A DNA stretch of 64,000 nucleotides, taken from positions 62,001-126,000 of the forward strand of contig NZ_JALNMH010000011.1 in the NCBI RefSeq assembly GCF_023156535.1, in the 5' to 3' direction. The notes under the pieces were generated by a model that was not told where the DNA came from, searched no databases, and saw only the letters and a program-made list of their open reading frames with translations. Source of the stretch: Pseudomarimonas salicorniae. GTDB lineage: Bacteria > Pseudomonadota > Gammaproteobacteria > Xanthomonadales > Xanthomonadaceae. Made by a program: the position numbers and the translations under genes. This document shows positions 1 to 64,000 of the stretch, piece by piece; the first letter of the stretch is position 1, and the number at the start of each line of letters is the position of its first letter.

Positions 1-1
1 C

Positions 2-1354
2 AAGGATTCCGAACTCGCCGCGGCCCAGGCGCGGGTCGCCGAGCTGGAGCAGGCTCTTGCCGCGGCTGGCCGGTCGGCCGCAGCGCCGGCCGAGGTCGAC
101 CAGCCGGCGCAGCCGCCGGCCGAGGCCTTGCCCGCCGAGGTTGCCCAGGTGGACCCTGCCCTGGTCGATCCCGCGGCCGAGGCCGGCGAGGAGGCCCCGG
201 CTGAATCGATTGACGGCATCGACCCCGCCGCCGAAGCGCCTGCAGAGGCACTGCCGTCCGAGGCACTGCCGTCCGAGGCATTGCCGGCCCCCGATTCGGC
301 TCCAGCCGAGCGTGCCCCGATCGAGACCGCGCCGGCCGAGCCGGTGGCCGAGCCCTGGTACCGCAACCCGCTGATCCTCGGCGGCGGTCTGGGCGTGCTG
401 CTGCTGGGCGGACTGCTTGCCTGGTTTGCCTCGCGCGGCAAGAAGGCCTCGCCGGCCAGGCCCGTGCGCGGCGGCAGCGTCGCCGACAGCTTCGCCGCCG
501 GTCCGGTCAGCGGCGCCGCGGTCGCGGCCGCCGGATCAGAAGAGGATGCCGAGGCCCAGATCCTGGTCGATGCCATCGCCGAGCAGCCGGATGACCTCAA
601 CCGGCACCTCGCCCTGGTCCGCCACTATTACGAGCAGCGCGACGCGTCCGGCTTCGAGGGCGCTGCAGAGGCGATGTACGCCCAGCTGTTCGACCCCGAG
701 GACCTGTCCTGGAAGCAGGTGCTGGTCATGGGCCGCGACCTGCTGCCCGACCACCCGCTGTTCGCGGCGGGCGCCGACGAGACTGAATCGTCCGAGGAGG
801 ACAGCACGTCCTACCGTCAGGACCTCGAGCTCGCCGACGAGGACGTCACCGACTCGCTGGACGAGCCGCAGCCGGCGCGCGACGGCGAGATCGAGTGGGA
901 AGCTCCCGGCGCCGTCTCCGGCGGCGACGACGAGGAAGGTTACGGTGCCCCGGAAGCCGCAGCGGCGGACGATGCCGACACCACCCAGACCTTCAGCCTG
1001 GACGACATCAACCGCATGGTCGAAGAGGACAACATCGACCAGGACAACGCGGTCACCGAGGAGATTCCCTCGGTGCCGGACGGTCTGCCGGGCGATATGG
1101 ACGACGCCGAACTGGCGGCCTCCGACGGCGGCGAGCCGCCTCCGCTGACCGATCTCGACTTCGACGGCGACGCCGAGCTGGCCGATGCCAATATCGATGC
1201 CGACGACGCCGCCGCCACCAAGCTCGAGCTGGCCCGCGCCTACCTCGACATGGGCGATGTCGAAGGTGCCCGCGGCATGCTCGAGGAGGTGGTCAACGAG
1301 GGCAATGCCGGTCAGCGCTCCGAGGCCAAGCGGCTGCTCGACGAGATCCGCTGA
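2..1354 (+). CDS. fimV: FimV-family pilus assembly hub protein, C-terminal part (5' end outside window)
   Basis: The reading frame is open from the first bases, so only the C-terminal ~450 residues are present; the periplasmic LysM part lies upstream. Visible in order are an Ala/Pro/Glu-rich linker with a short repeated unit (SEALP), one membrane segment (NPLILGGGLGVLLLGG, nt ~366-425) followed by basic residues, a long acidic cytoplasmic region, and a C-terminal TPR-like FimV domain (LELARAYLDMGDVEGARGML, then EAKRLLDEIR). This is the standard layout of FimV, the peptidoglycan-anchored protein that positions type IV pilus and type II secretion machinery and stimulates the cyclase CyaB in Pseudomonas. 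The following truA is the usual neighbour. The family call is firm; the N-terminus cannot be judged. Confidence 0.9.
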   Translation, partial: KDSELAAAQARVAELEQALAAAGRSAAAPAEVDQPAQPPAEALPAEVAQVDPALVDPAAEAGEEAPAESIDGIDPAAEAPAEALPSEALPSEALPAPDSAPAERAPIETAPAEPVAEPWYRNPLILGGGLGVLLLGGLLAWFASRGKKASPARPVRGGSVADSFAAGPVSGAAVAAAGSEEDAEAQILVDAIAEQPDDLNRHLALVRHYYEQRDASGFEGAAEAMYAQLFDPEDLSWKQVLVMGRDLLPDHPLFAAGADETESSEEDSTSYRQDLELADEDVTDSLDEPQPARDGEIEWEAPGAVSGGDDEEGYGAPEAAAADDADTTQTFSLDDINRMVEEDNIDQDNAVTEEIPSVPDGLPGDMDDAELAASDGGEPPPLTDLDFDGDAELADANIDADDAAATKLELARAYLDMGDVEGARGMLEEVVNEGNAGQRSEAKRLLDEIR

Positions 1355-1373
1355 GCGGCGGTCATGACACCCT

Positions 1374-1406
1374 GCGACGCCCGGCCCCGGCCGGGCGTCG
1401 CCTTTT
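1374..1406 (+). terminator. Rho-independent terminator after fimV
   Basis: A perfect 13 bp stem (GCGACGCCCGGCC paired with GGCCGGGCGTCGC) with a 2-nt nominal loop is followed by C and four Ts. It starts 19 bases after the fimV stop and ends 39 bases before truA, so fimV and truA are probably separate transcription units. Confidence 0.85.
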
Positions 1407-1445
1407 CCGGCAGCGCAGCCGCGCTGTCGATGGAACACCCGCTGC

Positions 1446-2210
1446 ATGCGACTTGCCCTTGGCATCGAGTACGACGGCACCGACTTCCTGGGCTGGCAGA
1501 GGCTGAGCCACGGACGCACCGTGCAACAGGTGCTGGAGGCGGCCCTGGGCAAGGTGGCCCATGCTCCGATCGAGGTGACCTGTGCGGGGCGCACCGACTC
1601 GGGCGTGCACGCGCTGCAACAGGTGGTTCATTTCGATACTGAGGCCGAACGCAGCGACTATGGCTGGATGATGGGCTGCAACAGCCTGCTCCCGCGCGCT
1701 GCCGCAGTGCGCTGGGTGCGCCCGGTGGAGGGCGAGTTCCACGCCCGCTACAGCGCCACTTCGCGGCGCTATCGCTACCGCATCCTCAACCGGCCGGCAC
1801 GGCCCGGCCTGCAGGCGCGCTTCCTGACCTGGGAGCGACGTCCGCTGGATGCCATCGCCATGCACCAGGCGGCCCAGGCGGTGGTCGGCGAGAACGATTT
1901 CTCGGCCTTCCGCACCGCGGCCTGCCAGGCCCCTCACGCCCGCCGGCGGATGATCGCCATCACGGTCGAACGCCAGGGCGAAGAGGTGCGCATCGACGTG
2001 GAAGCCAATGCCTTCCTTCACCACATGGTCCGCAACCTGGTCGGCAGCCTGCTGCCGATCGGCCGCGGCGAACGGCCTGTCGAATGGATGGCCGAACTGC
2101 TGGCCGGTCGCGACCGCAGCGTCGCCGGGCCGACGGCTCCCGCCGAGGGGCTCTGCTTTATCGGCCCGCGCTATCCAGACCGTTTCGGCATTCCGGAGCC
2201 CACGCCATGA
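1446..2210 (+). CDS. truA: tRNA pseudouridine(38-40) synthase TruA
   Basis: 254 residues, normal length. The N-terminus [18 protein letters not shown] is the family signature, and the catalytic aspartate is D51 in [11 protein letters not shown]. TruA converts U38-U40 in the anticodon arm of many tRNAs to pseudouridine in the cytoplasm. The gene follows the fimV terminator and its TGA overlaps the trpF ATG (ATGA), so it is co-transcribed and translationally coupled with trpF, as in many gammaproteobacteria. Confidence 0.97.
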
Positions 2211-2866
2211 GCGCCCGCCGCACGCGGATCAAGTTCTGCGGCATGACCCGCCCGGAGGACATCGCCCTCGCAGTCAGCCTTGGCGTCGACGCTATCGGGC
2301 TTATCCTGGTCCCGGCCAGCCCGCGGGCGCTGGACCTTGCGCGGGCGGTCGACCTTCGCCGCACGATCCCGCCCCTGGTCACCTGCGTGGCCCTTGTCCG
2401 TGATGCCGAACCGGCCTTCGTTGCCGATGTGGTCGAGCGTTTGCGCCCCGACCTGCTCCAGTTCCACGGCCGTGAGCCGGCGGCGGACTGCCGCCGCGCC
2501 GGCCTGCGCTATCTGAAGGCGATCCCGATGGGCGACCCGGCGGCCGGCCTGCGCATGCTGGATGATCACACATCGGCGGCCGGATATGTGTTTGACTCGC
2601 ACGGCGTGGATGGCATCGGCGGAACCGGGCGGGTGTTCGACTGGAACCTGATCCCCGCCGGCGCGCGTCGATGCGCGATACTCGCCGGAGGGCTCGAGCC
2701 CGGCAACGTCGGCGACGCAGTGCGCGCAGTGCGGCCCTTCGCGGTGGACGTATCCAGCGGCATCGAGGCCCAGCCCGGCGTGAAGTGTCCGCAGCGCATG
2801 CGGGATTTCGTCGCGCAGGTGCGCGGCGCGGACGAATCGGAACCAGATCAAGGAGCAGAACAGTGA
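2207..2866 (+). CDS. trpF: Phosphoribosylanthranilate isomerase TrpF
   Basis: 219 residues. Start is the ATG overlapping the truA stop; the in-frame ORF extends further upstream but that part lies inside truA. Motifs: [13 protein letters not shown] at the N-terminus (catalytic Cys in KFCG), LLQFHG, and the phosphate-binding C-terminus with [11 protein letters not shown] and [14 protein letters not shown]. It performs the Amadori rearrangement of N-(5-phosphoribosyl)anthranilate in tryptophan synthesis. It overlaps trpB by four bases. trpE, trpG, trpD and trpC are not in the window, so the pathway is split over several loci. Confidence 0.96.
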
Positions 2867-4086
2867 ACGCGGTGGCGAAGGACAATCTCGATTTCCATGC
2901 CTTTCCGGATGCGCGGGGCCATTTCGGGCGCTACGGCGGCACCTTCGTGCCTGAAACCCTGATCGGACCCCTCAAGGAGCTGGACGCCGCCTATCGGCGC
3001 TACTCGAAGGATCCCGAGTTCCTCGACGAGCTGGAGCGCGACCTCAAGCACTACGTTGGCCGGCCGAGCCCGATCTATCTCGCCGCGGGTCTGACCCGCC
3101 ATGTCGGCGGCGCGAAGATCCTGCTCAAGCGGGAGGACCTGAACCACACCGGCGCGCACAAGATCAACAACACGATCGGTCAGGCCATGCTGGCCCAGCG
3201 CATGGGCAAGACCCGGATCATCGCCGAGACCGGTGCCGGCCAGCACGGTGTGGCCAGCGCCACGGTGGCCGCGCGGCTGGGCCTGAAGTGCGTGGTCTAC
3301 ATGGGCGCGGTCGACGTCGAGCGGCAGGCGATCAACGTCTACCGGATGAAGCTGCTCGGCGCCGAGGTGGTCCCGGTGCAGTCCGGCTCCAAGACCCTGA
3401 AGGACGCGCTGAACGAGGCGATGCGCGACTGGGTGACCAACGTCCGCGACACCTTCTACATCATCGGCACGGTGGCCGGGCCGCACCCCTATCCGACCCT
3501 GGTCCGCGACTTCAATGCGGTGGTCGGGCGCGAGGCGCGTGCGCAGATGCTCAGCGACTACGGCCGCTTGCCGGACGCCCTGGTCGCCTGCGTCGGCGGC
3601 GGGTCCAACGCGATCGGCATGTTCCACGCCTTCCTCAACGACCCCGGTGTGCGCATCGTCGGTGCCGAGGCGGCGGGCGAGGGCATCGGCAGCGGCATGC
3701 ATGCCGCCTCGCTGGTCGCCGGTCGACCCGGTGTGCTGCACGGCAACCGGACCTACCTGCTCTGCGACGACGACGGCCAGATCATCGAGACCCATTCGGT
3801 CTCGGCCGGTCTCGATTATCCGGGCGTCGGCCCCGAGCACGCCTTCCTCAAGGACGCCGGCCGCGCCGAGTACGTCGGCATCACCGATGCCGAGGCGCTT
3901 GAAGCCTTTCACCTGCTGGCCCGCACCGAAGGCATCCTGGCTGCGCTGGAGTCCAGCCACGCCATTGCCCAGGCGATCAAGCTTGCCCGCGAGCTGCCCA
4001 AGGACGCCCTGGTGCTCTGCAACCTCTCCGGTCGCGGCGACAAGGACGTCCATACCATCGCCAAGCGCGAGGGGATCACGCTTTAG
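2863..4086 (+). CDS. trpB: Tryptophan synthase beta chain TrpB
   Basis: 407 residues with a GTG start ([14 protein letters not shown]...) chosen because AGGAG lies at 2851-2855 and the GTGA overlaps the trpF stop; longer in-frame versions run into trpF. The PLP lysine is in [13 protein letters not shown], the phosphate-binding loop is [10 protein letters not shown], and the C-terminus has the SGRGDKD motif. The enzyme joins indole and L-serine in the alpha2beta2 complex. The partner trpA is separated by 250 bp of repeats, which is odd because the genes upstream overlap. Confidence 0.97.
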
Positions 4087-4088
4087 CT

Positions 4089-4210
4089 CAGGGTTCGGCC
4101 GCTGCGCGGCAACGGTGGCCCTGCCACCTGCGCCTTCGCTTCGCTCGGTCAGGGTTCGGCCGCTGCGCGGCAACGGTGGCTTTGCCACCTGCGCCTTCGC
4201 TTCGCTCGGT
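4089..4210. repeat. 61-bp tandem duplication between trpB and trpA
   Basis: Two adjacent 61-bp units (4089-4149 and 4150-4210) differ only at two bases in the loop of an internal hairpin: GGTGGCCCTGCCACC in the first and GGTGGCTTTGCCACC in the second. Each unit begins CAGGGTTCGGCCGCTGCGCG and ends CTTCGCTTCGCTCGGT. The unit resembles part of the 13.9-14.2 kb element (GGTGGGCCCGCCACC then CGCCTTCCGCTCGGC). No gene is seen in 4087-4336. Confidence 0.9.
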
Positions 4211-4300
4211 CAGGGCTTCGCGACAGGGGGCGTGGACGCCGGAGCGGGTCTCCCGCTGCGGTCAGGCGCGTCGTTCTCCGAGCGACCTGCGTGCCCTTTC

Positions 4301-4328
4301 GAATCACGAATCACAAATCACGAATCAC
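4301..4328. repeat. Heptamer array (GAATCAC) x4 directly upstream of trpA
   Basis: Four tandem 7-bp units: GAATCAC, GAATCAC, AAATCAC, GAATCAC. The array ends 8 bases before the trpA ATG and occupies the position where a Shine-Dalgarno sequence would lie; no purine-rich ribosome binding site is visible. An identical-length array precedes nuoE. Confidence 0.9.
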
Positions 4329-4336
4329 GCCAAACA

Positions 4337-5146
4337 ATGACCCGAATCGACCAACGCTTCTCCGAACTTGCCGCGCAGGGCCGCAAGGCCCTGGTGCCCT
4401 TCATCACCTGCGGTGATCCATCCCTCGAGGCCACGGTGCCGGTCATGCATGCCCTGGTCGGAGCCGGCGCGGACGTGATCGAGCTGGGCGTGCCGTTCTC
4501 CGATCCGCAGGCCGACGGCCCGGTGATCCAGCGCAGCAGCGAGCGGGCCCTGACCCGCAAGGTCGGGCTGCGCCAGGTGCTGGAATGCTGTCGGCGCTTT
4601 CGCGACGCTGACGCCAAGACTCCCGTGGTGCTGATGGGCTACCTGAACCCGATGGAGATCTTCGGCCTGGAGGCCTTCGCCAAGGCGGCGCGAGAGGCCG
4701 GGGTCGACGGCGTGCTGGTGGTCGATTGCCCGCCGGAAGAGGCGGAGTCGCTGAAGCAGACCCTGTCCGAGGCCGGCGTGCAGCTGATCCTGCTCGCTTC
4801 GCCGACCACCACAGACGAACGCCTGGCGCTCATCGGGGAGCTCTCCGAAGGCTATCTCTACTACGTCTCCTTCGCCGGCGTGACCGGCGCCAGCAGCCTC
4901 GACACGAACGAGGTTTCCGGCCGGGTCGATGCGGTCCGCGCCCACTGCCGGACTCCCATCGCAGTGGGCTTCGGAGTCAAGGACGGCGACAGCGCACGCC
5001 GCGCCGCCGAGCGCGCCGACGGTGTGGTGATCGGCAGCGCCCTGGTTGCCCATCTGGCCGAAGCCGGCGATCCGGAGTCGGCGGCCGACGCGGCCCGTGA
5101 CTTCCTCGCCCCCATCCGCGCGGCGCTGGACGGCGCAAACGGCTAA
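4337..5146 (+). CDS. trpA: Tryptophan synthase alpha chain TrpA
   Basis: 269 residues, normal length. Start MTRIDQRFSELAAQGRKALVPFITCGDP matches the family; the frame continues far upstream only as a shadow inside trpB. The catalytic Glu is in VIELGVPFSDPQADGP, the second acidic residue in VLVVDCPPEEA, and the phosphate loop is AVGFGVKDGD. It cleaves indole-3-glycerol phosphate to indole and passes indole to TrpB. Unlike the other trp genes here it is preceded by 250 bp of repetitive DNA and has no clear ribosome binding site. Confidence 0.96.
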   Translation: MTRIDQRFSELAAQGRKALVPFITCGDPSLEATVPVMHALVGAGADVIELGVPFSDPQADGPVIQRSSERALTRKVGLRQVLECCRRFRDADAKTPVVLMGYLNPMEIFGLEAFAKAAREAGVDGVLVVDCPPEEAESLKQTLSEAGVQLILLASPTTTDERLALIGELSEGYLYYVSFAGVTGASSLDTNEVSGRVDAVRAHCRTPIAVGFGVKDGDSARRAAERADGVVIGSALVAHLAEAGDPESAADAARDFLAPIRAALDGANG

Positions 5147-5197
5147 ACTCCCGGTCTTGGGCGCCTGCTGGCGCCGGGATTGGTCAGGGGGAGAACC

Positions 5198-6073
5198 TTG
5201 AGCTGGCTGCAGAAACTGATGCCTTCGCGCATCCGAACCGAGGGTGGCAACAAGCGCCAGGTGCCCGAAGGGCTGTGGGAGAAGTGCGAGGCCTGCACCG
5301 CGGTGCTCTACAAGCCCGAGATGGAGCGCAACCTGCACGTGTGTCCGAAGTGCGGTCACCACATGCAGATCGGCGCCCGCGAGCGCCTTGACGCGCTGTT
5401 CGACAAGGGCAGCGCGGTGGAGCTGGACGCCAACCTCGAGCCGGTCGATGCGCTGAAGTTCCGCGATTCCAAGAAGTACCCGGACCGCATCCGCGCCGCG
5501 CAGAAGCAGACCGGCGAAAAGGATGCGCTGATCAGCATGAGCGGCCGCCTGAAGGGCCTGCCGCTGACCGCCTGCGCGTTTGAGTTCAAGTACATGGGTG
5601 GCTCGATGGGCTCGGTGGTCGGCGAGAAGTTCGCCCGCGCCGCCGAGCATGCCCTGGCCGAGCGCACCTCCCTGGTCTGCTTCTCGGCCACCGGCGGCGC
5701 GCGCATGCAGGAGGGACTGCTGTCCCTGATGCAGATGGCCAAGAGCTCGGCGGCGCTCGGCCGCCTGCGCGCCGCTGGTCTGCCCTACATCTCGATCATG
5801 ACCCACCCGACCACCGGGGGCGTCTCGGCCAGCCTCGCCATGCTCGGCGACATCAACATGGCCGAGCCCGGCGCCCTGATCGGCTTCGCCGGCCAGCGGG
5901 TGATCGAGCAGACCGTGCGCGAGACCCTGCCCGATGGCTTCCAGCGCGCGGAGTTCCTGCTCGACCATGGCGCCATCGATCAGATCGTCGACCGTCGTCA
6001 GCTGCGTGACCGTCTTGCCAGCCTGCTGGCCATGCTGAGCCGTGCCCAGCGCCCCGAAGCGAGCGGGGAATAG
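5198..6073 (+). CDS. accD: Acetyl-CoA carboxylase carboxyltransferase subunit beta AccD
   Basis: 291 residues from a TTG start ([13 protein letters not shown]), chosen because the run AGGGGGAGA at 5186-5194 gives a good ribosome binding site and the family begins this way. A C4 zinc finger is complete (C30, C33, C49, C52), followed by the crotonase-like carboxyltransferase core ([47 protein letters not shown]). AccD with AccA transfers CO2 from biotinyl-BCCP to acetyl-CoA to make malonyl-CoA. A GC-rich hairpin (GGCGCC-TGCT-GGCGCC, 5160-5175) lies in its leader. glmM follows after two bases. Confidence 0.97.
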
Positions 6074-6075
6074 GC

Positions 6076-7416
6076 ATGGCGAGGCGGTACTTCGGCACCG
6101 ACGGCATCCGCGGTCGGGTCGGCGACGGCGTGATCAATCCCGAGTTCATGCTGCGCCTGGGCAATGCGCTCGGTCGCGTGCTGTCGGCCGAAGGACGTCC
6201 GCATCCCAGCGTGGTGATCGGCAAGGACACGCGGATCTCCGGCTACATGTTCGAATCGGCCCTGGAGGCGGGCCTGGTCGCGGCCGGTGCCCACGTGCGC
6301 CTGCTCGGCCCGATGCCGACGCCTGCGGTCGCCCAGCTGACCCGTTCGCTGCGGGCCGATGCCGGCATCGTGATCAGCGCGTCGCACAATCCGCACGAGG
6401 ACAACGGCATCAAGCTGTTCTCGGCGCGCGGCGAGAAGCTCGACGACGCCACCGAGCTGGCCATCGAGGAAGCGCTGGACTCGCCGCTGGCCACCCGCGG
6501 CTCCGAACACCTCGGCAAGGCGAGCCGGATCGAGGACGCCGCCGCCCGCTACGTCGAGTTTTGCAAGGCGTCGGTACCCTCTGACCTGTCCCTGCACGGC
6601 CTGCGCATCGCCCTCGATTGCGCGCACGGCGCCACCTACCACGTCGCGCCGAGGGTCTTCCGTGAGCTGGGCGCCGAGGTCGATGCAATCGGCGTCGCGC
6701 CGGACGGGCTGAACATCAATCGCGAGGTCGGCTCGACTTCGCCGGCGGCCTTGTCCCGTCACGTACTGGCCAGCGGCGCCGACGTCGGCATCGCCTTCGA
6801 CGGCGACGGCGACCGGGTGCAGATGGTCGACCGCCTCGGCAACCTGGTCGACGGCGATGCGCTGCTCTACGTGCTGGCCAGCGCGTGGAAGCGCAGTGGC
6901 CGGCTGAAGGGCCCCGTGGTCGGTACCCTGATGACCAACTTCGGGCTGGAGCAGGCCCTGGGCGTGCAGGGCATCGAGTTCCGCCGGGTCAAGGTCGGTG
7001 ACCGCTACGTCCACCAGGCTCTGGTCGCGGAAGGCGGCATCCTCGGGGGTGAGACCTCGGGCCACGTGCTGTGCCTGGACCGCGCTTCGACCGGTGATGG
7101 CATTGTCGCCGCGCTGCAGGTGATGGAAGTGCTGGCGCAGCGGGGCCTGGGCCTGCGTGAGGCGCTGGAGGGGCTGCATACGGTTCCGCAGAAGACGGTC
7201 AACCTGAAGCTCGCGCCCGGCAGCAAGCCGCTCGAGGCAGAATGCGTGAAGCGCGAGCTGGCCTACGCCCAGTCCCAGCTGGAGGGGCGGGGCAGGGTGG
7301 TGCTGCGGCCCTCGGGCACCGAGCCCGTGGTCCGGGTGACCGTTGAGGCCGATGACGCCGCGGTCATGCAGCAGATTCTCGACCGCCTGTCCGAGGCGGT
7401 ACGCGCCGCCGCCTGA
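6076..7416 (+). CDS. glmM: Phosphoglucosamine mutase GlmM
   Basis: 446 residues, full length. The active-site phosphoserine is S103 in ISASHNP; the metal-binding loop is FDGDGDR, the sugar-binding loop is GGETSGH and the phosphate-binding C-terminal loop is [11 protein letters not shown]. It converts glucosamine-6-phosphate to glucosamine-1-phosphate for UDP-GlcNAc synthesis. It lies two bases after accD, so both are probably one unit. In many relatives glmM is close to tpiA-secG-tRNA-Leu; here they are about 6.8 kb apart, with an accessory block between. Confidence 0.97.
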
Positions 7417-7464
7417 GCCGCAGCGGCGGGGGAAGTTCCCATCGCGCGTGGGTCACGCGGGCCC

Positions 7465-7470
7465 TACAAT
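7465..7470 (+). promoter_or_regulatory. Candidate -10 element (TACAAT) for the oxygenase gene
   Basis: TACAAT lies 31 bases before the ATG at 7502. No good -35 hexamer is seen, so this is only a likely sigma-70 -10 box. Confidence 0.35.
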
Positions 7471-7501
7471 GGCCGGTCTGAATTCTTCCCGGATCCGCCC
7501 G

Positions 7502-8437
7502 ATGCACCGCATTCCCACCCTCGACATCCGTCGCTTCGACTCCGACCGAACGGCCTTCGTCGCCGAGATCGGCGCTGCCTACCGGGAATGGGGCTTCTGC
7601 GGAATCAGCCACCACGGCATCCCGACCGCGACCATCGACGCCGCCTACCAGGCGTTCAAGGCGTTCTTCGCCCTGCCTGACGAGGTCAAGCGCCGCTACC
7701 ACCTGCCCGGTACCGGCGGCGCCCGCGGCTACACGCCGTTCGGCATCGAGACCGCCAAGGATTCGAAGTTCCCCGACCTGAAGGAGTTCTGGCATGTCGG
7801 CCGGGAGATCCCGCGGGATTCGAAGTACGCGGACGTGATGCCGGCCAACGTCTGGCCCGAGGAGATCGACGGTTTCCGCAAGGCCGCGCTCGATCTCTAC
7901 AACGCGCTGGACGGACTCGGCTCCCGCGTGCTCAGCGCACTGGCCCTGCACATCGGCCTCGCCGAGGACTACTTCGCCGACAAGACCGACTTCGGCAATT
8001 CGATCCTGCGCCCGATCCACTACCCGCCGATCACCGCGCCCGACATTCCCAATGTGCGCGCAGGCGCCCACGAGGACATCAACCTGATCACCCTGCTGGT
8101 CGGTGCCAGCTCGGCCGGCCTCGAGGTGCGCTCGACCCAGGGCGAGTGGGTGCCCTTCACCGCGGACGGCGACACCATCGTGGTCAATATCGGCGACATG
8201 CTGCAGCGCCTGACCAATCACGTGTATCCGTCGACCACCCACCGGGTCACCAATCCCCCGGGCGACGCCGCGCGCCAGCCGCGCTACTCGACGCCGTTCT
8301 TCCTGCACCCGAACCCGGATTTCATGATCGAGACGCTGCCCTCCTGCATCAGCGCCGACAATCCGAACCGCTACCCGCAGCCGATCAGCTCGCACGAGTA
8401 CCTGCTCGAGCGGCTGCGCGAGATCAAGCTGATCTGA
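7502..8437 (+). CDS. 2-oxoglutarate/Fe(II)-dependent dioxygenase of the isopenicillin N synthase family
   Basis: 311 residues from the ATG giving MHRIPTLDIRRFDSD. The DIOX_N domain (WGFCGISHHGI, FFALPDEVKRRYH) is followed by a double-stranded beta-helix core with the iron ligands H190-x-D192 (AHEDINLITLLVG) and H247 (STTHRV), and the 2-oxoglutarate-binding R261-Y-S263. All cofactor residues are present, so it should be active. The family spans ethylene-forming, flavonoid-type and antibiotic-type oxygenases; the substrate cannot be told. It ends two bases before a heptamer repeat and faces a convergent SDR gene. An upstream in-frame ATG at 7469 is less likely because it overlaps the probable promoter. 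Confidence 0.88.
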   Translation: MHRIPTLDIRRFDSDRTAFVAEIGAAYREWGFCGISHHGIPTATIDAAYQAFKAFFALPDEVKRRYHLPGTGGARGYTPFGIETAKDSKFPDLKEFWHVGREIPRDSKYADVMPANVWPEEIDGFRKAALDLYNALDGLGSRVLSALALHIGLAEDYFADKTDFGNSILRPIHYPPITAPDIPNVRAGAHEDINLITLLVGASSAGLEVRSTQGEWVPFTADGDTIVVNIGDMLQRLTNHVYPSTTHRVTNPPGDAARQPRYSTPFFLHPNPDFMIETLPSCISADNPNRYPQPISSHEYLLERLREIKLI

Positions 8438-8438
8438 G

Positions 8439-8584
8439 GGCTCAGGGGCTAGGGGCTAGGGCTCAGAAGAGCGGGATGACGCGAAGACGTGGCTCTATGC
8501 TTCTTTCCTGAGCCCCAGGCCCTGAGCCCTAGCCCCTAGTTTCTGAGCCCTGAGCCCTGAGCCCTAGTCCCTGAGCCCTACGCC
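8439..8584. repeat. Inverted heptamer arrays between convergent genes
   Basis: Four 7-bp units in one orientation (8439-8466: GGCTCAG, GGGCTAG, GGGCTAG, GGCTCAG), a 41-base spacer, then eleven in-phase units in the opposite orientation (8508-8584, consensus CTGAGCC or CTAGCCC). The transcript from either strand could form a long stem. The arrays fill the whole 151-base gap between the convergent oxygenase and SDR genes and may act as a bidirectional transcript end. Confidence 0.9.
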
Positions 8585-8588
8585 CTCC

Positions 8589-9392
8589 TCACAACTTCCT
8601 GAAATCCTTCGAGCGCTTGGCGACCAGCTTCAGGGCCATGCGGTCGGGCATCAGCGCGGTGAGGGTCTTGATCACCCGATTCACCTTGCCGGGCACCCAG
8701 ACGATCTCGCCGCGCTCCCAGGCGTCGAGGCCCTCGCGGACGACGTCTTCGGCCTGCATCCACATGTAGTCCGGCATCTTCGATACCTGGTCGCGGGTGC
8801 CGGTGACGTCGTGGAACTCCGAGTAGGTGAAGCCCGGGCACAGGGCGCAGACGCGCATGCCATGTTCGGCGTTCTCCAGCGCCAGCGACTGCGAGAACTT
8901 GATCATGAAGCTCTTCGCCGCCGCGTACAGCGTGTGCCCGGCGGAGCCCGGCACGTGGCCGGCCAGCGAGGCCACGTTGATGACGCCGCCGGCGTTGCGC
9001 TGCAGCTGCGGCAGGAAGCGCCAGCTCAGCTCGCAGACCGCGGTGATCATGATCTGCAGGAAGCGGGCGTGAGTCTCCCAGTCGACCGAGCCGTAGGTCC
9101 CGGGCACGCCGTAGCCGGCGTTGTTGACCAGCAACCCGACCTCGATGCCTTGCTCGGCCACGGCGTCGAGCAGCTGCGTCGGCGCCTCGGGGTCTTCCAG
9201 ATCGGCCACCAGTACCCTGCAGTCGACCTGCTTGGACAGCTCTTCACGCAGGGCTTCCAGGCGGTCGGCGCGCCGGGCGGTGAGGATCAGGGGATGTCCC
9301 CGGCGGGCCAGCTCGCGGGCCAGGGCCGCGCCGATGCCTGCCGAGGCTCCGGTGACCAGCGCGTGGCCGCGCGCTTCGACTGCTGCGTGCAT
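8589..9392 (-). CDS. Short-chain dehydrogenase/reductase (classical SDR)
   Basis: 267 residues. Rossmann motif TGASAGIG (residues ~19-26), a following R-R-A-D-R that suggests NADP preference, NNAG, a Ser in NVASLAG and the catalytic Y-x3-K in LYAAAKSF. It resembles DltE/YqjQ-type reductases of unknown substrate. The ATG is preceded by GGAG at a suitable distance. It is convergent with the oxygenase and divergent from the cupredoxin gene at 9462, with only 69 bases between the two start codons. Substrate not inferable. Confidence 0.88.
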   Translation of the reverse strand: MHAAVEARGHALVTGASAGIGAALARELARRGHPLILTARRADRLEALREELSKQVDCRVLVADLEDPEAPTQLLDAVAEQGIEVGLLVNNAGYGVPGTYGSVDWETHARFLQIMITAVCELSWRFLPQLQRNAGGVINVASLAGHVPGSAGHTLYAAAKSFMIKFSQSLALENAEHGMRVCALCPGFTYSEFHDVTGTRDQVSKMPDYMWMQAEDVVREGLDAWERGEIVWVPGKVNRVIKTLTALMPDRMALKLVAKRSKDFRKL

Positions 9393-9461
9393 GGAGATCT
9401 CCTCGGCGTCGTCATGAATGCGCCGCTATGATGGCCGACGACAGCCTGGCTGGACAGCGAC

Positions 9462-10139
9462 ATGCGTGAAGCGGCCCGAAGGTGGGTGACAGGGATGATC
9501 GGTGCAGCGGCCTGCTGGGCGGGGGGCGCCGGCGCTGCCGAGCTTGTCGTCAGCCTGCGCGCCGCCGATGGGCCGGTGGCCCACGCGGTGGTCGAATTGC
9601 TCGAGCCGGGCGCGCCTGCGCCCACGCCGAGTCCTGCGGTCATGGATCAGGTGAACTCCGAGTTCGTCCCGCGCCAGCTGATCGTCACGCGCGGCTCGCC
9701 GGTGAGCTTTCCCAACAGCGACAGCACCCGGCACCAGGTCTACTCGTTCTCGGCTGCCAAGCGCTTCGAGCTGCCCCTGTACGCGGGTACGCCGCCCGAC
9801 CCTGTGGTGTTCGACAAGGCCGGACTGGTCACGCTGGGCTGCAACATCCACGACGCCATGATCGGATTCATCGTCGTCGTCGAAACGGAGCGTTACGCGG
9901 TCAGCAACGCGGAGGGCGTGGCGCGTCTGGCCGACCTGCCGGCGGGCGCCTACCGCCTGCGGATCTGGCACGAGCGCCAGGCCGGTGAGCCGCTCCTGCA
10001 TTCCGTGGAGCTGCCGGAGGATGCGCAGGAATCAGTGAGCCTTGAGCTGTCCCTCAAGCCGCCGCGCCCGCCGCGCGGTGACGAGCGCCTGCGCGCCCTG
10101 CAGGAGCGTTTTCGGGCTCTGGACCGTGAGCGCGACTGA
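9462..10139 (+). CDS. Exported cupredoxin-like protein with C-terminal carboxypeptidase-regulatory-like region (cassette 1)
   Basis: 225 residues with a Sec signal peptide (basic start, hydrophobic MIGAAACWAGGAGAA, cleavage near residue 26). A cupredoxin fold carries a complete putative type-1 copper site: H91 (STRHQVYSF), C127, H130 and M133 (GCNIHDAM). The Cys-x2-His-x2-Met spacing is that of amicyanin. A beta-sandwich section follows (GVARLADLPAGAYRLRIWH) and then a charged tail. Proteins like this are often labelled methylamine utilization protein, but no mau genes are present. It is first in a four-gene overlapping cassette, and its 3' end overlaps the sensor gene by 14 bases. A paralogue is at 36675-37355. 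Likely an electron or copper sensor; this is an inference. Confidence 0.75.
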   Translation: MREAARRWVTGMIGAAACWAGGAGAAELVVSLRAADGPVAHAVVELLEPGAPAPTPSPAVMDQVNSEFVPRQLIVTRGSPVSFPNSDSTRHQVYSFSAAKRFELPLYAGTPPDPVVFDKAGLVTLGCNIHDAMIGFIVVVETERYAVSNAEGVARLADLPAGAYRLRIWHERQAGEPLLHSVELPEDAQESVSLELSLKPPRPPRGDERLRALQERFRALDRERD

Positions 10140-12543
10140 GCCGGGTCCCGCCCCCGCACCGCGACCCCTGCGTGGCCGCGGTCGGTTCGCGCGACGCGTG
10201 GTGCTGTCCATGCTGGCGATCATCGTCAGCTTCCAGATCACGGTGCTGGTTGCGACGCGCTACGCCGTATCGACCGCGGTGGACCAGCAGCTTCACCGGC
10301 AGCTGGAGGTGGGCAGCCGGGTCTGGGCACAGTCCCACGGCGCGCAGCTTGTTCAGCTCACCGAGCGTCTGCTGGTGCTGGCCGATGATTTCGGGTTCAA
10401 ACAGGCGGTGGCGACCGAAGACCCGCCGACCCTCCGTTCGGTCCTGGCCAACCAGACCGAGCGGCTGGGTGCGCAGTACGGGCTGCTGTTGGATGCCGAG
10501 GGAATGACCACGGCGAGCCACCTGCCTGACGGCGCCGAACTCCGCGACGCTGACCTGGGTCTGGCGCTGGAGGCGGCGCGCCAGCAGGGCTTTGCGGCGG
10601 GCGTGCTCGCCTTGTCCGGACGGCCGATCCGCTACGCCCTGGCGCCGGTGTTTGCGCCCGATCTGGTCGGCTGGGTCGCGGTCGGGGAGGAGATGGGGCG
10701 GGAGTCACTGGGGCGCTTCGAATCGATCACCGGCCTGGATGCCGCCCTGGCGCTCGGCTCGGACTGCCGGGTCGTGGCGCAGTCTCCCGCGCTTGCCGCC
10801 TTCGATTCGCCGCAGGGATTCTGCGCCACCCTTTCCTCGGCCGACAGCGACCACGAATGGGCACAGATGGAGGGGCTGGCCGGCCGTGCCCTGCGCGCGG
10901 AACGGCTGACCCGCGACGGCTCGGCGCCGGTCTGGTTGCTGATGAGCAGCGCTCGCGAGCAGGCTCTGCAGCCCTTCGCCGGACTGCAGAGCCGCGCGCT
11001 GTGGCTGGGCCTGCTCGCGGCCCTGATCACCCTCGCGGTCGCCAGCTGGATCGGGACCCGGGTGTCGCGGCCGGTGGCTCAGCTGGCCGATGCCGCGACA
11101 CGCATGCGCCAGGGCGACTACGAGGCCCCGGTCGAGGCGCGCGGCGACGATGAGATCGGCCAGCTGGCCCGGGCCTTCACCCGCATGCAGAGGGCGATCG
11201 GCGAGCGCGAGCGGCGCATCCTTCACCAGGCCACCCATGATGGACTGACCGACCTGCCCAACCGCGACCAGGCGCTGCACCGGCTGACCCTGGCGATGGA
11301 AGCCAAGGACGGTGCGGTCGCGCACGGCGCCGTCGTCCGGGTCGACATCCGCCGTTTTCGCGAGGTGAACAACCTGCTTGGGCAGGCCTTCGGCGACGAG
11401 GTGCTGGTGCGCTGTGCCGAACGCCTCAAGGGCGCTGTCCGCGGTCAGGATCTGGTCGCGAGGGTCGGCAGCAACGAGTTCCTGCTGCTGATGTACGGGA
11501 TCGGTGCCGACGATGCGCAGGCGCGGGTCGAGCGGCTGGTCGCGGCGATGAAGGCGCCGCTGGTGCTGAGCCGGACCGAGCTGGCGCTGGATGTCTACGT
11601 CGGAGTCGCGCTGTTTCCCGAGGACGCCATCGATGCCGCCCAGCTGCTGCGCCGGTCGGATATCGCGCTCGGCGCCGCCAAGCGGGGCGGGCAGGTCATC
11701 TCGTTCTATCAGAAGGGCAGCGAGGAGGCGCACCTTCGCCGGCTGCGTCTGATCGGCGACCTGCGCCATGCCGAATCGCGCGGTGAACTGCAGCTGGTCT
11801 TCCAGCCGCAGATGGCCGTTCTCGACGAGCGCCCCGTGCACGCAGAGGCCCTGCTGCGCTGGCGGCACCCCGAGCTTGGCTTCGTGCCGCCGGACGAGTT
11901 CGTCGCCCTGGCCGAACACGCCGGCCTGATTCCCTCGATCACCCGCTTCGTGATCGGCCGCGCCCTGCAGCAGCTCGACGACTGGCGCCTCCGCGGCATC
12001 GACTGCGGGGTGGCGATCAACCTGTCGGCGCTCGACCTCTCCCGACAGGATCTGCCCGAGACGGTGCTCGGTCTGATCTCGAAGTACCGCATCGCCCCGG
12101 AGTTGCTGGTCATCGAGGTGACCGAGAGCGCGATGATGCAGGATCTCGAGCAGTCGATCGCGACCCTGCACAAGCTGCGCTCGGCCGGCATTCCGATCGC
12201 CGTTGACGACTTCGGCACCGGCCAGTCGACCCTGGCCCAGCTCAAGCGGCTGCCGGTCGACCAGCTGAAGATCGACAAGAGTTTTGTCATGGCCCTGCGT
12301 GCCGGCACCGATGATGAGCGCATCGTCAGCTCCATCGTCCAGCTGGCCCACGCCCTCGCCCTGGTGGTTGTCGCCGAGGGTGTGGAAACAGAAGAAGGCC
12401 TGGAGGTCCTGCGCCGACAGGGTTGTGAGCTGGCCCAGGGGTATCTTCACTCGCGCCCGCTGGAGCCCGAGGAGTTCGCCCGCTGGTGGGGCGAGCGGCG
12501 GCGCAAGGAGCGGGTGGCCGCGCACGGCGAGGCGCAGCGGTGA
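10126..12543 (+). CDS. Membrane sensor with HAMP, degenerate GGDEF and intact EAL domain (c-di-GMP phosphodiesterase)
   Basis: 805 residues from a GTG start inside the cupredoxin gene. Layout: membrane segment ~23-48, a periplasmic sensor of ~240 residues, second membrane segment ~291-315, HAMP ~316-365, GGDEF-like domain ~366-530, EAL domain ~550-790. The GGDEF signature is GSNEF (about residues 448-452), so cyclase activity is unlikely. The EAL domain has the needed motifs: E-A-L-L-R-W (Glu about 574), INLSALDLS, EVTESAMM, DDFGTG, LKIDKSF and VAEGVETEEG. It should hydrolyse c-di-GMP to pGpG under control of a periplasmic signal. The sensor resembles that of the Ser/Thr kinase at 33971-36619. 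Its stop overlaps the DUF3034 start. Confidence 0.92.
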   Translation: MSATEPGPAPAPRPLRGRGRFARRVVLSMLAIIVSFQITVLVATRYAVSTAVDQQLHRQLEVGSRVWAQSHGAQLVQLTERLLVLADDFGFKQAVATEDPPTLRSVLANQTERLGAQYGLLLDAEGMTTASHLPDGAELRDADLGLALEAARQQGFAAGVLALSGRPIRYALAPVFAPDLVGWVAVGEEMGRESLGRFESITGLDAALALGSDCRVVAQSPALAAFDSPQGFCATLSSADSDHEWAQMEGLAGRALRAERLTRDGSAPVWLLMSSAREQALQPFAGLQSRALWLGLLAALITLAVASWIGTRVSRPVAQLADAATRMRQGDYEAPVEARGDDEIGQLARAFTRMQRAIGERERRILHQATHDGLTDLPNRDQALHRLTLAMEAKDGAVAHGAVVRVDIRRFREVNNLLGQAFGDEVLVRCAERLKGAVRGQDLVARVGSNEFLLLMYGIGADDAQARVERLVAAMKAPLVLSRTELALDVYVGVALFPEDAIDAAQLLRRSDIALGAAKRGGQVISFYQKGSEEAHLRRLRLIGDLRHAESRGELQLVFQPQMAVLDERPVHAEALLRWRHPELGFVPPDEFVALAEHAGLIPSITRFVIGRALQQLDDWRLRGIDCGVAINLSALDLSRQDLPETVLGLISKYRIAPELLVIEVTESAMMQDLEQSIATLHKLRSAGIPIAVDDFGTGQSTLAQLKRLPVDQLKIDKSFVMALRAGTDDERIVSSIVQLAHALALVVVAEGVETEEGLEVLRRQGCELAQGYLHSRPLEPEEFARWWGERRRKERVAAHGEAQR

Positions 12544-13427
12544 GCGGGCGCTGGCAAGGTCGCGTCGCGGCCGCGCTGCTGCTCGGCCTGCTCGTTGCCG
12601 GGGCGCCTTGCGCCGAAGGCCGGGCCGGGCAGGGTGGGCGACTGCTGGCCACCGGAGGTGCCTCGGTCTTCGAGGGCGGTGCCGGCGGCGGCATCGTGCC
12701 CTGGGCGGTGATCGCTGGCTACGGCAGCGAGGGTCAGTGGGGAGGCAGCGCCTTCGCTACCCGCGCGGTCACCGGCGATTACGAGCTGGAAGCCCGCGGA
12801 CTGGCGTTCGGCTGGAGCAACCGGCTGGAGCTGGGAGTCGCCCGCCAGCGGCTTGCCCTGCCGACGCTCGCCGCCTCACTCGACCTGCCCATTGATCGGT
12901 TCCGCCAGGACGTGTACTCGGCCAAGCTGCGCCTTGCTGGCGATCTGGTCTACTCGCCCTGGCCACAGCTTTCGCTGATCGCCCAGCACAAGCGACAGCG
13001 AGATTTCGCCGTGCCCGTCCTGGTCGGTGCCCGCGACGACACCGACACTGACTGGCTGCTCGCCGCCAGCAAGCTCTGGCTGGGCGGCGCCGGTGGCTAC
13101 AACCTGCTTGGCCATCTCAACCTGCGGTCGACCCGCGCCAACCAGGCCGGGCTGCTGGGATTCGGCGGGGATCGCCGGAACGGCCGCAGCCTGGTCTGGG
13201 AGGGCTCGCTCGCCATCCTGCTCGACCGCCACTGGGCGCTGGGCTATGAGTACCGGCAGAAGCCGGACAACCTTGGATTCGCACGCGAACAGGCCTGGCA
13301 GGACGCCTTCATCGCCTGGTTTCCGAACAAGCGGGTGGCCGTGGTGGCGGCCTGGGCCGATCTTGGCGACGTGGCCAGCCTGCGCGACCAGCGTGGCTGG
13401 TACCTTTCGCTGCAGGTAAGTCGGTGA
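12540..13427 (+). CDS. DUF3034 family exported beta-rich protein (putative outer-membrane protein)
   Basis: 295 residues from a GTG overlapping the preceding stop (GTGA). A signal peptide (VAAALLLGLLVAGAPCAEG) leads to the DUF3034 opening RLLATGGASVFEGGAGGG and PWAVIAGYG, then alternating beta-strand patterns (YELEARGLAFGWSNRLELGVARQRL, LVWEGSLAILLDRHWALGYEYR) ending in YLSLQVSR, as in an outer-membrane barrel. No function is established for the family to my knowledge. Its place between a c-di-GMP sensor and a globin suggests a porin or envelope scaffold for the same process. Family assignment rests on the N-terminal motif and overall pattern. Confidence 0.8.
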   Translation: MSGRWQGRVAAALLLGLLVAGAPCAEGRAGQGGRLLATGGASVFEGGAGGGIVPWAVIAGYGSEGQWGGSAFATRAVTGDYELEARGLAFGWSNRLELGVARQRLALPTLAASLDLPIDRFRQDVYSAKLRLAGDLVYSPWPQLSLIAQHKRQRDFAVPVLVGARDDTDTDWLLAASKLWLGGAGGYNLLGHLNLRSTRANQAGLLGFGGDRRNGRSLVWEGSLAILLDRHWALGYEYRQKPDNLGFAREQAWQDAFIAWFPNKRVAVVAAWADLGDVASLRDQRGWYLSLQVSR

Positions 13428-13855
13428 TCCGGCCTGCCGTCTGCCTCCTTCTGGCCTGCCTGCTGGCGGCCTGCGCCGGGCTGCCGCAGCCGGCCAGCGA
13501 TGATGGCCTGTACCGCCAGTTGGGGGGGCGGGAGGGGATCTCGGCCATCGTCGAGGAAATGCTGGTCCGGCTGGTGGAGGATGAGCGCATCGCCCACCAC
13601 TTCGCCCAGACCGACATCATCCAGCTGCATGAGCGGCTCGTTGAACAGTTCTGCGTCGAAGCCGGTGGGCCATGCACCTACCGGGGCCTGTCGATGGAGG
13701 ACGCCCACATCGGCCTTGATCTGACCGAGGCCGATTTCAACGCCCTGGTCGAGGACCTGGTCGATGCCATGGAGGCGCTCGAGGTGCCGACCCGGGCCCA
13801 GAACCGGCTCCTGAGGCGGCTGGCGCCGATGCGGCCGCAGATCATCCACCGCTAG
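13424..13855 (+). CDS. Lipoprotein truncated hemoglobin (group I-like)
   Basis: 143 residues with a GTG start overlapping the DUF3034 stop (GTGA). The N-terminus has a lipobox LLAAC with C17 as the lipidated cysteine. The rest matches group I truncated globins: LYRQLGGREGISAIVEEML, DERIAHHFAQTD, a distal-type H69, and the probable haem-ligating H95 in the MEDAHIGLDL stretch. Two extra cysteines (C77, C84) could form a periplasmic disulfide. Most truncated globins are cytosolic, so a lipid-anchored one is unusual and fits the other envelope proteins of the cassette. Likely role: binding O2, NO or another ligand at the membrane. The stop TAG is part of the CTAG at the edge of the MITE-like element. 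Confidence 0.85.
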   Translation: MIRPAVCLLLACLLAACAGLPQPASDDGLYRQLGGREGISAIVEEMLVRLVEDERIAHHFAQTDIIQLHERLVEQFCVEAGGPCTYRGLSMEDAHIGLDLTEADFNALVEDLVDAMEALEVPTRAQNRLLRRLAPMRPQIIHR

Positions 13856-14169
13856 CCCGGACATTTCACGAGGTCGCCATGACTCGCTCTGCATCTGGCG
13901 TCTGGCAGCGGGTTCACGTGACCTTTTGCTCCGAACACTTTGCGCCGAAGCGATCCACGGCTGGCGCGGCCCTCGCTTGTCCCTGGCGCCGATCGCCGCG
14001 TTGCTCTTCGCCCAGGTGGGCCCGCCACCTGGACTCGTCGCGCCTTCCGCTCGGCGCTACCTGCCTCTGCCGGGGCGTTCGCGGCGGGCTGAACAGTCCA
14101 CTGGACTGTTCAAGGCGCCCTTGCTCACCCTGCGCGATCATCCGCCCCCTCATGAAATGTCCGGGCTAG
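13852..14169. mobile_element. MITE-like element, 318 bp, with 22-bp terminal inverted repeats
   Basis: The left end reads CTAGCCCGGACATTTCACGA followed by GG (13852-13873) and the right end is its reverse complement with one mismatch (14148-14169). The outer CTAG at both ends could be a 4-bp target duplication, as made by some IS5-group elements. Inside are two palindromes: GAACAGTCC-A-CTGGACTGTTC (about 14091-14111) and CAGGTGG-GCC-CGCCACCTG. No transposase is encoded; short open frames on both strands show no known domain. The 401-base gap 13856-14256 is otherwise the tpiA leader. Confidence 0.65.
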
Positions 14170-14256
14170 GCGCGCGGGTCACGCCGCGGCGCAGCATTGC
14201 TGCGGGCGGGTCAGGCCGGTATCCTCGCGCGCCTTCGACCGCGGGAGGAACCACGC

Positions 14257-15018
14257 ATGCGTAAGCCGATCGTCGCCGGTAACTGGAAGATGCACGGCAC
14301 GCTTGAGAGCGCGCGCTCGCTGGCCGCGGAAGTGGCCGCCGCCGCGGGCTCGACGACGGGCGTCGAGGTCGTCGTCATTCCGCCCTTCGTGCATCTGCAT
14401 GCGGTGCGCAACGCGCTCGGCGAGTCCGCCGTGCAGCTTGGTGCCCAGGACGTCTCGCCGCGCGAGGAGGGTGCGCATACCGGCGAAGTCTCGACCCGCA
14501 TGCTGCGCGACATCGGCTGCCGCTATGTGCTCTGCGGTCACTCCGAGCGACGCCAGTACCAGGCCGAGAGCAACGAGCTGGTGGCACAGAAGTTCATGGC
14601 CGCGCGTCGTGCCGGTCTGCTGCCGGTGCTCTGCGTGGGTGAATCGTTCGAGGAGCGCGAGCGCGGCGAGACCGAGCAGGTGCTCCGCGCCCAGCTCGAT
14701 CCCGTGCTGCGCCTGGGTGGCCCGGCCACCTTCGAGAAGGCGCTGCTGGCCTATGAGCCGCGCTGGGCGATCGGTACCGGCAAGACCGCCTCGCCGGAGC
14801 AGGCGCAGGACGTACATCGTTTTCTCCGTAGCGAAGTTGCCGCGTTCAGTGCTACGATTGCGGACTTGCTTCCGGTGCTTTACGGCGGAAGCGTCAAGGC
14901 CGCCAACGCCGCCGAGCTGTTTTCCCAGCCGGACGTCGATGGCGGGTTGATTGGCGGAGCCTCACTGATCGCCACGGAATTCATGGGCATCGTCGCTGCG
15001 GCGGCGGGCCGGACCTGA
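14257..15018 (+). CDS. tpiA: Triosephosphate isomerase TpiA
   Basis: 253 residues. Start ATG follows GGAGG at 14244-14248; the family opening is MRKPIVAGNWKMHG. Catalytic residues: K11, H95 (CGHSERR) and E167 (AYEPRWAIGTG); the phosphate loop is YGGSVKAANA. It interconverts dihydroxyacetone phosphate and glyceraldehyde-3-phosphate in glycolysis and gluconeogenesis. Six bases separate the stop from secG, forming the conserved tpiA-secG pair. Confidence 0.97.
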   Translation: MRKPIVAGNWKMHGTLESARSLAAEVAAAAGSTTGVEVVVIPPFVHLHAVRNALGESAVQLGAQDVSPREEGAHTGEVSTRMLRDIGCRYVLCGHSERRQYQAESNELVAQKFMAARRAGLLPVLCVGESFEERERGETEQVLRAQLDPVLRLGGPATFEKALLAYEPRWAIGTGKTASPEQAQDVHRFLRSEVAAFSATIADLLPVLYGGSVKAANAAELFSQPDVDGGLIGGASLIATEFMGIVAAAAGRT

Positions 15019-15023
15019 TTGAA

Positions 15024-15479
15024 ATGCTGCTGACCTTCGCAAACATCCTCTATGTTCTCGTCGCCGCGGGCATGATCGTGCTGATCCTGCTTCAGCGCGG
15101 CGCGGGTGCCGCGGCCGGTTCCGGCTTCGGCGGTGGCGCCTCGGCGACCGTGTTCGGTGCCCGCGGCTCGGCCAATTTCCTGTCCAAGTCGACTGCCGTG
15201 CTGGCCACGCTGTTCTTCGTGATCAGCATGGGCATGGCGATGTACGCCAGCCGGATGGCCAACCTCGGCCCGGCCACCGACGACCTCGGCGTCATGGGTG
15301 CCCTGCCCGCGGCGGCCGAAGTGCCGAGCGCTCCGGTCGACCCGGCGCCTGCCAGCAGTGAACTGCCGGCCGCGAATGAAGTCGCGCCGCCCGCCGCCAA
15401 CGACGGCGAGGTGCCGGTGGCTGCCGAGCCTGCCGCGGGCGCGGTGGAGAACGAGGCGGAGAGCGAAAAAAGCGAGTAA
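15024..15479 (+). CDS. secG: Protein-export membrane protein SecG
   Basis: 151 residues. Two membrane segments (TFANILYVLVAAGMIVLILL and TAVLATLFFVISMGMAMYA) bracket the typical cytoplasmic loop LLQRGAGAAAGSGFGGGAS and TVFGARGSANFLSK. SecG associates with SecYE and helps SecA-driven translocation. The C-terminal ~70 residues are an Ala/Pro/Glu-rich tail, longer than in E. coli. A tRNA-Leu gene follows, as in E. coli. Confidence 0.96.
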   Translation: MLLTFANILYVLVAAGMIVLILLQRGAGAAAGSGFGGGASATVFGARGSANFLSKSTAVLATLFFVISMGMAMYASRMANLGPATDDLGVMGALPAAAEVPSAPVDPAPASSELPAANEVAPPAANDGEVPVAAEPAAGAVENEAESEKSE

Positions 15480-15509
15480 CGGAGTCTCCTCGGCAGGTTC
15501 CTCCCCTGC

Positions 15510-15515
15510 TACAAT
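15510..15515 (+). promoter_or_regulatory. Candidate -10 element for tRNA-Leu
   Basis: TACAAT lies 46 bases upstream of the mature tRNA 5' end, after the secG stop. No clear -35 is visible. Confidence 0.4.
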
Positions 15516-15560
15516 TTCGAGCCTCGGTTGGCCGCCCTCGGCCAGCATCGAAAAGACAAT

Positions 15561-15645
15561 GCCCAGATGGTGGAATTGGTAGACACGCTATCTTGAGGGG
15601 GTAGTGGCGCAAGCTGTGTGGGTTCGAGTCCCACTCTGGGCACCA
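15561..15645 (+). tRNA. tRNA-Leu (anticodon GAG)
   Basis: 85 bases including an encoded CCA. Acceptor stem GCCCAGA pairs with TCTGGGC; the anticodon stem CTATC (15588-15592) pairs with GGTAG (15600-15604) and the 7-base loop TTGAGGG holds anticodon GAG at 15595-15597. A long variable arm typical of leucine tRNAs precedes the T arm GGTTCGAGTCC. The position after secG matches E. coli leuU. Confidence 0.96.
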
Positions 15646-15648
15646 AGC

Positions 15649-15681
15649 TTGACAGGGATCTCGCATCGGATCCTGTTTAAT
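15649..15681 (+). promoter_or_regulatory. Candidate promoter of the nuo operon
   Basis: A consensus -35 TTGACA (15649-15654) lies just after the tRNA; AT-rich candidates for the -10 are TGTTTA (15674) or TTTAAT (15676), giving spacers of 19-21 bases, longer than ideal. nuoA begins at 15749. Confidence 0.35.
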
Positions 15682-15748
15682 ACGCTAACCGGGCCGTCCT
15701 CGGCGGCCGCATGGAAGCGCCCGTCAGGGTGCGGGAGGCTTCAACCCC

Positions 15749-16105
15749 GTGTTGGCTGAGTATCTTCCAGTCCTGCTGTTCCTGATCGTCGCAACGGCCA
15801 TCGGCGTGGTCCTGCTGACCGTAGGCACCGTCTTCGGTCCCAAGCGGCCGGATGCCGAGAAGCTGTCTCCGTACGAGTGCGGCTTCGAGGCCTTCGAGGA
15901 CGCGCGCATGAAGTTCGACGTGCGCTACTACCTCGTCGCCATCCTCTTCATCATCTTCGATCTCGAGATCGCGTTCCTGTTCCCCTGGGCGCTGGTGTTC
16001 CGCGAGATCGGTATGACCGCCATCATCGCCATGACCATCTTCCTCGGCATCCTCGTCGTCGGGTTCGCCTACGAGTGGAAGAAGGGCGCGCTGGAGTGGG
16101 AGTGA
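15749..16105 (+). CDS. nuoA: NADH-quinone oxidoreductase subunit A
   Basis: 118 residues with a GTG start preceded by GGGAGG (15733-15738). Three membrane helices and the family block [21 protein letters not shown] with the conserved acidic [11 protein letters not shown]. NuoA is a small membrane-arm subunit near the quinone site of complex I. First gene of a 14-gene operon in the standard nuoA-N order; nuoB begins three bases after the stop. Confidence 0.96.
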
Positions 16106-16108
16106 GCC

Positions 16109-16651
<543 letters not shown>

Positions 16652-16679
16652 TTGCGCCAGTTCCGGGATAGCCATCGCC

Positions 16680-17396
16680 ATGCCTGACACCTCCACGGCC
16701 CTGTCCGACCGCTTGCGGGCCCGACTGGGCGACAAGCTGCAGACCCTTCGCGCCGAGCACGGTGAGGTCACCATCGAGGTGGGCTCCGATAACTGGCTCG
16801 AGGTCGCCCGTCTGCTTCGCGACGACGCCGAGCTGCGTTTCGACACCTGCGTCGACCTTTGCGGCGTCGACTATCTCGGCTTCGGCCAGGACGAGTGGGA
16901 CACCGACGACGTCTCCGATGAAGGCTTTTCGCGCGGCATCGAGGGCGCAGGTCCGGGCCGATTCACCTGGGAAGAGCGGCCGCGTCCGGCTTCGGACCCA
17001 CGTCGCTTTGCGGTGGTCATCCATCTGCTGTCGGTCGAGCTGAACCAGCGCCTGCGCGTGCGCACCTTCTGCGCCGATGACTCGCTGCCGGTGGTGGCCT
17101 CGCTGACCGAGATCTGGCCCGGCCTGAACTGGTTCGAGCGCGAGGCCTTCGACCTGTTCGGCATCGTCTTCGAGGGTCATCCGGACCTGCGCCGCATCCT
17201 CACTGACTACGGCTTCGTCGGGCATCCGTTCCGCAAGGACTTCCCGCTGATCGGCAACGTCGAGGTCCGCTTCGATGCCGAAAAGGGCAGGGTGGTCTAC
17301 GAGCCGGTCACCTCGGTGGAACCCCGCGTGCTGGTGCCCCGCGTGGTCCGCGAGGACTCGCGCTACCAGCAGTCGCGCGCCGAGCAGGGAAGCTGA
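16680..17396 (+). CDS. nuoC: NADH-quinone oxidoreductase subunit C
   Basis: 238 residues from ATG ([21 protein letters not shown]); longer in-frame versions would overlap nuoB. The complex I 30 kDa domain is recognised by [53 protein letters not shown] and [10 protein letters not shown]. It is a separate gene, not the nuoCD fusion of E. coli. It contributes to the peripheral arm near the quinone site. Confidence 0.96.
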
Positions 17397-17399
17397 GCC

Positions 17400-18653
17400 A
17401 TGCAGGAAATCCGCAACTACACGCTTAACTTCGGCCCGCAGCACCCGGCAGCGCATGGCGTGCTGCGCCTGGTGCTGGAGATGGACGGCGAGACGGTGCA
17501 GCGTGCCGACCCGCACGTCGGCCTGCTGCACCGTGGCACCGAGAAGCTGGCCGAGTCCAAGCCCTACAACCAGTCGATCGGCTACATGGACCGCCTCGAC
17601 TACGTCTCGATGATGTGCAACGAGCACGCCTACGTGCGCGCCATCGAGAACCTGCTCGGCCTCGAGGTGCCGGAGCGGGCGCTGTGGATCCGCACCCTGT
17701 TCGACGAGATCACCCGCATTCTCAACCATCTGATGTGGGTGGGCACCAACGGCCTCGATCTCGGCGCGATGGCGATGTTCCTGTACGCCTTCCGCGAGCG
17801 CGAGGAGCTGATGGACTGCTACGAGGCGGTCTCCGGCGCCCGCATGCACGCGACCTACTACCGCCCCGGTGGCGTCTACCGCGACCTGCCCGACCGCATG
17901 CCGCAGTACCGCGAGTCGCCCTGGCGCAAGGGCAAGGAGCTGCAGCGCATCAATGCCTGGCGCGAGGGCTCGATGCTCGACTTCCTTGATGCCTTCTGCG
18001 CCGACTTCCCCAAGCGCGTCGACGAGTACGAGACCCTGCTCACCGACAACCGCATCTGGAAGCAGCGCACCGTCGGCATCGGCGTGATCCCGCCGGAGCA
18101 GGCCAAGGCCTGGGGCATGACCGGCCCGATGCTGCGCGGTTCGGGCGTGGCCTGGGACCTGCGCAAGAAGCAGCCCTACGCCAAGTACGCCGAGGTCGAT
18201 TTCGACATTCCGGTGGGCGTCAATGGCGACTGCTACGACCGTTATCTCGTGCGCGTCGAGGAAATGCGCCAGTCGGTGCGGATCATGAAGCAGTGCGTCG
18301 ATTGGCTGCGCGCCAACCCCGGCCCGGTCATGCCGAAGAATTTCAAGATCGTCCCGCCCTCCCGCGAGGAGATGAAGGACGACATGGAAGCGCTGATCCA
18401 CCACTTCAAGCTGTTCACCGAGGGCTACAGCGTCCCCGCCGGCGAGACCTATGCCGCGGTGGAGGCGCCCAAGGGCGAATTCGGCGTGTACATGATCTCA
18501 GACGGCGCCAACAAGCCGTTCCGCGTCAAGCTGCGCGCCCCGGGCTTCGCCCACCTGTCCTCGATGGACGAGATCGTCCGCGGCCACATGCTGTCCGACG
18601 TGGTGGCGATGATCGGTACCTACGACATCGTCTTCGGGGAGATCGATCGGTGA
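17400..18653 (+). CDS. nuoD: NADH-quinone oxidoreductase subunit D
   Basis: 417 residues, begins three bases after nuoC. The 49 kDa subunit motifs are clear: [45 protein letters not shown], the C-terminal [12 protein letters not shown] and [13 protein letters not shown]. It forms the quinone pocket with NuoB; the conserved quinone-binding His is in [10 protein letters not shown] 121-base gap with heptamer repeats separates it from nuoE, the largest gap in the operon. Confidence 0.97.
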
Positions 18654-18669
18654 ACTGCCGTGATCGGTC

Positions 18670-18763
18670 ATTCGTGATTCGTGATTCGCTGCGCCAGCCC
18701 GGCTCGCGTCGAAAATGCGGCACGGATGCTCTTTCGAATCACGAATCACGAATCACGAATCAC
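18670..18763. repeat. Inverted heptamer arrays in the nuoD-nuoE gap
   Basis: A short GTGATTC-type array (18670-18688) and, in the opposite orientation, an exact 4 x GAATCAC array (18736-18763), separated by about 47 bases. They could pair into a stem. The second array ends 11 bases before the nuoE ATG and leaves only a weak CAGG as a possible ribosome binding site. The same unit and copy number precede trpA. Confidence 0.9.
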
Positions 18764-18774
18764 AGGCTCGATGC

Positions 18775-19302
18775 ATGAAAGCCACAGGCAACTTCGAAGC
18801 AGTCAAGGACGTCGACCCGCAGGCGGTGCTCAGCGAGCACACCCGCGAGCACATCGACCACTGGGTGGCCAAGTTCCCGCCCGAGCGCAAGCGCTCGGCA
18901 GTCATCCAGGGCCTGTTCGCGGCGCAGGAGCAGAACCACGGCCACCTGACCGATGAGCTGATCGCCGCGGTGGCCAAGTACCTCGACCTGCCGCCGGTCT
19001 GGGCCTACGAGGTGGCGACCTTCTACTCGATGTTCGAGACCCGCGAGGTCGGCCGCAACAACGTGGCCATCTGCACCAACATCTCCTGCTGGCTGAACGG
19101 CGCCGAGGACATCGTGCGCCACTGCGAGAAGAAGCTCGGCATCAAGCTTGGCGAGAGCAGCGCCGACGGCCGGGTCTACCTCAAGCGCGAGGAAGAGTGC
19201 CTGGCCGCCTGCTGCGGCGCGCCGATGATGGTGGTCAATGGGCATTACCACGAGAAGCTGACGACCGACGAGGTCGACCGCATTCTCGACGGATTGAAGT
19301 GA
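18775..19302 (+). CDS. nuoE: NADH-quinone oxidoreductase subunit E ([2Fe-2S] N1a)
   Basis: 175 residues from ATG ([15 protein letters not shown]). The thioredoxin-like [2Fe-2S] domain has CTNISC and, further on, CLAACC, giving the four cluster cysteines. Helical N-terminus with [19 protein letters not shown]. NuoE binds cluster N1a next to the NADH-oxidising subunit NuoF. The in-frame extension upstream runs through the repeat array and is not credible. Confidence 0.96.
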
Positions 19303-19310
19303 GGTCACAG

Positions 19311-20636
19311 ATGGCAGTCGGTCCCGCCCCGCAGGAACACAACGTCGTCTACACCACGCTCCACTTCGACAAGCCGTGGAGCTACGAGAACTATCTCAAG
19401 GCCGGCGGCTACCAGGCCTGGCGCAAGATCCTGTCCGAGAAGATCTCGCAGGAAGACGTCATCAACATGGTCAAGACCTCGGGCCTGCGCGGCCGCGGCG
19501 GTGCAGGCTTCCCGGCTGGCCTGAAATGGAGCTTCATGCCGCGCAATGCGCCCGGGCAGAAGTACGTGCTGTGCAATTCCGATGAGTCCGAGCCTGGCAC
19601 CTGCAAGGACCGCGACATCCTGCGCTACAACCCGCACTCGGTCATCGAGGGCATGGCGATCGCCTGCTACGCGATGGGCTCGACCGTGGGCTATAACTAC
19701 CTGCGCGGCGAGTTCCACCACGAGCCCTTCGAGCACTTCGAGGAGGCGCTCAAGGAGGCCTATGCCAATGGCTGGCTGGGCAAGGACATCCTCGGCAGCG
19801 GCGTCGATGTCGACCTGTACACCGCGCTCGGCGCGGGCGCGTACATCTGCGGTGAGGAAACCGCGCTGATGGAGTCGCTGGAGGGCAAGAAGGGCCAGCC
19901 GCGCTACAAGCCGCCCTTCCCGGCCAATTTCGGCCTCTATGGCCGGCCGACCACGATCAACAACACCGAGACCTTCGCCTCGGTGCCGGCGATCATCCGC
20001 AACGGTGCCGAGTGGTTCCTCGGCCTTGGCAAGCCGAACAACGGCGGGCCAAAGGTGTTCAGCGTCTCCGGTCACGTCAACAACCCGGGCAACTTCGAGG
20101 TCCGCCTCGGCACGCCGTTCAGCGAACTGCTGGAAATGGCCGGCGGCGTGCGCGGTGGACGCAAGCTGAAGGCGGTGATCCCGGGTGGTTCCTCGATGCC
20201 GGTGCTTCCGGGCGACACCATGATGGGCCTGACCATGGACTACGACTCGCTGCAGAAGGCGGGCTCCGGCCTCGGCTCCGGCGCGGTGATCGTCATGGAC
20301 GAGACCACCTGCATGGTTCGCGCCTGCCGTCGCATCTCGCAGTTCTACTACAAGGAAAGCTGCGGCCAGTGCACGCCATGCCGCGAGGGCACCGGCTGGA
20401 TGTACCGTGTCCTGTCGCGCATCTGCGAGCACAAGGCGACCCTTGAGGACCTCACCCTGCTCAAGGCCGCGGCCGGGCAGATCGAGGGCCACACCATCTG
20501 CGCCTTCGGCGAGGCCGCCGCCTGGCCGGTGCAGGGCTTCCTGCGCCACTACTGGGCGGAGTTCGAGTACGCCATCGTCAACAAGCGCTTCCTGGTCGAT
20601 GACCAGGCGGCCGGCAACGTGAAGGAGGCGGCGTGA
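19311..20636 (+). CDS. nuoF: NADH-quinone oxidoreductase subunit F (NADH/FMN binding)
   Basis: 441 residues from ATG, eight bases after nuoE. FMN/NADH-binding motifs [16 protein letters not shown] and [19 protein letters not shown] are present, and the N3 [4Fe-4S] cluster ligands [12 protein letters not shown] plus a later Cys (GHTICAFG). It oxidises NADH and passes electrons to the cluster chain. It overlaps nuoG by four bases. Confidence 0.97.
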
Positions 20637-22960
20637 GCGCGCAGCCCAGCACCCCGAGTACCCCGCCTGACCACGTCAATATCGAGATCGACGGCGTGGC
20701 GATGACCGCGCCCAAGGGCTCGATGGTCATCCAGGCCGCGGACAAGGCCGGCATCGCCATCCCGCGCTTCTGCTACCACGAGAAGCTGCCGATCGCGGCC
20801 AATTGCCGCATGTGCCTGGTCGACGTCGAAAAGGCGCCCAAGCCGATGCCCGCCTGCGCCACGCCGGTGATGGAGGGGATGAAGGTCTACACGCAGTCCA
20901 AGCGGGCGCTGGATTCGCAGCGCAACGTGATGGAATTCCTGCTGATCAACCATCCGCTGGACTGCCCGATCTGCGACCAGGGTGGCGAGTGCGAGCTGCA
21001 GGACGTGGCCATGGGCTACGGCCGCTCGGTCAGCCGCTTCGTCGAGCGCAAGCGCGTGGTACCCGACGAGGACATCGGTCCGCTGGTCGCCACCGACATG
21101 ACCCGCTGCATCCACTGCACCCGCTGCGTGCGCTTCTCGACCGAGATCGCCGGCACGATGGAGCTGGGCGGCATGGGCCGCGGCGAGAACCTGTCGATCG
21201 GCACCTACATCGGCAAGTCGATCGAAAGCGAACTGTCCGGCAACCTGATCGACGTCTGCCCCGTCGGCGCGCTGACCAACAAGCCGTTCCGCTTCCGCGC
21301 CCGCGCCTGGGAACTGACCGCCCGCGAGGGCATCGGCAGCCATGACGCGCTGGGCTCGAACCTCTTCATGCACGTGCGCCGCGGCGAAGTGCTGCGCGTC
21401 GTGCCCCGCGCCAACGAGTCGATCAACGAGAGCTGGCTGGCCGATCGTGACCGCTACGCGCACTGGGGCCTGAAGTCCGAGGACCGCCTGAGCGTCCCGA
21501 TGATCCGCAATGGCGAGGGCTGGCGCGAGGCGAGCTGGAGCGAGGCCCTGGCTGCCGCCGCCGAGGCGCTGAAGAAGGTGCCGGCCGCGAATCTCGGCAT
21601 GCTGGTCCATCCGGGGACCTCGAACGAGGAAGGCCGCCTGCTGGCGGCGCTTGCCAAGGGCCTGGGCTGCGCCAACCTCGACCACCGGCTGCAGCTGGCC
21701 GACTTCAGCGACGGCGCCGTGGCCAAGGCTTTCGAGGCCAGCCTCGAGGACGTCGAGCAGTCGGACTGCATCCTGGTCATCGGCGGCAACCCGCGCCGCG
21801 AGGCGCCGATCCTCGGCCACCGCGTGCGCAAGGCCTGGAAGCAGGGCGCCAAGGTCATCCACATCGATGCGCTGGACGAGAACCTCAACGTCGAACTGGC
21901 GCACAAGCTGATCCGCGATCCGCAGGGCCTGGTCGACGCGCTGCTGGCGCTGGGCCACGGCCTCGGCGAGGACGGCAAGCAGTCGCCGCCGGCGGGCCTG
22001 GCTGCGGCGCTCGGCGACGCCCGGGCCGATGAGTCGACGAAGGCCATTGCCGAGACCCTGCGCAAGGCGCAGCGGCCGGTGGTCCTGCTCGGCGAGCTCT
22101 GCCTCAACCACGCCCAGGGCAGCTGGCTGCGCCAGGCCGCCCGTCACGTGGCGAACTGCCTCGGCGCGCCGCTCAACCAGCTCTGGGCCGGCTCCAATGC
22201 ACTCGGTCTGGTGGGTGAGGGCGTTCTGCCCGCCGCCCGCGACGCCGCCGACATGGCCGACAAGGGCTGCGAGGCCTTCCTCCTGTACGGCATCGAGCCG
22301 GACCTCGACGGCTCGCACGCCGCGGCCCTGATGAAGTCGCTGGCCTCGGCCCAGCAGGTGGTGGCCTTCACCGCCTTCGCCGGCGAGGCGATCCGCTCGG
22401 TGGCCAAGGTGCTGCTGCCGATCGCCGCCGCCGAGGAGATGGCCGCGAACTACACCAATGCGCTCGGCAAGACCCAGCGCACCCAGGCCGGCGCCAAGGC
22501 GCCTGGCGAGGCCCGCGAGGGCTGGAAGGTGCTGCGCGCGCTGGGTGAGGTCCTGCAGGTGCCGGGCTTCGATTTCCTCAGCCCGGAGGGGCTTGAGACG
22601 GTCGGCGCGCCGGCGCAGGGCGAGCGCGAGCTGCCCAAGCGGGCGCAACAGGGCGAGGGTCTGGTGCGCATCGCCAGCACCGGCATCTACCGCTGCGACG
22701 CCAGCGTGCGCCGAGCGGCGCCGCTGCAGTCCCACCCGCTCAATCGGGCCGCGCAGGTGCGCATGCATCCCGAGGATGCGCTGGCCCGGGGCCTGTCCGC
22801 CGGCGGCATCGTCAAGCTCGACGACGGCCGCGGCAAGGCCAGCCTGCCGCTGGCGGTGGATGCCGCGGTCGCCCGCGGAGCGATCTGGATCGAGAACGTG
22901 GATGCCGCCACCGCGGCGCTGGCCGGAACCGGCCATACGCTGACCCTGGCCAAGGCCTGA
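20633..22960 (+). CDS. nuoG: NADH-quinone oxidoreductase subunit G
   Basis: 775 residues with a GTG start overlapping the nuoF stop. N-terminal [2Fe-2S] ferredoxin domain ([19 protein letters not shown]), the His-Cys N5 cluster ([18 protein letters not shown]), two [4Fe-4S] sites ([17 protein letters not shown]) and a long molybdopterin-oxidoreductase-like C-terminal region without an obvious catalytic site, as is normal in NuoG. It is the largest peripheral-arm subunit. Confidence 0.96.
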
Positions 22961-22963
22961 CGC

Positions 22964-23980
22964 ATGGATACGCTGCTTCTACTCGCCTGGACCCTGCTGA
23001 AGATTCTCGCGGTCACCGTGCCGCTGATTCTCTGCGTGGCCTTCTACACGCTGTGGGAACGCAAGGTCATCGGCTGGATGCACGTCCGCCACGGGCCGAT
23101 GCACGTCGGTGCCGGCATCCTCCAGCCCTTCGCCGATGTCTTCAAACTCCTGTTCAAGGAGGTGCTGGTCCCGACCAATTCCAGCCCCTTCCTGTTCCGC
23201 CTCGCACCGATCCTGGCCCTGGCTCCGGCGTTTGCCGCCTGGGCGGTGGTGCCGTTCGAGGACGGCATCGTGCTCTCCAATGCCAATGCCGGTCTGCTCT
23301 ACCTGCTGGCCATGACCTCGATGGGCGTCTACGGCGTGATCCTTGCCGGTTGGGCCTCCAACTCGAAGTACGCCTTCCTCGGTGCGCTGCGCTCGGCGGC
23401 CCAGGTGGTCAGCTACGAGATTGCCATGGGCTTTGCCCTGGTCGGCGTGCTGGCTGCGGCGGGCTCGCTGAACCTGACCGAGATCGTCAACGCGCAGGCC
23501 GGTGACGCCGGCTTCTTCGAGTGGTTCTGGCTGCCGCTGTTCCCGCTGTTCATCATCTACTTCATCTCCGGCGTGGCGGAAACCAACCGCGCGCCCTTCG
23601 ACGTCGCCGAAGGCGAGTCGGAGATCGTCGCCGGCTTCCACGTCGAGTATTCGGGCGCGACCTTCGCGCTGTTCTTCCTCGCCGAATACGCCAACATGAT
23701 CCTGATCAGCTTCCTCTCGGCGCTGCTGTTCATGGGCGGCTGGCTGAGCCCGTTCCAGGGCTGGGGCCTCGGCTTCCTGTCCGAGAGCGGCGTGTGGTGG
23801 CTGTTCGCCAAGGCGTTCTTCTTCGCCTTCTTCTTCCTGTGGTTCCGCGCGACCTTCCCGCGCTACCGCTACGACCAGATCATGCGCCTGGGCTGGAAGG
23901 TGTTCATTCCGATCACCATCGTCTGGATTCTCGTCGTGGCGCTGTTCGCCCACTACCGCTGGTTTGAGATTGGGGTCTGA
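22964..23980 (+). CDS. nuoH: NADH-quinone oxidoreductase subunit H
   Basis: 338 residues, eight or so membrane helices. Family motifs: [60 protein letters not shown] and [18 protein letters not shown]. NuoH anchors the peripheral arm and lines the quinone channel. It begins three bases after nuoG. Confidence 0.97.
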
Positions 23981-23986
23981 TCCGTC

Positions 23987-24475
23987 ATGAGTAGGGTTGT
24001 TGGCTATCTGCGATCGCTGCTGCTGCTGGAGCTGCTCCAGGGCATGGTGCTCACCTGGCGCTACCTGTGGGCGCCGAAGTACACCATGCGCTATCCAATG
24101 GAGAAGATCCCGCAGTCGCATCGCTTCCGCGGCCTGCATGCGCTGCGCCGTTATCCAAACGGTGAAGAGCGCTGCATTGCCTGCAAGCTCTGCGAGGCGG
24201 TCTGTCCGGCGCTGGCCATCACCATCGATTCCGAGCCGCGCGCGGATGGCACCCGGCGCACGACGCGCTACGACATCGACCTGTTCAAGTGCATCTACTG
24301 CGGCTTCTGCGAAGAGAGCTGCCCGGTGGACTCGATCGTCGAGACCCATGTCCACGAGTATCACTTCGAGAAGCGCGGCGAGAACGTGGTGAACAAGCTG
24401 CAGCTGCTCGCGATCGGGGACCGGCTCGAGGCCGAAATTGCCGAGCGCAAGGCCCTGGACGCGGCCTACCGCTGA
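23987..24475 (+). CDS. nuoI: NADH-quinone oxidoreductase subunit I (two [4Fe-4S])
   Basis: 162 residues. An N-terminal amphipathic helix leads to two ferredoxin motifs, [12 protein letters not shown] and [12 protein letters not shown], which bind clusters N6a and N6b. NuoI relays electrons toward NuoB. Begins six bases after nuoH. Confidence 0.97.
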
Positions 24476-24530
24476 TCCCTTCATGCGGCGGTAGGCCAAT
24501 CGGCCCCGCCACCAACGGATGTAGAGAGCG

Positions 24531-25142
24531 ATGGATTTTTCACTGCTGGCCTTCTACGTGTTCGCCGGAGTCGCCGCCCTAGCAGGCTTGGGCGTAGTCA
24601 CCGTGCGCAACGCGGTCCATGCCGCCCTGCTGCTGGTGCTGACCTTCTTCTCGGTGGCCTGCATCTGGCTGCTGGCCGAGGCCGAGTTCCTCGCCATCGC
24701 CCTGGTTCTGGTCTACGTGGGCGCGGTGATGGTGCTGTTCCTGTTCGTGGTCATGATGCTGGACATCAAGCCGGGCACGGGACGTGAGGGCGTGGCCCGC
24801 CATCTGCCGGTCGCCATCGCCATCGCCATCGTGATGGCGCTGGAGATGCTGGCCCTGATCGGCGTCCAGCGGGTCGAGCAGGTGTTCGGCAGCACCGACC
24901 CCGCGGCCGCCGCCGGGGGCAACACCAAGTGGCTGGGCATGGCGCTGTTCACCGACTACCTGTACCCGTTCGAGATCGCCGCGGTGATCCTGACCGTGGC
25001 CATCATCGCCGCGATCATGCTGACCCTGCGCCGGCGGGCCAACACCAAGCACCAGGACCCGGCACGCCAGGTGATGGTGCGCCGCGAGGACCGCGTGCGC
25101 ATCGTCAAGATGGATGCCGAGAGCAAGGGGGGCGAGCAATGA
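24531..25142 (+). CDS. nuoJ: NADH-quinone oxidoreductase subunit J
   Basis: 203 residues, five membrane segments. Family motifs [22 protein letters not shown] and [19 protein letters not shown] (the pi-bulge helix). NuoJ lies next to NuoK in the membrane arm and helps couple quinone chemistry to proton movement. It overlaps nuoK by four bases (ATGA). Confidence 0.95.
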
Positions 25143-25444
25143 TCAGCCTGGGTCACTATCTGGCGCTCGGCGCCGTGCTGTTCTGCATCAGCGTGCTCGG
25201 CATCGTGATGAACCGGCGCAACGTGATCATTCTGCTGATGGCCATCGAACTGATGCTGCTGTCGGTCAACATCAACTTCATCGGCTTCTCGCGCTACCTC
25301 GGTGACGTGGGCGGGCAGGTTTTCGTGTTCTTCATTCTCACCGTCGCGGCGGCCGAGGCGGCCATCGGCCTGGCCATCCTGGTCACGCTGTTCCGCAACC
25401 GCGGCACGATCAACGTCGGTGAGCTGGATTCGATGAAGGGTTGA
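25139..25444 (+). CDS. nuoK: NADH-quinone oxidoreductase subunit K
   Basis: 101 residues from the ATG overlapping the nuoJ stop. Three helices with the two conserved membrane glutamates ([11 protein letters not shown] and [14 protein letters not shown]) needed for proton transfer, and the RNRGTIN end motif. It is an Mrp-type small subunit next to NuoN. Confidence 0.97.
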
Positions 25445-25485
25445 CGGCAAGCGCCGTCGAAGCTGCAGGTTTTTCGGGGATTCTC

Positions 25486-27546
25486 ATGGCGATTGAACAA
25501 TCGACCCTGCTGGTGATCGCGCTGGCGCCGCTGTTTGGCGCCATCGTCGCCGGCCTGTTCGGCAGGCAGGTCGGGCGAACCGGCGCACACACCGTCACCA
25601 TCCTGGGCGTCGCGGTGTCCTGCGCGCTGTCGATGAAGGTGCTCTACGACCTGGTCTGGGGCGGCGCGCCGATCTTCAACCAGAACGTCTACACCTGGTT
25701 CCAGATCGGCGAGTACTCGGCCCACGTCGGCTTCCTGGTCGATCGCCTGACCGCGATGATGATGGTGGTGGTCACCTTCGTGTCCCTGCTGGTGCACGTC
25801 TACACCATCGGCTACATGCACGAGGATCCCGGCTACCAGCGCTTCTTCAGCTACATCTCGCTGTTCACCTTCTCGATGTTGATGCTCGTCATGAGCAACA
25901 ACTTCATGCAGCTGTTCTTCGGTTGGGAGGCGGTGGGGCTCGTGTCCTACCTGCTGATCGGCTTCTGGTACAAGCGCCCCAGCGCGATCTTCGCCAACCT
26001 CAAGGCCTTCCTGGTCAACCGGGTCGGCGACTTCGGCTTCCTGCTGGGTATCGCCGGCGTGCTGTACTGGCTTGGCACCCTCGACTACGCCGAGGCCTTT
26101 GCCGCCGCGCCGTCGATCGCTGACGCCACCTTCTCGCCCTGGGGCACGGTGATGTGGTCGGTGCCGACCTTCATCTGCATCTGTCTGTTCATCGGCGCCA
26201 TGGGCAAGTCGGCGCAGGTGCCGTTGCACGTCTGGCTGCCGGACTCGATGGAAGGCCCGACTCCGATTTCGGCGCTGATCCACGCCGCGACCATGGTCAC
26301 CGCGGGCATCTTCATGGTCGCCCGCATGTCGCCCCTATTCGAGATGAGCGAGACGGCGCTCAGCTTCGTGCTCTTCATCGGCGCGACCACGGCCTTCTTC
26401 ACCGGCCTGATCGGCATCGTGCAGAACGACATCAAGCGCGTGGTGGCCTACTCGACGCTGTCGCAGCTCGGCTACATGACCGTGGCGCTCGGCGTGTCGG
26501 CCTATGCCGGGGCGGTCTACCACCTGATGACCCACGCCTTCTTCAAGGCCCTGTTGTTCCTGGCTGCAGGCAGCGTGATCATCGGCATGCATCACGAGCA
26601 GGACATGCGCCGCATGGGCGGCCTGCGCAAGTACATGCCGATCACCTGGATCACCTCGGTGATCGGCACGCTGGCCCTGGTCGGCACGCCGTTCTTCTCC
26701 GGCTACTACTCGAAGGACAGCATCATCATCGCCACCGAGGTGGCTGCCGAAACCGGCGGCTGGGTGCAGCAGTATGCGATGTGGGCCGTTCTGCTCGGCG
26801 TCTTCGTCACCAGCTTCTACAGCTTCCGCCTGCTCTATCTGACCTTCCACGGCGAGGAGCGCTTCCGCCACGCGCCGGCGCATGGTCACGATGACCACGC
26901 CCATGACAACCATGGCCACGGCCATGACGACCACGGCGCGCACGAACCGCACGAGTCGCCCTGGGTGGTGACCCTGCCGCTGGTGCTGCTGGCGATCCCC
27001 TCGATCGCGATCGGCTTCTTCACCGTCGGCCCGATGCTGTTCGGTGACTTCTTCAGCGGCGCGATCTTTGTCAACGAGGTCAACAACACGCTGGCCGGCG
27101 TCGCCGACAAGGTCTGGCACGACGAGAACGGCTGGATGTCGGCGGCGGTGGGCTTCGGTCTGCACTTCTGGGCCTCGCCCGTGTTCTGGCTGGCCTTCGC
27201 AGGCTTTGCCTCGGCCACCTGGATCTACCTGTTCCAGCCGTCGATCGCCGAGCGCAGCCGCAAGGCGCTGGCGCCGATCGTGCGCGTGCTGGAGAACAAG
27301 TACGGCTTCGACGACCTGTACCAGGCCCTGTTTGCCGGCGGCAGCCTCAAGCTTGGCCGCGCCTTCTGGCGCGGCGGCGATGCGGCGGTGATCGACGGCG
27401 TCATGGTCGATGGCACGGCCTCGCTGGTCGACCGCATCGCCGCGATCGTGCGCCACGTGCAGTCGGGCTATCTCTACCACTACGCGCTGGCGATGATCGT
27501 CGGCCTCGTCGCGCTGCTTGGCGTGCTGATTCTCTCGCTGGGCTGA
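25486..27546 (+). CDS. nuoL: NADH-quinone oxidoreductase subunit L (antiporter-like)
   Basis: 686 residues from ATG (MAIEQSTLLVIALAPL), preceded by GGGGA at 25476-25480; an upstream in-frame TTG at 25441 overlaps nuoK. Antiporter core motifs are present: FFGWEAVGLVSYLLIGFW, MGKSAQVPLHVWLPDSMEGPTP and SALIHAATMVTAG. An 11-histidine, Asp-rich loop occupies residues 462-490, between helices. The C-terminus has the long lateral helix region that runs along the membrane arm. NuoL is the distal proton pump. Confidence 0.96.
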   Translation: MAIEQSTLLVIALAPLFGAIVAGLFGRQVGRTGAHTVTILGVAVSCALSMKVLYDLVWGGAPIFNQNVYTWFQIGEYSAHVGFLVDRLTAMMMVVVTFVSLLVHVYTIGYMHEDPGYQRFFSYISLFTFSMLMLVMSNNFMQLFFGWEAVGLVSYLLIGFWYKRPSAIFANLKAFLVNRVGDFGFLLGIAGVLYWLGTLDYAEAFAAAPSIADATFSPWGTVMWSVPTFICICLFIGAMGKSAQVPLHVWLPDSMEGPTPISALIHAATMVTAGIFMVARMSPLFEMSETALSFVLFIGATTAFFTGLIGIVQNDIKRVVAYSTLSQLGYMTVALGVSAYAGAVYHLMTHAFFKALLFLAAGSVIIGMHHEQDMRRMGGLRKYMPITWITSVIGTLALVGTPFFSGYYSKDSIIIATEVAAETGGWVQQYAMWAVLLGVFVTSFYSFRLLYLTFHGEERFRHAPAHGHDDHAHDNHGHGHDDHGAHEPHESPWVVTLPLVLLAIPSIAIGFFTVGPMLFGDFFSGAIFVNEVNNTLAGVADKVWHDENGWMSAAVGFGLHFWASPVFWLAFAGFASATWIYLFQPSIAERSRKALAPIVRVLENKYGFDDLYQALFAGGSLKLGRAFWRGGDAAVIDGVMVDGTASLVDRIAAIVRHVQSGYLYHYALAMIVGLVALLGVLILSLG

Positions 27547-27567
27547 CCCGGCACCTGCAGGATAAGG

Positions 27568-29091
27568 ATGTTGTCCATGGCTTCGAGTTGGCCTCTACTC
27601 AGTCTGCTGATCTGGGTGCCGGTGCTGGGCGGCGCGGCAACGCTGCTGTTCGGCCCGAACAGGGCGGCGGCCGCCAAGAGCTTTGCGCTGCTGGTCTCGA
27701 TCCTGGTGTTTCTGCTCAGCCTGCCGCTGTACACGGGTTTTGACGCCAGTTCGGCGGCCATGCAGTTCGTCGAGAACAAGGCATGGATCCCGGCGCTGGA
27801 TATCTTCTACGCCCTGGGCGTTGACGGCATCTCGGTCGCGCTGATCATGCTGACGACCTTCACCACCGTGCTGGTCGTGGTCCTTGCCTGGGGGTCGGTG
27901 ACCGACCGGGTTCACCAGTACCTGGCTGCCTTCCTGATCCTGGAGGGCATGATGGTCGGCGTGTTCGCGGCCATGGACGCGATGCTGTTCTACGTGTTCT
28001 TCGAGGGCATGCTGATCCCGATGTTCATCATCATCGGCGTCTGGGGCGGCCAGCGGCGCGTCTACGCGGCGATCAAGTTCTTCCTCTACACCTTCCTCGG
28101 CTCGGTGTTCATGCTGGTCGGGCTGGTCTACCTGTACCTGAAGGGCGGCAGCTTCCAGCTGGCCGATCTCTACACGCTGAAGCTCGGCGCGACCGAGCAG
28201 ATGTGGCTGTTCTTCGCCTTCCTGCTGGCCTTTGCGGTCAAGGTGCCGATGTTCCCCGTGCACACCTGGCTTCCCGACGCCCACGTCGAGGCGCCGACCG
28301 GTGGCTCGGTGGTGCTGGCGGCGATCATGCTGAAGATCGGCGGTTACGGCTTCATCCGCTTCTCCCTGCCGATCGTCCCGGATGCCGGGCAGGAGTGGGC
28401 CTGGCTGGTGATCGCGCTGTCGCTGATCGCCGTGGTCTATGTCGGCCTGGTCGCGCTGGTGCAGGAGGACATGAAGAAGCTGATCGCCTATTCGTCGATC
28501 TCGCACATGGGCTTTGTCACCCTGGGCTGCTTCATCGCCTTCGCCCTGATCCGCGAGTCCGGCCGCACCGACGCCGCCGAGCTCGGCCTGCAGGGCGCGA
28601 TGGTCCAGATGATCTCGCACGGCTTCATCTCCGGCGCGATGTTCTCCTGTGTCGGCGTGATCTATGACCGCATGCACACCCGGCGGATCGCCGACTACGG
28701 TGGCGTGGTCAACACCATGCCCTGCTTCGCGGCCTTCTTCGTCCTGTTCGGCATGGCCAACTCCGGTCTTCCCGGCACCTCGGGCTTCGTTGGCGAGTTC
28801 ATGGTCATCCTGGCGGCCTTCCAGGCCAACCCGTGGCTGGCCGCGCTGGCCGGACTGACCCTGGTGATCGGCGCCGCCTACACGCTGTGGCTGGTCAAGC
28901 GGGTCGTTTTCGGTGAGGTGGCCAACCCGAATGTCGCCCAGCTGACCGATCTCAACGCCCGCGAGGCCATCGTGCTGGCAACGTTTGCGGCGGCGGTGCT
29001 GGCCTTCGGCATCTACCCGAAGCCGCTGACCGACCTCATGGATGCCTCCGTGGCGCAACTGGCGGCGCAACTCGCCGTGTCCAAGCTGTAA
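27568..29091 (+). CDS. nuoM: NADH-quinone oxidoreductase subunit M (antiporter-like)
   Basis: 507 residues from ATG 27568; an ATG at 27577 with AAGGA eight bases upstream is an equally good start. Motifs: FFEGMLIPMFIIIGVWGG, KVPMFPVHTWLPDAHVEAPTGGS and LQGAMVQMISHGFISGAMF. It is the middle proton-pumping subunit of complex I. Confidence 0.95.
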   Translation: MLSMASSWPLLSLLIWVPVLGGAATLLFGPNRAAAAKSFALLVSILVFLLSLPLYTGFDASSAAMQFVENKAWIPALDIFYALGVDGISVALIMLTTFTTVLVVVLAWGSVTDRVHQYLAAFLILEGMMVGVFAAMDAMLFYVFFEGMLIPMFIIIGVWGGQRRVYAAIKFFLYTFLGSVFMLVGLVYLYLKGGSFQLADLYTLKLGATEQMWLFFAFLLAFAVKVPMFPVHTWLPDAHVEAPTGGSVVLAAIMLKIGGYGFIRFSLPIVPDAGQEWAWLVIALSLIAVVYVGLVALVQEDMKKLIAYSSISHMGFVTLGCFIAFALIRESGRTDAAELGLQGAMVQMISHGFISGAMFSCVGVIYDRMHTRRIADYGGVVNTMPCFAAFFVLFGMANSGLPGTSGFVGEFMVILAAFQANPWLAALAGLTLVIGAAYTLWLVKRVVFGEVANPNVAQLTDLNAREAIVLATFAAAVLAFGIYPKPLTDLMDASVAQLAAQLAVSKL

Positions 29092-29094
29092 GGG

Positions 29095-30546
29095 ATGACT
29101 TCCGCGATGAATGCCGCCGACCTGGCCCCGCTGCTTCCAGAAATCTTCCTGCTCAGCGCGACCTGCGCCCTGCTGCTGATCGACCTGTTCATCAGCGAAT
29201 CGCGCCGCGGGCTGACCCACTTCCTGTCGCTCGCGGTGCTCGCCTCGACCGCGGCCCTGCTGGTGCGTGCGCCGTCCGAGGTCAGCGTGACCGCCTTCGG
29301 CGGCATGTTCATCCGCGACGGCGTGGCCGATGCGCTGAAACTGTTCATCATCGTGGTCAGCGCGGCCTCCATCGTCTACGCCAAGGCCTATCTTCAGGAG
29401 CGCAAGCTGTTCCGCGGCGAGTTCCACGTCCTGGTGCTGTTTGCCGTCCTCGGCATGATGGTGCTGGTCTCGGCGGGCAACCTCGTGACCGTCTACCTCG
29501 GCCTTGAGCTGCTGGCGCTGTCGTCATACGCCCTGGTTGCCATCGACCGGGACAACAAGCGCGCCTCCGAAGCGGCGATGAAGTACTTCGTCCTCGGTTC
29601 GCTGGCCTCGGGCATGCTGCTCTACGGCATGAGCATGATCTACGGCGCCACCGGCAGCCTGGACATTGCCAGCATCCGTTTCGCTTCGCTGGAACTTGAT
29701 GCCCAGCAGACGCTGTTCCTGCTCGGTGTGGTGTTCGTTCTGGTCGGCATCGCCTTCAAGTTCGGCGCCGCGCCCTTCCACATGTGGCTGCCTGACGTCT
29801 ACCAGGGCGCGCCGACCGCGATCACGCTGTTCATCGGCTCGGCGCCCAAGCTCGCCGCCTTCGGCATGGCCTACCGCCTGCTCGACGGCGCGGCCGGCGG
29901 CATCGAGGCCGATTGGCGCACCCTGATCGCCTGGCTGGCGGTGGCTTCGCTGGCCATCGGCAACGTGATCGCGATCGCCCAGACCAACCTCAAGCGCATG
30001 CTGGCCTACTCGACGATCTCGCATGTCGGGTTCCTGTTCCTTGGCCTTGCCAACGGCACCGCGGTCGGATTCTCGGCGGCGATGTTCTACGCCATCTGCT
30101 ACGCGATCATGGCCGCGGGCGCCTTCGCCGGCATCCTGCTGCTGGCCCGCAAGGGCTTCGAGGCCGAGGAGATCAGCGACTTCGCCGGCCTCGGCAAGCG
30201 CCATCCGATGTACGCCGCCTGCGTCATGTTGCTGATGGGGTCGATGGCCGGCCTGCCGCCGCTGCTCGGCTTCTGGGCCAAGCTCGCCGTCATCCGCGCC
30301 GCCGTCGACGCCGACATGATCTGGCTTGCCATCACCGCCGTGGTCTTCGCCGTGATCGGTGCCTACTACTACATCCGGGTGATCAAGGTCATGTTCTTCG
30401 ACCCGCCCGCCGACGGCGTCGAGGCCGAGCCCTCGGCTGACGTCCAGCTGCGTTGGCTGTTCACCATCAACGCCGCGCTGATGCTGGTACTCGGTGTGTT
30501 CTCCGGCCCGCTGCTGGCCTGGTGCGAGCGCAGCCTCGGAGTCTGA
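29095..30546 (+). CDS. nuoN: NADH-quinone oxidoreductase subunit N (antiporter-like)
   Basis: 483 residues, starts three bases after nuoM; ATG 29107 is an alternative start. Motifs: LGLELLALSSYALVA, FKFGAAPFHMWLPDVYQGAPT, LKRMLAYSTISHVG and AGLPPLLGFWAKL. Last gene of the complete nuoA-N set, so the organism makes a full proton-pumping complex I. The gap after it (30547-31137) holds only repeats. Confidence 0.96.
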   Translation: MTSAMNAADLAPLLPEIFLLSATCALLLIDLFISESRRGLTHFLSLAVLASTAALLVRAPSEVSVTAFGGMFIRDGVADALKLFIIVVSAASIVYAKAYLQERKLFRGEFHVLVLFAVLGMMVLVSAGNLVTVYLGLELLALSSYALVAIDRDNKRASEAAMKYFVLGSLASGMLLYGMSMIYGATGSLDIASIRFASLELDAQQTLFLLGVVFVLVGIAFKFGAAPFHMWLPDVYQGAPTAITLFIGSAPKLAAFGMAYRLLDGAAGGIEADWRTLIAWLAVASLAIGNVIAIAQTNLKRMLAYSTISHVGFLFLGLANGTAVGFSAAMFYAICYAIMAAGAFAGILLLARKGFEAEEISDFAGLGKRHPMYAACVMLLMGSMAGLPPLLGFWAKLAVIRAAVDADMIWLAITAVVFAVIGAYYYIRVIKVMFFDPPADGVEAEPSADVQLRWLFTINAALMLVLGVFSGPLLAWCERSLGV

Positions 30547-30751
30547 GAGAAGGCTCGATCCGGGCGCATCCTCAACGTCCGCCCAGGCCCGTCAAGTGGC
30601 GGGATTCCTGCAGGAGCGCCCTTCAGCGCCACCGCGGACGGTCGCTCCGGCCGCAGTCCGCGGCAGACCCGCGGCGTTGCGGTCGCGGGCGAGCCCGCTC
30701 ATACCCGCCGCTTCGTTGGGAGGCTGGCGAAGGCGCACGGTTCGGGCGCAA

Positions 30752-31099
30752 AGCAGACCTTCCGCAAAACCCGAATGTAGGAGCCAGCTTGCTGGCGATC
30801 GTCCCTTCCGGGGCGCCTATCGCCAGCAAGCTGGCTCCTACGTGCGACGGCGTTGCCAGGCCCGGTCTGCGCCGCCAAGTAGGCCTTGCCGCAGTCAAAT
30901 TGTGGGAGTGTCCAGGGGCGCGACCGCAGCGCTACGGATTCACCACAGACCGCGGCCAGAGCGGATTTCCGCGGTCGCGCCCAAGGGCGCTCCCACAGTC
31001 GGGCTCGTTGCGCGTCGGCGAAGCCCCATAGGGTGTGCCTTGGCGCACCGATACGGGCGTTTGGAAGGTATGCCCGGTGCGGCCAGCCGCACCCTATGG
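30752..31099. repeat. Composite REP array, copy A
   Basis: Three palindromic modules lie in series: a REP pair beginning GTAGGAGCCAGCTTGC (30777-30841), a second pair TGTGGGAG...CTCCCACA (30901-30997), and a third module around ATAGGGTGTGCCTTGGCGCAC to GCCGCACCCTATGG (about 31028-31099). Almost the whole 350 bp recurs in inverted orientation at 41501-41850. The rest of 30547-31137 is GC-rich non-coding DNA with a further partial palindrome near 30610-30690; no gene is seen. Confidence 0.88.
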
Positions 31100-31137
31100 A
31101 TGTCCGCTTCGCGCCCGAAACGGCCTCTCGCCGCGCG

Positions 31138-32091
31138 CTAATCCAGCGTCTTGCTCTCGGCCACGGCGAGCATCTCGGGGCTTTCCGGCTGGCCGGTGGG
31201 ACGGTGCAGCAGGGGATGCAGGAAGACGCCGGCGACGACGATGGCGGCGCCGGCGTAGAAGGTCCACTGCACTTCCTGCTGCTCGCCGAAGATCAGGGCG
31301 GCGAGGGCGATGGCGTAGATCGGCTCGAGGTTGACCGCCAACTGGGCGGAAAACGCGCTGAGCTGGCGCAGCGCGACCAGGGAAAGGGCGAAGGGCAGCA
31401 GGGTGCAGCCGAAGGCGAGCAGGGCGAGCCAGAGCCAGTCCTGCTGCCCGGGCAGGGTCCAGGGCGCCACGCCGGCCTGCTCGGGGAGCAGCAGGGCGAG
31501 CAGGGGGGCAAGGAGGGTCAGGGCGGCGGTGCCGGCGCCCAGTTCGATGCTGGTGACCGCCAGCGGATCGGCATGTTCGACCAGCAGCTTGTTGAGGCTG
31601 CCGAAGATCGCCACCAGCAGGGCCGAGAGCACACCGATCAATACCCCGTACCACATGGCATCAGGGATGCCGCCAACCACCAGGGCCACGCCCGGCAGCA
31701 TGGTGACGCCGAGCAGCAGATCGCGCCAGGCGATGCCGCGGCGCTGCATCAGCGGCTCGACCACGGCCAGGAAGACCGGGCCCAGGGCGATGCAGGTGGC
31801 GGCCACCGAGGCATTGGCCAGCTTGATCGCGGCATAGAAGGTCACCCAGTGCAGGGCGACCAGTACGCCGATTCCGGCATAGGCCAGCAGCAGGCGTGTC
31901 TGCAGGGCGCGGATCGCGCGGACCACCCGCGGCAGCAGCAGCAGGGCCACGCTGACCAGGAGCATCCGCCACCAGACCAGGGGCAGGGCGGCAAGGCTGA
32001 TCAGCTTGCCGAGGATGGCGGTAAAGCCCCACAGCAGCACGCAGAAGTGGATCTGGAAGAAGGCGCGGCGCCGCGCGGCATCGGCGTGCAT
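31138..32091 (-). CDS. EamA/DMT-family membrane transporter
   Basis: 317 residues with ten predicted membrane helices in two five-helix EamA repeats. The first repeat opens FFQIHFCVLLWGFTAILGKLIS and includes HWVTFYAAIKLANASVAATC; the second ends AVNLEPIYAIALAALIFGEQQ. Drug/metabolite transporters of this type export metabolites or amino acids; the substrate cannot be told. It follows the SDR at 32094 by two bases on the same strand, so the two are probably one operon. Confidence 0.88.
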   Translation of the reverse strand: MHADAARRRAFFQIHFCVLLWGFTAILGKLISLAALPLVWWRMLLVSVALLLLPRVVRAIRALQTRLLLAYAGIGVLVALHWVTFYAAIKLANASVAATCIALGPVFLAVVEPLMQRRGIAWRDLLLGVTMLPGVALVVGGIPDAMWYGVLIGVLSALLVAIFGSLNKLLVEHADPLAVTSIELGAGTAALTLLAPLLALLLPEQAGVAPWTLPGQQDWLWLALLAFGCTLLPFALSLVALRQLSAFSAQLAVNLEPIYAIALAALIFGEQQEVQWTFYAGAAIVVAGVFLHPLLHRPTGQPESPEMLAVAESKTLD

Positions 32092-32093
32092 GG

Positions 32094-32762
32094 TTACCAG
32101 GGCAGCTCCTCACCCTTGGCATGCCAGAAGCGCCCGCTGCGCGAGGCATCCAGCTCGTCAAGGCGCTGGGCCAGCGACTCGGCCGACTCGGATGCTTCCA
32201 CATCGCCGCGGCCGCCGGTCATTTCGGTGCGGACGAAGCCCGGGTGCAGCAGGGCGACATGAATGTCTCGCGGGGCGAGGTCGATGGCCAGGCTGCGGCC
32301 AGCGGCGTTCAGCGCGGCCTTGGACATGCGGTAGCCGTACTGGCCGCCCGATCCGTTGTCGGCGATCGAGCCCATGCGGCTGGTGATCAGACCGACCCGC
32401 GCGCCCTTGGCCAGCTTCGGCAGCAAGGTCACCACGGCCTGCAGCGGCGCCAGCGCATTGCCGGCGAGCTGCTCGGAGACGCCGCCAAAGCCCTCATCCG
32501 CCAGCGACTCAAGGCGGTCGCCGCGCAGGATGCCGGCGCACACAACCAGTCGGTCCACCGGCCGGTCCAGCGTGTCGCGCAGGCGGATCAGGTCGTCGGT
32601 GTGGCGCAGGTCGATGCCTTCGATGACGGTGGCGCCGGTGGCGTCAAGCGCCTTGCTCGTCTGGCGGCAGGTGGCGGTCACGCTGTGCCCGCGATCGAGG
32701 TGCCGGCGGACCAGCTCAAGGCCGATGCCGCGATTGCTGCCGAGGATCAGGGTGTGGGACAT
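32094..32762 (-). CDS. SDR-family oxidoreductase (C-factor/CsgA-like)
   Basis: 222 residues. Rossmann motif LGSNRGIGLELVRR, CAGI in place of NNAG, a Ser in ITSRMGSI and the catalytic Y-x3-K in YGYRMSKAALNAA. The motif HPGFVRTEMTGG and overall length match carbonyl-reductase-like proteins related to myxobacterial C-factor CsgA. Substrate unknown. Transcribed with the EamA gene. Confidence 0.85.
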   Translation of the reverse strand: MSHTLILGSNRGIGLELVRRHLDRGHSVTATCRQTSKALDATGATVIEGIDLRHTDDLIRLRDTLDRPVDRLVVCAGILRGDRLESLADEGFGGVSEQLAGNALAPLQAVVTLLPKLAKGARVGLITSRMGSIADNGSGGQYGYRMSKAALNAAGRSLAIDLAPRDIHVALLHPGFVRTEMTGGRGDVEASESAESLAQRLDELDASRSGRFWHAKGEELPW

Positions 32763-32835
32763 GGCGCCTCCCGTGGCGTGTGGGACAGCCCGCGATCATC
32801 GCCGATCGTGGGTGAACATCGCCATGACCCCGGGT

Positions 32836-33954
32836 CTACCAGCGCGCGCGCAGGTCGAGCAGATAGCGGTCGATGCGCTCGTCGCGGCCATCGGCGCGCT
32901 CGAAGAAGCCGGACAGCTGCAGGCTCCAGGTTTCGTCGATGCCGTAGGCAATCCAGGGCATCACCCCGCGCGCCGCGCTATGGAACCACCAGTCATCCTC
33001 GTTGAAGGCCGCCGGCACGGCGTCGCGGCCGATGCGCTGGAAGGCGCTGGCGATCTCCCACTGGCCGGGGATCAGGGCGCTGCCGTAGACGATCGAGAAG
33101 CGCGCGCCGCGGCCGTCCCGATCGGCGCCGAGGTTGTCGACCAGGTCAAGACGCAGTTCCAGCGGCCGCTCGCCAAACATCCGGCGCACGGCGCCCTGCA
33201 GGTTGATCAGTTCGAAATCGCTGGCCAGGCGCCCGTCGACCACGCGGTTGCTGCGCATCAGGCCGCTGCGACGGGTCGACTCAAGCCGGTCGTAGTGCCA
33301 GTAGCCGGCGTGCAGCTCGCCTGAGAACACGCCGCCTTCGTTGAGGAACCAGGAGAACTGCGCGGCGGCGAGTCGCGAGTCGTCCTCGCCCAGATGGTCA
33401 GGGGCGAAGTAGCCGGCCTGGGCGACGAAGCGGTGGAAGTCGCCGATCGGGCGTTCGTGCTGCAGGCTGGCGCCAATCGGGCGCAGGTCGCGATCCCAGG
33501 TCAGCGGGGTGAAGGCCAGGGGCAGGACACTCTTGCCCAGCTGCCACTGCAGCGTATCGCCGCGCCAGCCGACGGCGAACTCGTCGATGCCCACGCCGTC
33601 GGACTTCTCGTTGTCGAGGTTGCGCAGGTTGTCGGCGTTGTCATCGCTGCCGAGTCCGAACTTGGCTACCGCGCGCAGCGTCCACGTCCCATCGTCGCGG
33701 ACGAGGCCGGCGCGCAGTCGCGAGCGCAGGCGTTCGATGTCCTCACGGTTGCTGAAACCGTGGGTGGATTCCGCGCGCAGGGCGAGATCGCCGGTGGCCC
33801 GCCAGGCGCTCCGGACCGGCTGGTCCTCGAACTCGGCCGACTGCAGCAAGGGGTCGATCTCCTGTGCGCCAGCGGCCGCGGTCACGAGCGCCAGCAGAAG
33901 CCCGCACAGCGAGCGGCTGGGGAGTCGGGCGGGACGGGGGCTCGGGCGCGGCAT
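32836..33954 (-). CDS. Putative outer-membrane beta-barrel (porin-like) protein (cassette 2)
   Basis: 372 residues from ATG 33954, chosen because GAGGAAA lies eight bases upstream; a GTG at 33978 would overlap the kinase. Signal peptide SLCGLLLALVTAAAGA. The mature part has alternating amphipathic strands (WTLRAVAKFGLGSD, LQWQLGKSVLPLAF, GGVFSGELHAGYWHYD, LELRLDLVDNLGAD) and ends YLLDLRARW with the terminal aromatic typical of barrel proteins. I do not recognise a named family. It is the last gene of the receiver-cupredoxin-kinase operon, in the place that DUF3034 holds in cassette 1. Confidence 0.7.
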   Translation of the reverse strand: MPRPSPRPARLPSRSLCGLLLALVTAAAGAQEIDPLLQSAEFEDQPVRSAWRATGDLALRAESTHGFSNREDIERLRSRLRAGLVRDDGTWTLRAVAKFGLGSDDNADNLRNLDNEKSDGVGIDEFAVGWRGDTLQWQLGKSVLPLAFTPLTWDRDLRPIGASLQHERPIGDFHRFVAQAGYFAPDHLGEDDSRLAAAQFSWFLNEGGVFSGELHAGYWHYDRLESTRRSGLMRSNRVVDGRLASDFELINLQGAVRRMFGERPLELRLDLVDNLGADRDGRGARFSIVYGSALIPGQWEIASAFQRIGRDAVPAAFNEDDWWFHSAARGVMPWIAYGIDETWSLQLSGFFERADGRDERIDRYLLDLRARW

Positions 33955-33970
33955 CGGCTTTCCTCGCGGC

Positions 33971-36619
33971 TCAGGCACGCAGCGCGGAAAGCGCGCGCCC
34001 CAGCTCGGTGGCGGACTGGTAGCGGTCCTCGCGGCGGCGCTGCAGGCAGCGCAGGATGATCGCGTCGAGGGCCTCGGGCAGGTCCGGCTTCAGCTCGCGC
34101 GGCGAGGGCGTCTCGCCCTGCATCTGCGCCATGTAGATTTCCACCGTGGTGCTGCCGGGGAAGGGCAGGCGGCCGCAGAACATTTCGCAGAGCAGCACGC
34201 CGCTGGCGAAAATGTCGGCGCGGTGGTCGACGTCCTCGCCGGCCAGCTGCTCGGGCGCCGAATAGGCTGGGGTGCCGACGTACATCCCGGGCTCGGTCTG
34301 TCCAGGCGCGATGCGGCGGATCGGGCGGGCGATGCCGAAGTCCATCAGCTTGGCGTTGCCGCTGGCCTCGAGGATCAGGTTTTCCGGCTTGATGTCGCGG
34401 TGCAGGACGCCGACGTCGTGGGCGGCCTCAAGGCCCGCGCAGAGCTGGCGGGCGATGCGCAGCGCGGCGGTATAAGGCACCGAGCCGCTCTGCTGCAGCA
34501 GGTAGCGCAGGGTCATGCCGCGTACGTATTCCATGCTGATGAAAGGCATGCCTTCGATCTCACCGAAGTCGAAGGTGCGCAGCACGTTTGGATGGGTGAT
34601 CCGGCGGGCCAGCTTGATCTCGCTCTTCAGGCGCTCGAGCTGGTCGCGGTCGCGCAGGGCGTCGGGCTTGAGCATCTTCAGCGCGACAACGTCGTCAAGC
34701 TCCAGGTCGCGGGCCTTGTAGACCACGCCCATGCCGCCGCTGCCGAGCACGGAGAGCACCCGGAAGCGTCCGCTCAGCCGCTGCCCGGGCACGAGGGCCT
34801 GGGCGTCGCCCCCGCGCGCGGCCGGTCGCTCAACGGTGGCCGCGCTGGCCGTCGCCCGGGGCGCGCGCGGCTGGGGCGGGCTGGCCGGCAGGCCGGACAG
34901 GGCAGAGCGGGCCACGGCATAGTAGGGTTTGCCGCTGAGTGCGCCCTTCACCACCTTGCGTTCCACTTCGGGAAGCTCGCTGCGGAGTCGTTCGCCGAGG
35001 GGGCGGGAGAGCAGCAACCAGCCTGCGCCGCTTTCGGCCAGCAGCCGCTCGACGCCGTGCAGGGCCGCGCCCCAGGCGATATCCGGCCGGCCGGCCGCGC
35101 CGACCTCGACCAGCAGCTCGCCCTCGCCGATCGCGGCGCGCAGGCCCGGGTGGTCTGCCAGCGCACCGCGCAGCACGTGCAAGGCGGAGACCAGGGCCTG
35201 ATCGCCTTCGAAAACCAGCAGGGCGTCGGTGCCGAAGGCGGCCGGCAGCTGCCCGCCATGGTCCTCGGCAAGGCCTGCCAGCGCGTCGAGCAACTCGCGC
35301 ACCGCGCCCTGTCGCGCCGCGCGCTCGCCTTCGGTGGGCAGGGCAGAGCGCAGGTCGACCAGCAGCAACAGGCCGCCCAGCCAGCGTGAGGCAGGCAGGT
35401 CTCCGGCCGCGCCCGCGGTTTCCGGTTCGTCTCCCGGTTCGGGGAGCAGCCGTGAGAGGTGGGTGACGTAGGACTCGATGTCGCGCTCTCCGCGAAGATC
35501 CGAGAGCAGGCTGTCGAAGGCGCGCGAGAGTTCGGCCAGTTCATCGCGACCTTCCAGATGGAAGCGCGTCTGGTAGTTGCCGGACACCGCGTCCTTGGCC
35601 GCGCGAGCCATGTCGCGCAGCGGGCGCAGGGTGGTCCGGGCGAGCAGCAGGCTCAGCGGCAGGGCGACGAGCAGGGCGGCGAGGCCCGCGACAGCCACCG
35701 TATTGAGGATCGCGCGGTAGCCTGCTTCGGCGCGATCGAGCGAGGTCAGCTGCAGGGCCGAGCCGACTTCGGCGCCGCCTTCCAGCGACAGCGGCCGCAG
35801 GCGCGCCACCCAGCGCGAGCCGGCCAGCTGCAGTTCGCTGCGCTCGAGCGCGCCGGTTCGGCGGACCGCCTCGCCGAGCTCCGACCCTTCGCGGCGAAGC
35901 GCCGCATCGAGGTCGGCCAGCTCGTTGGCCGCGAGCGAGGAGGCACCGATCACGATGCCATCGTCGCGCGGCAGCAGGAAGGCGATGTCGGCATCGCTGA
36001 TTGCCCGGATGCGTTCGGCCATGGCCAGGTCGATGGCCCGGGCGACGATCAGGAAACCGACCAGGTCGCCGCCCTGGTCCAGCGGCCAGACCGCCGCCTG
36101 GTAGAGCGCGCTGCCCATCCGCCAGTAGCCGCTGATCGGCGTGATCGGCTCCACCGCTGAGGCGATGAAGGGATCAGCCGCCAGAGACTCCTCGATCGGC
36201 TCGGGCTGGTCGCTGCGGGCAAGCACCTGGCCGAGGGGGTCCAGCACCATGCCGAGGTCGAAGCCGAAGGCCTCCTGGCGCTCGACCAGCAGGTCGTAGA
36301 TCGAGGCGGTTTCGGCAAGGCCCGCCGGGGCGGCGCCGGGCACGCCGCCCTGCGACTCGCTGATGTAGTTGACGAAGGGCGCGTCGGCGGCGATCAGCTG
36401 AACCTTGAGTTCCACCTCGGCGAGGCGCTGGCTGGCAAACTCCTGCTGAACCGTGGCGCTGGACTCCAGCGCATGACGCACCGCCCGTTCGGCCACCGCC
36501 GCGCCCTGGCGGAAGCTGACCCAGACCGCGGCACCAATGGCCAGCAACAGCAGGCCGGCCACCAGCAGGAACATGCGCGTGGCGAGCGGCAGGCGGCGGG
36601 TGGAGGCGGGATCGCTCAA
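33971..36619 (-). CDS. Transmembrane sensor Ser/Thr protein kinase with HAMP and degenerate cyclase-like domain (cassette 2)
   Basis: 882 residues from a TTG start with AGGA at a proper distance. Order: membrane helix ~15-35, periplasmic sensor of ~250 residues, second helix ~305-330, HAMP, a middle region resembling a class III nucleotidyl cyclase without catalytic residues (LLLLVDLRSALPTEGE, FGTDALLVFEGD, GAALHGVERLLAESGAG), then a complete Hanks-type kinase: GSGGMGVVYKA, K648, HRDIKPEN with D742, DFG with D760 and APEQ. The kinase is C-terminal, opposite to PknB-type proteins. The sensor resembles that of the EAL protein in cassette 1. Gene neighbours suggest it reads a copper/redox envelope signal. 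Confidence 0.88.
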   Translation of the reverse strand: MSDPASTRRLPLATRMFLLVAGLLLLAIGAAVWVSFRQGAAVAERAVRHALESSATVQQEFASQRLAEVELKVQLIAADAPFVNYISESQGGVPGAAPAGLAETASIYDLLVERQEAFGFDLGMVLDPLGQVLARSDQPEPIEESLAADPFIASAVEPITPISGYWRMGSALYQAAVWPLDQGGDLVGFLIVARAIDLAMAERIRAISDADIAFLLPRDDGIVIGASSLAANELADLDAALRREGSELGEAVRRTGALERSELQLAGSRWVARLRPLSLEGGAEVGSALQLTSLDRAEAGYRAILNTVAVAGLAALLVALPLSLLLARTTLRPLRDMARAAKDAVSGNYQTRFHLEGRDELAELSRAFDSLLSDLRGERDIESYVTHLSRLLPEPGDEPETAGAAGDLPASRWLGGLLLLVDLRSALPTEGERAARQGAVRELLDALAGLAEDHGGQLPAAFGTDALLVFEGDQALVSALHVLRGALADHPGLRAAIGEGELLVEVGAAGRPDIAWGAALHGVERLLAESGAGWLLLSRPLGERLRSELPEVERKVVKGALSGKPYYAVARSALSGLPASPPQPRAPRATASAATVERPAARGGDAQALVPGQRLSGRFRVLSVLGSGGMGVVYKARDLELDDVVALKMLKPDALRDRDQLERLKSEIKLARRITHPNVLRTFDFGEIEGMPFISMEYVRGMTLRYLLQQSGSVPYTAALRIARQLCAGLEAAHDVGVLHRDIKPENLILEASGNAKLMDFGIARPIRRIAPGQTEPGMYVGTPAYSAPEQLAGEDVDHRADIFASGVLLCEMFCGRLPFPGSTTVEIYMAQMQGETPSPRELKPDLPEALDAIILRCLQRRREDRYQSATELGRALSALRA

Positions 36620-36674
36620 CGGTCCTGGGTGGTCAATGGAAGCCTGCGGTTGGGGCGGCCGGCGCGCAGCGCGA

Positions 36675-37355
36675 TCAGTAGCGGTTGACGCCGCGGCCGT
36701 AGGGTTTTCCGAACTTGTTCATGTGTGGCGGCACCTTGCGTCGGGTCAGTGACAGCTGGACCTCGACCTCGGTCGGGGCCCCGCCGATCTCCACTCGCTT
36801 CTGCCAGATGCTGGCGCGGTCGTGGAACACCACCAGCGTGCCGGGGCCCTCGGGCAGGGAGTCGAGACGGAAGCGGCCCTCGGCATCGGGGCGGGTGAAC
36901 CAGGGCACATCGAGCACCAGGATGTGCGCCGACATCGCGTGGTGAACGTTGCAGTAGACCTTGACCAGCCCCGGCGTGTCGAAGCGGTGCCGGCTGCCTT
37001 CACCGGCGCCGTAGACCCCGGTATCGAACTGGTTGCCGGCGGAGCTGGAGAAGGCGTTGTGCAGGATCGGATCCTGGTTGGGGAAGGCCACCTCGGTGCC
37101 CGGGGTGATCGCCATTACTCTTGGCAGGAACTGCTTGCGGCGGGTGCTCATGCTCTGCGGCGGCATCGGCGCCGGAGGCTCGAATGCGGCGTCGGGGCGG
37201 AAGTAGACCACCGCATCGGCGGCCTCACTGGCGCGCAGGGCCTGTCCGCTGCTGTCGAGCCGGACCTGGCCGGAGAGCGACGCCGCTGCGACGGGCAGCG
37301 GCAGCGCCGCCAGCACGGCAAGGACCAGTCCGGACAGCCGGCGCACGGATCCCAC
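36675..37355 (-). CDS. Exported cupredoxin-like protein (cassette 2)
   Basis: 226 residues, GTG start two bases after the receiver gene. Signal peptide LVLAVLAALPLPVAAA. The putative type-1 copper ligands are H99 (DPILHNAFS), C135, H138 and M141 (YCNVHHAM), the same Cys-x2-His-x2-Met spacing as the protein at 9462-10139, followed by the same kind of beta-sandwich region (GRFRLDSLPEGPGTLVVFHDRASI). An extra Met/Gln-rich stretch (PMPPQSMS) lies before the fold. It is 55 bases upstream of the sensor kinase, and probably supplies its periplasmic redox or copper input. Confidence 0.75.
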   Translation of the reverse strand: MGSVRRLSGLVLAVLAALPLPVAAASLSGQVRLDSSGQALRASEAADAVVYFRPDAAFEPPAPMPPQSMSTRRKQFLPRVMAITPGTEVAFPNQDPILHNAFSSSAGNQFDTGVYGAGEGSRHRFDTPGLVKVYCNVHHAMSAHILVLDVPWFTRPDAEGRFRLDSLPEGPGTLVVFHDRASIWQKRVEIGGAPTEVEVQLSLTRRKVPPHMNKFGKPYGRGVNRY

Positions 37356-37357
37356 GC

Positions 37358-37891
37358 TCAGTTGCCCTCGCTGTTGTCGACCACGCTCGGTCCCGGATCG
37401 CCGTCGTCCAGCGCGGTAGGCAGGCGCGACGCATCGAGCAGGCGCTCGAGATGGGAGAACAGTTCCGCGCGGGGGAAGGGCTTCTTCAGGAAGCTGTCGG
37501 CGCCGATCCGCTGGGCGTAGAACTGCTCGGTGGCCTGCATGTTGCCGCTCATCATGATCACCGGAATGTCGCGGGTCTCGGGGTCGCGCTTGAGCGCGCG
37601 CAGGGCGGCGAATCCGTTCATGCCGGGCAGGACGATATCCAGGAACACGACGTCGGGACGTTCACTGCGGGCCAGCTGGATGCCGGATTCGGCGTCCTGT
37701 GCGGTGCTCGTGAGATAGCCGTTCTGCCTCAGCATCTTGCCGAGGACCGCCAGTACGGTGTTGGAGTCGTCGATGATCAGGGCTCGGGTGCCATCCGGCG
37801 GCGGGCTGCGCGGTCGGCGGCGACGTTCCACGAAACTCTCGGTTCCACCGAAGAGGCGTCTGAACAGGCCGGGTTTTGCGGTGCTGGACAT
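37358..37891 (-). CDS. Single-domain response regulator (CheY/PilH-like)
   Basis: 177 residues from ATG 37891, preceded by GGGGAAG; the longer in-frame version has an untypical Arg/Pro-rich front. A basic N-terminal extension (RRLFGGTESFVERRRR) is followed by a receiver domain with D41/D42, phospho-acceptor D85 (FLDIVLPGMNG), S115 and K137, and an acidic tail. There is no output domain. It resembles pilus-type receivers such as PilH. It starts the cupredoxin-kinase-barrel operon, and no histidine kinase is nearby. Phosphorylation by the Ser/Thr kinase or an orphan histidine kinase are both possible. Confidence 0.85.
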   Translation of the reverse strand: MSSTAKPGLFRRLFGGTESFVERRRRPRSPPPDGTRALIIDDSNTVLAVLGKMLRQNGYLTSTAQDAESGIQLARSERPDVVFLDIVLPGMNGFAALRALKRDPETRDIPVIMMSGNMQATEQFYAQRIGADSFLKKPFPRAELFSHLERLLDASRLPTALDDGDPGPSVVDNSEGN

Positions 37892-38079
37892 GGCGCTTCC
37901 CCCTCTGACCGCGCCAGTGTGGCGCGAGATGCAGGGCTTGGCAAAGGTGGCCGGCGTCACGCGGTCCGGGCGGTCGAGGTCCGCCCGCCGTGGCCCGCGC
38001 GGCCCCCGCGTCAAGACAGCGGATGCCAGCGCCCCCGCCGACCTCTAGACTGTGGGCCTTCCTTTCAAGGCCGCAAGCG

Positions 38080-39921
38080 ATGACTTCCCACGAATCTTCC
38101 GACGGCGTGCCGGCGTTCTCCGAGCTGGGCCTGACCCCGCAACTGGTCACTGCGCTGGCCGCGGTGGGCTATGAAACGCCCTCGCCGATCCAGGCCGCCA
38201 CCATCCCGCCGCTGCTCGAGGGGCGCGACGTGCTCGGCCAAGCGCAGACCGGCACCGGCAAGACCGCAGCCTTCGCCCTGCCGGTGCTCAGCCGTCTCGA
38301 CCCCGGCGCCCGACTGCCGCAGTGCCTGGTGCTGGCGCCGACCCGCGAGCTGGCCATCCAGGTGGCCGAGGCCTTCCAGCGCTACGCCACCGGCATGGAC
38401 GGCTTCCATGTCCTGCCGATCTACGGCGGGCAGAGCTACGGGCCGCAGCTGGGCGCGCTGCGCCGCGGTGTGCAGGTGGTGGTCGGCACGCCCGGTCGGG
38501 TGATCGACCACCTCGAGCGCGGCTCGCTGGACCTGTCCGCCCTGCGCACCCTGGTCCTCGACGAGGCCGACGAGATGCTGCGCATGGGCTTCATCGACGA
38601 CGTCGAGGCAGTGCTGAAGAAGCTGCCCGAGTCGCGCCAGGTGGCGCTGTTCTCGGCGACCATGCCGCCGCCGATCCGGCGCATCGCGCAGACCTACCTG
38701 CGCGACCCGGTCGAGATCAGCATCAAGGCCAAGACCACCACGGCGGCGAACATCCGCCAGCGCTACTGGTGGGTCAGCGGACTGCACAAGCTTGATGCGC
38801 TGACCCGCATCCTCGAGGCCGAGCCGTTCGAGGCGATGATCATCTTCGCCCGCACCAAACAGGCCACCGAGGAGCTGGCCGAGAAGCTCGCCGCGCGCGG
38901 CTTCTCCGCGGCGGCCATCAATGGCGACATCGCGCAGCCGCAGCGTGAGCGCACCATCCAGCGGCTGAAGGAGGGCCAGCTGGACATCCTGGTCGCCACC
39001 GACGTCGCCGCCCGCGGTCTCGACGTCGAGCGGATCAGCCACGTGCTGAACTACGACATTCCCTACGACACCGAGAGCTACGTCCACCGCATCGGCCGCA
39101 CCGGCCGCGCCGGACGCAGCGGCGAGGCGATCCTGTTCGTCACCCCGCGCGAGAAGGGCATGCTCCGCGCCATCGAGCGCGCCACCCGGCAGCCGATCGC
39201 CGAGATGGTCCTGCCCAGCGTCGAGGCGGTGAACGACCAGCGCGTGGCCAAGTTCCTCAGTCGCATCACCGACACCCTGGAGCGTGGAGGGCTGGAGCTC
39301 TACCGTTCCCTGGTGGAGCGCTACGAGACCGAGCACAACGTCCCGGCCGTCGAGGTGGCCGCGGCGCTGGCCCGGCTGCTGCAGGGCGACAGCCCGCTGC
39401 TGCTGGAGCCGCCGGCCCGGCGCGAGCGCGAGGCCGGCCCGCCGCGTGCGGAGCGTCCCGACCGCCCGGAGCGCGGCCGCGAAGAGCGGTCGCCTGGCTC
39501 GCCGAAGCTGATCCGCGAACGCCACCACTTCGACGACGCCGACGGCATGCCGCATCGGCCGCAGCGCGCGCCCGAGGCCGGCATGCGCAGCTATCGGGTC
39601 GAGGTGGGCCACCGCCACGGGGTGAAACCGGGCAATCTGGTCGGCGCCATCGCCAACGAGGCCGGCATCGAGAGCCGCTACATCGGGCGGATCGACATCC
39701 GCGAGGGATTCAGCCTCGTCGATCTGCCGGATCAGGTGCCCGACGACCTGATCGAACACCTCAAGTCGGTCTGGGTGGCCGGGCAGCGCCTGAAGATCCG
39801 CCCCGCGGGAGAGAACGAGCAGGAGCCCGAAGGCCTAGGGCCGCGTGGCGGAGCACGGCGCCCGGGGCGGCCGCCCGGCAAGCCTGGCGGCTTCAAGCGC
39901 AAGCCGCCGCCGCGGCGTTGA
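38080..39921 (+). CDS. deaD: ATP-dependent DEAD-box RNA helicase (DeaD/CsdA-like)
   Basis: 613 residues from ATG 38080. Q motif (TPSPIQAATIP), Walker A AQTGTGKT, VLDEADEML, SAT (FSATMPPP), ATDVAARGLDVE and HRIGRTGRAGR are all present. After the helicase core come a dimerisation-like region, an Arg/Glu-rich stretch and a DbpA-type RNA-binding domain (YRVEVGHRHGVKPGNLVGAIANEAG). It unwinds RNA in ribosome assembly and at low temperature. It is divergent from the receiver gene across a 188-base gap in which I see no firm promoter. Confidence 0.93.
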   Translation: MTSHESSDGVPAFSELGLTPQLVTALAAVGYETPSPIQAATIPPLLEGRDVLGQAQTGTGKTAAFALPVLSRLDPGARLPQCLVLAPTRELAIQVAEAFQRYATGMDGFHVLPIYGGQSYGPQLGALRRGVQVVVGTPGRVIDHLERGSLDLSALRTLVLDEADEMLRMGFIDDVEAVLKKLPESRQVALFSATMPPPIRRIAQTYLRDPVEISIKAKTTTAANIRQRYWWVSGLHKLDALTRILEAEPFEAMIIFARTKQATEELAEKLAARGFSAAAINGDIAQPQRERTIQRLKEGQLDILVATDVAARGLDVERISHVLNYDIPYDTESYVHRIGRTGRAGRSGEAILFVTPREKGMLRAIERATRQPIAEMVLPSVEAVNDQRVAKFLSRITDTLERGGLELYRSLVERYETEHNVPAVEVAAALARLLQGDSPLLLEPPARREREAGPPRAERPDRPERGREERSPGSPKLIRERHHFDDADGMPHRPQRAPEAGMRSYRVEVGHRHGVKPGNLVGAIANEAGIESRYIGRIDIREGFSLVDLPDQVPDDLIEHLKSVWVAGQRLKIRPAGENEQEPEGLGPRGGARRPGRPPGKPGGFKRKPPPRR

Positions 39922-40010
39922 CCGCCCGCGCGGCCGCTGGCGCCGACCGGCGGCGCCCGGCCGCAGGCCAGGCCGGTGCACACTGGTCGCGGCCCAAGCC
40001 AAGGCACGCC

Positions 40011-41450
40011 ATGCGCGCGATCATCCTGCTGCTCTGGGCGCTGGCTTTTCCGGCTCTGGCGCAGACGACCCTGCACGTCGCCACCGACGGCCTAGACGCC
40101 GAAGGCCGGGGCAGCCAGGCCCAGCCCTTCGCCACGATCACCTTCGCCCTCGACCGGGCCGCCTCGGGTGACCTGATCCTGGTGGCGCCTGGCCGCTACG
40201 ACGGCCGCATCCGCATCCGCGGTCGCTTCGATCCGGCGGTCACCATCCGCTCGTCCGAGCCCTACCGTGCCCAGCTCCGCCACACCGCCACCGTGCTGAC
40301 CGTGTTCAGCGATACCGTCGGCGTCGAAGGCATCCGCATCGAGGGCTTCGACATCGCCCATGCCGGCCCGGGAGCCGGCGGGCTGGTGGTCCAGCTGCAG
40401 GCGATCGGCGGACAGCCGACCCGCAATATCACGCTGGCCGACAACGTCATCCACGACAGCTTCAACAACGACCTGCTGAAGATCAACAACGGCGCGGAGC
40501 AGGTCCGCGTGCTCGGCAACCTGTTCTACAACCAGCAGGGCAGCGACGAGCACATCGACATCAACAGCGTCACCGACGTGCTGGTCGAGGGCAACGTGTT
40601 CTTCAACGACTTCGCCGCCTCCGGCCGGGTCAATGGCAACGACACCTCGAGCTTCGTCGTGGTGAAGGACTCCAACGGAAGCAGCGACGGCGTGACCGGC
40701 GCCTCCAACGTGCGCATCCGGCGCAATCTGTTCTTCAACTGGCAAGGCAACACCGGGACCAACTTCGTCCTCTGCGGCGAGGACGGCACGGCCAGCTTCG
40801 AGGCCTTCGACCTCGTGGTCGAGAACAACCTGATGCTCGGCAACAGCGCTGCCACCATGCGTTCGGCCTTCGGCGTCAAGGGCTGTCGCGACGTGGTGTT
40901 CCGGGCCAACACCATCGCCGGCAACCTGCCGGCACTGGAATACGCCTTCCGCTTCAACCGCGAGGGCGCCAATCCGGTGATGCAGAACCTGCTTCTGTAC
41001 AACAACATCTGGTCCGACCCGACCGGAACCATGGGCAAGTTCTCGACCACCCCTCCGGCGGATACCGCAAGCTTCATCTTCCGGCGCAATCTGGTGTTCA
41101 ACGGCGGCTCGACCCTGCCCAGCAGCGGTGCCGAGCTGATCAACCCCGAAGATGATCCGGAGCCGGTGCGCGGCGACCCGGGCCTGCCCGGCCAGACCGG
41201 TCTGGTGACCCCGGTATGGCAGCCGGGCAGCGGGCGCTTCGCCGGCGGCCAGGCGCGTATTGCCGATGTATTCCGTGATCTGGCCGAGCGCTACGGCCGT
41301 CCGCAGCCGACCGGCGCCGGCATCGGCCAGGCGCTGGCAGCGCAGATGCCCCCCGACGACCTGCTCGGGGACCCGCGCCCGGCCAGCCCCAGCCTCGGCG
41401 CGCTCGAGCCGCTCGACGCCAACCGGATCTTCCGCGACGGATTCGAATAG
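40011..41450 (+). CDS. Secreted right-handed beta-helix protein with C-terminal IFRDGFE motif
   Basis: 479 residues. Signal peptide AIILLLWALAFPALAQ. A DUF1565/parallel beta-helix region follows (TDGLDAEGRGSQAQPFATI, LVAPGRYDGRIRIRG, then many N-rich coils such as VLVEGNVFFND and VRIRRNLFFNWQGN). The last residues are LEPLDANRIFRDGFE, a short aromatic/acidic end that I recall from many secreted proteins of this order. Right-handed beta-helix proteins often bind or cut polysaccharides; no catalytic set is evident, so activity is unknown. Confidence 0.8.
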   Translation: MRAIILLLWALAFPALAQTTLHVATDGLDAEGRGSQAQPFATITFALDRAASGDLILVAPGRYDGRIRIRGRFDPAVTIRSSEPYRAQLRHTATVLTVFSDTVGVEGIRIEGFDIAHAGPGAGGLVVQLQAIGGQPTRNITLADNVIHDSFNNDLLKINNGAEQVRVLGNLFYNQQGSDEHIDINSVTDVLVEGNVFFNDFAASGRVNGNDTSSFVVVKDSNGSSDGVTGASNVRIRRNLFFNWQGNTGTNFVLCGEDGTASFEAFDLVVENNLMLGNSAATMRSAFGVKGCRDVVFRANTIAGNLPALEYAFRFNREGANPVMQNLLLYNNIWSDPTGTMGKFSTTPPADTASFIFRRNLVFNGGSTLPSSGAELINPEDDPEPVRGDPGLPGQTGLVTPVWQPGSGRFAGGQARIADVFRDLAERYGRPQPTGAGIGQALAAQMPPDDLLGDPRPASPSLGALEPLDANRIFRDGFE

Positions 41451-41500
41451 TGGCTCGCCGCTCAAGCGGATGCTCAGTCAGGGCGCGAAGAAGGCATTCT

Positions 41501-41850
41501 TAGGGTGCGGCTGACCGCACCGGGCGTAGCGTCCGAACGCCCTTACCAGTGCGCCCAAGGCGCACCCTATGGGGCTTCGCTGACGCCCAACGAAGCCCGA
41601 CTGTGGGAGCGCCCTTGGGCGCGACCGCGGAGATCCGCTCCGACCTCGGTTTGTGGTGAATCCGATGGGGCGCGGTCGCGCCCAAGGGCACTCCCACAAT
41701 TTGACTGCGGCAAGGTCTACCTTTCGGCGCAAACCGGACCCGGAAATCCCGTTGCACGTAGGAGCCAGCTTGCTGGCGATCGTCGCGACCGGGGCGCCTA
41801 TCGCCAGCAAGCTGGCTCCTTGTACATTAGGGTTCTGCGGAAGGTCTGCC
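41501..41850. repeat. Composite REP array, copy B (inverted relative to copy A)
   Basis: The same three modules as copy A in reverse order and orientation: GCGCAC-type palindrome (41501-41572), TGTGGGAG...CTCCCACAA pair (41602-41699) and the GTAGGAGCCAGC REP pair (41758-41820), with matching spacer sequence such as ATTTGACTGCGGCAAGGTCTAC. It fills most of the 427-base gap 41451-41877, where no gene is seen. Confidence 0.88.
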
Positions 41851-41877
41851 TCGCACCCAAAGCTCGGCTTCGTCCCG

Positions 41878-42396
41878 TCAACCCCGCCCTGGCGGCGGGG
41901 CCTGGACGGTGCCGCAGGCCCTGCAGGTCCGCGCCTCGATCGAGGCGTAGTAGCGCTGGAAGACCGGCGGGAAGTCCTTCTCGATGTCGGTCAGCGGGAA
42001 GTACTCCTCGTACAGCTTGGTGTTGCAGCGCTCGCAGAACCACATCAGACCGTCCTGCTCGTGGGGCAGGCGGCGGCGCTCGATGACCAGGCCGATGGAG
42101 TCAGCCATGCGCTGCGGCGAATGCGGCACGCGGGGCGGCAGGTAGAACAGCTGGCCGGCGCGGATCGGGATGTCGCGTGCGGTGCCGTCCTCCTGCACGC
42201 GCAGGACCATCTCGCCCTCGAGCTGGTAGAAGAACTCGGGGCCTTCGTCGTAGTGGTAGTCGCTGCGCGAGTTGGGCCCGCCGACGATCATCACGATGAA
42301 GTCGCCGTCGACGATGCATTTGTTTCCCACCGGCGGCTTGAGCAGGTGGCGGTGCTCGTCGATCCAGGCCTGGAGGTTGATAGGGGGGCTGAGCAT
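41878..42396 (-). CDS. nbaC: 3-hydroxyanthranilate 3,4-dioxygenase
   Basis: 172 residues. The cupin iron ligands are H48, E54 and H92 ([10 protein letters not shown] and PRVPHSP) with substrate Arg R44. The bacterial-type C-terminal rubredoxin-like site is complete: C121, C124, C158, C161. It opens the ring of 3-hydroxyanthranilate to 2-amino-3-carboxymuconate semialdehyde in kynurenine-pathway tryptophan breakdown. It has its own AAGGAG ribosome binding site. It lies downstream of the RidA-like deaminase, carbonic anhydrase and aldehyde dehydrogenase genes, separated by a REP pair. The next enzyme, the decarboxylase ACMSD, is not in the window. Confidence 0.95.
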
Positions 42397-42428
42397 GGTC
42401 GGACTCCTTGGCGACCGCTGTGCTCCGG

Positions 42429-42490
42429 ATCGCCGGCAAGCTGGCTCTTACAGTCAGGTCGCTCGTGTAGGAGCCAGCTTGCTGGCGATC
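42429..42490. repeat. REP pair inside the 3-hydroxyanthranilate cluster
   Basis: Two inverted REP units: ATCGCCGGCAAGCTGGCTCT (42429 on) and GTAGGAGCCAGCTTGCTGGC (42467 on). They sit in the 112-base gap between the deaminase stop and the dioxygenase start. The palindrome can form a stable stem in the operon mRNA. Confidence 0.88.
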
Positions 42491-42508
42491 AGGGCGTCGA
42501 CGGCCCGA

Positions 42509-42937
42509 TTATCCCTCGCTCACCCGGGCCAGGCACTTCAGCTCGATGGCGATTGGCGTCGGCAGGCGCTCGATGCCCAGCGTGGTGCGGCAGGGGGCGT
42601 TGGCCGGGTCCGGAAAGTATTCCGCCCAGACGGCATTGTAGGCGTCGAAGTCGTGGGCCATGTCGGTGAGGTAGACGGTGACGTCAACGAGGTCGGCGAG
42701 GCCCGCGCCGCTGGCCTCCAGCACGGCACGCACATTGGCGATCACCGCATGGGTCTGCAGGGCGATGTCGTGGCGCACGAGCCGACCTTCGGCGTCGTGT
42801 TGGTTGCCCGGGATGCTGTTGTCGGCCGGGTTGCGTGGGCCGATTCCGGAGAGGAACAGCAGCTCGCCGACCCGGCGCGCGTGTGGGTAGCTGCCCACCG
42901 GGCGCGGCGCGGCCTGTGCGGAGATCCCGTCGCTCAT
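42509..42937 (-). CDS. RidA-family protein, probable 2-aminomuconate deaminase
   Basis: 142 residues from ATG overlapping the carbonic anhydrase stop (ATGA). RidA/YjgF fold motifs: GELLFLSGIGPRNPADNSIPG, VIANVRAVLEASGAGLADLVDVTVYLTDM, and CRTTLGIERLPTPIAIELKCLA. Length and the GIGPR motif fit the 2-aminomuconate deaminase branch (AmnD/NbaF type) that releases ammonia after the semialdehyde dehydrogenase step. The neighbours nbaC and the semialdehyde dehydrogenase support this; a general RidA enamine deaminase is the alternative. Confidence 0.85.
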   Translation of the reverse strand: MSDGISAQAAPRPVGSYPHARRVGELLFLSGIGPRNPADNSIPGNQHDAEGRLVRHDIALQTHAVIANVRAVLEASGAGLADLVDVTVYLTDMAHDFDAYNAVWAEYFPDPANAPCRTTLGIERLPTPIAIELKCLARVSEG

Positions 42938-43596
42938 GGCGCGGTCTTGCCCGCGCGGACGCTGGAGACGGCTTCGGCATACGCCTTGTCGACCGCCTCC
43001 GGCGCATTGACGCCGAAGCCGAGCTCGCGGATGCGCCCGTCGAGCAGTCCATAGATCCAGCCGTGCACCGTGATCGACTGGCCTCGCGCCCAGGCATCCT
43101 GGATCACGGTGGTCTGGCAGACGTTGACCACCTGCTCGATGACGTTGAGCTCGCAGAGCTTGGCGTGGCGCAGCGACTCGAGCTCGCAGGCGCCGAGGAT
43201 CTCCTGGTGCTGGTGGGCGACGTCGCCGACGTGCCGCAGCCAGTTGTCGGCCAGCCCGACGCGCGTGCCGGCCAAGGCCGCGTGCACGCCTCCGCAACCG
43301 TAGTGGCCACAGACGATGACGTGCTTGACCTTGAGGATGTCGACGGCGAACTGCATGACCGACAGGCAGTTGAGGTCGCCATGGGAGACCACATTGGCGA
43401 TGTTGCGATGGACGAACACCTCGCCCGGCGCCAGGTCGCAGACCTGATTGGCGGGCACCCGGGAGTCGGAGCATCCGATCCAGAGGAAGCGGGGCGCTTG
43501 CTGGGCGGAGAGTCGCTTGAAGAACTGCGGGTCCTCGGCAAGCATCCGCGCGGACCATTCCTTGTTCTTCTTGAGGACGTTCTGCGGAGGGCTCAT
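42934..43596 (-). CDS. Beta-class carbonic anhydrase
   Basis: 220 residues from the ATG overlapping the aldehyde dehydrogenase stop (ATGA). Zinc ligands C42, H98, C101 with the D44-R46 dyad (GCSDSRVPA, VCGHYGCGGVHAAL). It interconverts CO2 and bicarbonate. It is translationally coupled both ways inside the 3-hydroxyanthranilate cluster, where ACMSD would release CO2, so it may serve that pathway. It resembles the Can type. Confidence 0.93.
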   Translation of the reverse strand: MSPPQNVLKKNKEWSARMLAEDPQFFKRLSAQQAPRFLWIGCSDSRVPANQVCDLAPGEVFVHRNIANVVSHGDLNCLSVMQFAVDILKVKHVIVCGHYGCGGVHAALAGTRVGLADNWLRHVGDVAHQHQEILGACELESLRHAKLCELNVIEQVVNVCQTTVIQDAWARGQSITVHGWIYGLLDGRIRELGFGVNAPEAVDKAYAEAVSSVRAGKTAP

Positions 43597-45032
43597 AGGG
43601 TCAGGCACACGTTCCTGGGTTCGGTGAAGAAGCGTAGCGATTCGACGCCGCCCTCGCGACCGATTCCGGAGTCGCCCATGCCGCCGAAGGGTGTGCGCAG
43701 GTCACGGGCCATCCAGCCGTTGACCCAGACGATGCCGGCGCGCAGCCGGGCCGCCATGTCGTGGGCGGTGCCAAGGTCCCGGGTGAAGACGCTGGCCGAG
43801 AGCCCGTAGGCGGTGCCGTTGGCAAGTCGCAGCGCGTCCTCGGCGTCCTCGAACGGCTGCAGCACGATCACCGGGCCGAAAATCTCCTGCTGGTGCAGCG
43901 GACTGTCTTCGGGCAGCGCCTCGATCAGGGTCGGGGCCTGGAACCAGCCGTTGCGGCAGCGGCCCTCGGGGCGCACCGCCTGGCCGCCACAGAGGATCCG
44001 CGCGCCGGCCTGCCGTGCGCTGTCCAGCGCGGCCTGCACCTTGTCGAACTGGGCCCGGGAGGCCAGCGGCCCCATCCTCGTTGCAGGCTGCTGCGGGTCG
44101 CCGACCGTCCAGTTCCGGGCCTCTTCGACCAGGGCCTCGCGCAGGCCCTCGTAGGCCGAGCGCTGGACCAGCAGGCGCGAGCCACACAGGCAGATCTGTC
44201 CGCTGTTCTGCCAGCCGGCGCGCAGCAGGGTCGCGGCCAGCCCCTCCGGCCTTGCATCGGCAAAGACGATGCAGGCGTTCTTGCCGCCCAGTTCCAGCGA
44301 GGCCTTCTTCAGCTGTTCGCCGCAGGTGCGGCCGATCTCTCGGCCAACCCGGGTGCTGCCGGTGAAGCTCACCGCGCGCACGCCGGGATGGGCGACCAGT
44401 GCGCGTCCGGCCTCGTCGCCCTGTCCGTGGACGAGGTTGAGCACCCCAGGTGGAAGACCGGTCTCGCTGGCCAGCTCGACCAGCCGGGTAGCGCTCAGCG
44501 GCGTGATCTCGCTCGGCTTGGCGACCACGGCATTGCCACAGGCCAGGGCCGGCGCGATCTTCCAGCTGAACAGGTACAGCGGCAGGTTCCAGGGCGAAAT
44601 GCAGGCCACCACGCCGAGCGGCTGTCGAAGCGTGTAGTTCAGGCCGACCTCGCCGTGGTGCGACTCCGAGGCCCACTGGGTGATGGCGGCGGCGAAGAAG
44701 CGCAGGTTGGCCAGCGCGCGGGGAAACTCGATGTCGCGGATCAGGGCGATCGGCTTGCCGGTGTCGAGTGCCTCAAGCGCGATGAAGGCCTCGGCCTCGG
44801 CGTCCATCGCGTCGGCAAGGCGGGTCAACCAGGCGGCGCGTGCGGAGTGCGGCAGCGCGGCCCAGGCCGGCTGGGCCGCCCGGGCTGCGGTCACCGCCTG
44901 CTCGACATCGTCGGCGCCGCTGCGCGCCACCCGGGCGATCGTTTCGCCGGTGGCCGGGTCGAACACATCCAGAAAGCGGCCGTCCCGCGCGGACTGGGCG
45001 ACGCCGCCAATCTGGTTCAGGACTTCGCGCAT
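43593..45032 (-). CDS. Aldehyde dehydrogenase, probable 2-aminomuconate-6-semialdehyde dehydrogenase
   Basis: 479 residues. Catalytic set: N149 (SPWNLP), K172 (AKPSE), E247 (LELGGKN) and C281 (NSGQIC). R111 in ANLRFFA matches the Arg that holds the substrate carboxylate in the aminomuconate/hydroxymuconate semialdehyde branch. It would oxidise 2-aminomuconate semialdehyde with NAD+ to 2-aminomuconate, the substrate of the RidA-like deaminase two genes downstream. It starts 11 bases after the SDR stop and overlaps the carbonic anhydrase. A hydroxymuconate-semialdehyde substrate is possible. Confidence 0.88.
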   Translation of the reverse strand: MREVLNQIGGVAQSARDGRFLDVFDPATGETIARVARSGADDVEQAVTAARAAQPAWAALPHSARAAWLTRLADAMDAEAEAFIALEALDTGKPIALIRDIEFPRALANLRFFAAAITQWASESHHGEVGLNYTLRQPLGVVACISPWNLPLYLFSWKIAPALACGNAVVAKPSEITPLSATRLVELASETGLPPGVLNLVHGQGDEAGRALVAHPGVRAVSFTGSTRVGREIGRTCGEQLKKASLELGGKNACIVFADARPEGLAATLLRAGWQNSGQICLCGSRLLVQRSAYEGLREALVEEARNWTVGDPQQPATRMGPLASRAQFDKVQAALDSARQAGARILCGGQAVRPEGRCRNGWFQAPTLIEALPEDSPLHQQEIFGPVIVLQPFEDAEDALRLANGTAYGLSASVFTRDLGTAHDMAARLRAGIVWVNGWMARDLRTPFGGMGDSGIGREGGVESLRFFTEPRNVCLTL

Positions 45033-45043
45033 GGCTGCCGCGC

Positions 45044-45829
45044 TCAGATCGACTGCATGCGCCCGCCGTCGACGGCGAGGCTGATGCCGTTGATGTAGGC
45101 GGCCGCCGGTGAGGCGAGGAAGGCGACCGCTGCGGCGACCTCGGCCGCTTCGGCCATGCGGCCGGCCGGGACGTGGGCCAGCATGTCGGCCTCGACCTGT
45201 CCGGCCTCGCGGCCTTCCTTCTCTGCCCGGGCGCCGATGATCTCGTCGATGCGCCGGGTGCGGGTGTACCCGGGCAGCACGTTGTTGACGGTGATGCCCT
45301 CCGCTGCCAGCTCCCGCGACAGGGTCTTGGCCCAGCCGGCCACCGCTGCGCGCAGGGTGTTGGACACGCCGAGCCCCGGAATCGGCTCATAGACCGAGGT
45401 CGAGACGATATTGACGATGCGACCGAAGCCGCGACGGCGCATACCCGGGACCAAGGCCTGGATCAGCCGGTGCGCGGCCATCAGGTGCGGGGCGAAGGCC
45501 TTCTCGAAAGCCTCCAGCGGCGCCTCAAGCAGCCGGCCGCCGGGCGGACCGCCGCTGTTGTTGACCAGGATGTCGACGTCGCCGGCGGACAGCGGCCCGG
45601 CGATCAGCGCGGCCAGGGCCGGGCCATCGCCAAGGTCCAGGGCGTGCGCGGCGTGGACCTGGCCGCGCGGCGCAGGCAGGGCGGCGAGCGCCTGCTCCAG
45701 GCCCTCGGTGTGCCGGGCCAGCAGGGTGACGCGGGCACCGAGCAGGGCGAGTTCGCGGGCGCTGGCACCGCCGATGCCGGCCGAGCCGCCGCAGACCAGG
45801 GCATGGCGTCCTGCAAGGTCAAGGTCCAT
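45044..45829 (-). CDS. SDR-family protein lacking the catalytic Tyr-x3-Lys
   Basis: 261 residues. The nucleotide-binding motif CGGSAGIGGAS and NNSGG are present, as are a Ser in NIVSTSVYEP and the end motif GISLAVDGGRM. Where YSASK is expected the sequence is PGLGVSNTLRAAVAG, so both Tyr and Lys are missing (about residues 155 and 159). This PxPGLGxSNxxR pattern recurs in a known SDR subgroup, so it is probably not a defect. It is the first gene of the unit leading to the aldehyde dehydrogenase; a role in the same catabolic route is possible. Confidence 0.85.
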   Translation of the reverse strand: MDLDLAGRHALVCGGSAGIGGASARELALLGARVTLLARHTEGLEQALAALPAPRGQVHAAHALDLGDGPALAALIAGPLSAGDVDILVNNSGGPPGGRLLEAPLEAFEKAFAPHLMAAHRLIQALVPGMRRRGFGRIVNIVSTSVYEPIPGLGVSNTLRAAVAGWAKTLSRELAAEGITVNNVLPGYTRTRRIDEIIGARAEKEGREAGQVEADMLAHVPAGRMAEAAEVAAAVAFLASPAAAYINGISLAVDGGRMQSI

Positions 45830-45866
45830 GTGTTGTGCTCCCTTCGCCCGATCGAAGGGAACGCTA

Positions 45867-46496
45867 TCACGCCCGGGCGGGTCGGCGGGCCAGCCGCTCG
45901 CGCATCAGCGCCGCGACCTCGGCCGACTCGCCGCCGAGGCGTTCCAGCGCCGCCGCCGCACCCACCACATTGGCCTCGGGGTGGTTCTGGTTGAGCTTGA
46001 ACTTCAGCTGCAGGCGCTCGACTTCGAGTCGGAAGCCGATGATGCCGCGCAGGTCGGAGAGCGTGTCCGGCGCCGAACCTGGAAAGCGCCAGTCGCTGCC
46101 CACTGCCTCCTCGTACTTCGCCGACAGTTCCGCCACCAGGGTCTGAAGCGCTTCGGTCTCCTCGAACGGAGCGAGGGGGCCGGACAGGTGGGCCACGGCG
46201 TAGTTCCAGGTCGGCACCTGGGCGCGGGGGTCGGTGTACCAGGTTGGCGAGACATAGGCATGCGGGCCGTGGACGATGGCCAGCGCCGGGCCGCGGTGGC
46301 CGGCCTGCGGATTGGGCCGGGCCCAGTGACCCTCGAGCAGCAGGCGTTCGCCTTCCCAGCGGTGCAGCACCGGCAGGTGGCTGGCGAAGGGCAATCCCTC
46401 GGCATCCACGGTCACCAGGGTGACGAAGGCGTCGCGGGCGAGCAGGGCATCCAGCTCGGCGGGGTCGGTCTCGGCGAATCGGCGTGGCAGGTACAT
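45867..46496 (-). CDS. FMN-binding PaiB-like protein (putative negative regulator)
   Basis: 209 residues from the ATG that overlaps the antiporter stop by one base. PaiB family features: opening [43 protein letters not shown]-like HWARPNPQAGHRGPALAIVHGPHAYVSP, W-Y-T and VPTWNYAVAHL, GIIGFRLEVERLQLKFKLNQN. These are split-barrel FMN-binding proteins; Bacillus PaiB affects protease synthesis and sporulation. No DNA-binding motif is seen. The substrate and target are unknown. Confidence 0.9.
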   Translation of the reverse strand: MYLPRRFAETDPAELDALLARDAFVTLVTVDAEGLPFASHLPVLHRWEGERLLLEGHWARPNPQAGHRGPALAIVHGPHAYVSPTWYTDPRAQVPTWNYAVAHLSGPLAPFEETEALQTLVAELSAKYEEAVGSDWRFPGSAPDTLSDLRGIIGFRLEVERLQLKFKLNQNHPEANVVGAAAALERLGGESAEVAALMRERLARRPARA

Positions 46497-47734
46497 CAGC
46501 GCTCCATGGATCCGGGGCCGGCGACGGGCCGGGCCGGGTGTTCGGTTTCGCCGCGATGGGCCGCAAGGCGCGGCGCGACCATTGGAATGGTCAGCATGGT
46601 GCTGGCCACGGCCATCAGCAGCAGGGCGGTGAACAGGTCCGGGCTGATCACCTGTTTGTCCAGCAGTACGTTGGCGAAGATGATCATGATCAGTGCCTTG
46701 GTCTGCAGAAGCCAGCCAATCAGTGCGGCTTCGCCCCGCCGCCAGCCAAGCAGCCGTCCGGCGAGGTGCACGCCGGCGAGCTTGCCGCCCACCGAGGCGA
46801 GCAGCAGGAGGGCCGCGGCCATCAGTACCGCGGCGCCGCCCATGCTCCAGTGGGTGCGCAGCCCGGTGGACAGGAAGAACACCGGCATCAGCGCCAGCAG
46901 TACGTGGTGCCGAAACAGATCCATGCGCGCCTGGTCGAACCAGCGTGAGTCCATCACCGCACCGGCGAGGAAGGCGCCCACCATGAAGTGCAGGCCGCAC
47001 CAGTCGGCCGCGAGCGAAACCGCCGCCAGCCAGATCATCGAGACGAACCAGCGGTCGCGCTCCTCGATCCGTCGCATCAGCGCGTGCAGCATCCAGGCCG
47101 CCAGCGAGAAGCCGACCAGGAACACCGCCTGGCGCCCGATCCTCTGCCAGTCGAGCAGGACCAGGGCGAGCACCGCCCAGACCGCGATGTCGTCGAGGCT
47201 GGCATAGCGCAGCACGCGCTGGCCCAGGGGCTGGCGCAGGAGCCCGAGCTTTTCCAGGAACAGGATCAGGATCGGCAGCGCGGTCACGGCGCAGGCCATG
47301 CCGACGCCGCTGACGAACTGCCACGGGCTGGCCGCGGGTCCGATCCAGCCGCCGCCCCAGGCCAGCAGCGCCAAGGCGGCGATGGCCCCGGCGAGCAGGG
47401 GCATGCCGAGCGCCAGGGAGGCGGTGACCGCGGTGTCGCGCCGCTGCGACCAGGCCTCGTGCAGGTCGAGCTCGATCCCGGCGACCCAGACGAACAGCAT
47501 CACCGCCCACCAGGCAATGCCGTTGAGGGCGCTGATGACCGCGGGCGAGAAGACCGTGGCGTGCAGCTCCGGCAGGGCGGCACCGAGGATGCCCGGACCG
47601 AGCAGGATGCCGCAGACGATCTGGACCACGACCAGCGGGGCGTAGTAGTCGGTGCGGCCCAGCCGCCAGACCAGATAGGGCAGGCCGAAGACGGCCAGCA
47701 TGGCTATCAGATACAGCTCGGTCGTGGTCAGCAA
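46496..47734 (-). CDS. CPA2-family cation:proton antiporter (Kef-type membrane domain)
   Basis: About 412 residues from TTG 47734 (LTTTELYLIAMLAVFGLPY); ATG 47701 is an alternative and neither has a clear ribosome binding site. Twelve or so helices with Na/H-exchanger motifs: LGPGILGAALPE, FVWVAGIELDL, YASLDDIAVWAVLAL (the ion-binding Asp pair), HFMVGAFLAGAVM and LMPVFFLSTGLRT. There is no TrkA-N domain, unlike KefB/C. It exchanges K+ or Na+ for H+ across the inner membrane. Longer in-frame versions read through the kinase gene and are not credible. Confidence 0.87.
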   Translation of the reverse strand: MLTTTELYLIAMLAVFGLPYLVWRLGRTDYYAPLVVVQIVCGILLGPGILGAALPELHATVFSPAVISALNGIAWWAVMLFVWVAGIELDLHEAWSQRRDTAVTASLALGMPLLAGAIAALALLAWGGGWIGPAASPWQFVSGVGMACAVTALPILILFLEKLGLLRQPLGQRVLRYASLDDIAVWAVLALVLLDWQRIGRQAVFLVGFSLAAWMLHALMRRIEERDRWFVSMIWLAAVSLAADWCGLHFMVGAFLAGAVMDSRWFDQARMDLFRHHVLLALMPVFFLSTGLRTHWSMGGAAVLMAAALLLLASVGGKLAGVHLAGRLLGWRRGEAALIGWLLQTKALIMIIFANVLLDKQVISPDLFTALLLMAVASTMLTIPMVAPRLAAHRGETEHPARPVAGPGSMER

Positions 47735-47832
47735 GGGGCGATCCGGACAGAGGGCGGGCACCCGGCCCGGGAAGCGAAGTCTTGCCCTTCCGGCGCCGCG
47801 CCGCCAGAGGGGTGATGCGAGGCGCGGGCGAA

Positions 47833-50346
47833 CTAGCGGCGGGGTGGGATGGCGACTTCCAGTTCGGCCGCCGGCACGCTGCGCACGACCCGAAAGCCGA
47901 TGTCGTCGTAACCGCGTGAGGCGTCGAGGGCGTCGTCGCCGCGGCCGGCGCGGCGGTCGACGACATCGCGCCAGCTCTCGCCGCGCTGGGCGGCACCGGG
48001 CTCGGCCACCCACTCGCGGACATTGCCGCGGCTGGCGTGGATGCCCAGCGCCGAGGCCGCGGACTGGGCGCCGCCGCGGGTGCCCTCGCGGCTGCATGAA
48101 GCGCCCGGCGCGCAGGCCACGCCGTGACCGGCGAGGCGATTCCACTCGGCGCCGGCGGGCAGGCGGACCGTGGCGCCCTCGCGGGCGCCCAGCCAGCTGG
48201 CATAGGCGCGGGCGTCGGCCGGGCTGACGCAGACCACGGGATGATCGCCCTGCTGGGCAAAGCCCGGATCCTGCCAGCTGCGTTTCTTCAGGGTCAGCAT
48301 TGCCGTGCGCACCCGGCAGTTTGCCGGGCCGCGCCCGCTGTCGCGGGCGAACGCGGCGTACTCGGACACGCTGACCGGGGTGCTCAGCATGGCCAGGCCG
48401 GCCTGCCGGCCCTCGGGCAGACTGACCAGGCGCCACTGCGGGGCGCCCGGCAGCGGCTCGCCGGGGCGCGCGAGGATCAGCTTGCGCGACCAGTGCGGCT
48501 CGAACCATTCGGACGGCAGACCGAGGGTCAGGATCCGTGCCTTCAGGGTCGCCAGTGCGTCGACATCGCGGGCCCGGGTGAGGGCCTCGAAGCGGGCGAT
48601 CAGCGGGGTCGACAGGGCTTCGCGCAGCGCACCGAGCGCCGGCGCGTCCTGCAGGCGCAGGCGCCTGGCCAGCTCGCGGCCGCGCTCCAGCAGGGCCAGG
48701 GCGGAGTCGTCGCGGCCCTCGGCCAGCGCGCCGGCGATATACGGCGTGGCCGCCTGCAGCCAGGCATCACCCAGTTCGGCAAGGCGGGCCGGATCGGCGG
48801 AGAGCGATTCGGCAGCCAGCAGCGACTCGTAGGCATTGTTGCCCGGGGGCTGGCTGAGACTGCGGCGGGCGATCTGCTCCTCGGCGAAGGCCAGCAGGCG
48901 CTCATCGGCGGGCAGTTCGGCCAGCGGATCCGGGGCGTCCGGCTCACCGGAAGCGCTTTCCTGCTCGAGCTGGATCGGCTCGAACCGGTCTGCTCCGGTG
49001 CCGGCGGCCTCAGGGCCGGGCGGTGCGGCGTCGGCGGCGCGGTCCGGAAGCTCCTGGGTCACCACGCCGTTTGCCGGCGTCTCGAAGGCCGTCGGCGCAG
49101 GGGCCTGTGCTTCGGGCCAGAGTCTCCAGATCAGCAGGCCGGCTGCGAGCAGCGCGATCACCGCCGTGGCCTGTCCGATGCGGTTGCGGTCGATGCCGCG
49201 CAGCGAGGCGCGGGCACGCGCGCCCACGAGTCGCGACTGCTCGCGCAGGTGTGCCGTGCTCTCGTCGGCACGGCGGCGCAGGTTCTGCACCCGGGCAGCC
49301 AGCGCGCGGGACGCCGGATTGGGCTCCTGCGGCGGCTCCGGCTGGGGGTCGGCGGTTGCCGCAGGCTCGGTGCTCGCGGCGGCCGCCAGCTGGGCCTGAT
49401 GCCGTTCACGGGTGGCGCGGGCCCAGTTACCCAGGGCGTGCCAGCTTTGCCGGGACCCGGCGCCCGGAGACTCGGGCAGGCCGAGGCGGTGGATCGCCGC
49501 TTCCACTTCGTCCAGCGCGACCATCATCGCCCGGGCGTCAGGGTAGCGGTCCTTGGGCAACTTGCCCATCGCCCTGTGGATGAAGGGTTGCCAGTGGGCC
49601 AGTGCCTCGGGCAGCGCCGGCAGCGGATCGACCGCATGCATCAGGGCAAGGCCCAGCGGGTCGGAGTTCTTGTATGGCAGGTAGCCGGTCAGCATCTCGA
49701 AGGTGAGGATGCCGAGGCTGTACAGGTCGGCGCGGCCATCGACCGACTCGCCGCGGGCCTGCTCGGGCGCCATGTGGCCGCCGCTGCCGACGGCGAGGCC
49801 GCGGCCAGTCACCCGCGAGCGGTCGCGGCGGCTGAGGGCGATGCCGAAATCGGTCAGCAGGGGACGGTCGGCATTGTCGAAGAGAACGTTCTCGGCCTTG
49901 ACGTCGCGGTGCACGACGCCACGGCCGTGCGCGTAGTCGAGGGCCCAGAGCAGGGCACGCAGCACCTCGACGATCGCCCGCTGGTCATCGCGCAGGTCGC
50001 GCTGGCCGAGGTGGCCCTTGGAGAGGTAGGGCAGCACGTAGTAGAGCAGGCCGTGCTCGGTGCGGCCGATCTCGTAGATGCCGACGATGCAGGGATGCTG
50101 CAGCTTGGCGATGATCTGCGCCTCCCGCTCGAAGCGCAGCTTGCTGATCTCGTCACGCAGGGCCTCGGGCTGGATCACCTTGATCGCCACCTGGCGGTCC
50201 AGTGACTCCTGCACGCCCAGATACACGTAGGACATGCCGCCGCGCCCGAGCAGGCGCAGCACCCGGTAGCCGGGGATCTCCGGCATCAGTCCGCTGAGCA
50301 GCTCGTGCAGCTCCTCGGGCGAATATTCGGGCTGCGGCGCGGCCAT
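47833..50346 (-). CDS. Ser/Thr protein kinase with transmembrane segment and C-terminal formylglycine-generating-enzyme-like (SUMF1) domain
   Basis: 837 residues. Hanks kinase at 25-290: LLGRGGMSYVYLG, K56, HRDVKAEN with D148, DFG with D166 and APEQ. A linker, one membrane segment (~386-405, AVIALLAAGLLIWRLW), a Glu/Pro-rich stretch, a helical region ~500-625 and a C-terminal SUMF1-like domain (PVSVSEYAAFARDSG, GDHPVVCVSPADARAYASWLG, RLPAGAEWNRLA, SRGNVREWV, IGFRVVRSV) outside the cytoplasm. The SUMF1 fold here probably binds rather than converts. The kinase may signal from the envelope; substrates unknown. Gaps to its neighbours on the same strand are 85 and 98 bases. Confidence 0.9.
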   Translation of the reverse strand: MAAPQPEYSPEELHELLSGLMPEIPGYRVLRLLGRGGMSYVYLGVQESLDRQVAIKVIQPEALRDEISKLRFEREAQIIAKLQHPCIVGIYEIGRTEHGLLYYVLPYLSKGHLGQRDLRDDQRAIVEVLRALLWALDYAHGRGVVHRDVKAENVLFDNADRPLLTDFGIALSRRDRSRVTGRGLAVGSGGHMAPEQARGESVDGRADLYSLGILTFEMLTGYLPYKNSDPLGLALMHAVDPLPALPEALAHWQPFIHRAMGKLPKDRYPDARAMMVALDEVEAAIHRLGLPESPGAGSRQSWHALGNWARATRERHQAQLAAAASTEPAATADPQPEPPQEPNPASRALAARVQNLRRRADESTAHLREQSRLVGARARASLRGIDRNRIGQATAVIALLAAGLLIWRLWPEAQAPAPTAFETPANGVVTQELPDRAADAAPPGPEAAGTGADRFEPIQLEQESASGEPDAPDPLAELPADERLLAFAEEQIARRSLSQPPGNNAYESLLAAESLSADPARLAELGDAWLQAATPYIAGALAEGRDDSALALLERGRELARRLRLQDAPALGALREALSTPLIARFEALTRARDVDALATLKARILTLGLPSEWFEPHWSRKLILARPGEPLPGAPQWRLVSLPEGRQAGLAMLSTPVSVSEYAAFARDSGRGPANCRVRTAMLTLKKRSWQDPGFAQQGDHPVVCVSPADARAYASWLGAREGATVRLPAGAEWNRLAGHGVACAPGASCSREGTRGGAQSAASALGIHASRGNVREWVAEPGAAQRGESWRDVVDRRAGRGDDALDASRGYDDIGFRVVRSVPAAELEVAIPPRR

Positions 50347-50431
50347 GGGGTTCCGGCGAAGTGCTCAGGTCCCAAGCATATGCCAGCTGTCCGCCGCAGG
50401 ATGACCGTTCAGGAAATTCCCGGTGCCGCCC

Positions 50432-51727
50432 CTAACCTGACGGCCTGATCGGCGAGCGCAGCGGGAGCCCGCTGGCCAGACGCTGTCGTAGTGCTTCCAG
50501 CGGAGCCTGCTCGCCCAGTGGAACGGCCTGTTCAAGAGCCTCGTCGAGCAGCGCGGCCGCCTCCGCGGGCTCGTCCAGCTGGTCGGCGAGAATGCCGGCA
50601 GCGCGGCTTGCCAGGCGCAGGCTGTCGCGGCGTTTGGGGAAGCTGCGCCGGTAGTTCAGGGCCAGGGCCAGGGCGTTGCGCCACTGTCCAAGGCGTTCGA
50701 GGTGGTCCAGCAGGCGCTCGAGCGGTTCGGCCTCGGGCAGGCTGAACTGCGGGTTGTCCTGGAGGGCCTCGTTGGCCAGAGCGGCCGCGGACTTGAGCTC
50801 GCCCAGCACGACCAGCTCGGACGCCCGGACCCGGGCGTGGGCGTCCAGCTCCTCGCGCCGGCCGGCCGCGCGCAGGGCGATGCGGTACTCGCGCTGCACC
50901 GGTTCGGCCGCACCCAGGCGCACGGCCTCGCGAAGAGCGTCGGCGCGCCCGCCGGGGTCTCCCAGCTCGCGGGCGGAGGCGATGCCGCGGCGCACCGCGG
51001 CTTGCTCGCGGTCGCGCAGCAGCTCGGGGCGTTCCGCGACGCGGACCTCATAGCCCAGCTGGTCGGCATGGGCCAGGAGGGCAAGGCCCATCCAGCGAAA
51101 CTGCATGAGCACGAGGTAATGAGTCACCAGATAGAAGCAGGGATAGGCGAGCCAGTCGGGCAGTCCGCCGAGGGCGAAGACACCCGCCCCCGAGAACTGC
51201 AGCGCACTGACCAGCAGCCAGAGCAGGGCGAGCAGCACATAGCTTGGCCCGAGCCGTCCCGCCACCACTAGCCAGTTCAGCGGGTTGAGCGCGGCGCCGA
51301 GGTTCTGGCCGATGGCCAGCGCGAGGATCAGCCCTGGCAGGATGGCGGCGGCGAGGAGCGCTGCCAGGACGACCTGGTCCGGGGCCAGCAGGATCACGGC
51401 GACCAGCAGGGCGAGGGCCCCGACCTGCACCCAGATATGTCGCCGATGGATGCTGTCGTCGAGGTGGGCGAGCACGTCGGGCGACTCGCGGCGGCCCTGG
51501 GCGGTCGCCGCCATGCACTCCAGGGCGTACTTGTACAGGGCCAGCCAGAGCAGGCCCTGGCAGAGCACGGCGATCGGGCCGGGCAGCAAGGCGGCCAGGG
51601 CGCGGACCGCCAGGATGGCAGCCAGCGCAGCCAGGGCGGCGCCCTGCAGCGGATAGCCCAGCACGTCGAGCAGGGCCGGCACCGAGGCGGGCGAGAGCGG
51701 TCGGCGGGGCGACGGGACGTCGTTCAT
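50432..51727 (-). CDS. Membrane protein with C-terminal TPR-like region, function unknown
   Basis: 431 residues. The N-terminal half has about six hydrophobic helices in a DUF4013-like arrangement (LGYPLQGAALAALAAILAVRAL, IWVQVGALALLVAVILLA, PSYVLLALLWLLVSALQFSGAG), with CMAATAQGRRESPD between helices. The C-terminal half is soluble and Leu/Ala/Arg-rich, with TPR-like pairs of helices (AALANEALQDNPQFSLP, ALALALNYRRSFPKRRDS). I do not recognise a named family. It overlaps the alpha/beta hydrolase gene by four bases and precedes the SUMF1 kinase, so it may act with that kinase. Confidence 0.75.
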   Translation of the reverse strand: MNDVPSPRRPLSPASVPALLDVLGYPLQGAALAALAAILAVRALAALLPGPIAVLCQGLLWLALYKYALECMAATAQGRRESPDVLAHLDDSIHRRHIWVQVGALALLVAVILLAPDQVVLAALLAAAILPGLILALAIGQNLGAALNPLNWLVVAGRLGPSYVLLALLWLLVSALQFSGAGVFALGGLPDWLAYPCFYLVTHYLVLMQFRWMGLALLAHADQLGYEVRVAERPELLRDREQAAVRRGIASARELGDPGGRADALREAVRLGAAEPVQREYRIALRAAGRREELDAHARVRASELVVLGELKSAAALANEALQDNPQFSLPEAEPLERLLDHLERLGQWRNALALALNYRRSFPKRRDSLRLASRAAGILADQLDEPAEAAALLDEALEQAVPLGEQAPLEALRQRLASGLPLRSPIRPSG

Positions 51728-52632
51728 GCTCCGCCCGTCGAGAAGCGTGCGCGCAGTGCACGATAGGCCTCGAGCACCCGCTGCGGCGCCTCCAGCTGCG
51801 GGTAGTGGCCGATGTCGGCCAGTTCGACCAGGGCGGCCGCGGGCAACAGCTCGCGCCAGCGCGCGGCCATGTGCGCGCCGGAGATCGGATCGAGGTTGCC
51901 GTTGATGAAGCCGACCGGCAGCCGCGCCTGCATCAGCGCGCCGACCCAGCGCTCGCGCCGGGCATGGCGCTCGGGGATATACCGCAGCAGGCGGGGCAGG
52001 GCGGCGATGCCGTGGTTCTCATTGAGCAGGTGCCAGAAGCCGTCCACCTGCTCGGCGCTGGGCGGCGTCTGCGGGCCGAACACGCGGACGAGGTTGGCGG
52101 CAAAGCGTCGCCGGCTGGTCAGCCTTGCCAGCAGCGGGCCCAGGGGGCCGAGCAGCAGGCGCTGCAGCAGCACCGGGCGGTGGCACTCCGGAAACAGGCC
52201 GCCATTGAGGAAGACCATCGAGTGCAGGCGAGTGGCAAGGCGGCCCTCGTTGGCCCGGGCGAGCAGCTCCTGGCCCACGGTGTTGCCATAGTCATGGGCC
52301 AGCACGTGGCACTCATCGAAGCCGAGCTGGCGCAGCACCTCCACACACAGATCCGTCTGCTCGCCGATGCTGTAGCGATGGCCCGGCGGCTTGTCCGAGC
52401 GGCCGAAGCCGAGCAGATCGGGCGCGATCAGTCGATGGTCGTGGGCCAGTTCGGGCCAGACCGCCTCCCAGTCCCAGCTGCTGGTCGGAAAGCCGTGGAT
52501 CAGCAGCAGCGGCGTACCGCCGCCGCCCTCGCGGACGAACAGGCGGCGGCCCAGCGCTTCGAGGCTGCGTCCGCTTGCATACCACGATTCAAGTGTCGCC
52601 ACGTCGGGCCCCGCCGCCGCTCCAGTGGGCAT
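51724..52632 (-). CDS. Alpha/beta hydrolase of the haloalkane dehalogenase/epoxide hydrolase type
   Basis: 302 residues. The oxyanion region is LIHGFPTSSWDW; the nucleophile is Asp in LAHDYGNTVGQE rather than Ser, which points to epoxide hydrolase or haloalkane dehalogenase chemistry. The acid is in NGNLDPISG and the base His in IGHYPQLE. A helical cap domain lies between. Similar proteins are often called MesT-like; the substrate is unknown. First gene of a - strand unit, divergent from fabD. Confidence 0.88.
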   Translation of the reverse strand: MPTGAAAGPDVATLESWYASGRSLEALGRRLFVREGGGGTPLLLIHGFPTSSWDWEAVWPELAHDHRLIAPDLLGFGRSDKPPGHRYSIGEQTDLCVEVLRQLGFDECHVLAHDYGNTVGQELLARANEGRLATRLHSMVFLNGGLFPECHRPVLLQRLLLGPLGPLLARLTSRRRFAANLVRVFGPQTPPSAEQVDGFWHLLNENHGIAALPRLLRYIPERHARRERWVGALMQARLPVGFINGNLDPISGAHMAARWRELLPAAALVELADIGHYPQLEAPQRVLEAYRALRARFSTGGA

Positions 52633-52734
52633 GATGCCAGTCTCCCCTACGCCGACGTACAGACGGATGACCGGGGTCGGGCGCTACACTGCCGGGCTTT
52701 CCCGCCCTCAGGGCGACACAAGAGCATCCATCGC

Positions 52735-53679
52735 ATGAGCAATCCGCTGGCCCTGGTGTTCCCCGGACAGGGGTCGCAGTCGTTGGGCATGCTGGCCGAT
52801 CTGGCCGCTGCCCACCCGCTGGTCAGGGACACCTTCGCCGAGGCCTCCGAAGGCGCCGGCGTCGACCTCTGGGCGCTGAGCCAGGAGGGGCCGGAAGAGC
52901 AGCTCAACCGCACCGAGTTCACCCAGCCCGCCCTGCTCGCGGCCGGCGTCGCGGTGTGGCGGGTGTGGAGCGCGGGCGGCGGTGCCCAGCCGGCGCAGCT
53001 GGCTGGTCACAGCCTGGGCGAGTACGCCGCCCTGGTCGCCGCGGGCGCGCTCTCGCTGGTCGATGGCGCGCGCCTGGTACGCGAGCGCGGACGTCTGATG
53101 CAGGAGGCGGTGCCCGCAGGGCAGGGCGCCATGGCGGCCGTGCTCGGCGCCGACGATGCCCTGGTCGAGGAAGTCTGCGCCGGCATCGGCGCCCCCGAGG
53201 TGGCCGTGGCCGCCAATTACAACTCGCCGGGCCAGATCGTCATCGGCGGCACCGCGGCCGGCATCGACGCAGCTCTGGCAGCGCTTTCGGAGCGCGGCGT
53301 GCGCAAGGCGGTGAAGCTCGCGGTCAGCGTGCCCTCGCATACCCCGCTTATGCGCGAGGCCGCGCAGAAGCTGGGCGAGGCCATGGAAACGCTGTCCTGG
53401 TCGATGCCTTCGATACCGGTGGTGCAGAACGTCGACGGCGCAGTGCAGCCCTCCGTGGAGGCGATTCGTGACGCGCTGGTCCGCCAGCTGTTCATGCCGG
53501 TGCGCTGGACTGCCTGCGTGCAGACCCTGGCCGCCAACGGCGCAACCCGGATCGGCGAGTGCGGCCCCGGCAAGGTGCTGAGCGGGCTTGGCAAACGCAT
53601 CGACAAGCAGCTCGACTCCCGCGCCCTCGGCGCGCCGGCGGACCTCGATGCCGCCCTCAACGACTGGAGCGCCGCATGA
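52735..53679 (+). CDS. fabD: Malonyl-CoA:ACP transacylase FabD
   Basis: 314 residues from ATG (MSNPLALVFPGQGSQSLGML); the open frame upstream is antisense to the hydrolase. Catalytic S93 in GHSLGEY and the His in VPSHTPLM are present, as is the Gln in FPGQGSQ. It loads malonyl groups onto ACP. TACACT at 52685-52690 is a possible -10. It overlaps fabG by four bases. fabH and plsX, common upstream neighbours, are absent here. Confidence 0.97.
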   Translation: MSNPLALVFPGQGSQSLGMLADLAAAHPLVRDTFAEASEGAGVDLWALSQEGPEEQLNRTEFTQPALLAAGVAVWRVWSAGGGAQPAQLAGHSLGEYAALVAAGALSLVDGARLVRERGRLMQEAVPAGQGAMAAVLGADDALVEEVCAGIGAPEVAVAANYNSPGQIVIGGTAAGIDAALAALSERGVRKAVKLAVSVPSHTPLMREAAQKLGEAMETLSWSMPSIPVVQNVDGAVQPSVEAIRDALVRQLFMPVRWTACVQTLAANGATRIGECGPGKVLSGLGKRIDKQLDSRALGAPADLDAALNDWSAA

Positions 53680-54422
53680 GCAGCCTCGACCTCTCCGGCG
53701 AGATCGCCGTCGTCACCGGTGCGAGCCGCGGCATCGGTGCCGCCATCGCCGACCTGCTTGCCGCCCGCGGCGCCAGGGTCATCGGCACCGCCACCTCAGA
53801 GGCTGGGGCCGCCGCCATAGGCGAGCGGCTGGCCGCTTCGGGCGGCGCCGGGCGCGTGCTCAACGTGACCGAGGCCGGCGCCTGCGAGGCGCTCATCGAG
53901 GAGGTCGGCAAGACCTTCGGCGGCCCCAGCATCCTGGTCAACAATGCCGGCATCACCCGCGACCAGCTGCTGATGCGGATGAAGGACGATGACTGGCAGG
54001 CCATCCTCGACACCAACCTCACCCCGATCTACCGGCTGAGCAAGGCAGTGATGCGGCCGATGATGAAGGCCCGCCACGGCCGGATCATCTCGATCGCCTC
54101 GGTGATCGGCCTGATCGGCAATGCCGGCCAGGCCAACTACGCCGCGGCCAAGGCCGGGATCATCGGATTCTCCAAGTCGCTGGCCCGCGAGGTCGGTTCG
54201 CGCGGCATCACCGTCAACGTGGTGGCCCCGGGCTTCGTCCAGACCGACATGACCGACGCCCTGCCCGAAGCGCAGAAGCAGGCCCTGCTCTCGCAGATCG
54301 CGCTGGGCACGCTGGGCGAGCCCTCCGATATCGCCGAAGCAGTGGGTTTTCTCGCCTCCAGGGCGGCCCGCTACGTGACCGGCGAGACCCTGCATGTGAA
54401 TGGCGGCATGTACATGTCGTGA
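53676..54422 (+). CDS. fabG: 3-oxoacyl-ACP reductase FabG
   Basis: 248 residues from the ATG overlapping the fabD stop. [17 protein letters not shown]142 and the Y155-x3-K159 catalytic pair (NYAAAKAG) are in place; the C-terminus ends [10 protein letters not shown]. It reduces 3-oxoacyl-ACP with NADPH in the fatty-acid elongation cycle. Confidence 0.97.
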
Positions 54423-54466
54423 TGCACTGCCCATCGATGGTGCAAGGGCAGCCGGACAGGCGGCTG

Positions 54467-54493
54467 TTGCACCCCGGCGATTGGCCTTACAAT
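54467..54493 (+). promoter_or_regulatory. Candidate acpP promoter
   Basis: TTGCAC (54467-54472) and TACAAT (54488-54493) with a 15-base spacer, about 75 bases before the acpP ATG. The short spacer lowers confidence, but acpP is usually expressed from its own strong promoter. Confidence 0.4.
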
Positions 54494-54503
54494 GCGCCCT
54501 TCA

Positions 54504-54526
54504 CGGCCCCCTCCGGGCCGGGGCCG
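54504..54526 (+). other. GC-rich hairpin in the acpP leader
   Basis: CGGCCCC (54504-54510) pairs with GGGGCCG (54520-54526) over a 9-base loop, in the untranslated region between fabG and acpP. No T-run follows, so it is not a standard terminator; it may protect or stabilise the abundant acpP mRNA. Confidence 0.45.
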
Positions 54527-54567
54527 TTACACCCAAGACAAATAACACCCGGGAGGTTCTAGAACCC

Positions 54568-54807
54568 ATGAGCAGCATCGAAGAGCGCGTCAAGAAAATC
54601 GTTGTCGAACAGCTTGGCGTCAAGGAAGAGGAAGTGACGCCGAACTCCAGCTTCGTCGACGACCTCGGCGCCGACTCGCTGGACACCGTGGAGCTGGTCA
54701 TGGCGCTCGAGGAAGAGTTCGAGTGCGAGATCCCGGATGAGGAAGCCGAGAAGATCACCAGCGTGCAGCAGGCGATCGACTACGTGAAGGCACACGTCAA
54801 GAGCTGA
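54568..54807 (+). CDS. acpP: Acyl carrier protein AcpP
   Basis: 79 residues, acidic, from ATG with GGGAGG at 54551-54556. The 4'-phosphopantetheine attachment site is S37 in [19 protein letters not shown]. It carries acyl chains in fatty-acid synthesis. It has an independent leader with promoter-like and hairpin elements. Confidence 0.98.
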
Positions 54808-54831
54808 CCGCTCCTGCCTTTACCGTCCAAG

Positions 54832-54855
54832 CGGGGCCGCCATCGTGCGGCCCCG
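54832..54855 (+). other. Hairpin between acpP and fabF (attenuator-like)
   Basis: CGGGGCCGC-CATCGT-GCGGCCCCG is a perfect 9-bp stem 25 bases after the acpP stop. It is followed by GTGCATTTGGGG, not a T-run, so it would give partial termination or mRNA 3'-end protection. This fits acpP being made in larger amounts than fabF. The rest of 54808-55025 holds nothing else clear. Confidence 0.55.
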
Positions 54856-55025
54856 TGCATTTGGGGCGTTCCGCACGGTTGCGTAGGGTCGGCACGGAAG
54901 GGTGCCGATGCGTCGAGCGGAACCCGCCCGGCGCGGGCATGGGACGCGGCGCCACCGCGTCCGGTCGCCCTGGCTGCCGCGGCGGAATGGCCGGTCCAGC
55001 AAGCCGAACAGAGTGAGAAGAGATC

Positions 55026-56267
55026 ATGAGCAGCAAGCGTCGCGTCGTCGTCACCGGCATGGGCATCGTCTCGCCGGTCGGCAACAGCCTTGAATCCGCC
55101 TGGGACAGCATCCGCAACGGCCGCTCGGGCATCGCCCCGGTGACCCATTTCGACGCCAGCCAGTTCGCAACCCGCATCGCCGGCCAGGTCCGCGATTTCG
55201 ATCCGACCACCTGGATCTCGCCGAAGGACGCGCGGAAGATGGATGAGTTCATCCACTATGGCGTCGCCGCGGCCTTCATGGCCATGGATGACTCCGGTCT
55301 CGAGGTGACCGAGGCCAATGCCGAGCGCATCGGTGCGATGATCGGCTCGGGCATCGGCGGCATTCTCGGCATCGAGGAACAGACCGCCAAGTACCTGGAA
55401 GGCGGCCCGCGCAAGATCTCGCCGTTCTACGTGCCGAGCACGATCATCAACATGCTGCCCGGCCAGGTCAGCATCATGAAGGGCCTGAAGGGCCCGAACT
55501 TCTCCGCTGTCTCCGCCTGCGCCACCGCCAACCATTCCATCGGCATGGCCATGCGCACCATCCAGTACGGCGACGCCGACGTGATGATCGCCGGCGGCGC
55601 CGAGCGCGGCTCCTCGCCGACCTCGATGGGCGGCTTCTGCTCGATGAAGGCGATGTCGACCCGCAACGACGAGCCGACCCGCGCCTCGCGTCCCTGGGAC
55701 CGCGACCGCGACGGCTTCGTGCTGGGCGATGGCGCCGGCATCCTGGTGCTGGAGGAGTACGAGCACGCCAAGGCCCGCGGCGCGCGCATCTACTGCGAGC
55801 TGGCCGGGTTCGGCGCCTCGTCGGACGCCTTCCACATGACCGCGCCGAGCGAGAACGGCGAGGGCCCGGCGCGCTGCATGCGCGCCGCGCTGAAGGACGC
55901 CGGGGTGAATCCCGAGGAGGTCGGCTACCTCAATGCACACGGCACCTCGACGCCGCTCGGCGACCTGGCCGAGACCCTGTCGATGAAGCAGACCTTCGGT
56001 GATCACGCCTACAAGATGATGGTCAGCTCGACCAAGTCGATGACCGGGCACCTGCTGGGCGCTGCCGGCGGCGTCGAGGCGGTGTTCTCGATCCTGGCCC
56101 TGCACCACGGGGTCATCCCGCCGACCATCAACCTCGAGAATCCGGGCGAGGGTTGTGATCTCGACTACGTGCCCAACACCGCGCGCGAGGCGGCGATCAA
56201 GGTGGCGGTGTCGAACGGCTTCGGCTTTGGCGGTACCAACGGGACCCTGGTCTTCCGCGCAATCTGA
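55026..56267 (+). CDS. fabF: 3-oxoacyl-ACP synthase II FabF
   Basis: 413 residues. The thiolase-fold triad is present: C165 ([12 protein letters not shown]), the His in [11 protein letters not shown] and the His in [13 protein letters not shown]; the end motif is [14 protein letters not shown]. It condenses malonyl-ACP with acyl-ACP and controls membrane unsaturation. It lies 218 bases after acpP and 94 bases before pabB. Confidence 0.98.
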
Positions 56268-56361
56268 TGAGCCTCGCCGGTCGGGCATACCCCAGCGAGG
56301 CGGCCTGCCGCGAACTCCCCGCCGACCGCCCGCAGCCGGCCCTCGACGCCGGCCGCAGTCG

Positions 56362-57756
56362 ATGAGCGGGCTGGCGTCGCCGGCCGCGCCGCTGGGCGCG
56401 GGCCTGCTGGTTGAACTTGACCACGCGCCGGACCTGTTGGCGCTGCAGCGAGCGGCACCGGCGCTGTTTCCGCTGCTGCTGGAGAGCGCAGCGCGCGGCC
56501 CACGTGGGCGCTTCGACCTGCTGCTGGCCTGCGCTGGCGAGGGGCTGTTGAAACGCGCCGACGGCGGCGTCACCGACCTTGCCGGTGCCGCCCTGGATGC
56601 GCCGGACTTCCTGACGGCGCTGGCCGCCGCCACCTCGCGCGGCGCGGCGCGCCAGCCGGCCCCGCATGCCTTGCCCTTCCACGGTGGTTGGGGCCTGTTC
56701 CTGGCCTATGAGATTGCCGGTGAGATCGAGCCCAGCCTGCGCCTGCCGGCCGACCCGATGGGCCTGCCGCAGGCGGTTGCCTGGCGCTGTCCGGTCGCGG
56801 TGGTCGTCGATCATGGCCTCGAGCGCAGCTTCCTGGTCGCCGAGGCCGACGCCGGCGCGCTGCTGGCCAGGGTCGAGGCGGCCGTACTGCAGGCGGCAGA
56901 GACCGCCGGACCGGAGGCGCCGGCGCCCGCAGAGCTGGGTGAGGCCGATCCCGCGGATTACCTCGAAGGTGTGCGCCGCTCGCTCGACTACATTGCCGCC
57001 GGTGATGTGTTCCAGGTGAACCTCTCGAGGCGCTGGCAGGGGCGGCTCGACGCAGCTGACCCGGCGCACGCGCTGTACGCCGCGCTGCGCGCCAACAATC
57101 CGGCGCCGTTCTCGGCCCTGGCGGTCCTGCCGGACGGCAGCGCGGTGGTCAGCTCCTCGCCCGAGCGACTGGTCTCGCGTCGCGGTCAGCGGCTGGAGAC
57201 GCGGCCGATCGCCGGCACGCGCCCGCGCCAGCCCGGCGAGGATGATGCCGACCGTATCCGCGAGCTGGTCGCGCACCCCAAGGAGCGCGCGGAGCACATC
57301 ATGCTGATCGACCTCGAGCGCAACGATCTCGGTCGGGTCTGCCGCGCCGGCAGCGTGCGGGTCGACGAGCTGATGGCGGTGGAAAGCTACGCCCATGTCC
57401 ACCATATCGAATCCACGGTCAGCGGCGATGCCCGCGAGGGCGTCGGCCTGGCAGAGGTCATCCGCGCGGTGTTCCCCGGCGGCACCATCACCGGCTGTCC
57501 CAAGGTGCGCTGCATGCAGATCATCGCCGAGCTGGAGGGCGAGGGGCGCGGTGCCTACACCGGCGCGCTGGGCTGGCTCGATGGCAGTGGCGATTTCGAT
57601 CTGAACATATTGATCCGCTCCTTTGCCGTGCGCGGCGGCGAGTTCTGCTTCCGTGCCGGGGCCGGGGTTGTGGCGGATTCCGATCCCGCCCGCGAGCTGG
57701 AGGAAACCCGGGCCAAGGCCCGCGGCCTGCTGCGCGCGCTCGGGGTGGCCGGATGA
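56362..57756 (+). CDS. pabB: Aminodeoxychorismate synthase component I PabB
   Basis: 464 residues from ATG (MSGLASPAAPLGAGLL); the longer frame reads through the fabF end. Chorismate-binding core: GDVFQVNLSRRWQG, SSSPERLVSR, the PIxGT motif as P282-I-A-G-T286, RAEHIMLIDLERNDLGRVC, and FPGGTITGCPKVRCMQII. With glutaminase PabA it makes 4-amino-4-deoxychorismate for folate. Its motif is PIAGT rather than the PIKGT of E. coli PabB. The coupled pabC supports PabB over TrpE. No pabA is in the window. Confidence 0.9.
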   Translation: MSGLASPAAPLGAGLLVELDHAPDLLALQRAAPALFPLLLESAARGPRGRFDLLLACAGEGLLKRADGGVTDLAGAALDAPDFLTALAAATSRGAARQPAPHALPFHGGWGLFLAYEIAGEIEPSLRLPADPMGLPQAVAWRCPVAVVVDHGLERSFLVAEADAGALLARVEAAVLQAAETAGPEAPAPAELGEADPADYLEGVRRSLDYIAAGDVFQVNLSRRWQGRLDAADPAHALYAALRANNPAPFSALAVLPDGSAVVSSSPERLVSRRGQRLETRPIAGTRPRQPGEDDADRIRELVAHPKERAEHIMLIDLERNDLGRVCRAGSVRVDELMAVESYAHVHHIESTVSGDAREGVGLAEVIRAVFPGGTITGCPKVRCMQIIAELEGEGRGAYTGALGWLDGSGDFDLNILIRSFAVRGGEFCFRAGAGVVADSDPARELEETRAKARGLLRALGVAG

Positions 57757-58604
57757 TCGCCCCCGGTGTGTGGGTCGACGGCCGGGCGGAGGGCCTGCCG
57801 GCCGACGACCGCGGGCTTGCCTACGGCGATGGCGTGTTCGAGACGGTGCTCTGCGTCGACGGGCGCCCGGTCTGGTGGGATGCGCACCTGTCGAGGCTCG
57901 AGCGCGGTGCCGCGGTGCTCGGCTTCGTCGCGCCCGAGCGCGATGTCTGGCAGCGCGATGCAGAACGGGCGCTGGCCCATGCCGATCCAGGCGCGGCCCG
58001 CTGCGTGCTGAAGCTGCTGCTGACCCGCGGCAGTGGTGCGCGCGGCTACGCCGTGCGCGCGCCCTCGCGGCCGAGGCGGGTGGTCTCCATCGGCCCGGCT
58101 CCCGAGGTCGACGGCGCAGCCCGGGAGGGGCTGCGCCTGCGCTGGTGTCGCACGGCGCTGGCGGTGCAGCCGGCGCTGGCCGGGATCAAGCATCTCAATC
58201 GGCTGGAGCAGGTCCTGGCCCGTCAGGAGTGGATCGAGGCAGAGATCGACGAAGGCCTGATGTGCGACACCCAGGGCCGGGCCGTCTCGGCGATCAGCGG
58301 CAACCTGCTCTGCCTGACCCGCCGCGGCTGGCTCACGCCGCCGGTCGACCAGGCCGGCATCGCCGGGCTCTGCCGGGCCCGACTGCTCGCTGAAGGCCTG
58401 GTCAGCGAGGCCGAGCTGCGCCCCGATGACGTGATGGCGGCCGAGGCGCTTGCGGTCTGCAACAGCGTCCGCGGTATCCTCCCGGTCCGGCAGCTCGACC
58501 AGCGCGGCTGGGCGGTCGGCGGCGCGCTGCGCGATCTGCAGCGCGCGCTCGCCCGGCTCGAAGCGGCCTTCCACCATTCGTTCCTGGACGACGCCCTGGC
58601 ATGA
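57753..58604 (+). CDS. pabC: 4-amino-4-deoxychorismate lyase PabC
   Basis: 283 residues overlapping pabB by four bases. Class IV PLP fold: DRGLAYGDGVFET, the PLP lysine in LAGIKHLNRLEQVLAR and the cofactor loop (SAISGNLLCLTRRGWLTPP). It removes pyruvate from aminodeoxychorismate to give p-aminobenzoate. The position between pabB and mltG is the usual one. Confidence 0.95.
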   Translation: MIAPGVWVDGRAEGLPADDRGLAYGDGVFETVLCVDGRPVWWDAHLSRLERGAAVLGFVAPERDVWQRDAERALAHADPGAARCVLKLLLTRGSGARGYAVRAPSRPRRVVSIGPAPEVDGAAREGLRLRWCRTALAVQPALAGIKHLNRLEQVLARQEWIEAEIDEGLMCDTQGRAVSAISGNLLCLTRRGWLTPPVDQAGIAGLCRARLLAEGLVSEAELRPDDVMAAEALAVCNSVRGILPVRQLDQRGWAVGGALRDLQRALARLEAAFHHSFLDDALA

Positions 58605-59635
58605 AAGCCGCCACCCGCCACTTCTTCCGAGCCCTGTTGCTGGTCTGCCTGCTTGGGCTGGGCCTGTGCGCCGCCGCCGGCTGGTGGCTGTACCAGGATT
58701 ACCGCGCCTTCGTCGATCAACCGATGGCGATGAGCGCCGAGGAGCAGATCTTCGAAGTACGCCGCGGCGACAGTTTCCGCGACGTGCTGGCAGGCCTGCG
58801 TCGGCTCGGCATCCAGGAGGGCCACGACCTTTACTGGCGGGCACTGGCCTGGGAGCTTGGCGTGATGCGCCGGCTGCAGGTCGGCGAATACGCCGTCGAG
58901 CACGACTCGACGCCGCGCAAGCTGCTGCTGCGCCTCGAGCGGGGCGACGTGGTGCAGTACCGGTTCACCCTGATCCCCGGCTGGAACCTGCGCGACCTTC
59001 GCGCCGCACTGGCGGCCAATCCCGTGCTGGTGCAGACCCTGGCCGGGCGCTCCGACGAATCGCTGATGGAAGCCGTCGGATCGCCGGGCCTGCCCGCGGA
59101 GGGCCAGTTCCTGCCGGAGACCTACCAGTTCACCCGTGGCAGCTCCGATCTCGATATCCTCAAGCGCGCCCATCTCGCCCTGCGCGCCGCCCTGCAGCAG
59201 GCCTGGGAATCGCGCGTGCCCGGGCTGCCGCTGGAAACCCCCGAGCAGGCGCTGGTGCTGGCCAGCATCATCGAGAAGGAGACCGGTCAGGCCGGCGAGC
59301 GCCGCGAGATTGCCGGTGTCTTCATCCGGCGCCTGAAGCTCGGCATGCGCCTGCAGACCGACCCGACGGTGATCTACGGCATCGGCGCTGCCTTCGACGG
59401 CAACCTGACCCGCCGGCACCTCGAGACCGATACTCCCTGGAACACCTATACCCGTGCCGGCCTGCCGCCGACCCCGATCGCCCTGGCCAGCCCCGCCGCG
59501 CTCAAGGCCGCGGTCGATCCGGCCGAAGGCGAGACGCTGTACTTCGTCTCGCGCGGCGATGGCACCCATCATTTCTCGCGCACCCTGGCCGAGCACAATG
59601 CCGCGGTGCGTCGCTACCAGCTGAGGCGGCGATGA
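58601..59635 (+). CDS. mltG: Endolytic murein transglycosylase MltG
   Basis: 344 residues, overlapping pabC and tmk by four bases each. One N-terminal membrane anchor (RALLLVCLLGLGLCAAAGWWLY), a LysM-like region and the YceG domain with the catalytic Glu in LASIIEKETGQ, LQTDPTVIYGIG, and the end block NTYTRAGLPPTPIALASPAAL with FSRTLAEHNAAVRRY. It cuts nascent peptidoglycan strands at the periplasmic face. Confidence 0.96.
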   Translation: MKAATRHFFRALLLVCLLGLGLCAAAGWWLYQDYRAFVDQPMAMSAEEQIFEVRRGDSFRDVLAGLRRLGIQEGHDLYWRALAWELGVMRRLQVGEYAVEHDSTPRKLLLRLERGDVVQYRFTLIPGWNLRDLRAALAANPVLVQTLAGRSDESLMEAVGSPGLPAEGQFLPETYQFTRGSSDLDILKRAHLALRAALQQAWESRVPGLPLETPEQALVLASIIEKETGQAGERREIAGVFIRRLKLGMRLQTDPTVIYGIGAAFDGNLTRRHLETDTPWNTYTRAGLPPTPIALASPAALKAAVDPAEGETLYFVSRGDGTHHFSRTLAEHNAAVRRYQLRRR

Positions 59636-60261
59636 GCGGCCGGCTGGTCAGCCTGGAGGGCGGGGAGGGCGCCGGCAAGTCCACCGTCATCGCGGCGATG
59701 GAGGCCTTCCTCGTCGAGCGCGGAGTCGAATATGTTCGCAGCCGCGAGCCCGGCGGTACGCCCATGGGCGAGCGCATCCGCGAGCTTCTGCTGGATGCCG
59801 GCGGCACCGGCATGGATGCGCGCACCGAGCTGCTGCTGATGTTCGCCTCGCGTGCCCAGCTGGTCCGCGAGCTGGTCGAGCCGTCGCTGGCCGCCGGGCG
59901 CTGGGTGCTCTGCGATCGCTTTACCGATGCCAGCTTCGCCTACCAGGGCGGCGGGCGCGGGCTCGACGGCAGCCTGATCGCCGAGCTGGAACGGCAGGTG
60001 GTGGGGCGCCGCCCGGACCTCACCCTGCTGCTCGACGTGCCGGTCGAGGTCGGGCTGGAGCGCGCACGCGGCCGCGCCGCCGCGCCGGACCGCATCGAGT
60101 CCGAATCCGAAGCCTTCTTCGAGCGCGTGCGCTCGGCCTATCGCCGACGCGCCGCGGCCGAGCCGGATCGATTCGTGGTCATCGACGCCAGCGCACCGCT
60201 GGAACAGGTAGTTCAGGCGGCCCGGGCCGCGCTGGAGGCGCTGTGGCAGCGCAGCCACTGA
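59632..60261 (+). CDS. tmk: Thymidylate kinase Tmk
   Basis: 209 residues from the ATG overlapping the mltG stop. P-loop SLEGGEGAGKST, SREPGGTPMGERIR, DRFTDASFAYQGGGRG and the TLLLDVPVEVGLERARGR lid region are present. It phosphorylates dTMP to dTDP. It overlaps holB by 19 bases. Confidence 0.97.
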   Translation: MSGRLVSLEGGEGAGKSTVIAAMEAFLVERGVEYVRSREPGGTPMGERIRELLLDAGGTGMDARTELLLMFASRAQLVRELVEPSLAAGRWVLCDRFTDASFAYQGGGRGLDGSLIAELERQVVGRRPDLTLLLDVPVEVGLERARGRAAAPDRIESESEAFFERVRSAYRRRAAAEPDRFVVIDASAPLEQVVQAARAALEALWQRSH

Positions 60262-61208
60262 GCCGCGCGCCTTGGGTGGTGCCGACCTGGCAGCGCCTGT
60301 CCGAGGCGCTGGAAGGCGGACGCCTGGGCCACGGCCTGCTGCTCGCTGGCGCCGGCGAGCTTGGCCAGTCGGACCTGGCCGAGCGACTGGCCGCTCGCCT
60401 GCTCTGCGAGGCGCCCGCCGAGGGCCTGGCCTGCGGGAGCTGCCGCGGCTGCCGACTGCGGCTCGCGGGCACGCACCCCGATCTGCGGCGCATCGGCCTG
60501 CTGGAGCGCGACGACGGACGGCTGAAGACCGAGATCGGTGTCGAGCAGATCCGCCAGCTGTCGCACTGGTTCTCGCTGACCCCGCAGTTTGGCCGCGGCC
60601 TGGTGGCCCTGATCTCGCCAGCGGACCTGCTCAACATGGCCGCGGCCAACGCGGTGCTCAAGACGCTGGAGGAGCCGGCGCCCGACCGCTATCTGCTGCT
60701 GGTCTGCTCGCAGCTGCAGCGCCTGCCTGCCACGGTGCGCAGCCGCTGCCAGAAGTGGATCCTGCAGCCGCCCGCCGCCGAGGTGTCGCGGCAATGGCTG
60801 CAGGGCGAGGGGATTGCGGCGCGGGATGCGGCCCAGGCGCTGGAGTGGGCCGCCGGCCAGCCGGTCGCCGCGCTTGAGCTGGCCCGGGACGGCGGGCTGG
60901 CGCTGTTCCGCGAAGTCAGCGAGCAGCTCGACGCCCTCGCCACGGGCCGGATCGGACCCAGCGAGCTCGGCAGGATATGGGCCGGCGACCAGCCAGAGCA
61001 GCGTCTGCGCGCCGCGGTGGCCGAGGTCGCTCGGCGCGGCTGGTCCGGCGAAGGCTTGACCGTCGCCGGTGATTTCACCAAGCTGGCTGCGTGGTCGCGA
61101 CAGGCTGACCGGGCGCGCGCGCTCTACGCGGTGCCGCTGCGGCACGAGATGCTGCTGGTCGAGCTGCTGCAGGGCTGGCGCAGCCTGCACCGCGGCCGCA
61201 CGGCCTGA
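60243..61208 (+). CDS. holB: DNA polymerase III subunit delta prime HolB
   Basis: 321 residues from a GTG inside tmk (MAAQPLSRAPWVVPTWQRL). A clamp-loader AAA+ fold with zinc-module cysteines CGSCRGCRL, RRIGLLERDDGRLKTEIGVEQIRQL, NAVLKTLEEPAP and ATVRSRCQ sensor 1. The P-loop region GAGELGQSDLAE lacks the classic GKT, as is normal for delta prime. It is part of the sliding-clamp loader. The tmk-holB-pilZ order matches Pseudomonas and Xanthomonas. Confidence 0.94.
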   Translation: MAAQPLSRAPWVVPTWQRLSEALEGGRLGHGLLLAGAGELGQSDLAERLAARLLCEAPAEGLACGSCRGCRLRLAGTHPDLRRIGLLERDDGRLKTEIGVEQIRQLSHWFSLTPQFGRGLVALISPADLLNMAAANAVLKTLEEPAPDRYLLLVCSQLQRLPATVRSRCQKWILQPPAAEVSRQWLQGEGIAARDAAQALEWAAGQPVAALELARDGGLALFREVSEQLDALATGRIGPSELGRIWAGDQPEQRLRAAVAEVARRGWSGEGLTVAGDFTKLAAWSRQADRARALYAVPLRHEMLLVELLQGWRSLHRGRTA

Positions 61209-61239
61209 ACATGGCGTTTGGCTTGCAGGAGTGGTGGCG

Positions 61240-61596
61240 ATGATCGGAGGCGGCATGGCACGGCAGGGCATCCTGTCGCTGGCCATCAAGGACAAGGCAG
61301 CGCTCTACAACGCCTATATGCCCTTCGTGAAGGGCGGCGGCATCTTCGTTCCGACGGCCAAGAAGTACGGCCTCGGCGACGAGGTGTTCATCCTGCTCAC
61401 CCTGCTCGATGACAAGGAGCGGCTGCCGGTGGCCGGCAAGGTCTGCTGGGTGACTCCGCCCGGTTCCCAGGGAAACCGAACGGCCGGGATCGGCGTACAG
61501 TTCAATGATTCGGTGGAGGGCGAGGCCGTGCGCGGCAAGATCGAGACCCTGCTCGCCGGCATCCTCAACGCCGACAAACCCACCCATACCATGTAG
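61240..61596 (+). CDS. pilZ: Type IV pilus protein PilZ
   Basis: 118 residues from ATG 61240 with AGGAG at 61227-61231; ATG 61255 after GGAGG is an alternative. The core matches the PilZ prototype: RQGILSLAIKDKAALYNAYMP, GGGIFVPTAKKYGLGDEVFILL, and GKVCWVTPPGSQGNRTAGIGVQF. Orthodox PilZ is needed for twitching and binds FimX and PilB but not c-di-GMP; the usual RxxxR motif is also missing here. fimV at the start of the window is a second pilus gene. Confidence 0.95.
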   Translation: MIGGGMARQGILSLAIKDKAALYNAYMPFVKGGGIFVPTAKKYGLGDEVFILLTLLDDKERLPVAGKVCWVTPPGSQGNRTAGIGVQFNDSVEGEAVRGKIETLLAGILNADKPTHTM

Positions 61597-61611
61597 TGCC
61601 CGCCCCGGCGA

Positions 61612-63432
61612 TCAGCCGGTGGCCAGCTCGCAACGGTTGCGTCCAAGCGCCTTGGCCCGGTATAGCGCCTCGTCGGCGCGTCTGACCGTGTCCAGCGCAC
61701 TGGCCGCCTGTTCGCGTAGCGCGATGCCGACGCTGATGGTCACCGGGATGTGCCGGCCCTCGCTGATCAGGGTGCGGTCGGCGGTGCGCGCACGGAGGCG
61801 CTCGGCCAGCGCCTGTGCCTGGTCAGGCTGCGAGAGCGGCGCTACTGCGACGAACTCCTCGCCGCCGTAGCGGCACAACTGGCCCCCGGCATCAGCCACC
61901 GGACCTTCCAGAAGCTGGGCCACGTGGCGCAGGCAATCGTCGCCGACCAGGTGGCCGTAGCGGTCGTTGACCTGCTTGAACTCGTCGATGTCGATCATCA
62001 GCACGGAAAAGTCACGGCCGTCGCCGTTCCGCTGCTGTTCCCAGCGGCGCAGGATGTGCTCGAAGGAGCGCCGGTTGAAACACCCGGTCAGACCGTCGCG
62101 GCGACTGAAGTCCTCCAGCTGGCGGTTGGCGGTCTCCAGCCGGCGCAGCGCGGCGTCAAGGTCATCGGTGCGCTCGCGCACCCGGCGCTCCAGTTGCCCG
62201 CGCGCCTCGCCCTCGAGTTGCGCAGTGGTCGCGGTAAGCAGGTTGATCCGGTAGGCGAGGGCGAAGGAGAGCAGAATCATCTCCACCGCCGAACCCAGCT
62301 GGATCGCGTACTCGGTGAAGAACACGCGTGGTACCCAACCCAGCGCCACCGCGGCGTAGAGCATGATGCCGAGCAGAAGGGTGGTCCAGGCGATCAGGAA
62401 GTAGCGCGCCGGCGGATAGCTGCGCAGCACGGCCAACCCGCAGGCATACACCAGCACCGCTACCGGAAACACCAGCAGGGTCAGCGGCAGCACCACCTGC
62501 GAGTAGGGCAGGACGAACGTCGCCGCGATCCCGATCAGGCTGAGCGCGATAAGCGCAAGGCACAGCCGGTCCCCCAGCGGGAAGCGCCGGCGCAGGTCAA
62601 GGAAGGCGCGTGCGAACTGGAGCATGCTGGCCAGCGACAGGCTCATGCTGATCAGGACCAGCCAGTTGCCAAGGCGCGGCGAGTCCGGCCAGAACAGCTG
62701 GAATCCGATGCCGCTAAGGCAGAGCAGCATCAGACCGACGCTGAGCACGTAGGCGACGTAGTAGAGAAAATTGCGGTCGCGGAGGGAGACGAACAGGATG
62801 GAGTTGAGGATGAGCAGGGCGGCCAGGACGCCGAAGTAGAGACCGAAACCCAGCAGGCTGGACTGCTGTGACGCCAGGTAATGGTCTGCCTCGGCGACCA
62901 CCACCGGCACCTGCATCGAGCTCTGGCTGGCGACCCGCAGCAGGAAGGTGACCCGCTCGTAGGGCGCCAGCTCGACGCTGCGGTTGAAGTAGCGGATCGG
63001 CAGGCTGCGTGCGCCGAAGGGTTGCAGGTCGCCGCCGATCCACAGCGGGCCGGCGCTGGCCTGGTCCAGCCGGTACAGCTCGAACCGGTCGATCAGGGTG
63101 TACTCGATCACAACCAGTCGTTCAACCGGGCGACCCTGCGGATTCTGCAGGCCGAAGGCGAACCAGGTTGCTCCGGGCCGGAAGCCGTAGTTGTCGCCGG
63201 GCGGAGGCGGCCCGGCGAACCGCCCGGCCGCCCAGACCGCCCGCGCGCCGGCCACGTCGAGGCTGCCCTCCGCATCGTGGAAGTAGCGTACCTCGGGGCG
63301 TTCCACCGCCAGTGCCCAGGCCAGGTGGGGGATGAAGCAGACCGCCATCAGGATGACCAGCCGGGCGCAGCGTCCGGCTCGGGGCGGCTTGAGTCCGGCG
63401 GCGACCACGACCCCACGCAGGAGTCCTTGCAT
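61612..63432 (-). CDS. Diguanylate cyclase with 7TMR-DISM sensor
   Basis: 606 residues. Signal segment, an extracellular 7TMR-DISMED2-type beta-sandwich (WFAFGLQNPQGRPVERLVVIEYTLIDRFELY), seven membrane helices from ~185 to ~390, a coiled coil (ARGQLERRVRERTDDLDAALRRLETAN) and a GGDEF domain with an intact GGEEF at 523-527. The RxxD inhibitory site before it is missing (DAGG instead), so product inhibition is unlikely. It makes c-di-GMP in response to a bound ligand. Convergent with pilZ with only 15 bases between the stops. Confidence 0.94.
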   Translation of the reverse strand: MQGLLRGVVVAAGLKPPRAGRCARLVILMAVCFIPHLAWALAVERPEVRYFHDAEGSLDVAGARAVWAAGRFAGPPPPGDNYGFRPGATWFAFGLQNPQGRPVERLVVIEYTLIDRFELYRLDQASAGPLWIGGDLQPFGARSLPIRYFNRSVELAPYERVTFLLRVASQSSMQVPVVVAEADHYLASQQSSLLGFGLYFGVLAALLILNSILFVSLRDRNFLYYVAYVLSVGLMLLCLSGIGFQLFWPDSPRLGNWLVLISMSLSLASMLQFARAFLDLRRRFPLGDRLCLALIALSLIGIAATFVLPYSQVVLPLTLLVFPVAVLVYACGLAVLRSYPPARYFLIAWTTLLLGIMLYAAVALGWVPRVFFTEYAIQLGSAVEMILLSFALAYRINLLTATTAQLEGEARGQLERRVRERTDDLDAALRRLETANRQLEDFSRRDGLTGCFNRRSFEHILRRWEQQRNGDGRDFSVLMIDIDEFKQVNDRYGHLVGDDCLRHVAQLLEGPVADAGGQLCRYGGEEFVAVAPLSQPDQAQALAERLRARTADRTLISEGRHIPVTISVGIALREQAASALDTVRRADEALYRAKALGRNRCELATG

Positions 63433-63461
63433 ACAGCACTCGCGACGGCGGCGTCCCCGCG

Positions 63462-63512
63462 ACTATAGCGCTGGCTGCGTCACTCCGGCCAATCCCCCGC
63501 GCTGGCTAGAAT
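63462..63512. promoter_or_regulatory. Candidate divergent promoter region
   Basis: On the - strand TATAGT (63462-63467) lies 30 bases before the cyclase ATG; on the + strand TAGAAT (63507-63512) lies 25 bases before the sensor ATG. A TTGGCC about 19 bases upstream is a possible - strand -35. Confidence 0.35.
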
Positions 63513-63537
63513 GCGTAACCTAGAGCTTGCCGAGCCC

Positions 63538-64000
63538 ATGACGATCCAGTCACGCACCGCTGTTCTGCTACTGGGGCTGCAGCTCGCCGGGCTGCTGGCG
63601 ATGGCCTTCCTGGCAGCCCGCTGGGAGGCCATCGGCGAGGCGTCGCGCCGACAGCAGCGAATCGAAGCCCAACTGGCCGCGCAGGCGCAGCGGATCGACC
63701 ACGAAGGTGAACTGCTGGCACGGGCTGCGGTCGACCTGGCGATCCAGGGTGCCCTGCTGCACCAGCAGCGCGGTAACCCTCCAGGCCCTGCGTGGCATGC
63801 TCGGGTGCAGGCCCAGCTTGGCGATCGCCTCGAGCGCCTGCCCGAGGCCATCGGCGGCGGCTGGTGGTTCGAGCCCGGCGCAGTCGAGCCGGGGCGACGG
63901 CACTACGGACCCTTTGTCTATCGCGACGGCAGCGGCGTGGTTTTCACCTGGGCGCTGAGCACCCCCGAGTACGACTATCACAGCCGCGGCTGGTATCTCG
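63538..64000 (+). CDS. Membrane sensor protein, N-terminal part (3' end outside window)
   Basis: 154 residues are visible from ATG (MTIQSRTAVLLLGLQLAGLL) and the frame is open at the window edge. A membrane helix at ~8-26 is followed by a helical stretch (RRQQRIEAQLAAQAQRIDHEGELLARAAV) and a Cache-like periplasmic fold ending in TWALSTPEYDYHSRGWYL, the YD-x-RxWY pattern common in dCache sensors. The output domain is not visible; given the divergent diguanylate cyclase and the family, a histidine kinase, phosphatase or GGDEF/EAL output are all possible. Confidence 0.7.
   Translation, partial: MTIQSRTAVLLLGLQLAGLLAMAFLAARWEAIGEASRRQQRIEAQLAAQAQRIDHEGELLARAAVDLAIQGALLHQQRGNPPGPAWHARVQAQLGDRLERLPEAIGGGWWFEPGAVEPGRRHYGPFVYRDGSGVVFTWALSTPEYDYHSRGWYL

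Follow-up and report, generated by a model that had tools for sequence, protein, structure and literature searches.

The window, by which we mean the whole stretch of 64,000 nucleotides that was analysed, carries four genes between positions 9462 and 13855 that overlap in series by 14, 4 and 4 bases (Table 1). Both the coordinates and the overlaps are exactly those reported in an earlier sequence-only reading of this DNA.

Table 1. Features of the window discussed in the text; positions are those of the window
Feature	Position	Strand	Description
CUP gene	9462..10139	+	Exported amicyanin-like type-1 cupredoxin, apparently inserted in an Ig-like (CarboxypepD_reg-like) domain
EAL receptor gene	10126..12543	+	GTG start; transmembrane; dCache_3, HAMP, degenerate GGDEF (GSNEF), intact EAL
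DUF3034 gene	12540..13427	+	GTG start; exported; predicted 12-strand outer-membrane beta-barrel
GLB gene	13424..13855	+	GTG start; lipoprotein, group-1 truncated haemoglobin
MITE-like element	13852..14170		About 320 bases, directly 3' of the globin gene
OMB3 gene	32836..33978	-	Porin-like outer-membrane protein, homologous to those of loci L195 and L068
Kinase receptor gene	33971..36619	-	Membrane receptor with HAMP and Ser/Thr protein kinase output
Second cupredoxin gene	36675..37355	-	Same family as CUP
Response-regulator gene	37358..38014	-	Receiver-domain protein adjoining the kinase version

Products of the four genes

In Pfam searches the receptor matches EAL (2.7e-71), GGDEF (2.6e-33), HAMP (5.9e-15) and dCache_3 (6.7e-9), the third product matches DUF3034 (PF11231; 4.2e-102, with 341.5 bits against a gathering cut-off of 25) and the fourth matches Bac_globin (3.8e-14). 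The first product, CUP, has no Pfam match at gathering level. A profile of its relatives matches copper nitrite reductase, amicyanin and pseudoazurin, and members of the family match Cupredoxin_1 and Copper-bind weakly. The AlphaFold2 model of CUP (pLDDT 88) has its fold matches among the cupredoxins, including amicyanin and plastocyanin. All 119 relatives keep the predicted copper ligands H91, C127, H130 and M133. A CarboxypepD_reg-like signal is located past the copper loop, from which the cupredoxin appears to be set within an Ig-like domain. CUP shares with amicyanin and pseudoazurin the cupredoxin fold and a copper loop of amicyanin spacing, C-x2-H-x2-M. It differs from them in this insertion, in a C-terminal helix, in the receptor that adjoins it and in the absence of methylamine dehydrogenase from its typed neighbours.

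Hydrophobic segments of the receptor, at about residues 22-48 and 287-314, lie either side of a periplasmic dCache domain. The EAL domain retains its full catalytic set (ExL, Asn, Glu, DDFG, Lys, Glu and Gln), and the catalytic residues E574, N632, E667, D694, D695, K715 and E751 are invariant across 113 receptor sequences. The GGDEF domain has GSNEF in place of the GGDEF/GGEEF active-site motif, which is decayed across the relatives. The invariance of the one domain and the degeneracy of the other argue that the receptor should be a c-di-GMP phosphodiesterase, perhaps with GTP as its regulator.

The DUF3034 protein is predicted to be an outer-membrane beta-barrel of 12 strands. The best fold matches of its model (pLDDT 77, with the N-terminal 60 residues at low confidence) are outer-membrane barrels such as FapF, at modest Foldseek TM-scores of about 0.44-0.51. 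The strand number is also that of FapF and other small outer-membrane barrels; identity to FapF is about 11% at a TM-score of about 0.5, and signs of an amyloid system are otherwise absent from the four genes. A sequence search of solved structures gave no match for DUF3034, and weak partial matches of its profile, to designed proteins only, were set aside; the viral collection contained no relatives. We also rejected what looked like a fusion of EAL and DUF3034 in Xanthomonas phaseoli (L115, 5547-8789), because its EAL end is frame-shifted and runs into DUF3034.

GLB has HbN as its best solved match (8e-16), and its 2-on-2 globin match and proximal HisF8 (His95, kept in 126 of 126 relatives) are those of a group-1 truncated haemoglobin. 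A cysteine pair, Cys77/Cys84, is found in 125 of the 126. The lipobox (LAAC in the window) is present in 102 of 126 relatives and is most often followed by Ala, which by the usual sorting rule favours an outer-membrane location. The distal pocket is apolar, with Leu47 at B10 and Leu72 at E11, where the relatives are mostly Leu or aliphatic, and it lacks the TyrB10 and GlnE11 that mark NO dioxygenases of the HbN type; such a pocket is compatible with NO or CO rather than O2 as ligand. The MITE-like element that borders the globin gene has near-perfect 21-base terminal inverted repeats (tagcccggacatttca.gagg), and diverged copies, full or partial, are found on contigs C23, C6, C3 and C2 of the genome.

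The sequence-only reading had described these products as a periplasmic type-1 copper-site protein, a membrane sensor with an intact EAL domain, an exported beta-rich DUF3034 protein and a membrane-anchored truncated globin. This observation is confirmed; the degeneracy of the GGDEF motif is a point that the sequence-only reading had left unmentioned.

Recurrence of the set and exchange of its parts

The phylum sample comprised 398 genomes, 46 with DUF3034 and the remaining 352, and yielded 48 DUF3034 loci, the window included; 80 named loci from Pseudomonas, Stutzerimonas, Halopseudomonas, Xanthomonas, Pseudoxanthomonas, Silanimonas, Pseudomarimonas and others brought the number to 128. A neighbourhood search had been set beforehand as a check on the sequence-only reading, and the four genes do co-occur elsewhere, phylum-wide: in the phylum sample 36 of the 48 DUF3034 loci hold all four, and in the enlarged set 114 of 128 do, a recurrence that is confirmed to be far above chance. 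With starts taken at the nearest in-frame codon, the three junctions mostly measure 30 bases or less (102/104, 98/104 and 123/125). The cupredoxin, counted per genome at 105 bits or more, occurs in 45 of the 46 DUF3034 genomes against 17 of the 352 others, a difference with p 5e-44 before any correction for ancestry. The GLB subfamily (at least 125 bits) is nearly exclusive to DUF3034 genomes, being present in 46/46 of them and in 2/352 others. Four genomes (G182, G190, G214 and G336) carry both the cupredoxin-EAL pair and the DUF3034-globin pair, but at separate sites, and in genomes from a different class CUP and EAL are oriented away from the pair of DUF3034 and globin. A broken second copy of DUF3034 was seen at L048 (G078, contig 3), in a 2.3 Mb genome without the cupredoxin.

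At two loci the EAL receptor is replaced by a kinase. L049, the second DUF3034 locus of the window's own genome (on contig 7), consists of the cupredoxin, a HAMP-Ser/Thr kinase, DUF3034 and the globin, and at L068 the replacement is a HAMP-Ser/Thr kinase receptor with dCache_3. We therefore searched two genome samples with a profile of CUP alone and typed the neighbours of 93 strong cupredoxins; the profile (A2) was made from DUF3034-linked cupredoxins, and the neighbour counts are mildly biased by this. Cupredoxin matches below 100 bits have no such receptors alongside and were treated as a separate family. The window itself holds a second version, with a kinase output, at 32836-38014 (Table 1); together with the four genes at 9462-13855 and L049 it brings the versions in this genome to three.

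A dCache/HAMP membrane receptor lies within 2 kb of 81 of the 93 cupredoxins, and its output is an EAL domain in 62 cases, a Ser/Thr kinase in 9, a class III cyclase in 7 and a histidine kinase in 3. DUF3034 or another porin-like partner is found near 76 of the 93; these others, OMB2, OMB3 and OMB4, were grouped by mutual homology and have weak Pfam matches to Porin_4, OMP_b-brl or Porin_5, or none. Five EAL loci are without a local barrel, and every one of their genomes has DUF3034 elsewhere. The parts occur in several combinations (OMB2 with EAL, histidine kinase or cyclase; OMB4 with EAL or cyclase; DUF3034 with EAL or Ser/Thr kinase), and a quick tree, in which many forks are weak, gives at least 7 changes of output and at least 13 of partner. 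The conserved core is the cupredoxin with its dCache receptor, around which outputs and outer-membrane partners are interchangeable. The four-gene 'cassette' proposed by the sequence-only reading is thus too narrow a frame. Its proposal that the four genes make up a single envelope module with a signalling output is well supported by the conservation, the invariant active sites and the near-exclusive co-occurrence; redox or gas sensing, which it also proposed, is a conjecture.

The other 12 cupredoxins have no recognised adjoining receptor, and 6 of them stand with an outer-membrane protein alone, so that CUP may also have a non-signalling role. Near the cupredoxin-Ser/Thr kinase genes of L240 and L242 there is a PP2C phosphatase gene, and at L242 also an FHA gene, as expected of kinase signalling. 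At L216 (1953-5983) a MauG-type di-haem peroxidase and a PAS hybrid histidine kinase come in succession after the cupredoxin.

A candidate trans-envelope relay and its alternatives

What might such a set of proteins do? We consider it an even call that the four genes are one of several variants of a modular system for signalling across the envelope. The DUF3034 barrel would admit or handle a redox-active or gaseous ligand, with the lipoprotein globin at the periplasmic face. The periplasmic cupredoxin would take up the state of this ligand, as copper loading or as Cu(I)/Cu(II), and dock on the dCache receptor, whose HAMP domain would relay the change to the output domain. In the four-gene version, the degenerate GGDEF would have a regulatory part and c-di-GMP would be hydrolysed by the EAL domain; the resulting change in c-di-GMP would move the cell from attached to motile behaviour or back. 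We infer this relay from barrel to cupredoxin to receptor, with copper or redox state as the periplasmic input; since the cupredoxin and the dCache receptor are constant across outputs and barrels, the cupredoxin would be part of the input. CUP divergence is correlated both with that of the receptor and with that of the barrel, whereas the correlation between receptor and barrel vanishes (0.067) once CUP, together with EAL and globin, is controlled for, as would follow if CUP stood between the two. Shared ancestry limits this test, which points weakly to the chain order barrel-cupredoxin-receptor. Against the relay counts the similarity of the dCache domain to ordinary small-molecule receptors. 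Upstream sites for FNR/DNR, CueR, CopR, NsrR, NorR and FleQ are not above shuffled controls; sigma-54-like sites number 37 against 22 in such controls, under a criterion too loose for the difference to be used. With more reserve, we tentatively extend the relay to trans-envelope receptors as a widespread class. The input subunit of their dCache receptors, whose outputs and barrels are exchanged, would be a periplasmic blue-copper protein, and the state of its copper site would itself be the signal.

We think it unlikely that the set is instead a unit for NO defence and dispersal, whose outer-membrane globin would bind or oxidise NO while the cupredoxin exchanges electrons with this globin and the EAL receptor lowers c-di-GMP in the presence of NO. 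GLB is nearest to the HbN group, whose member in Mycobacterium tuberculosis is an NO dioxygenase, its lack of TyrB10 and GlnE11 disfavours stable O2 binding, and NO-triggered loss of c-di-GMP occurs in other systems. However, these two missing residues are the ones that HbN uses for dioxygenation, the FNR/DNR and NsrR sites are not enriched, and the globin is absent from the Ser/Thr kinase/OMB3, OMB2 and OMB4 versions; gas sensing therefore cannot be the common principle. More doubtful is a role in copper acquisition or homeostasis, in which the barrel would move copper or a chelate, the cupredoxin store or deliver it and the receptor report the supply. The invariant type-1 ligands, the several loci composed of a cupredoxin and an outer-membrane barrel alone and the precedent of copper uptake by azurin-OprC all suit it, but CueR and CopR sites are not enriched upstream, the typed neighbours include no copper ATPase or oxidase, and the globin is left unexplained. 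That the proteins form an envelope electron-transfer or detoxification unit of locally controlled assembly, in which the receptor would sense some unrelated small molecule and the cupredoxin would be among the things controlled rather than the input, accords with the direct binding of small ligands that is usual for dCache domains and with the peroxidase between CUP and the kinase at L216, but is improbable, as four output chemistries alongside the same cupredoxin are hard to explain under local expression control.

Known systems and significance of the proposed relay

The sequence-only reading knew of no characterised system with this set, and none was found in the open-access literature searched, judged by title and abstract; nor did that literature yield a paper in which a cupredoxin is paired with receptors of this kind. 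It gave nothing useful on DUF3034 either: the word occurs in just two of its papers, one on Streptomyces genomes and one that has it a single time, in a figure legend on DUF3037 neighbourhoods, where it looks like a slip. By analogy, the nearest system in working principle is YfiBNR (TpbB) of Pseudomonas, with components that are not shared. It too combines an outer-membrane component, a periplasmic redox-responsive protein and an inner-membrane HAMP receptor that alters c-di-GMP. Its receptor is a cyclase, whereas that of the window is a putative phosphodiesterase, and YfiR and an OmpA-like lipoprotein take the places of the copper protein and the barrel; no homologues of YfiR or of the OmpA-like YfiB are among the Pfam matches of the four genes. 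Pairs of the LuxP/LuxQ type likewise join a soluble periplasmic protein to a transmembrane Cache-type receptor, but here the soluble partner is a cupredoxin, the outputs are exchanged among the four types named above, and the set includes a partner in the outer membrane. DosC/DosP and other haem-based c-di-GMP sensors resemble the window in that an operon unites a haem protein with a c-di-GMP phosphodiesterase; unlike them, the window's globin is a separate, extracytoplasmic lipoprotein and is not fused to the enzyme.

These results give DUF3034 a predicted location, in the outer membrane as a barrel, and a haem protein that almost always accompanies it, and they tie an orphan cupredoxin family to signal transduction. 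The set is found in Pseudomonas, Stutzerimonas and Xanthomonas, where surface life is controlled by c-di-GMP. One periplasmic partner is found with four output chemistries, so that the dCache input could be studied through whichever output is most easily assayed. At L039 (3165-4496) an ECF sigma factor adjoins DUF3034, the globin and the cupredoxin, with the dCache receptor absent, and is a possible fifth output.
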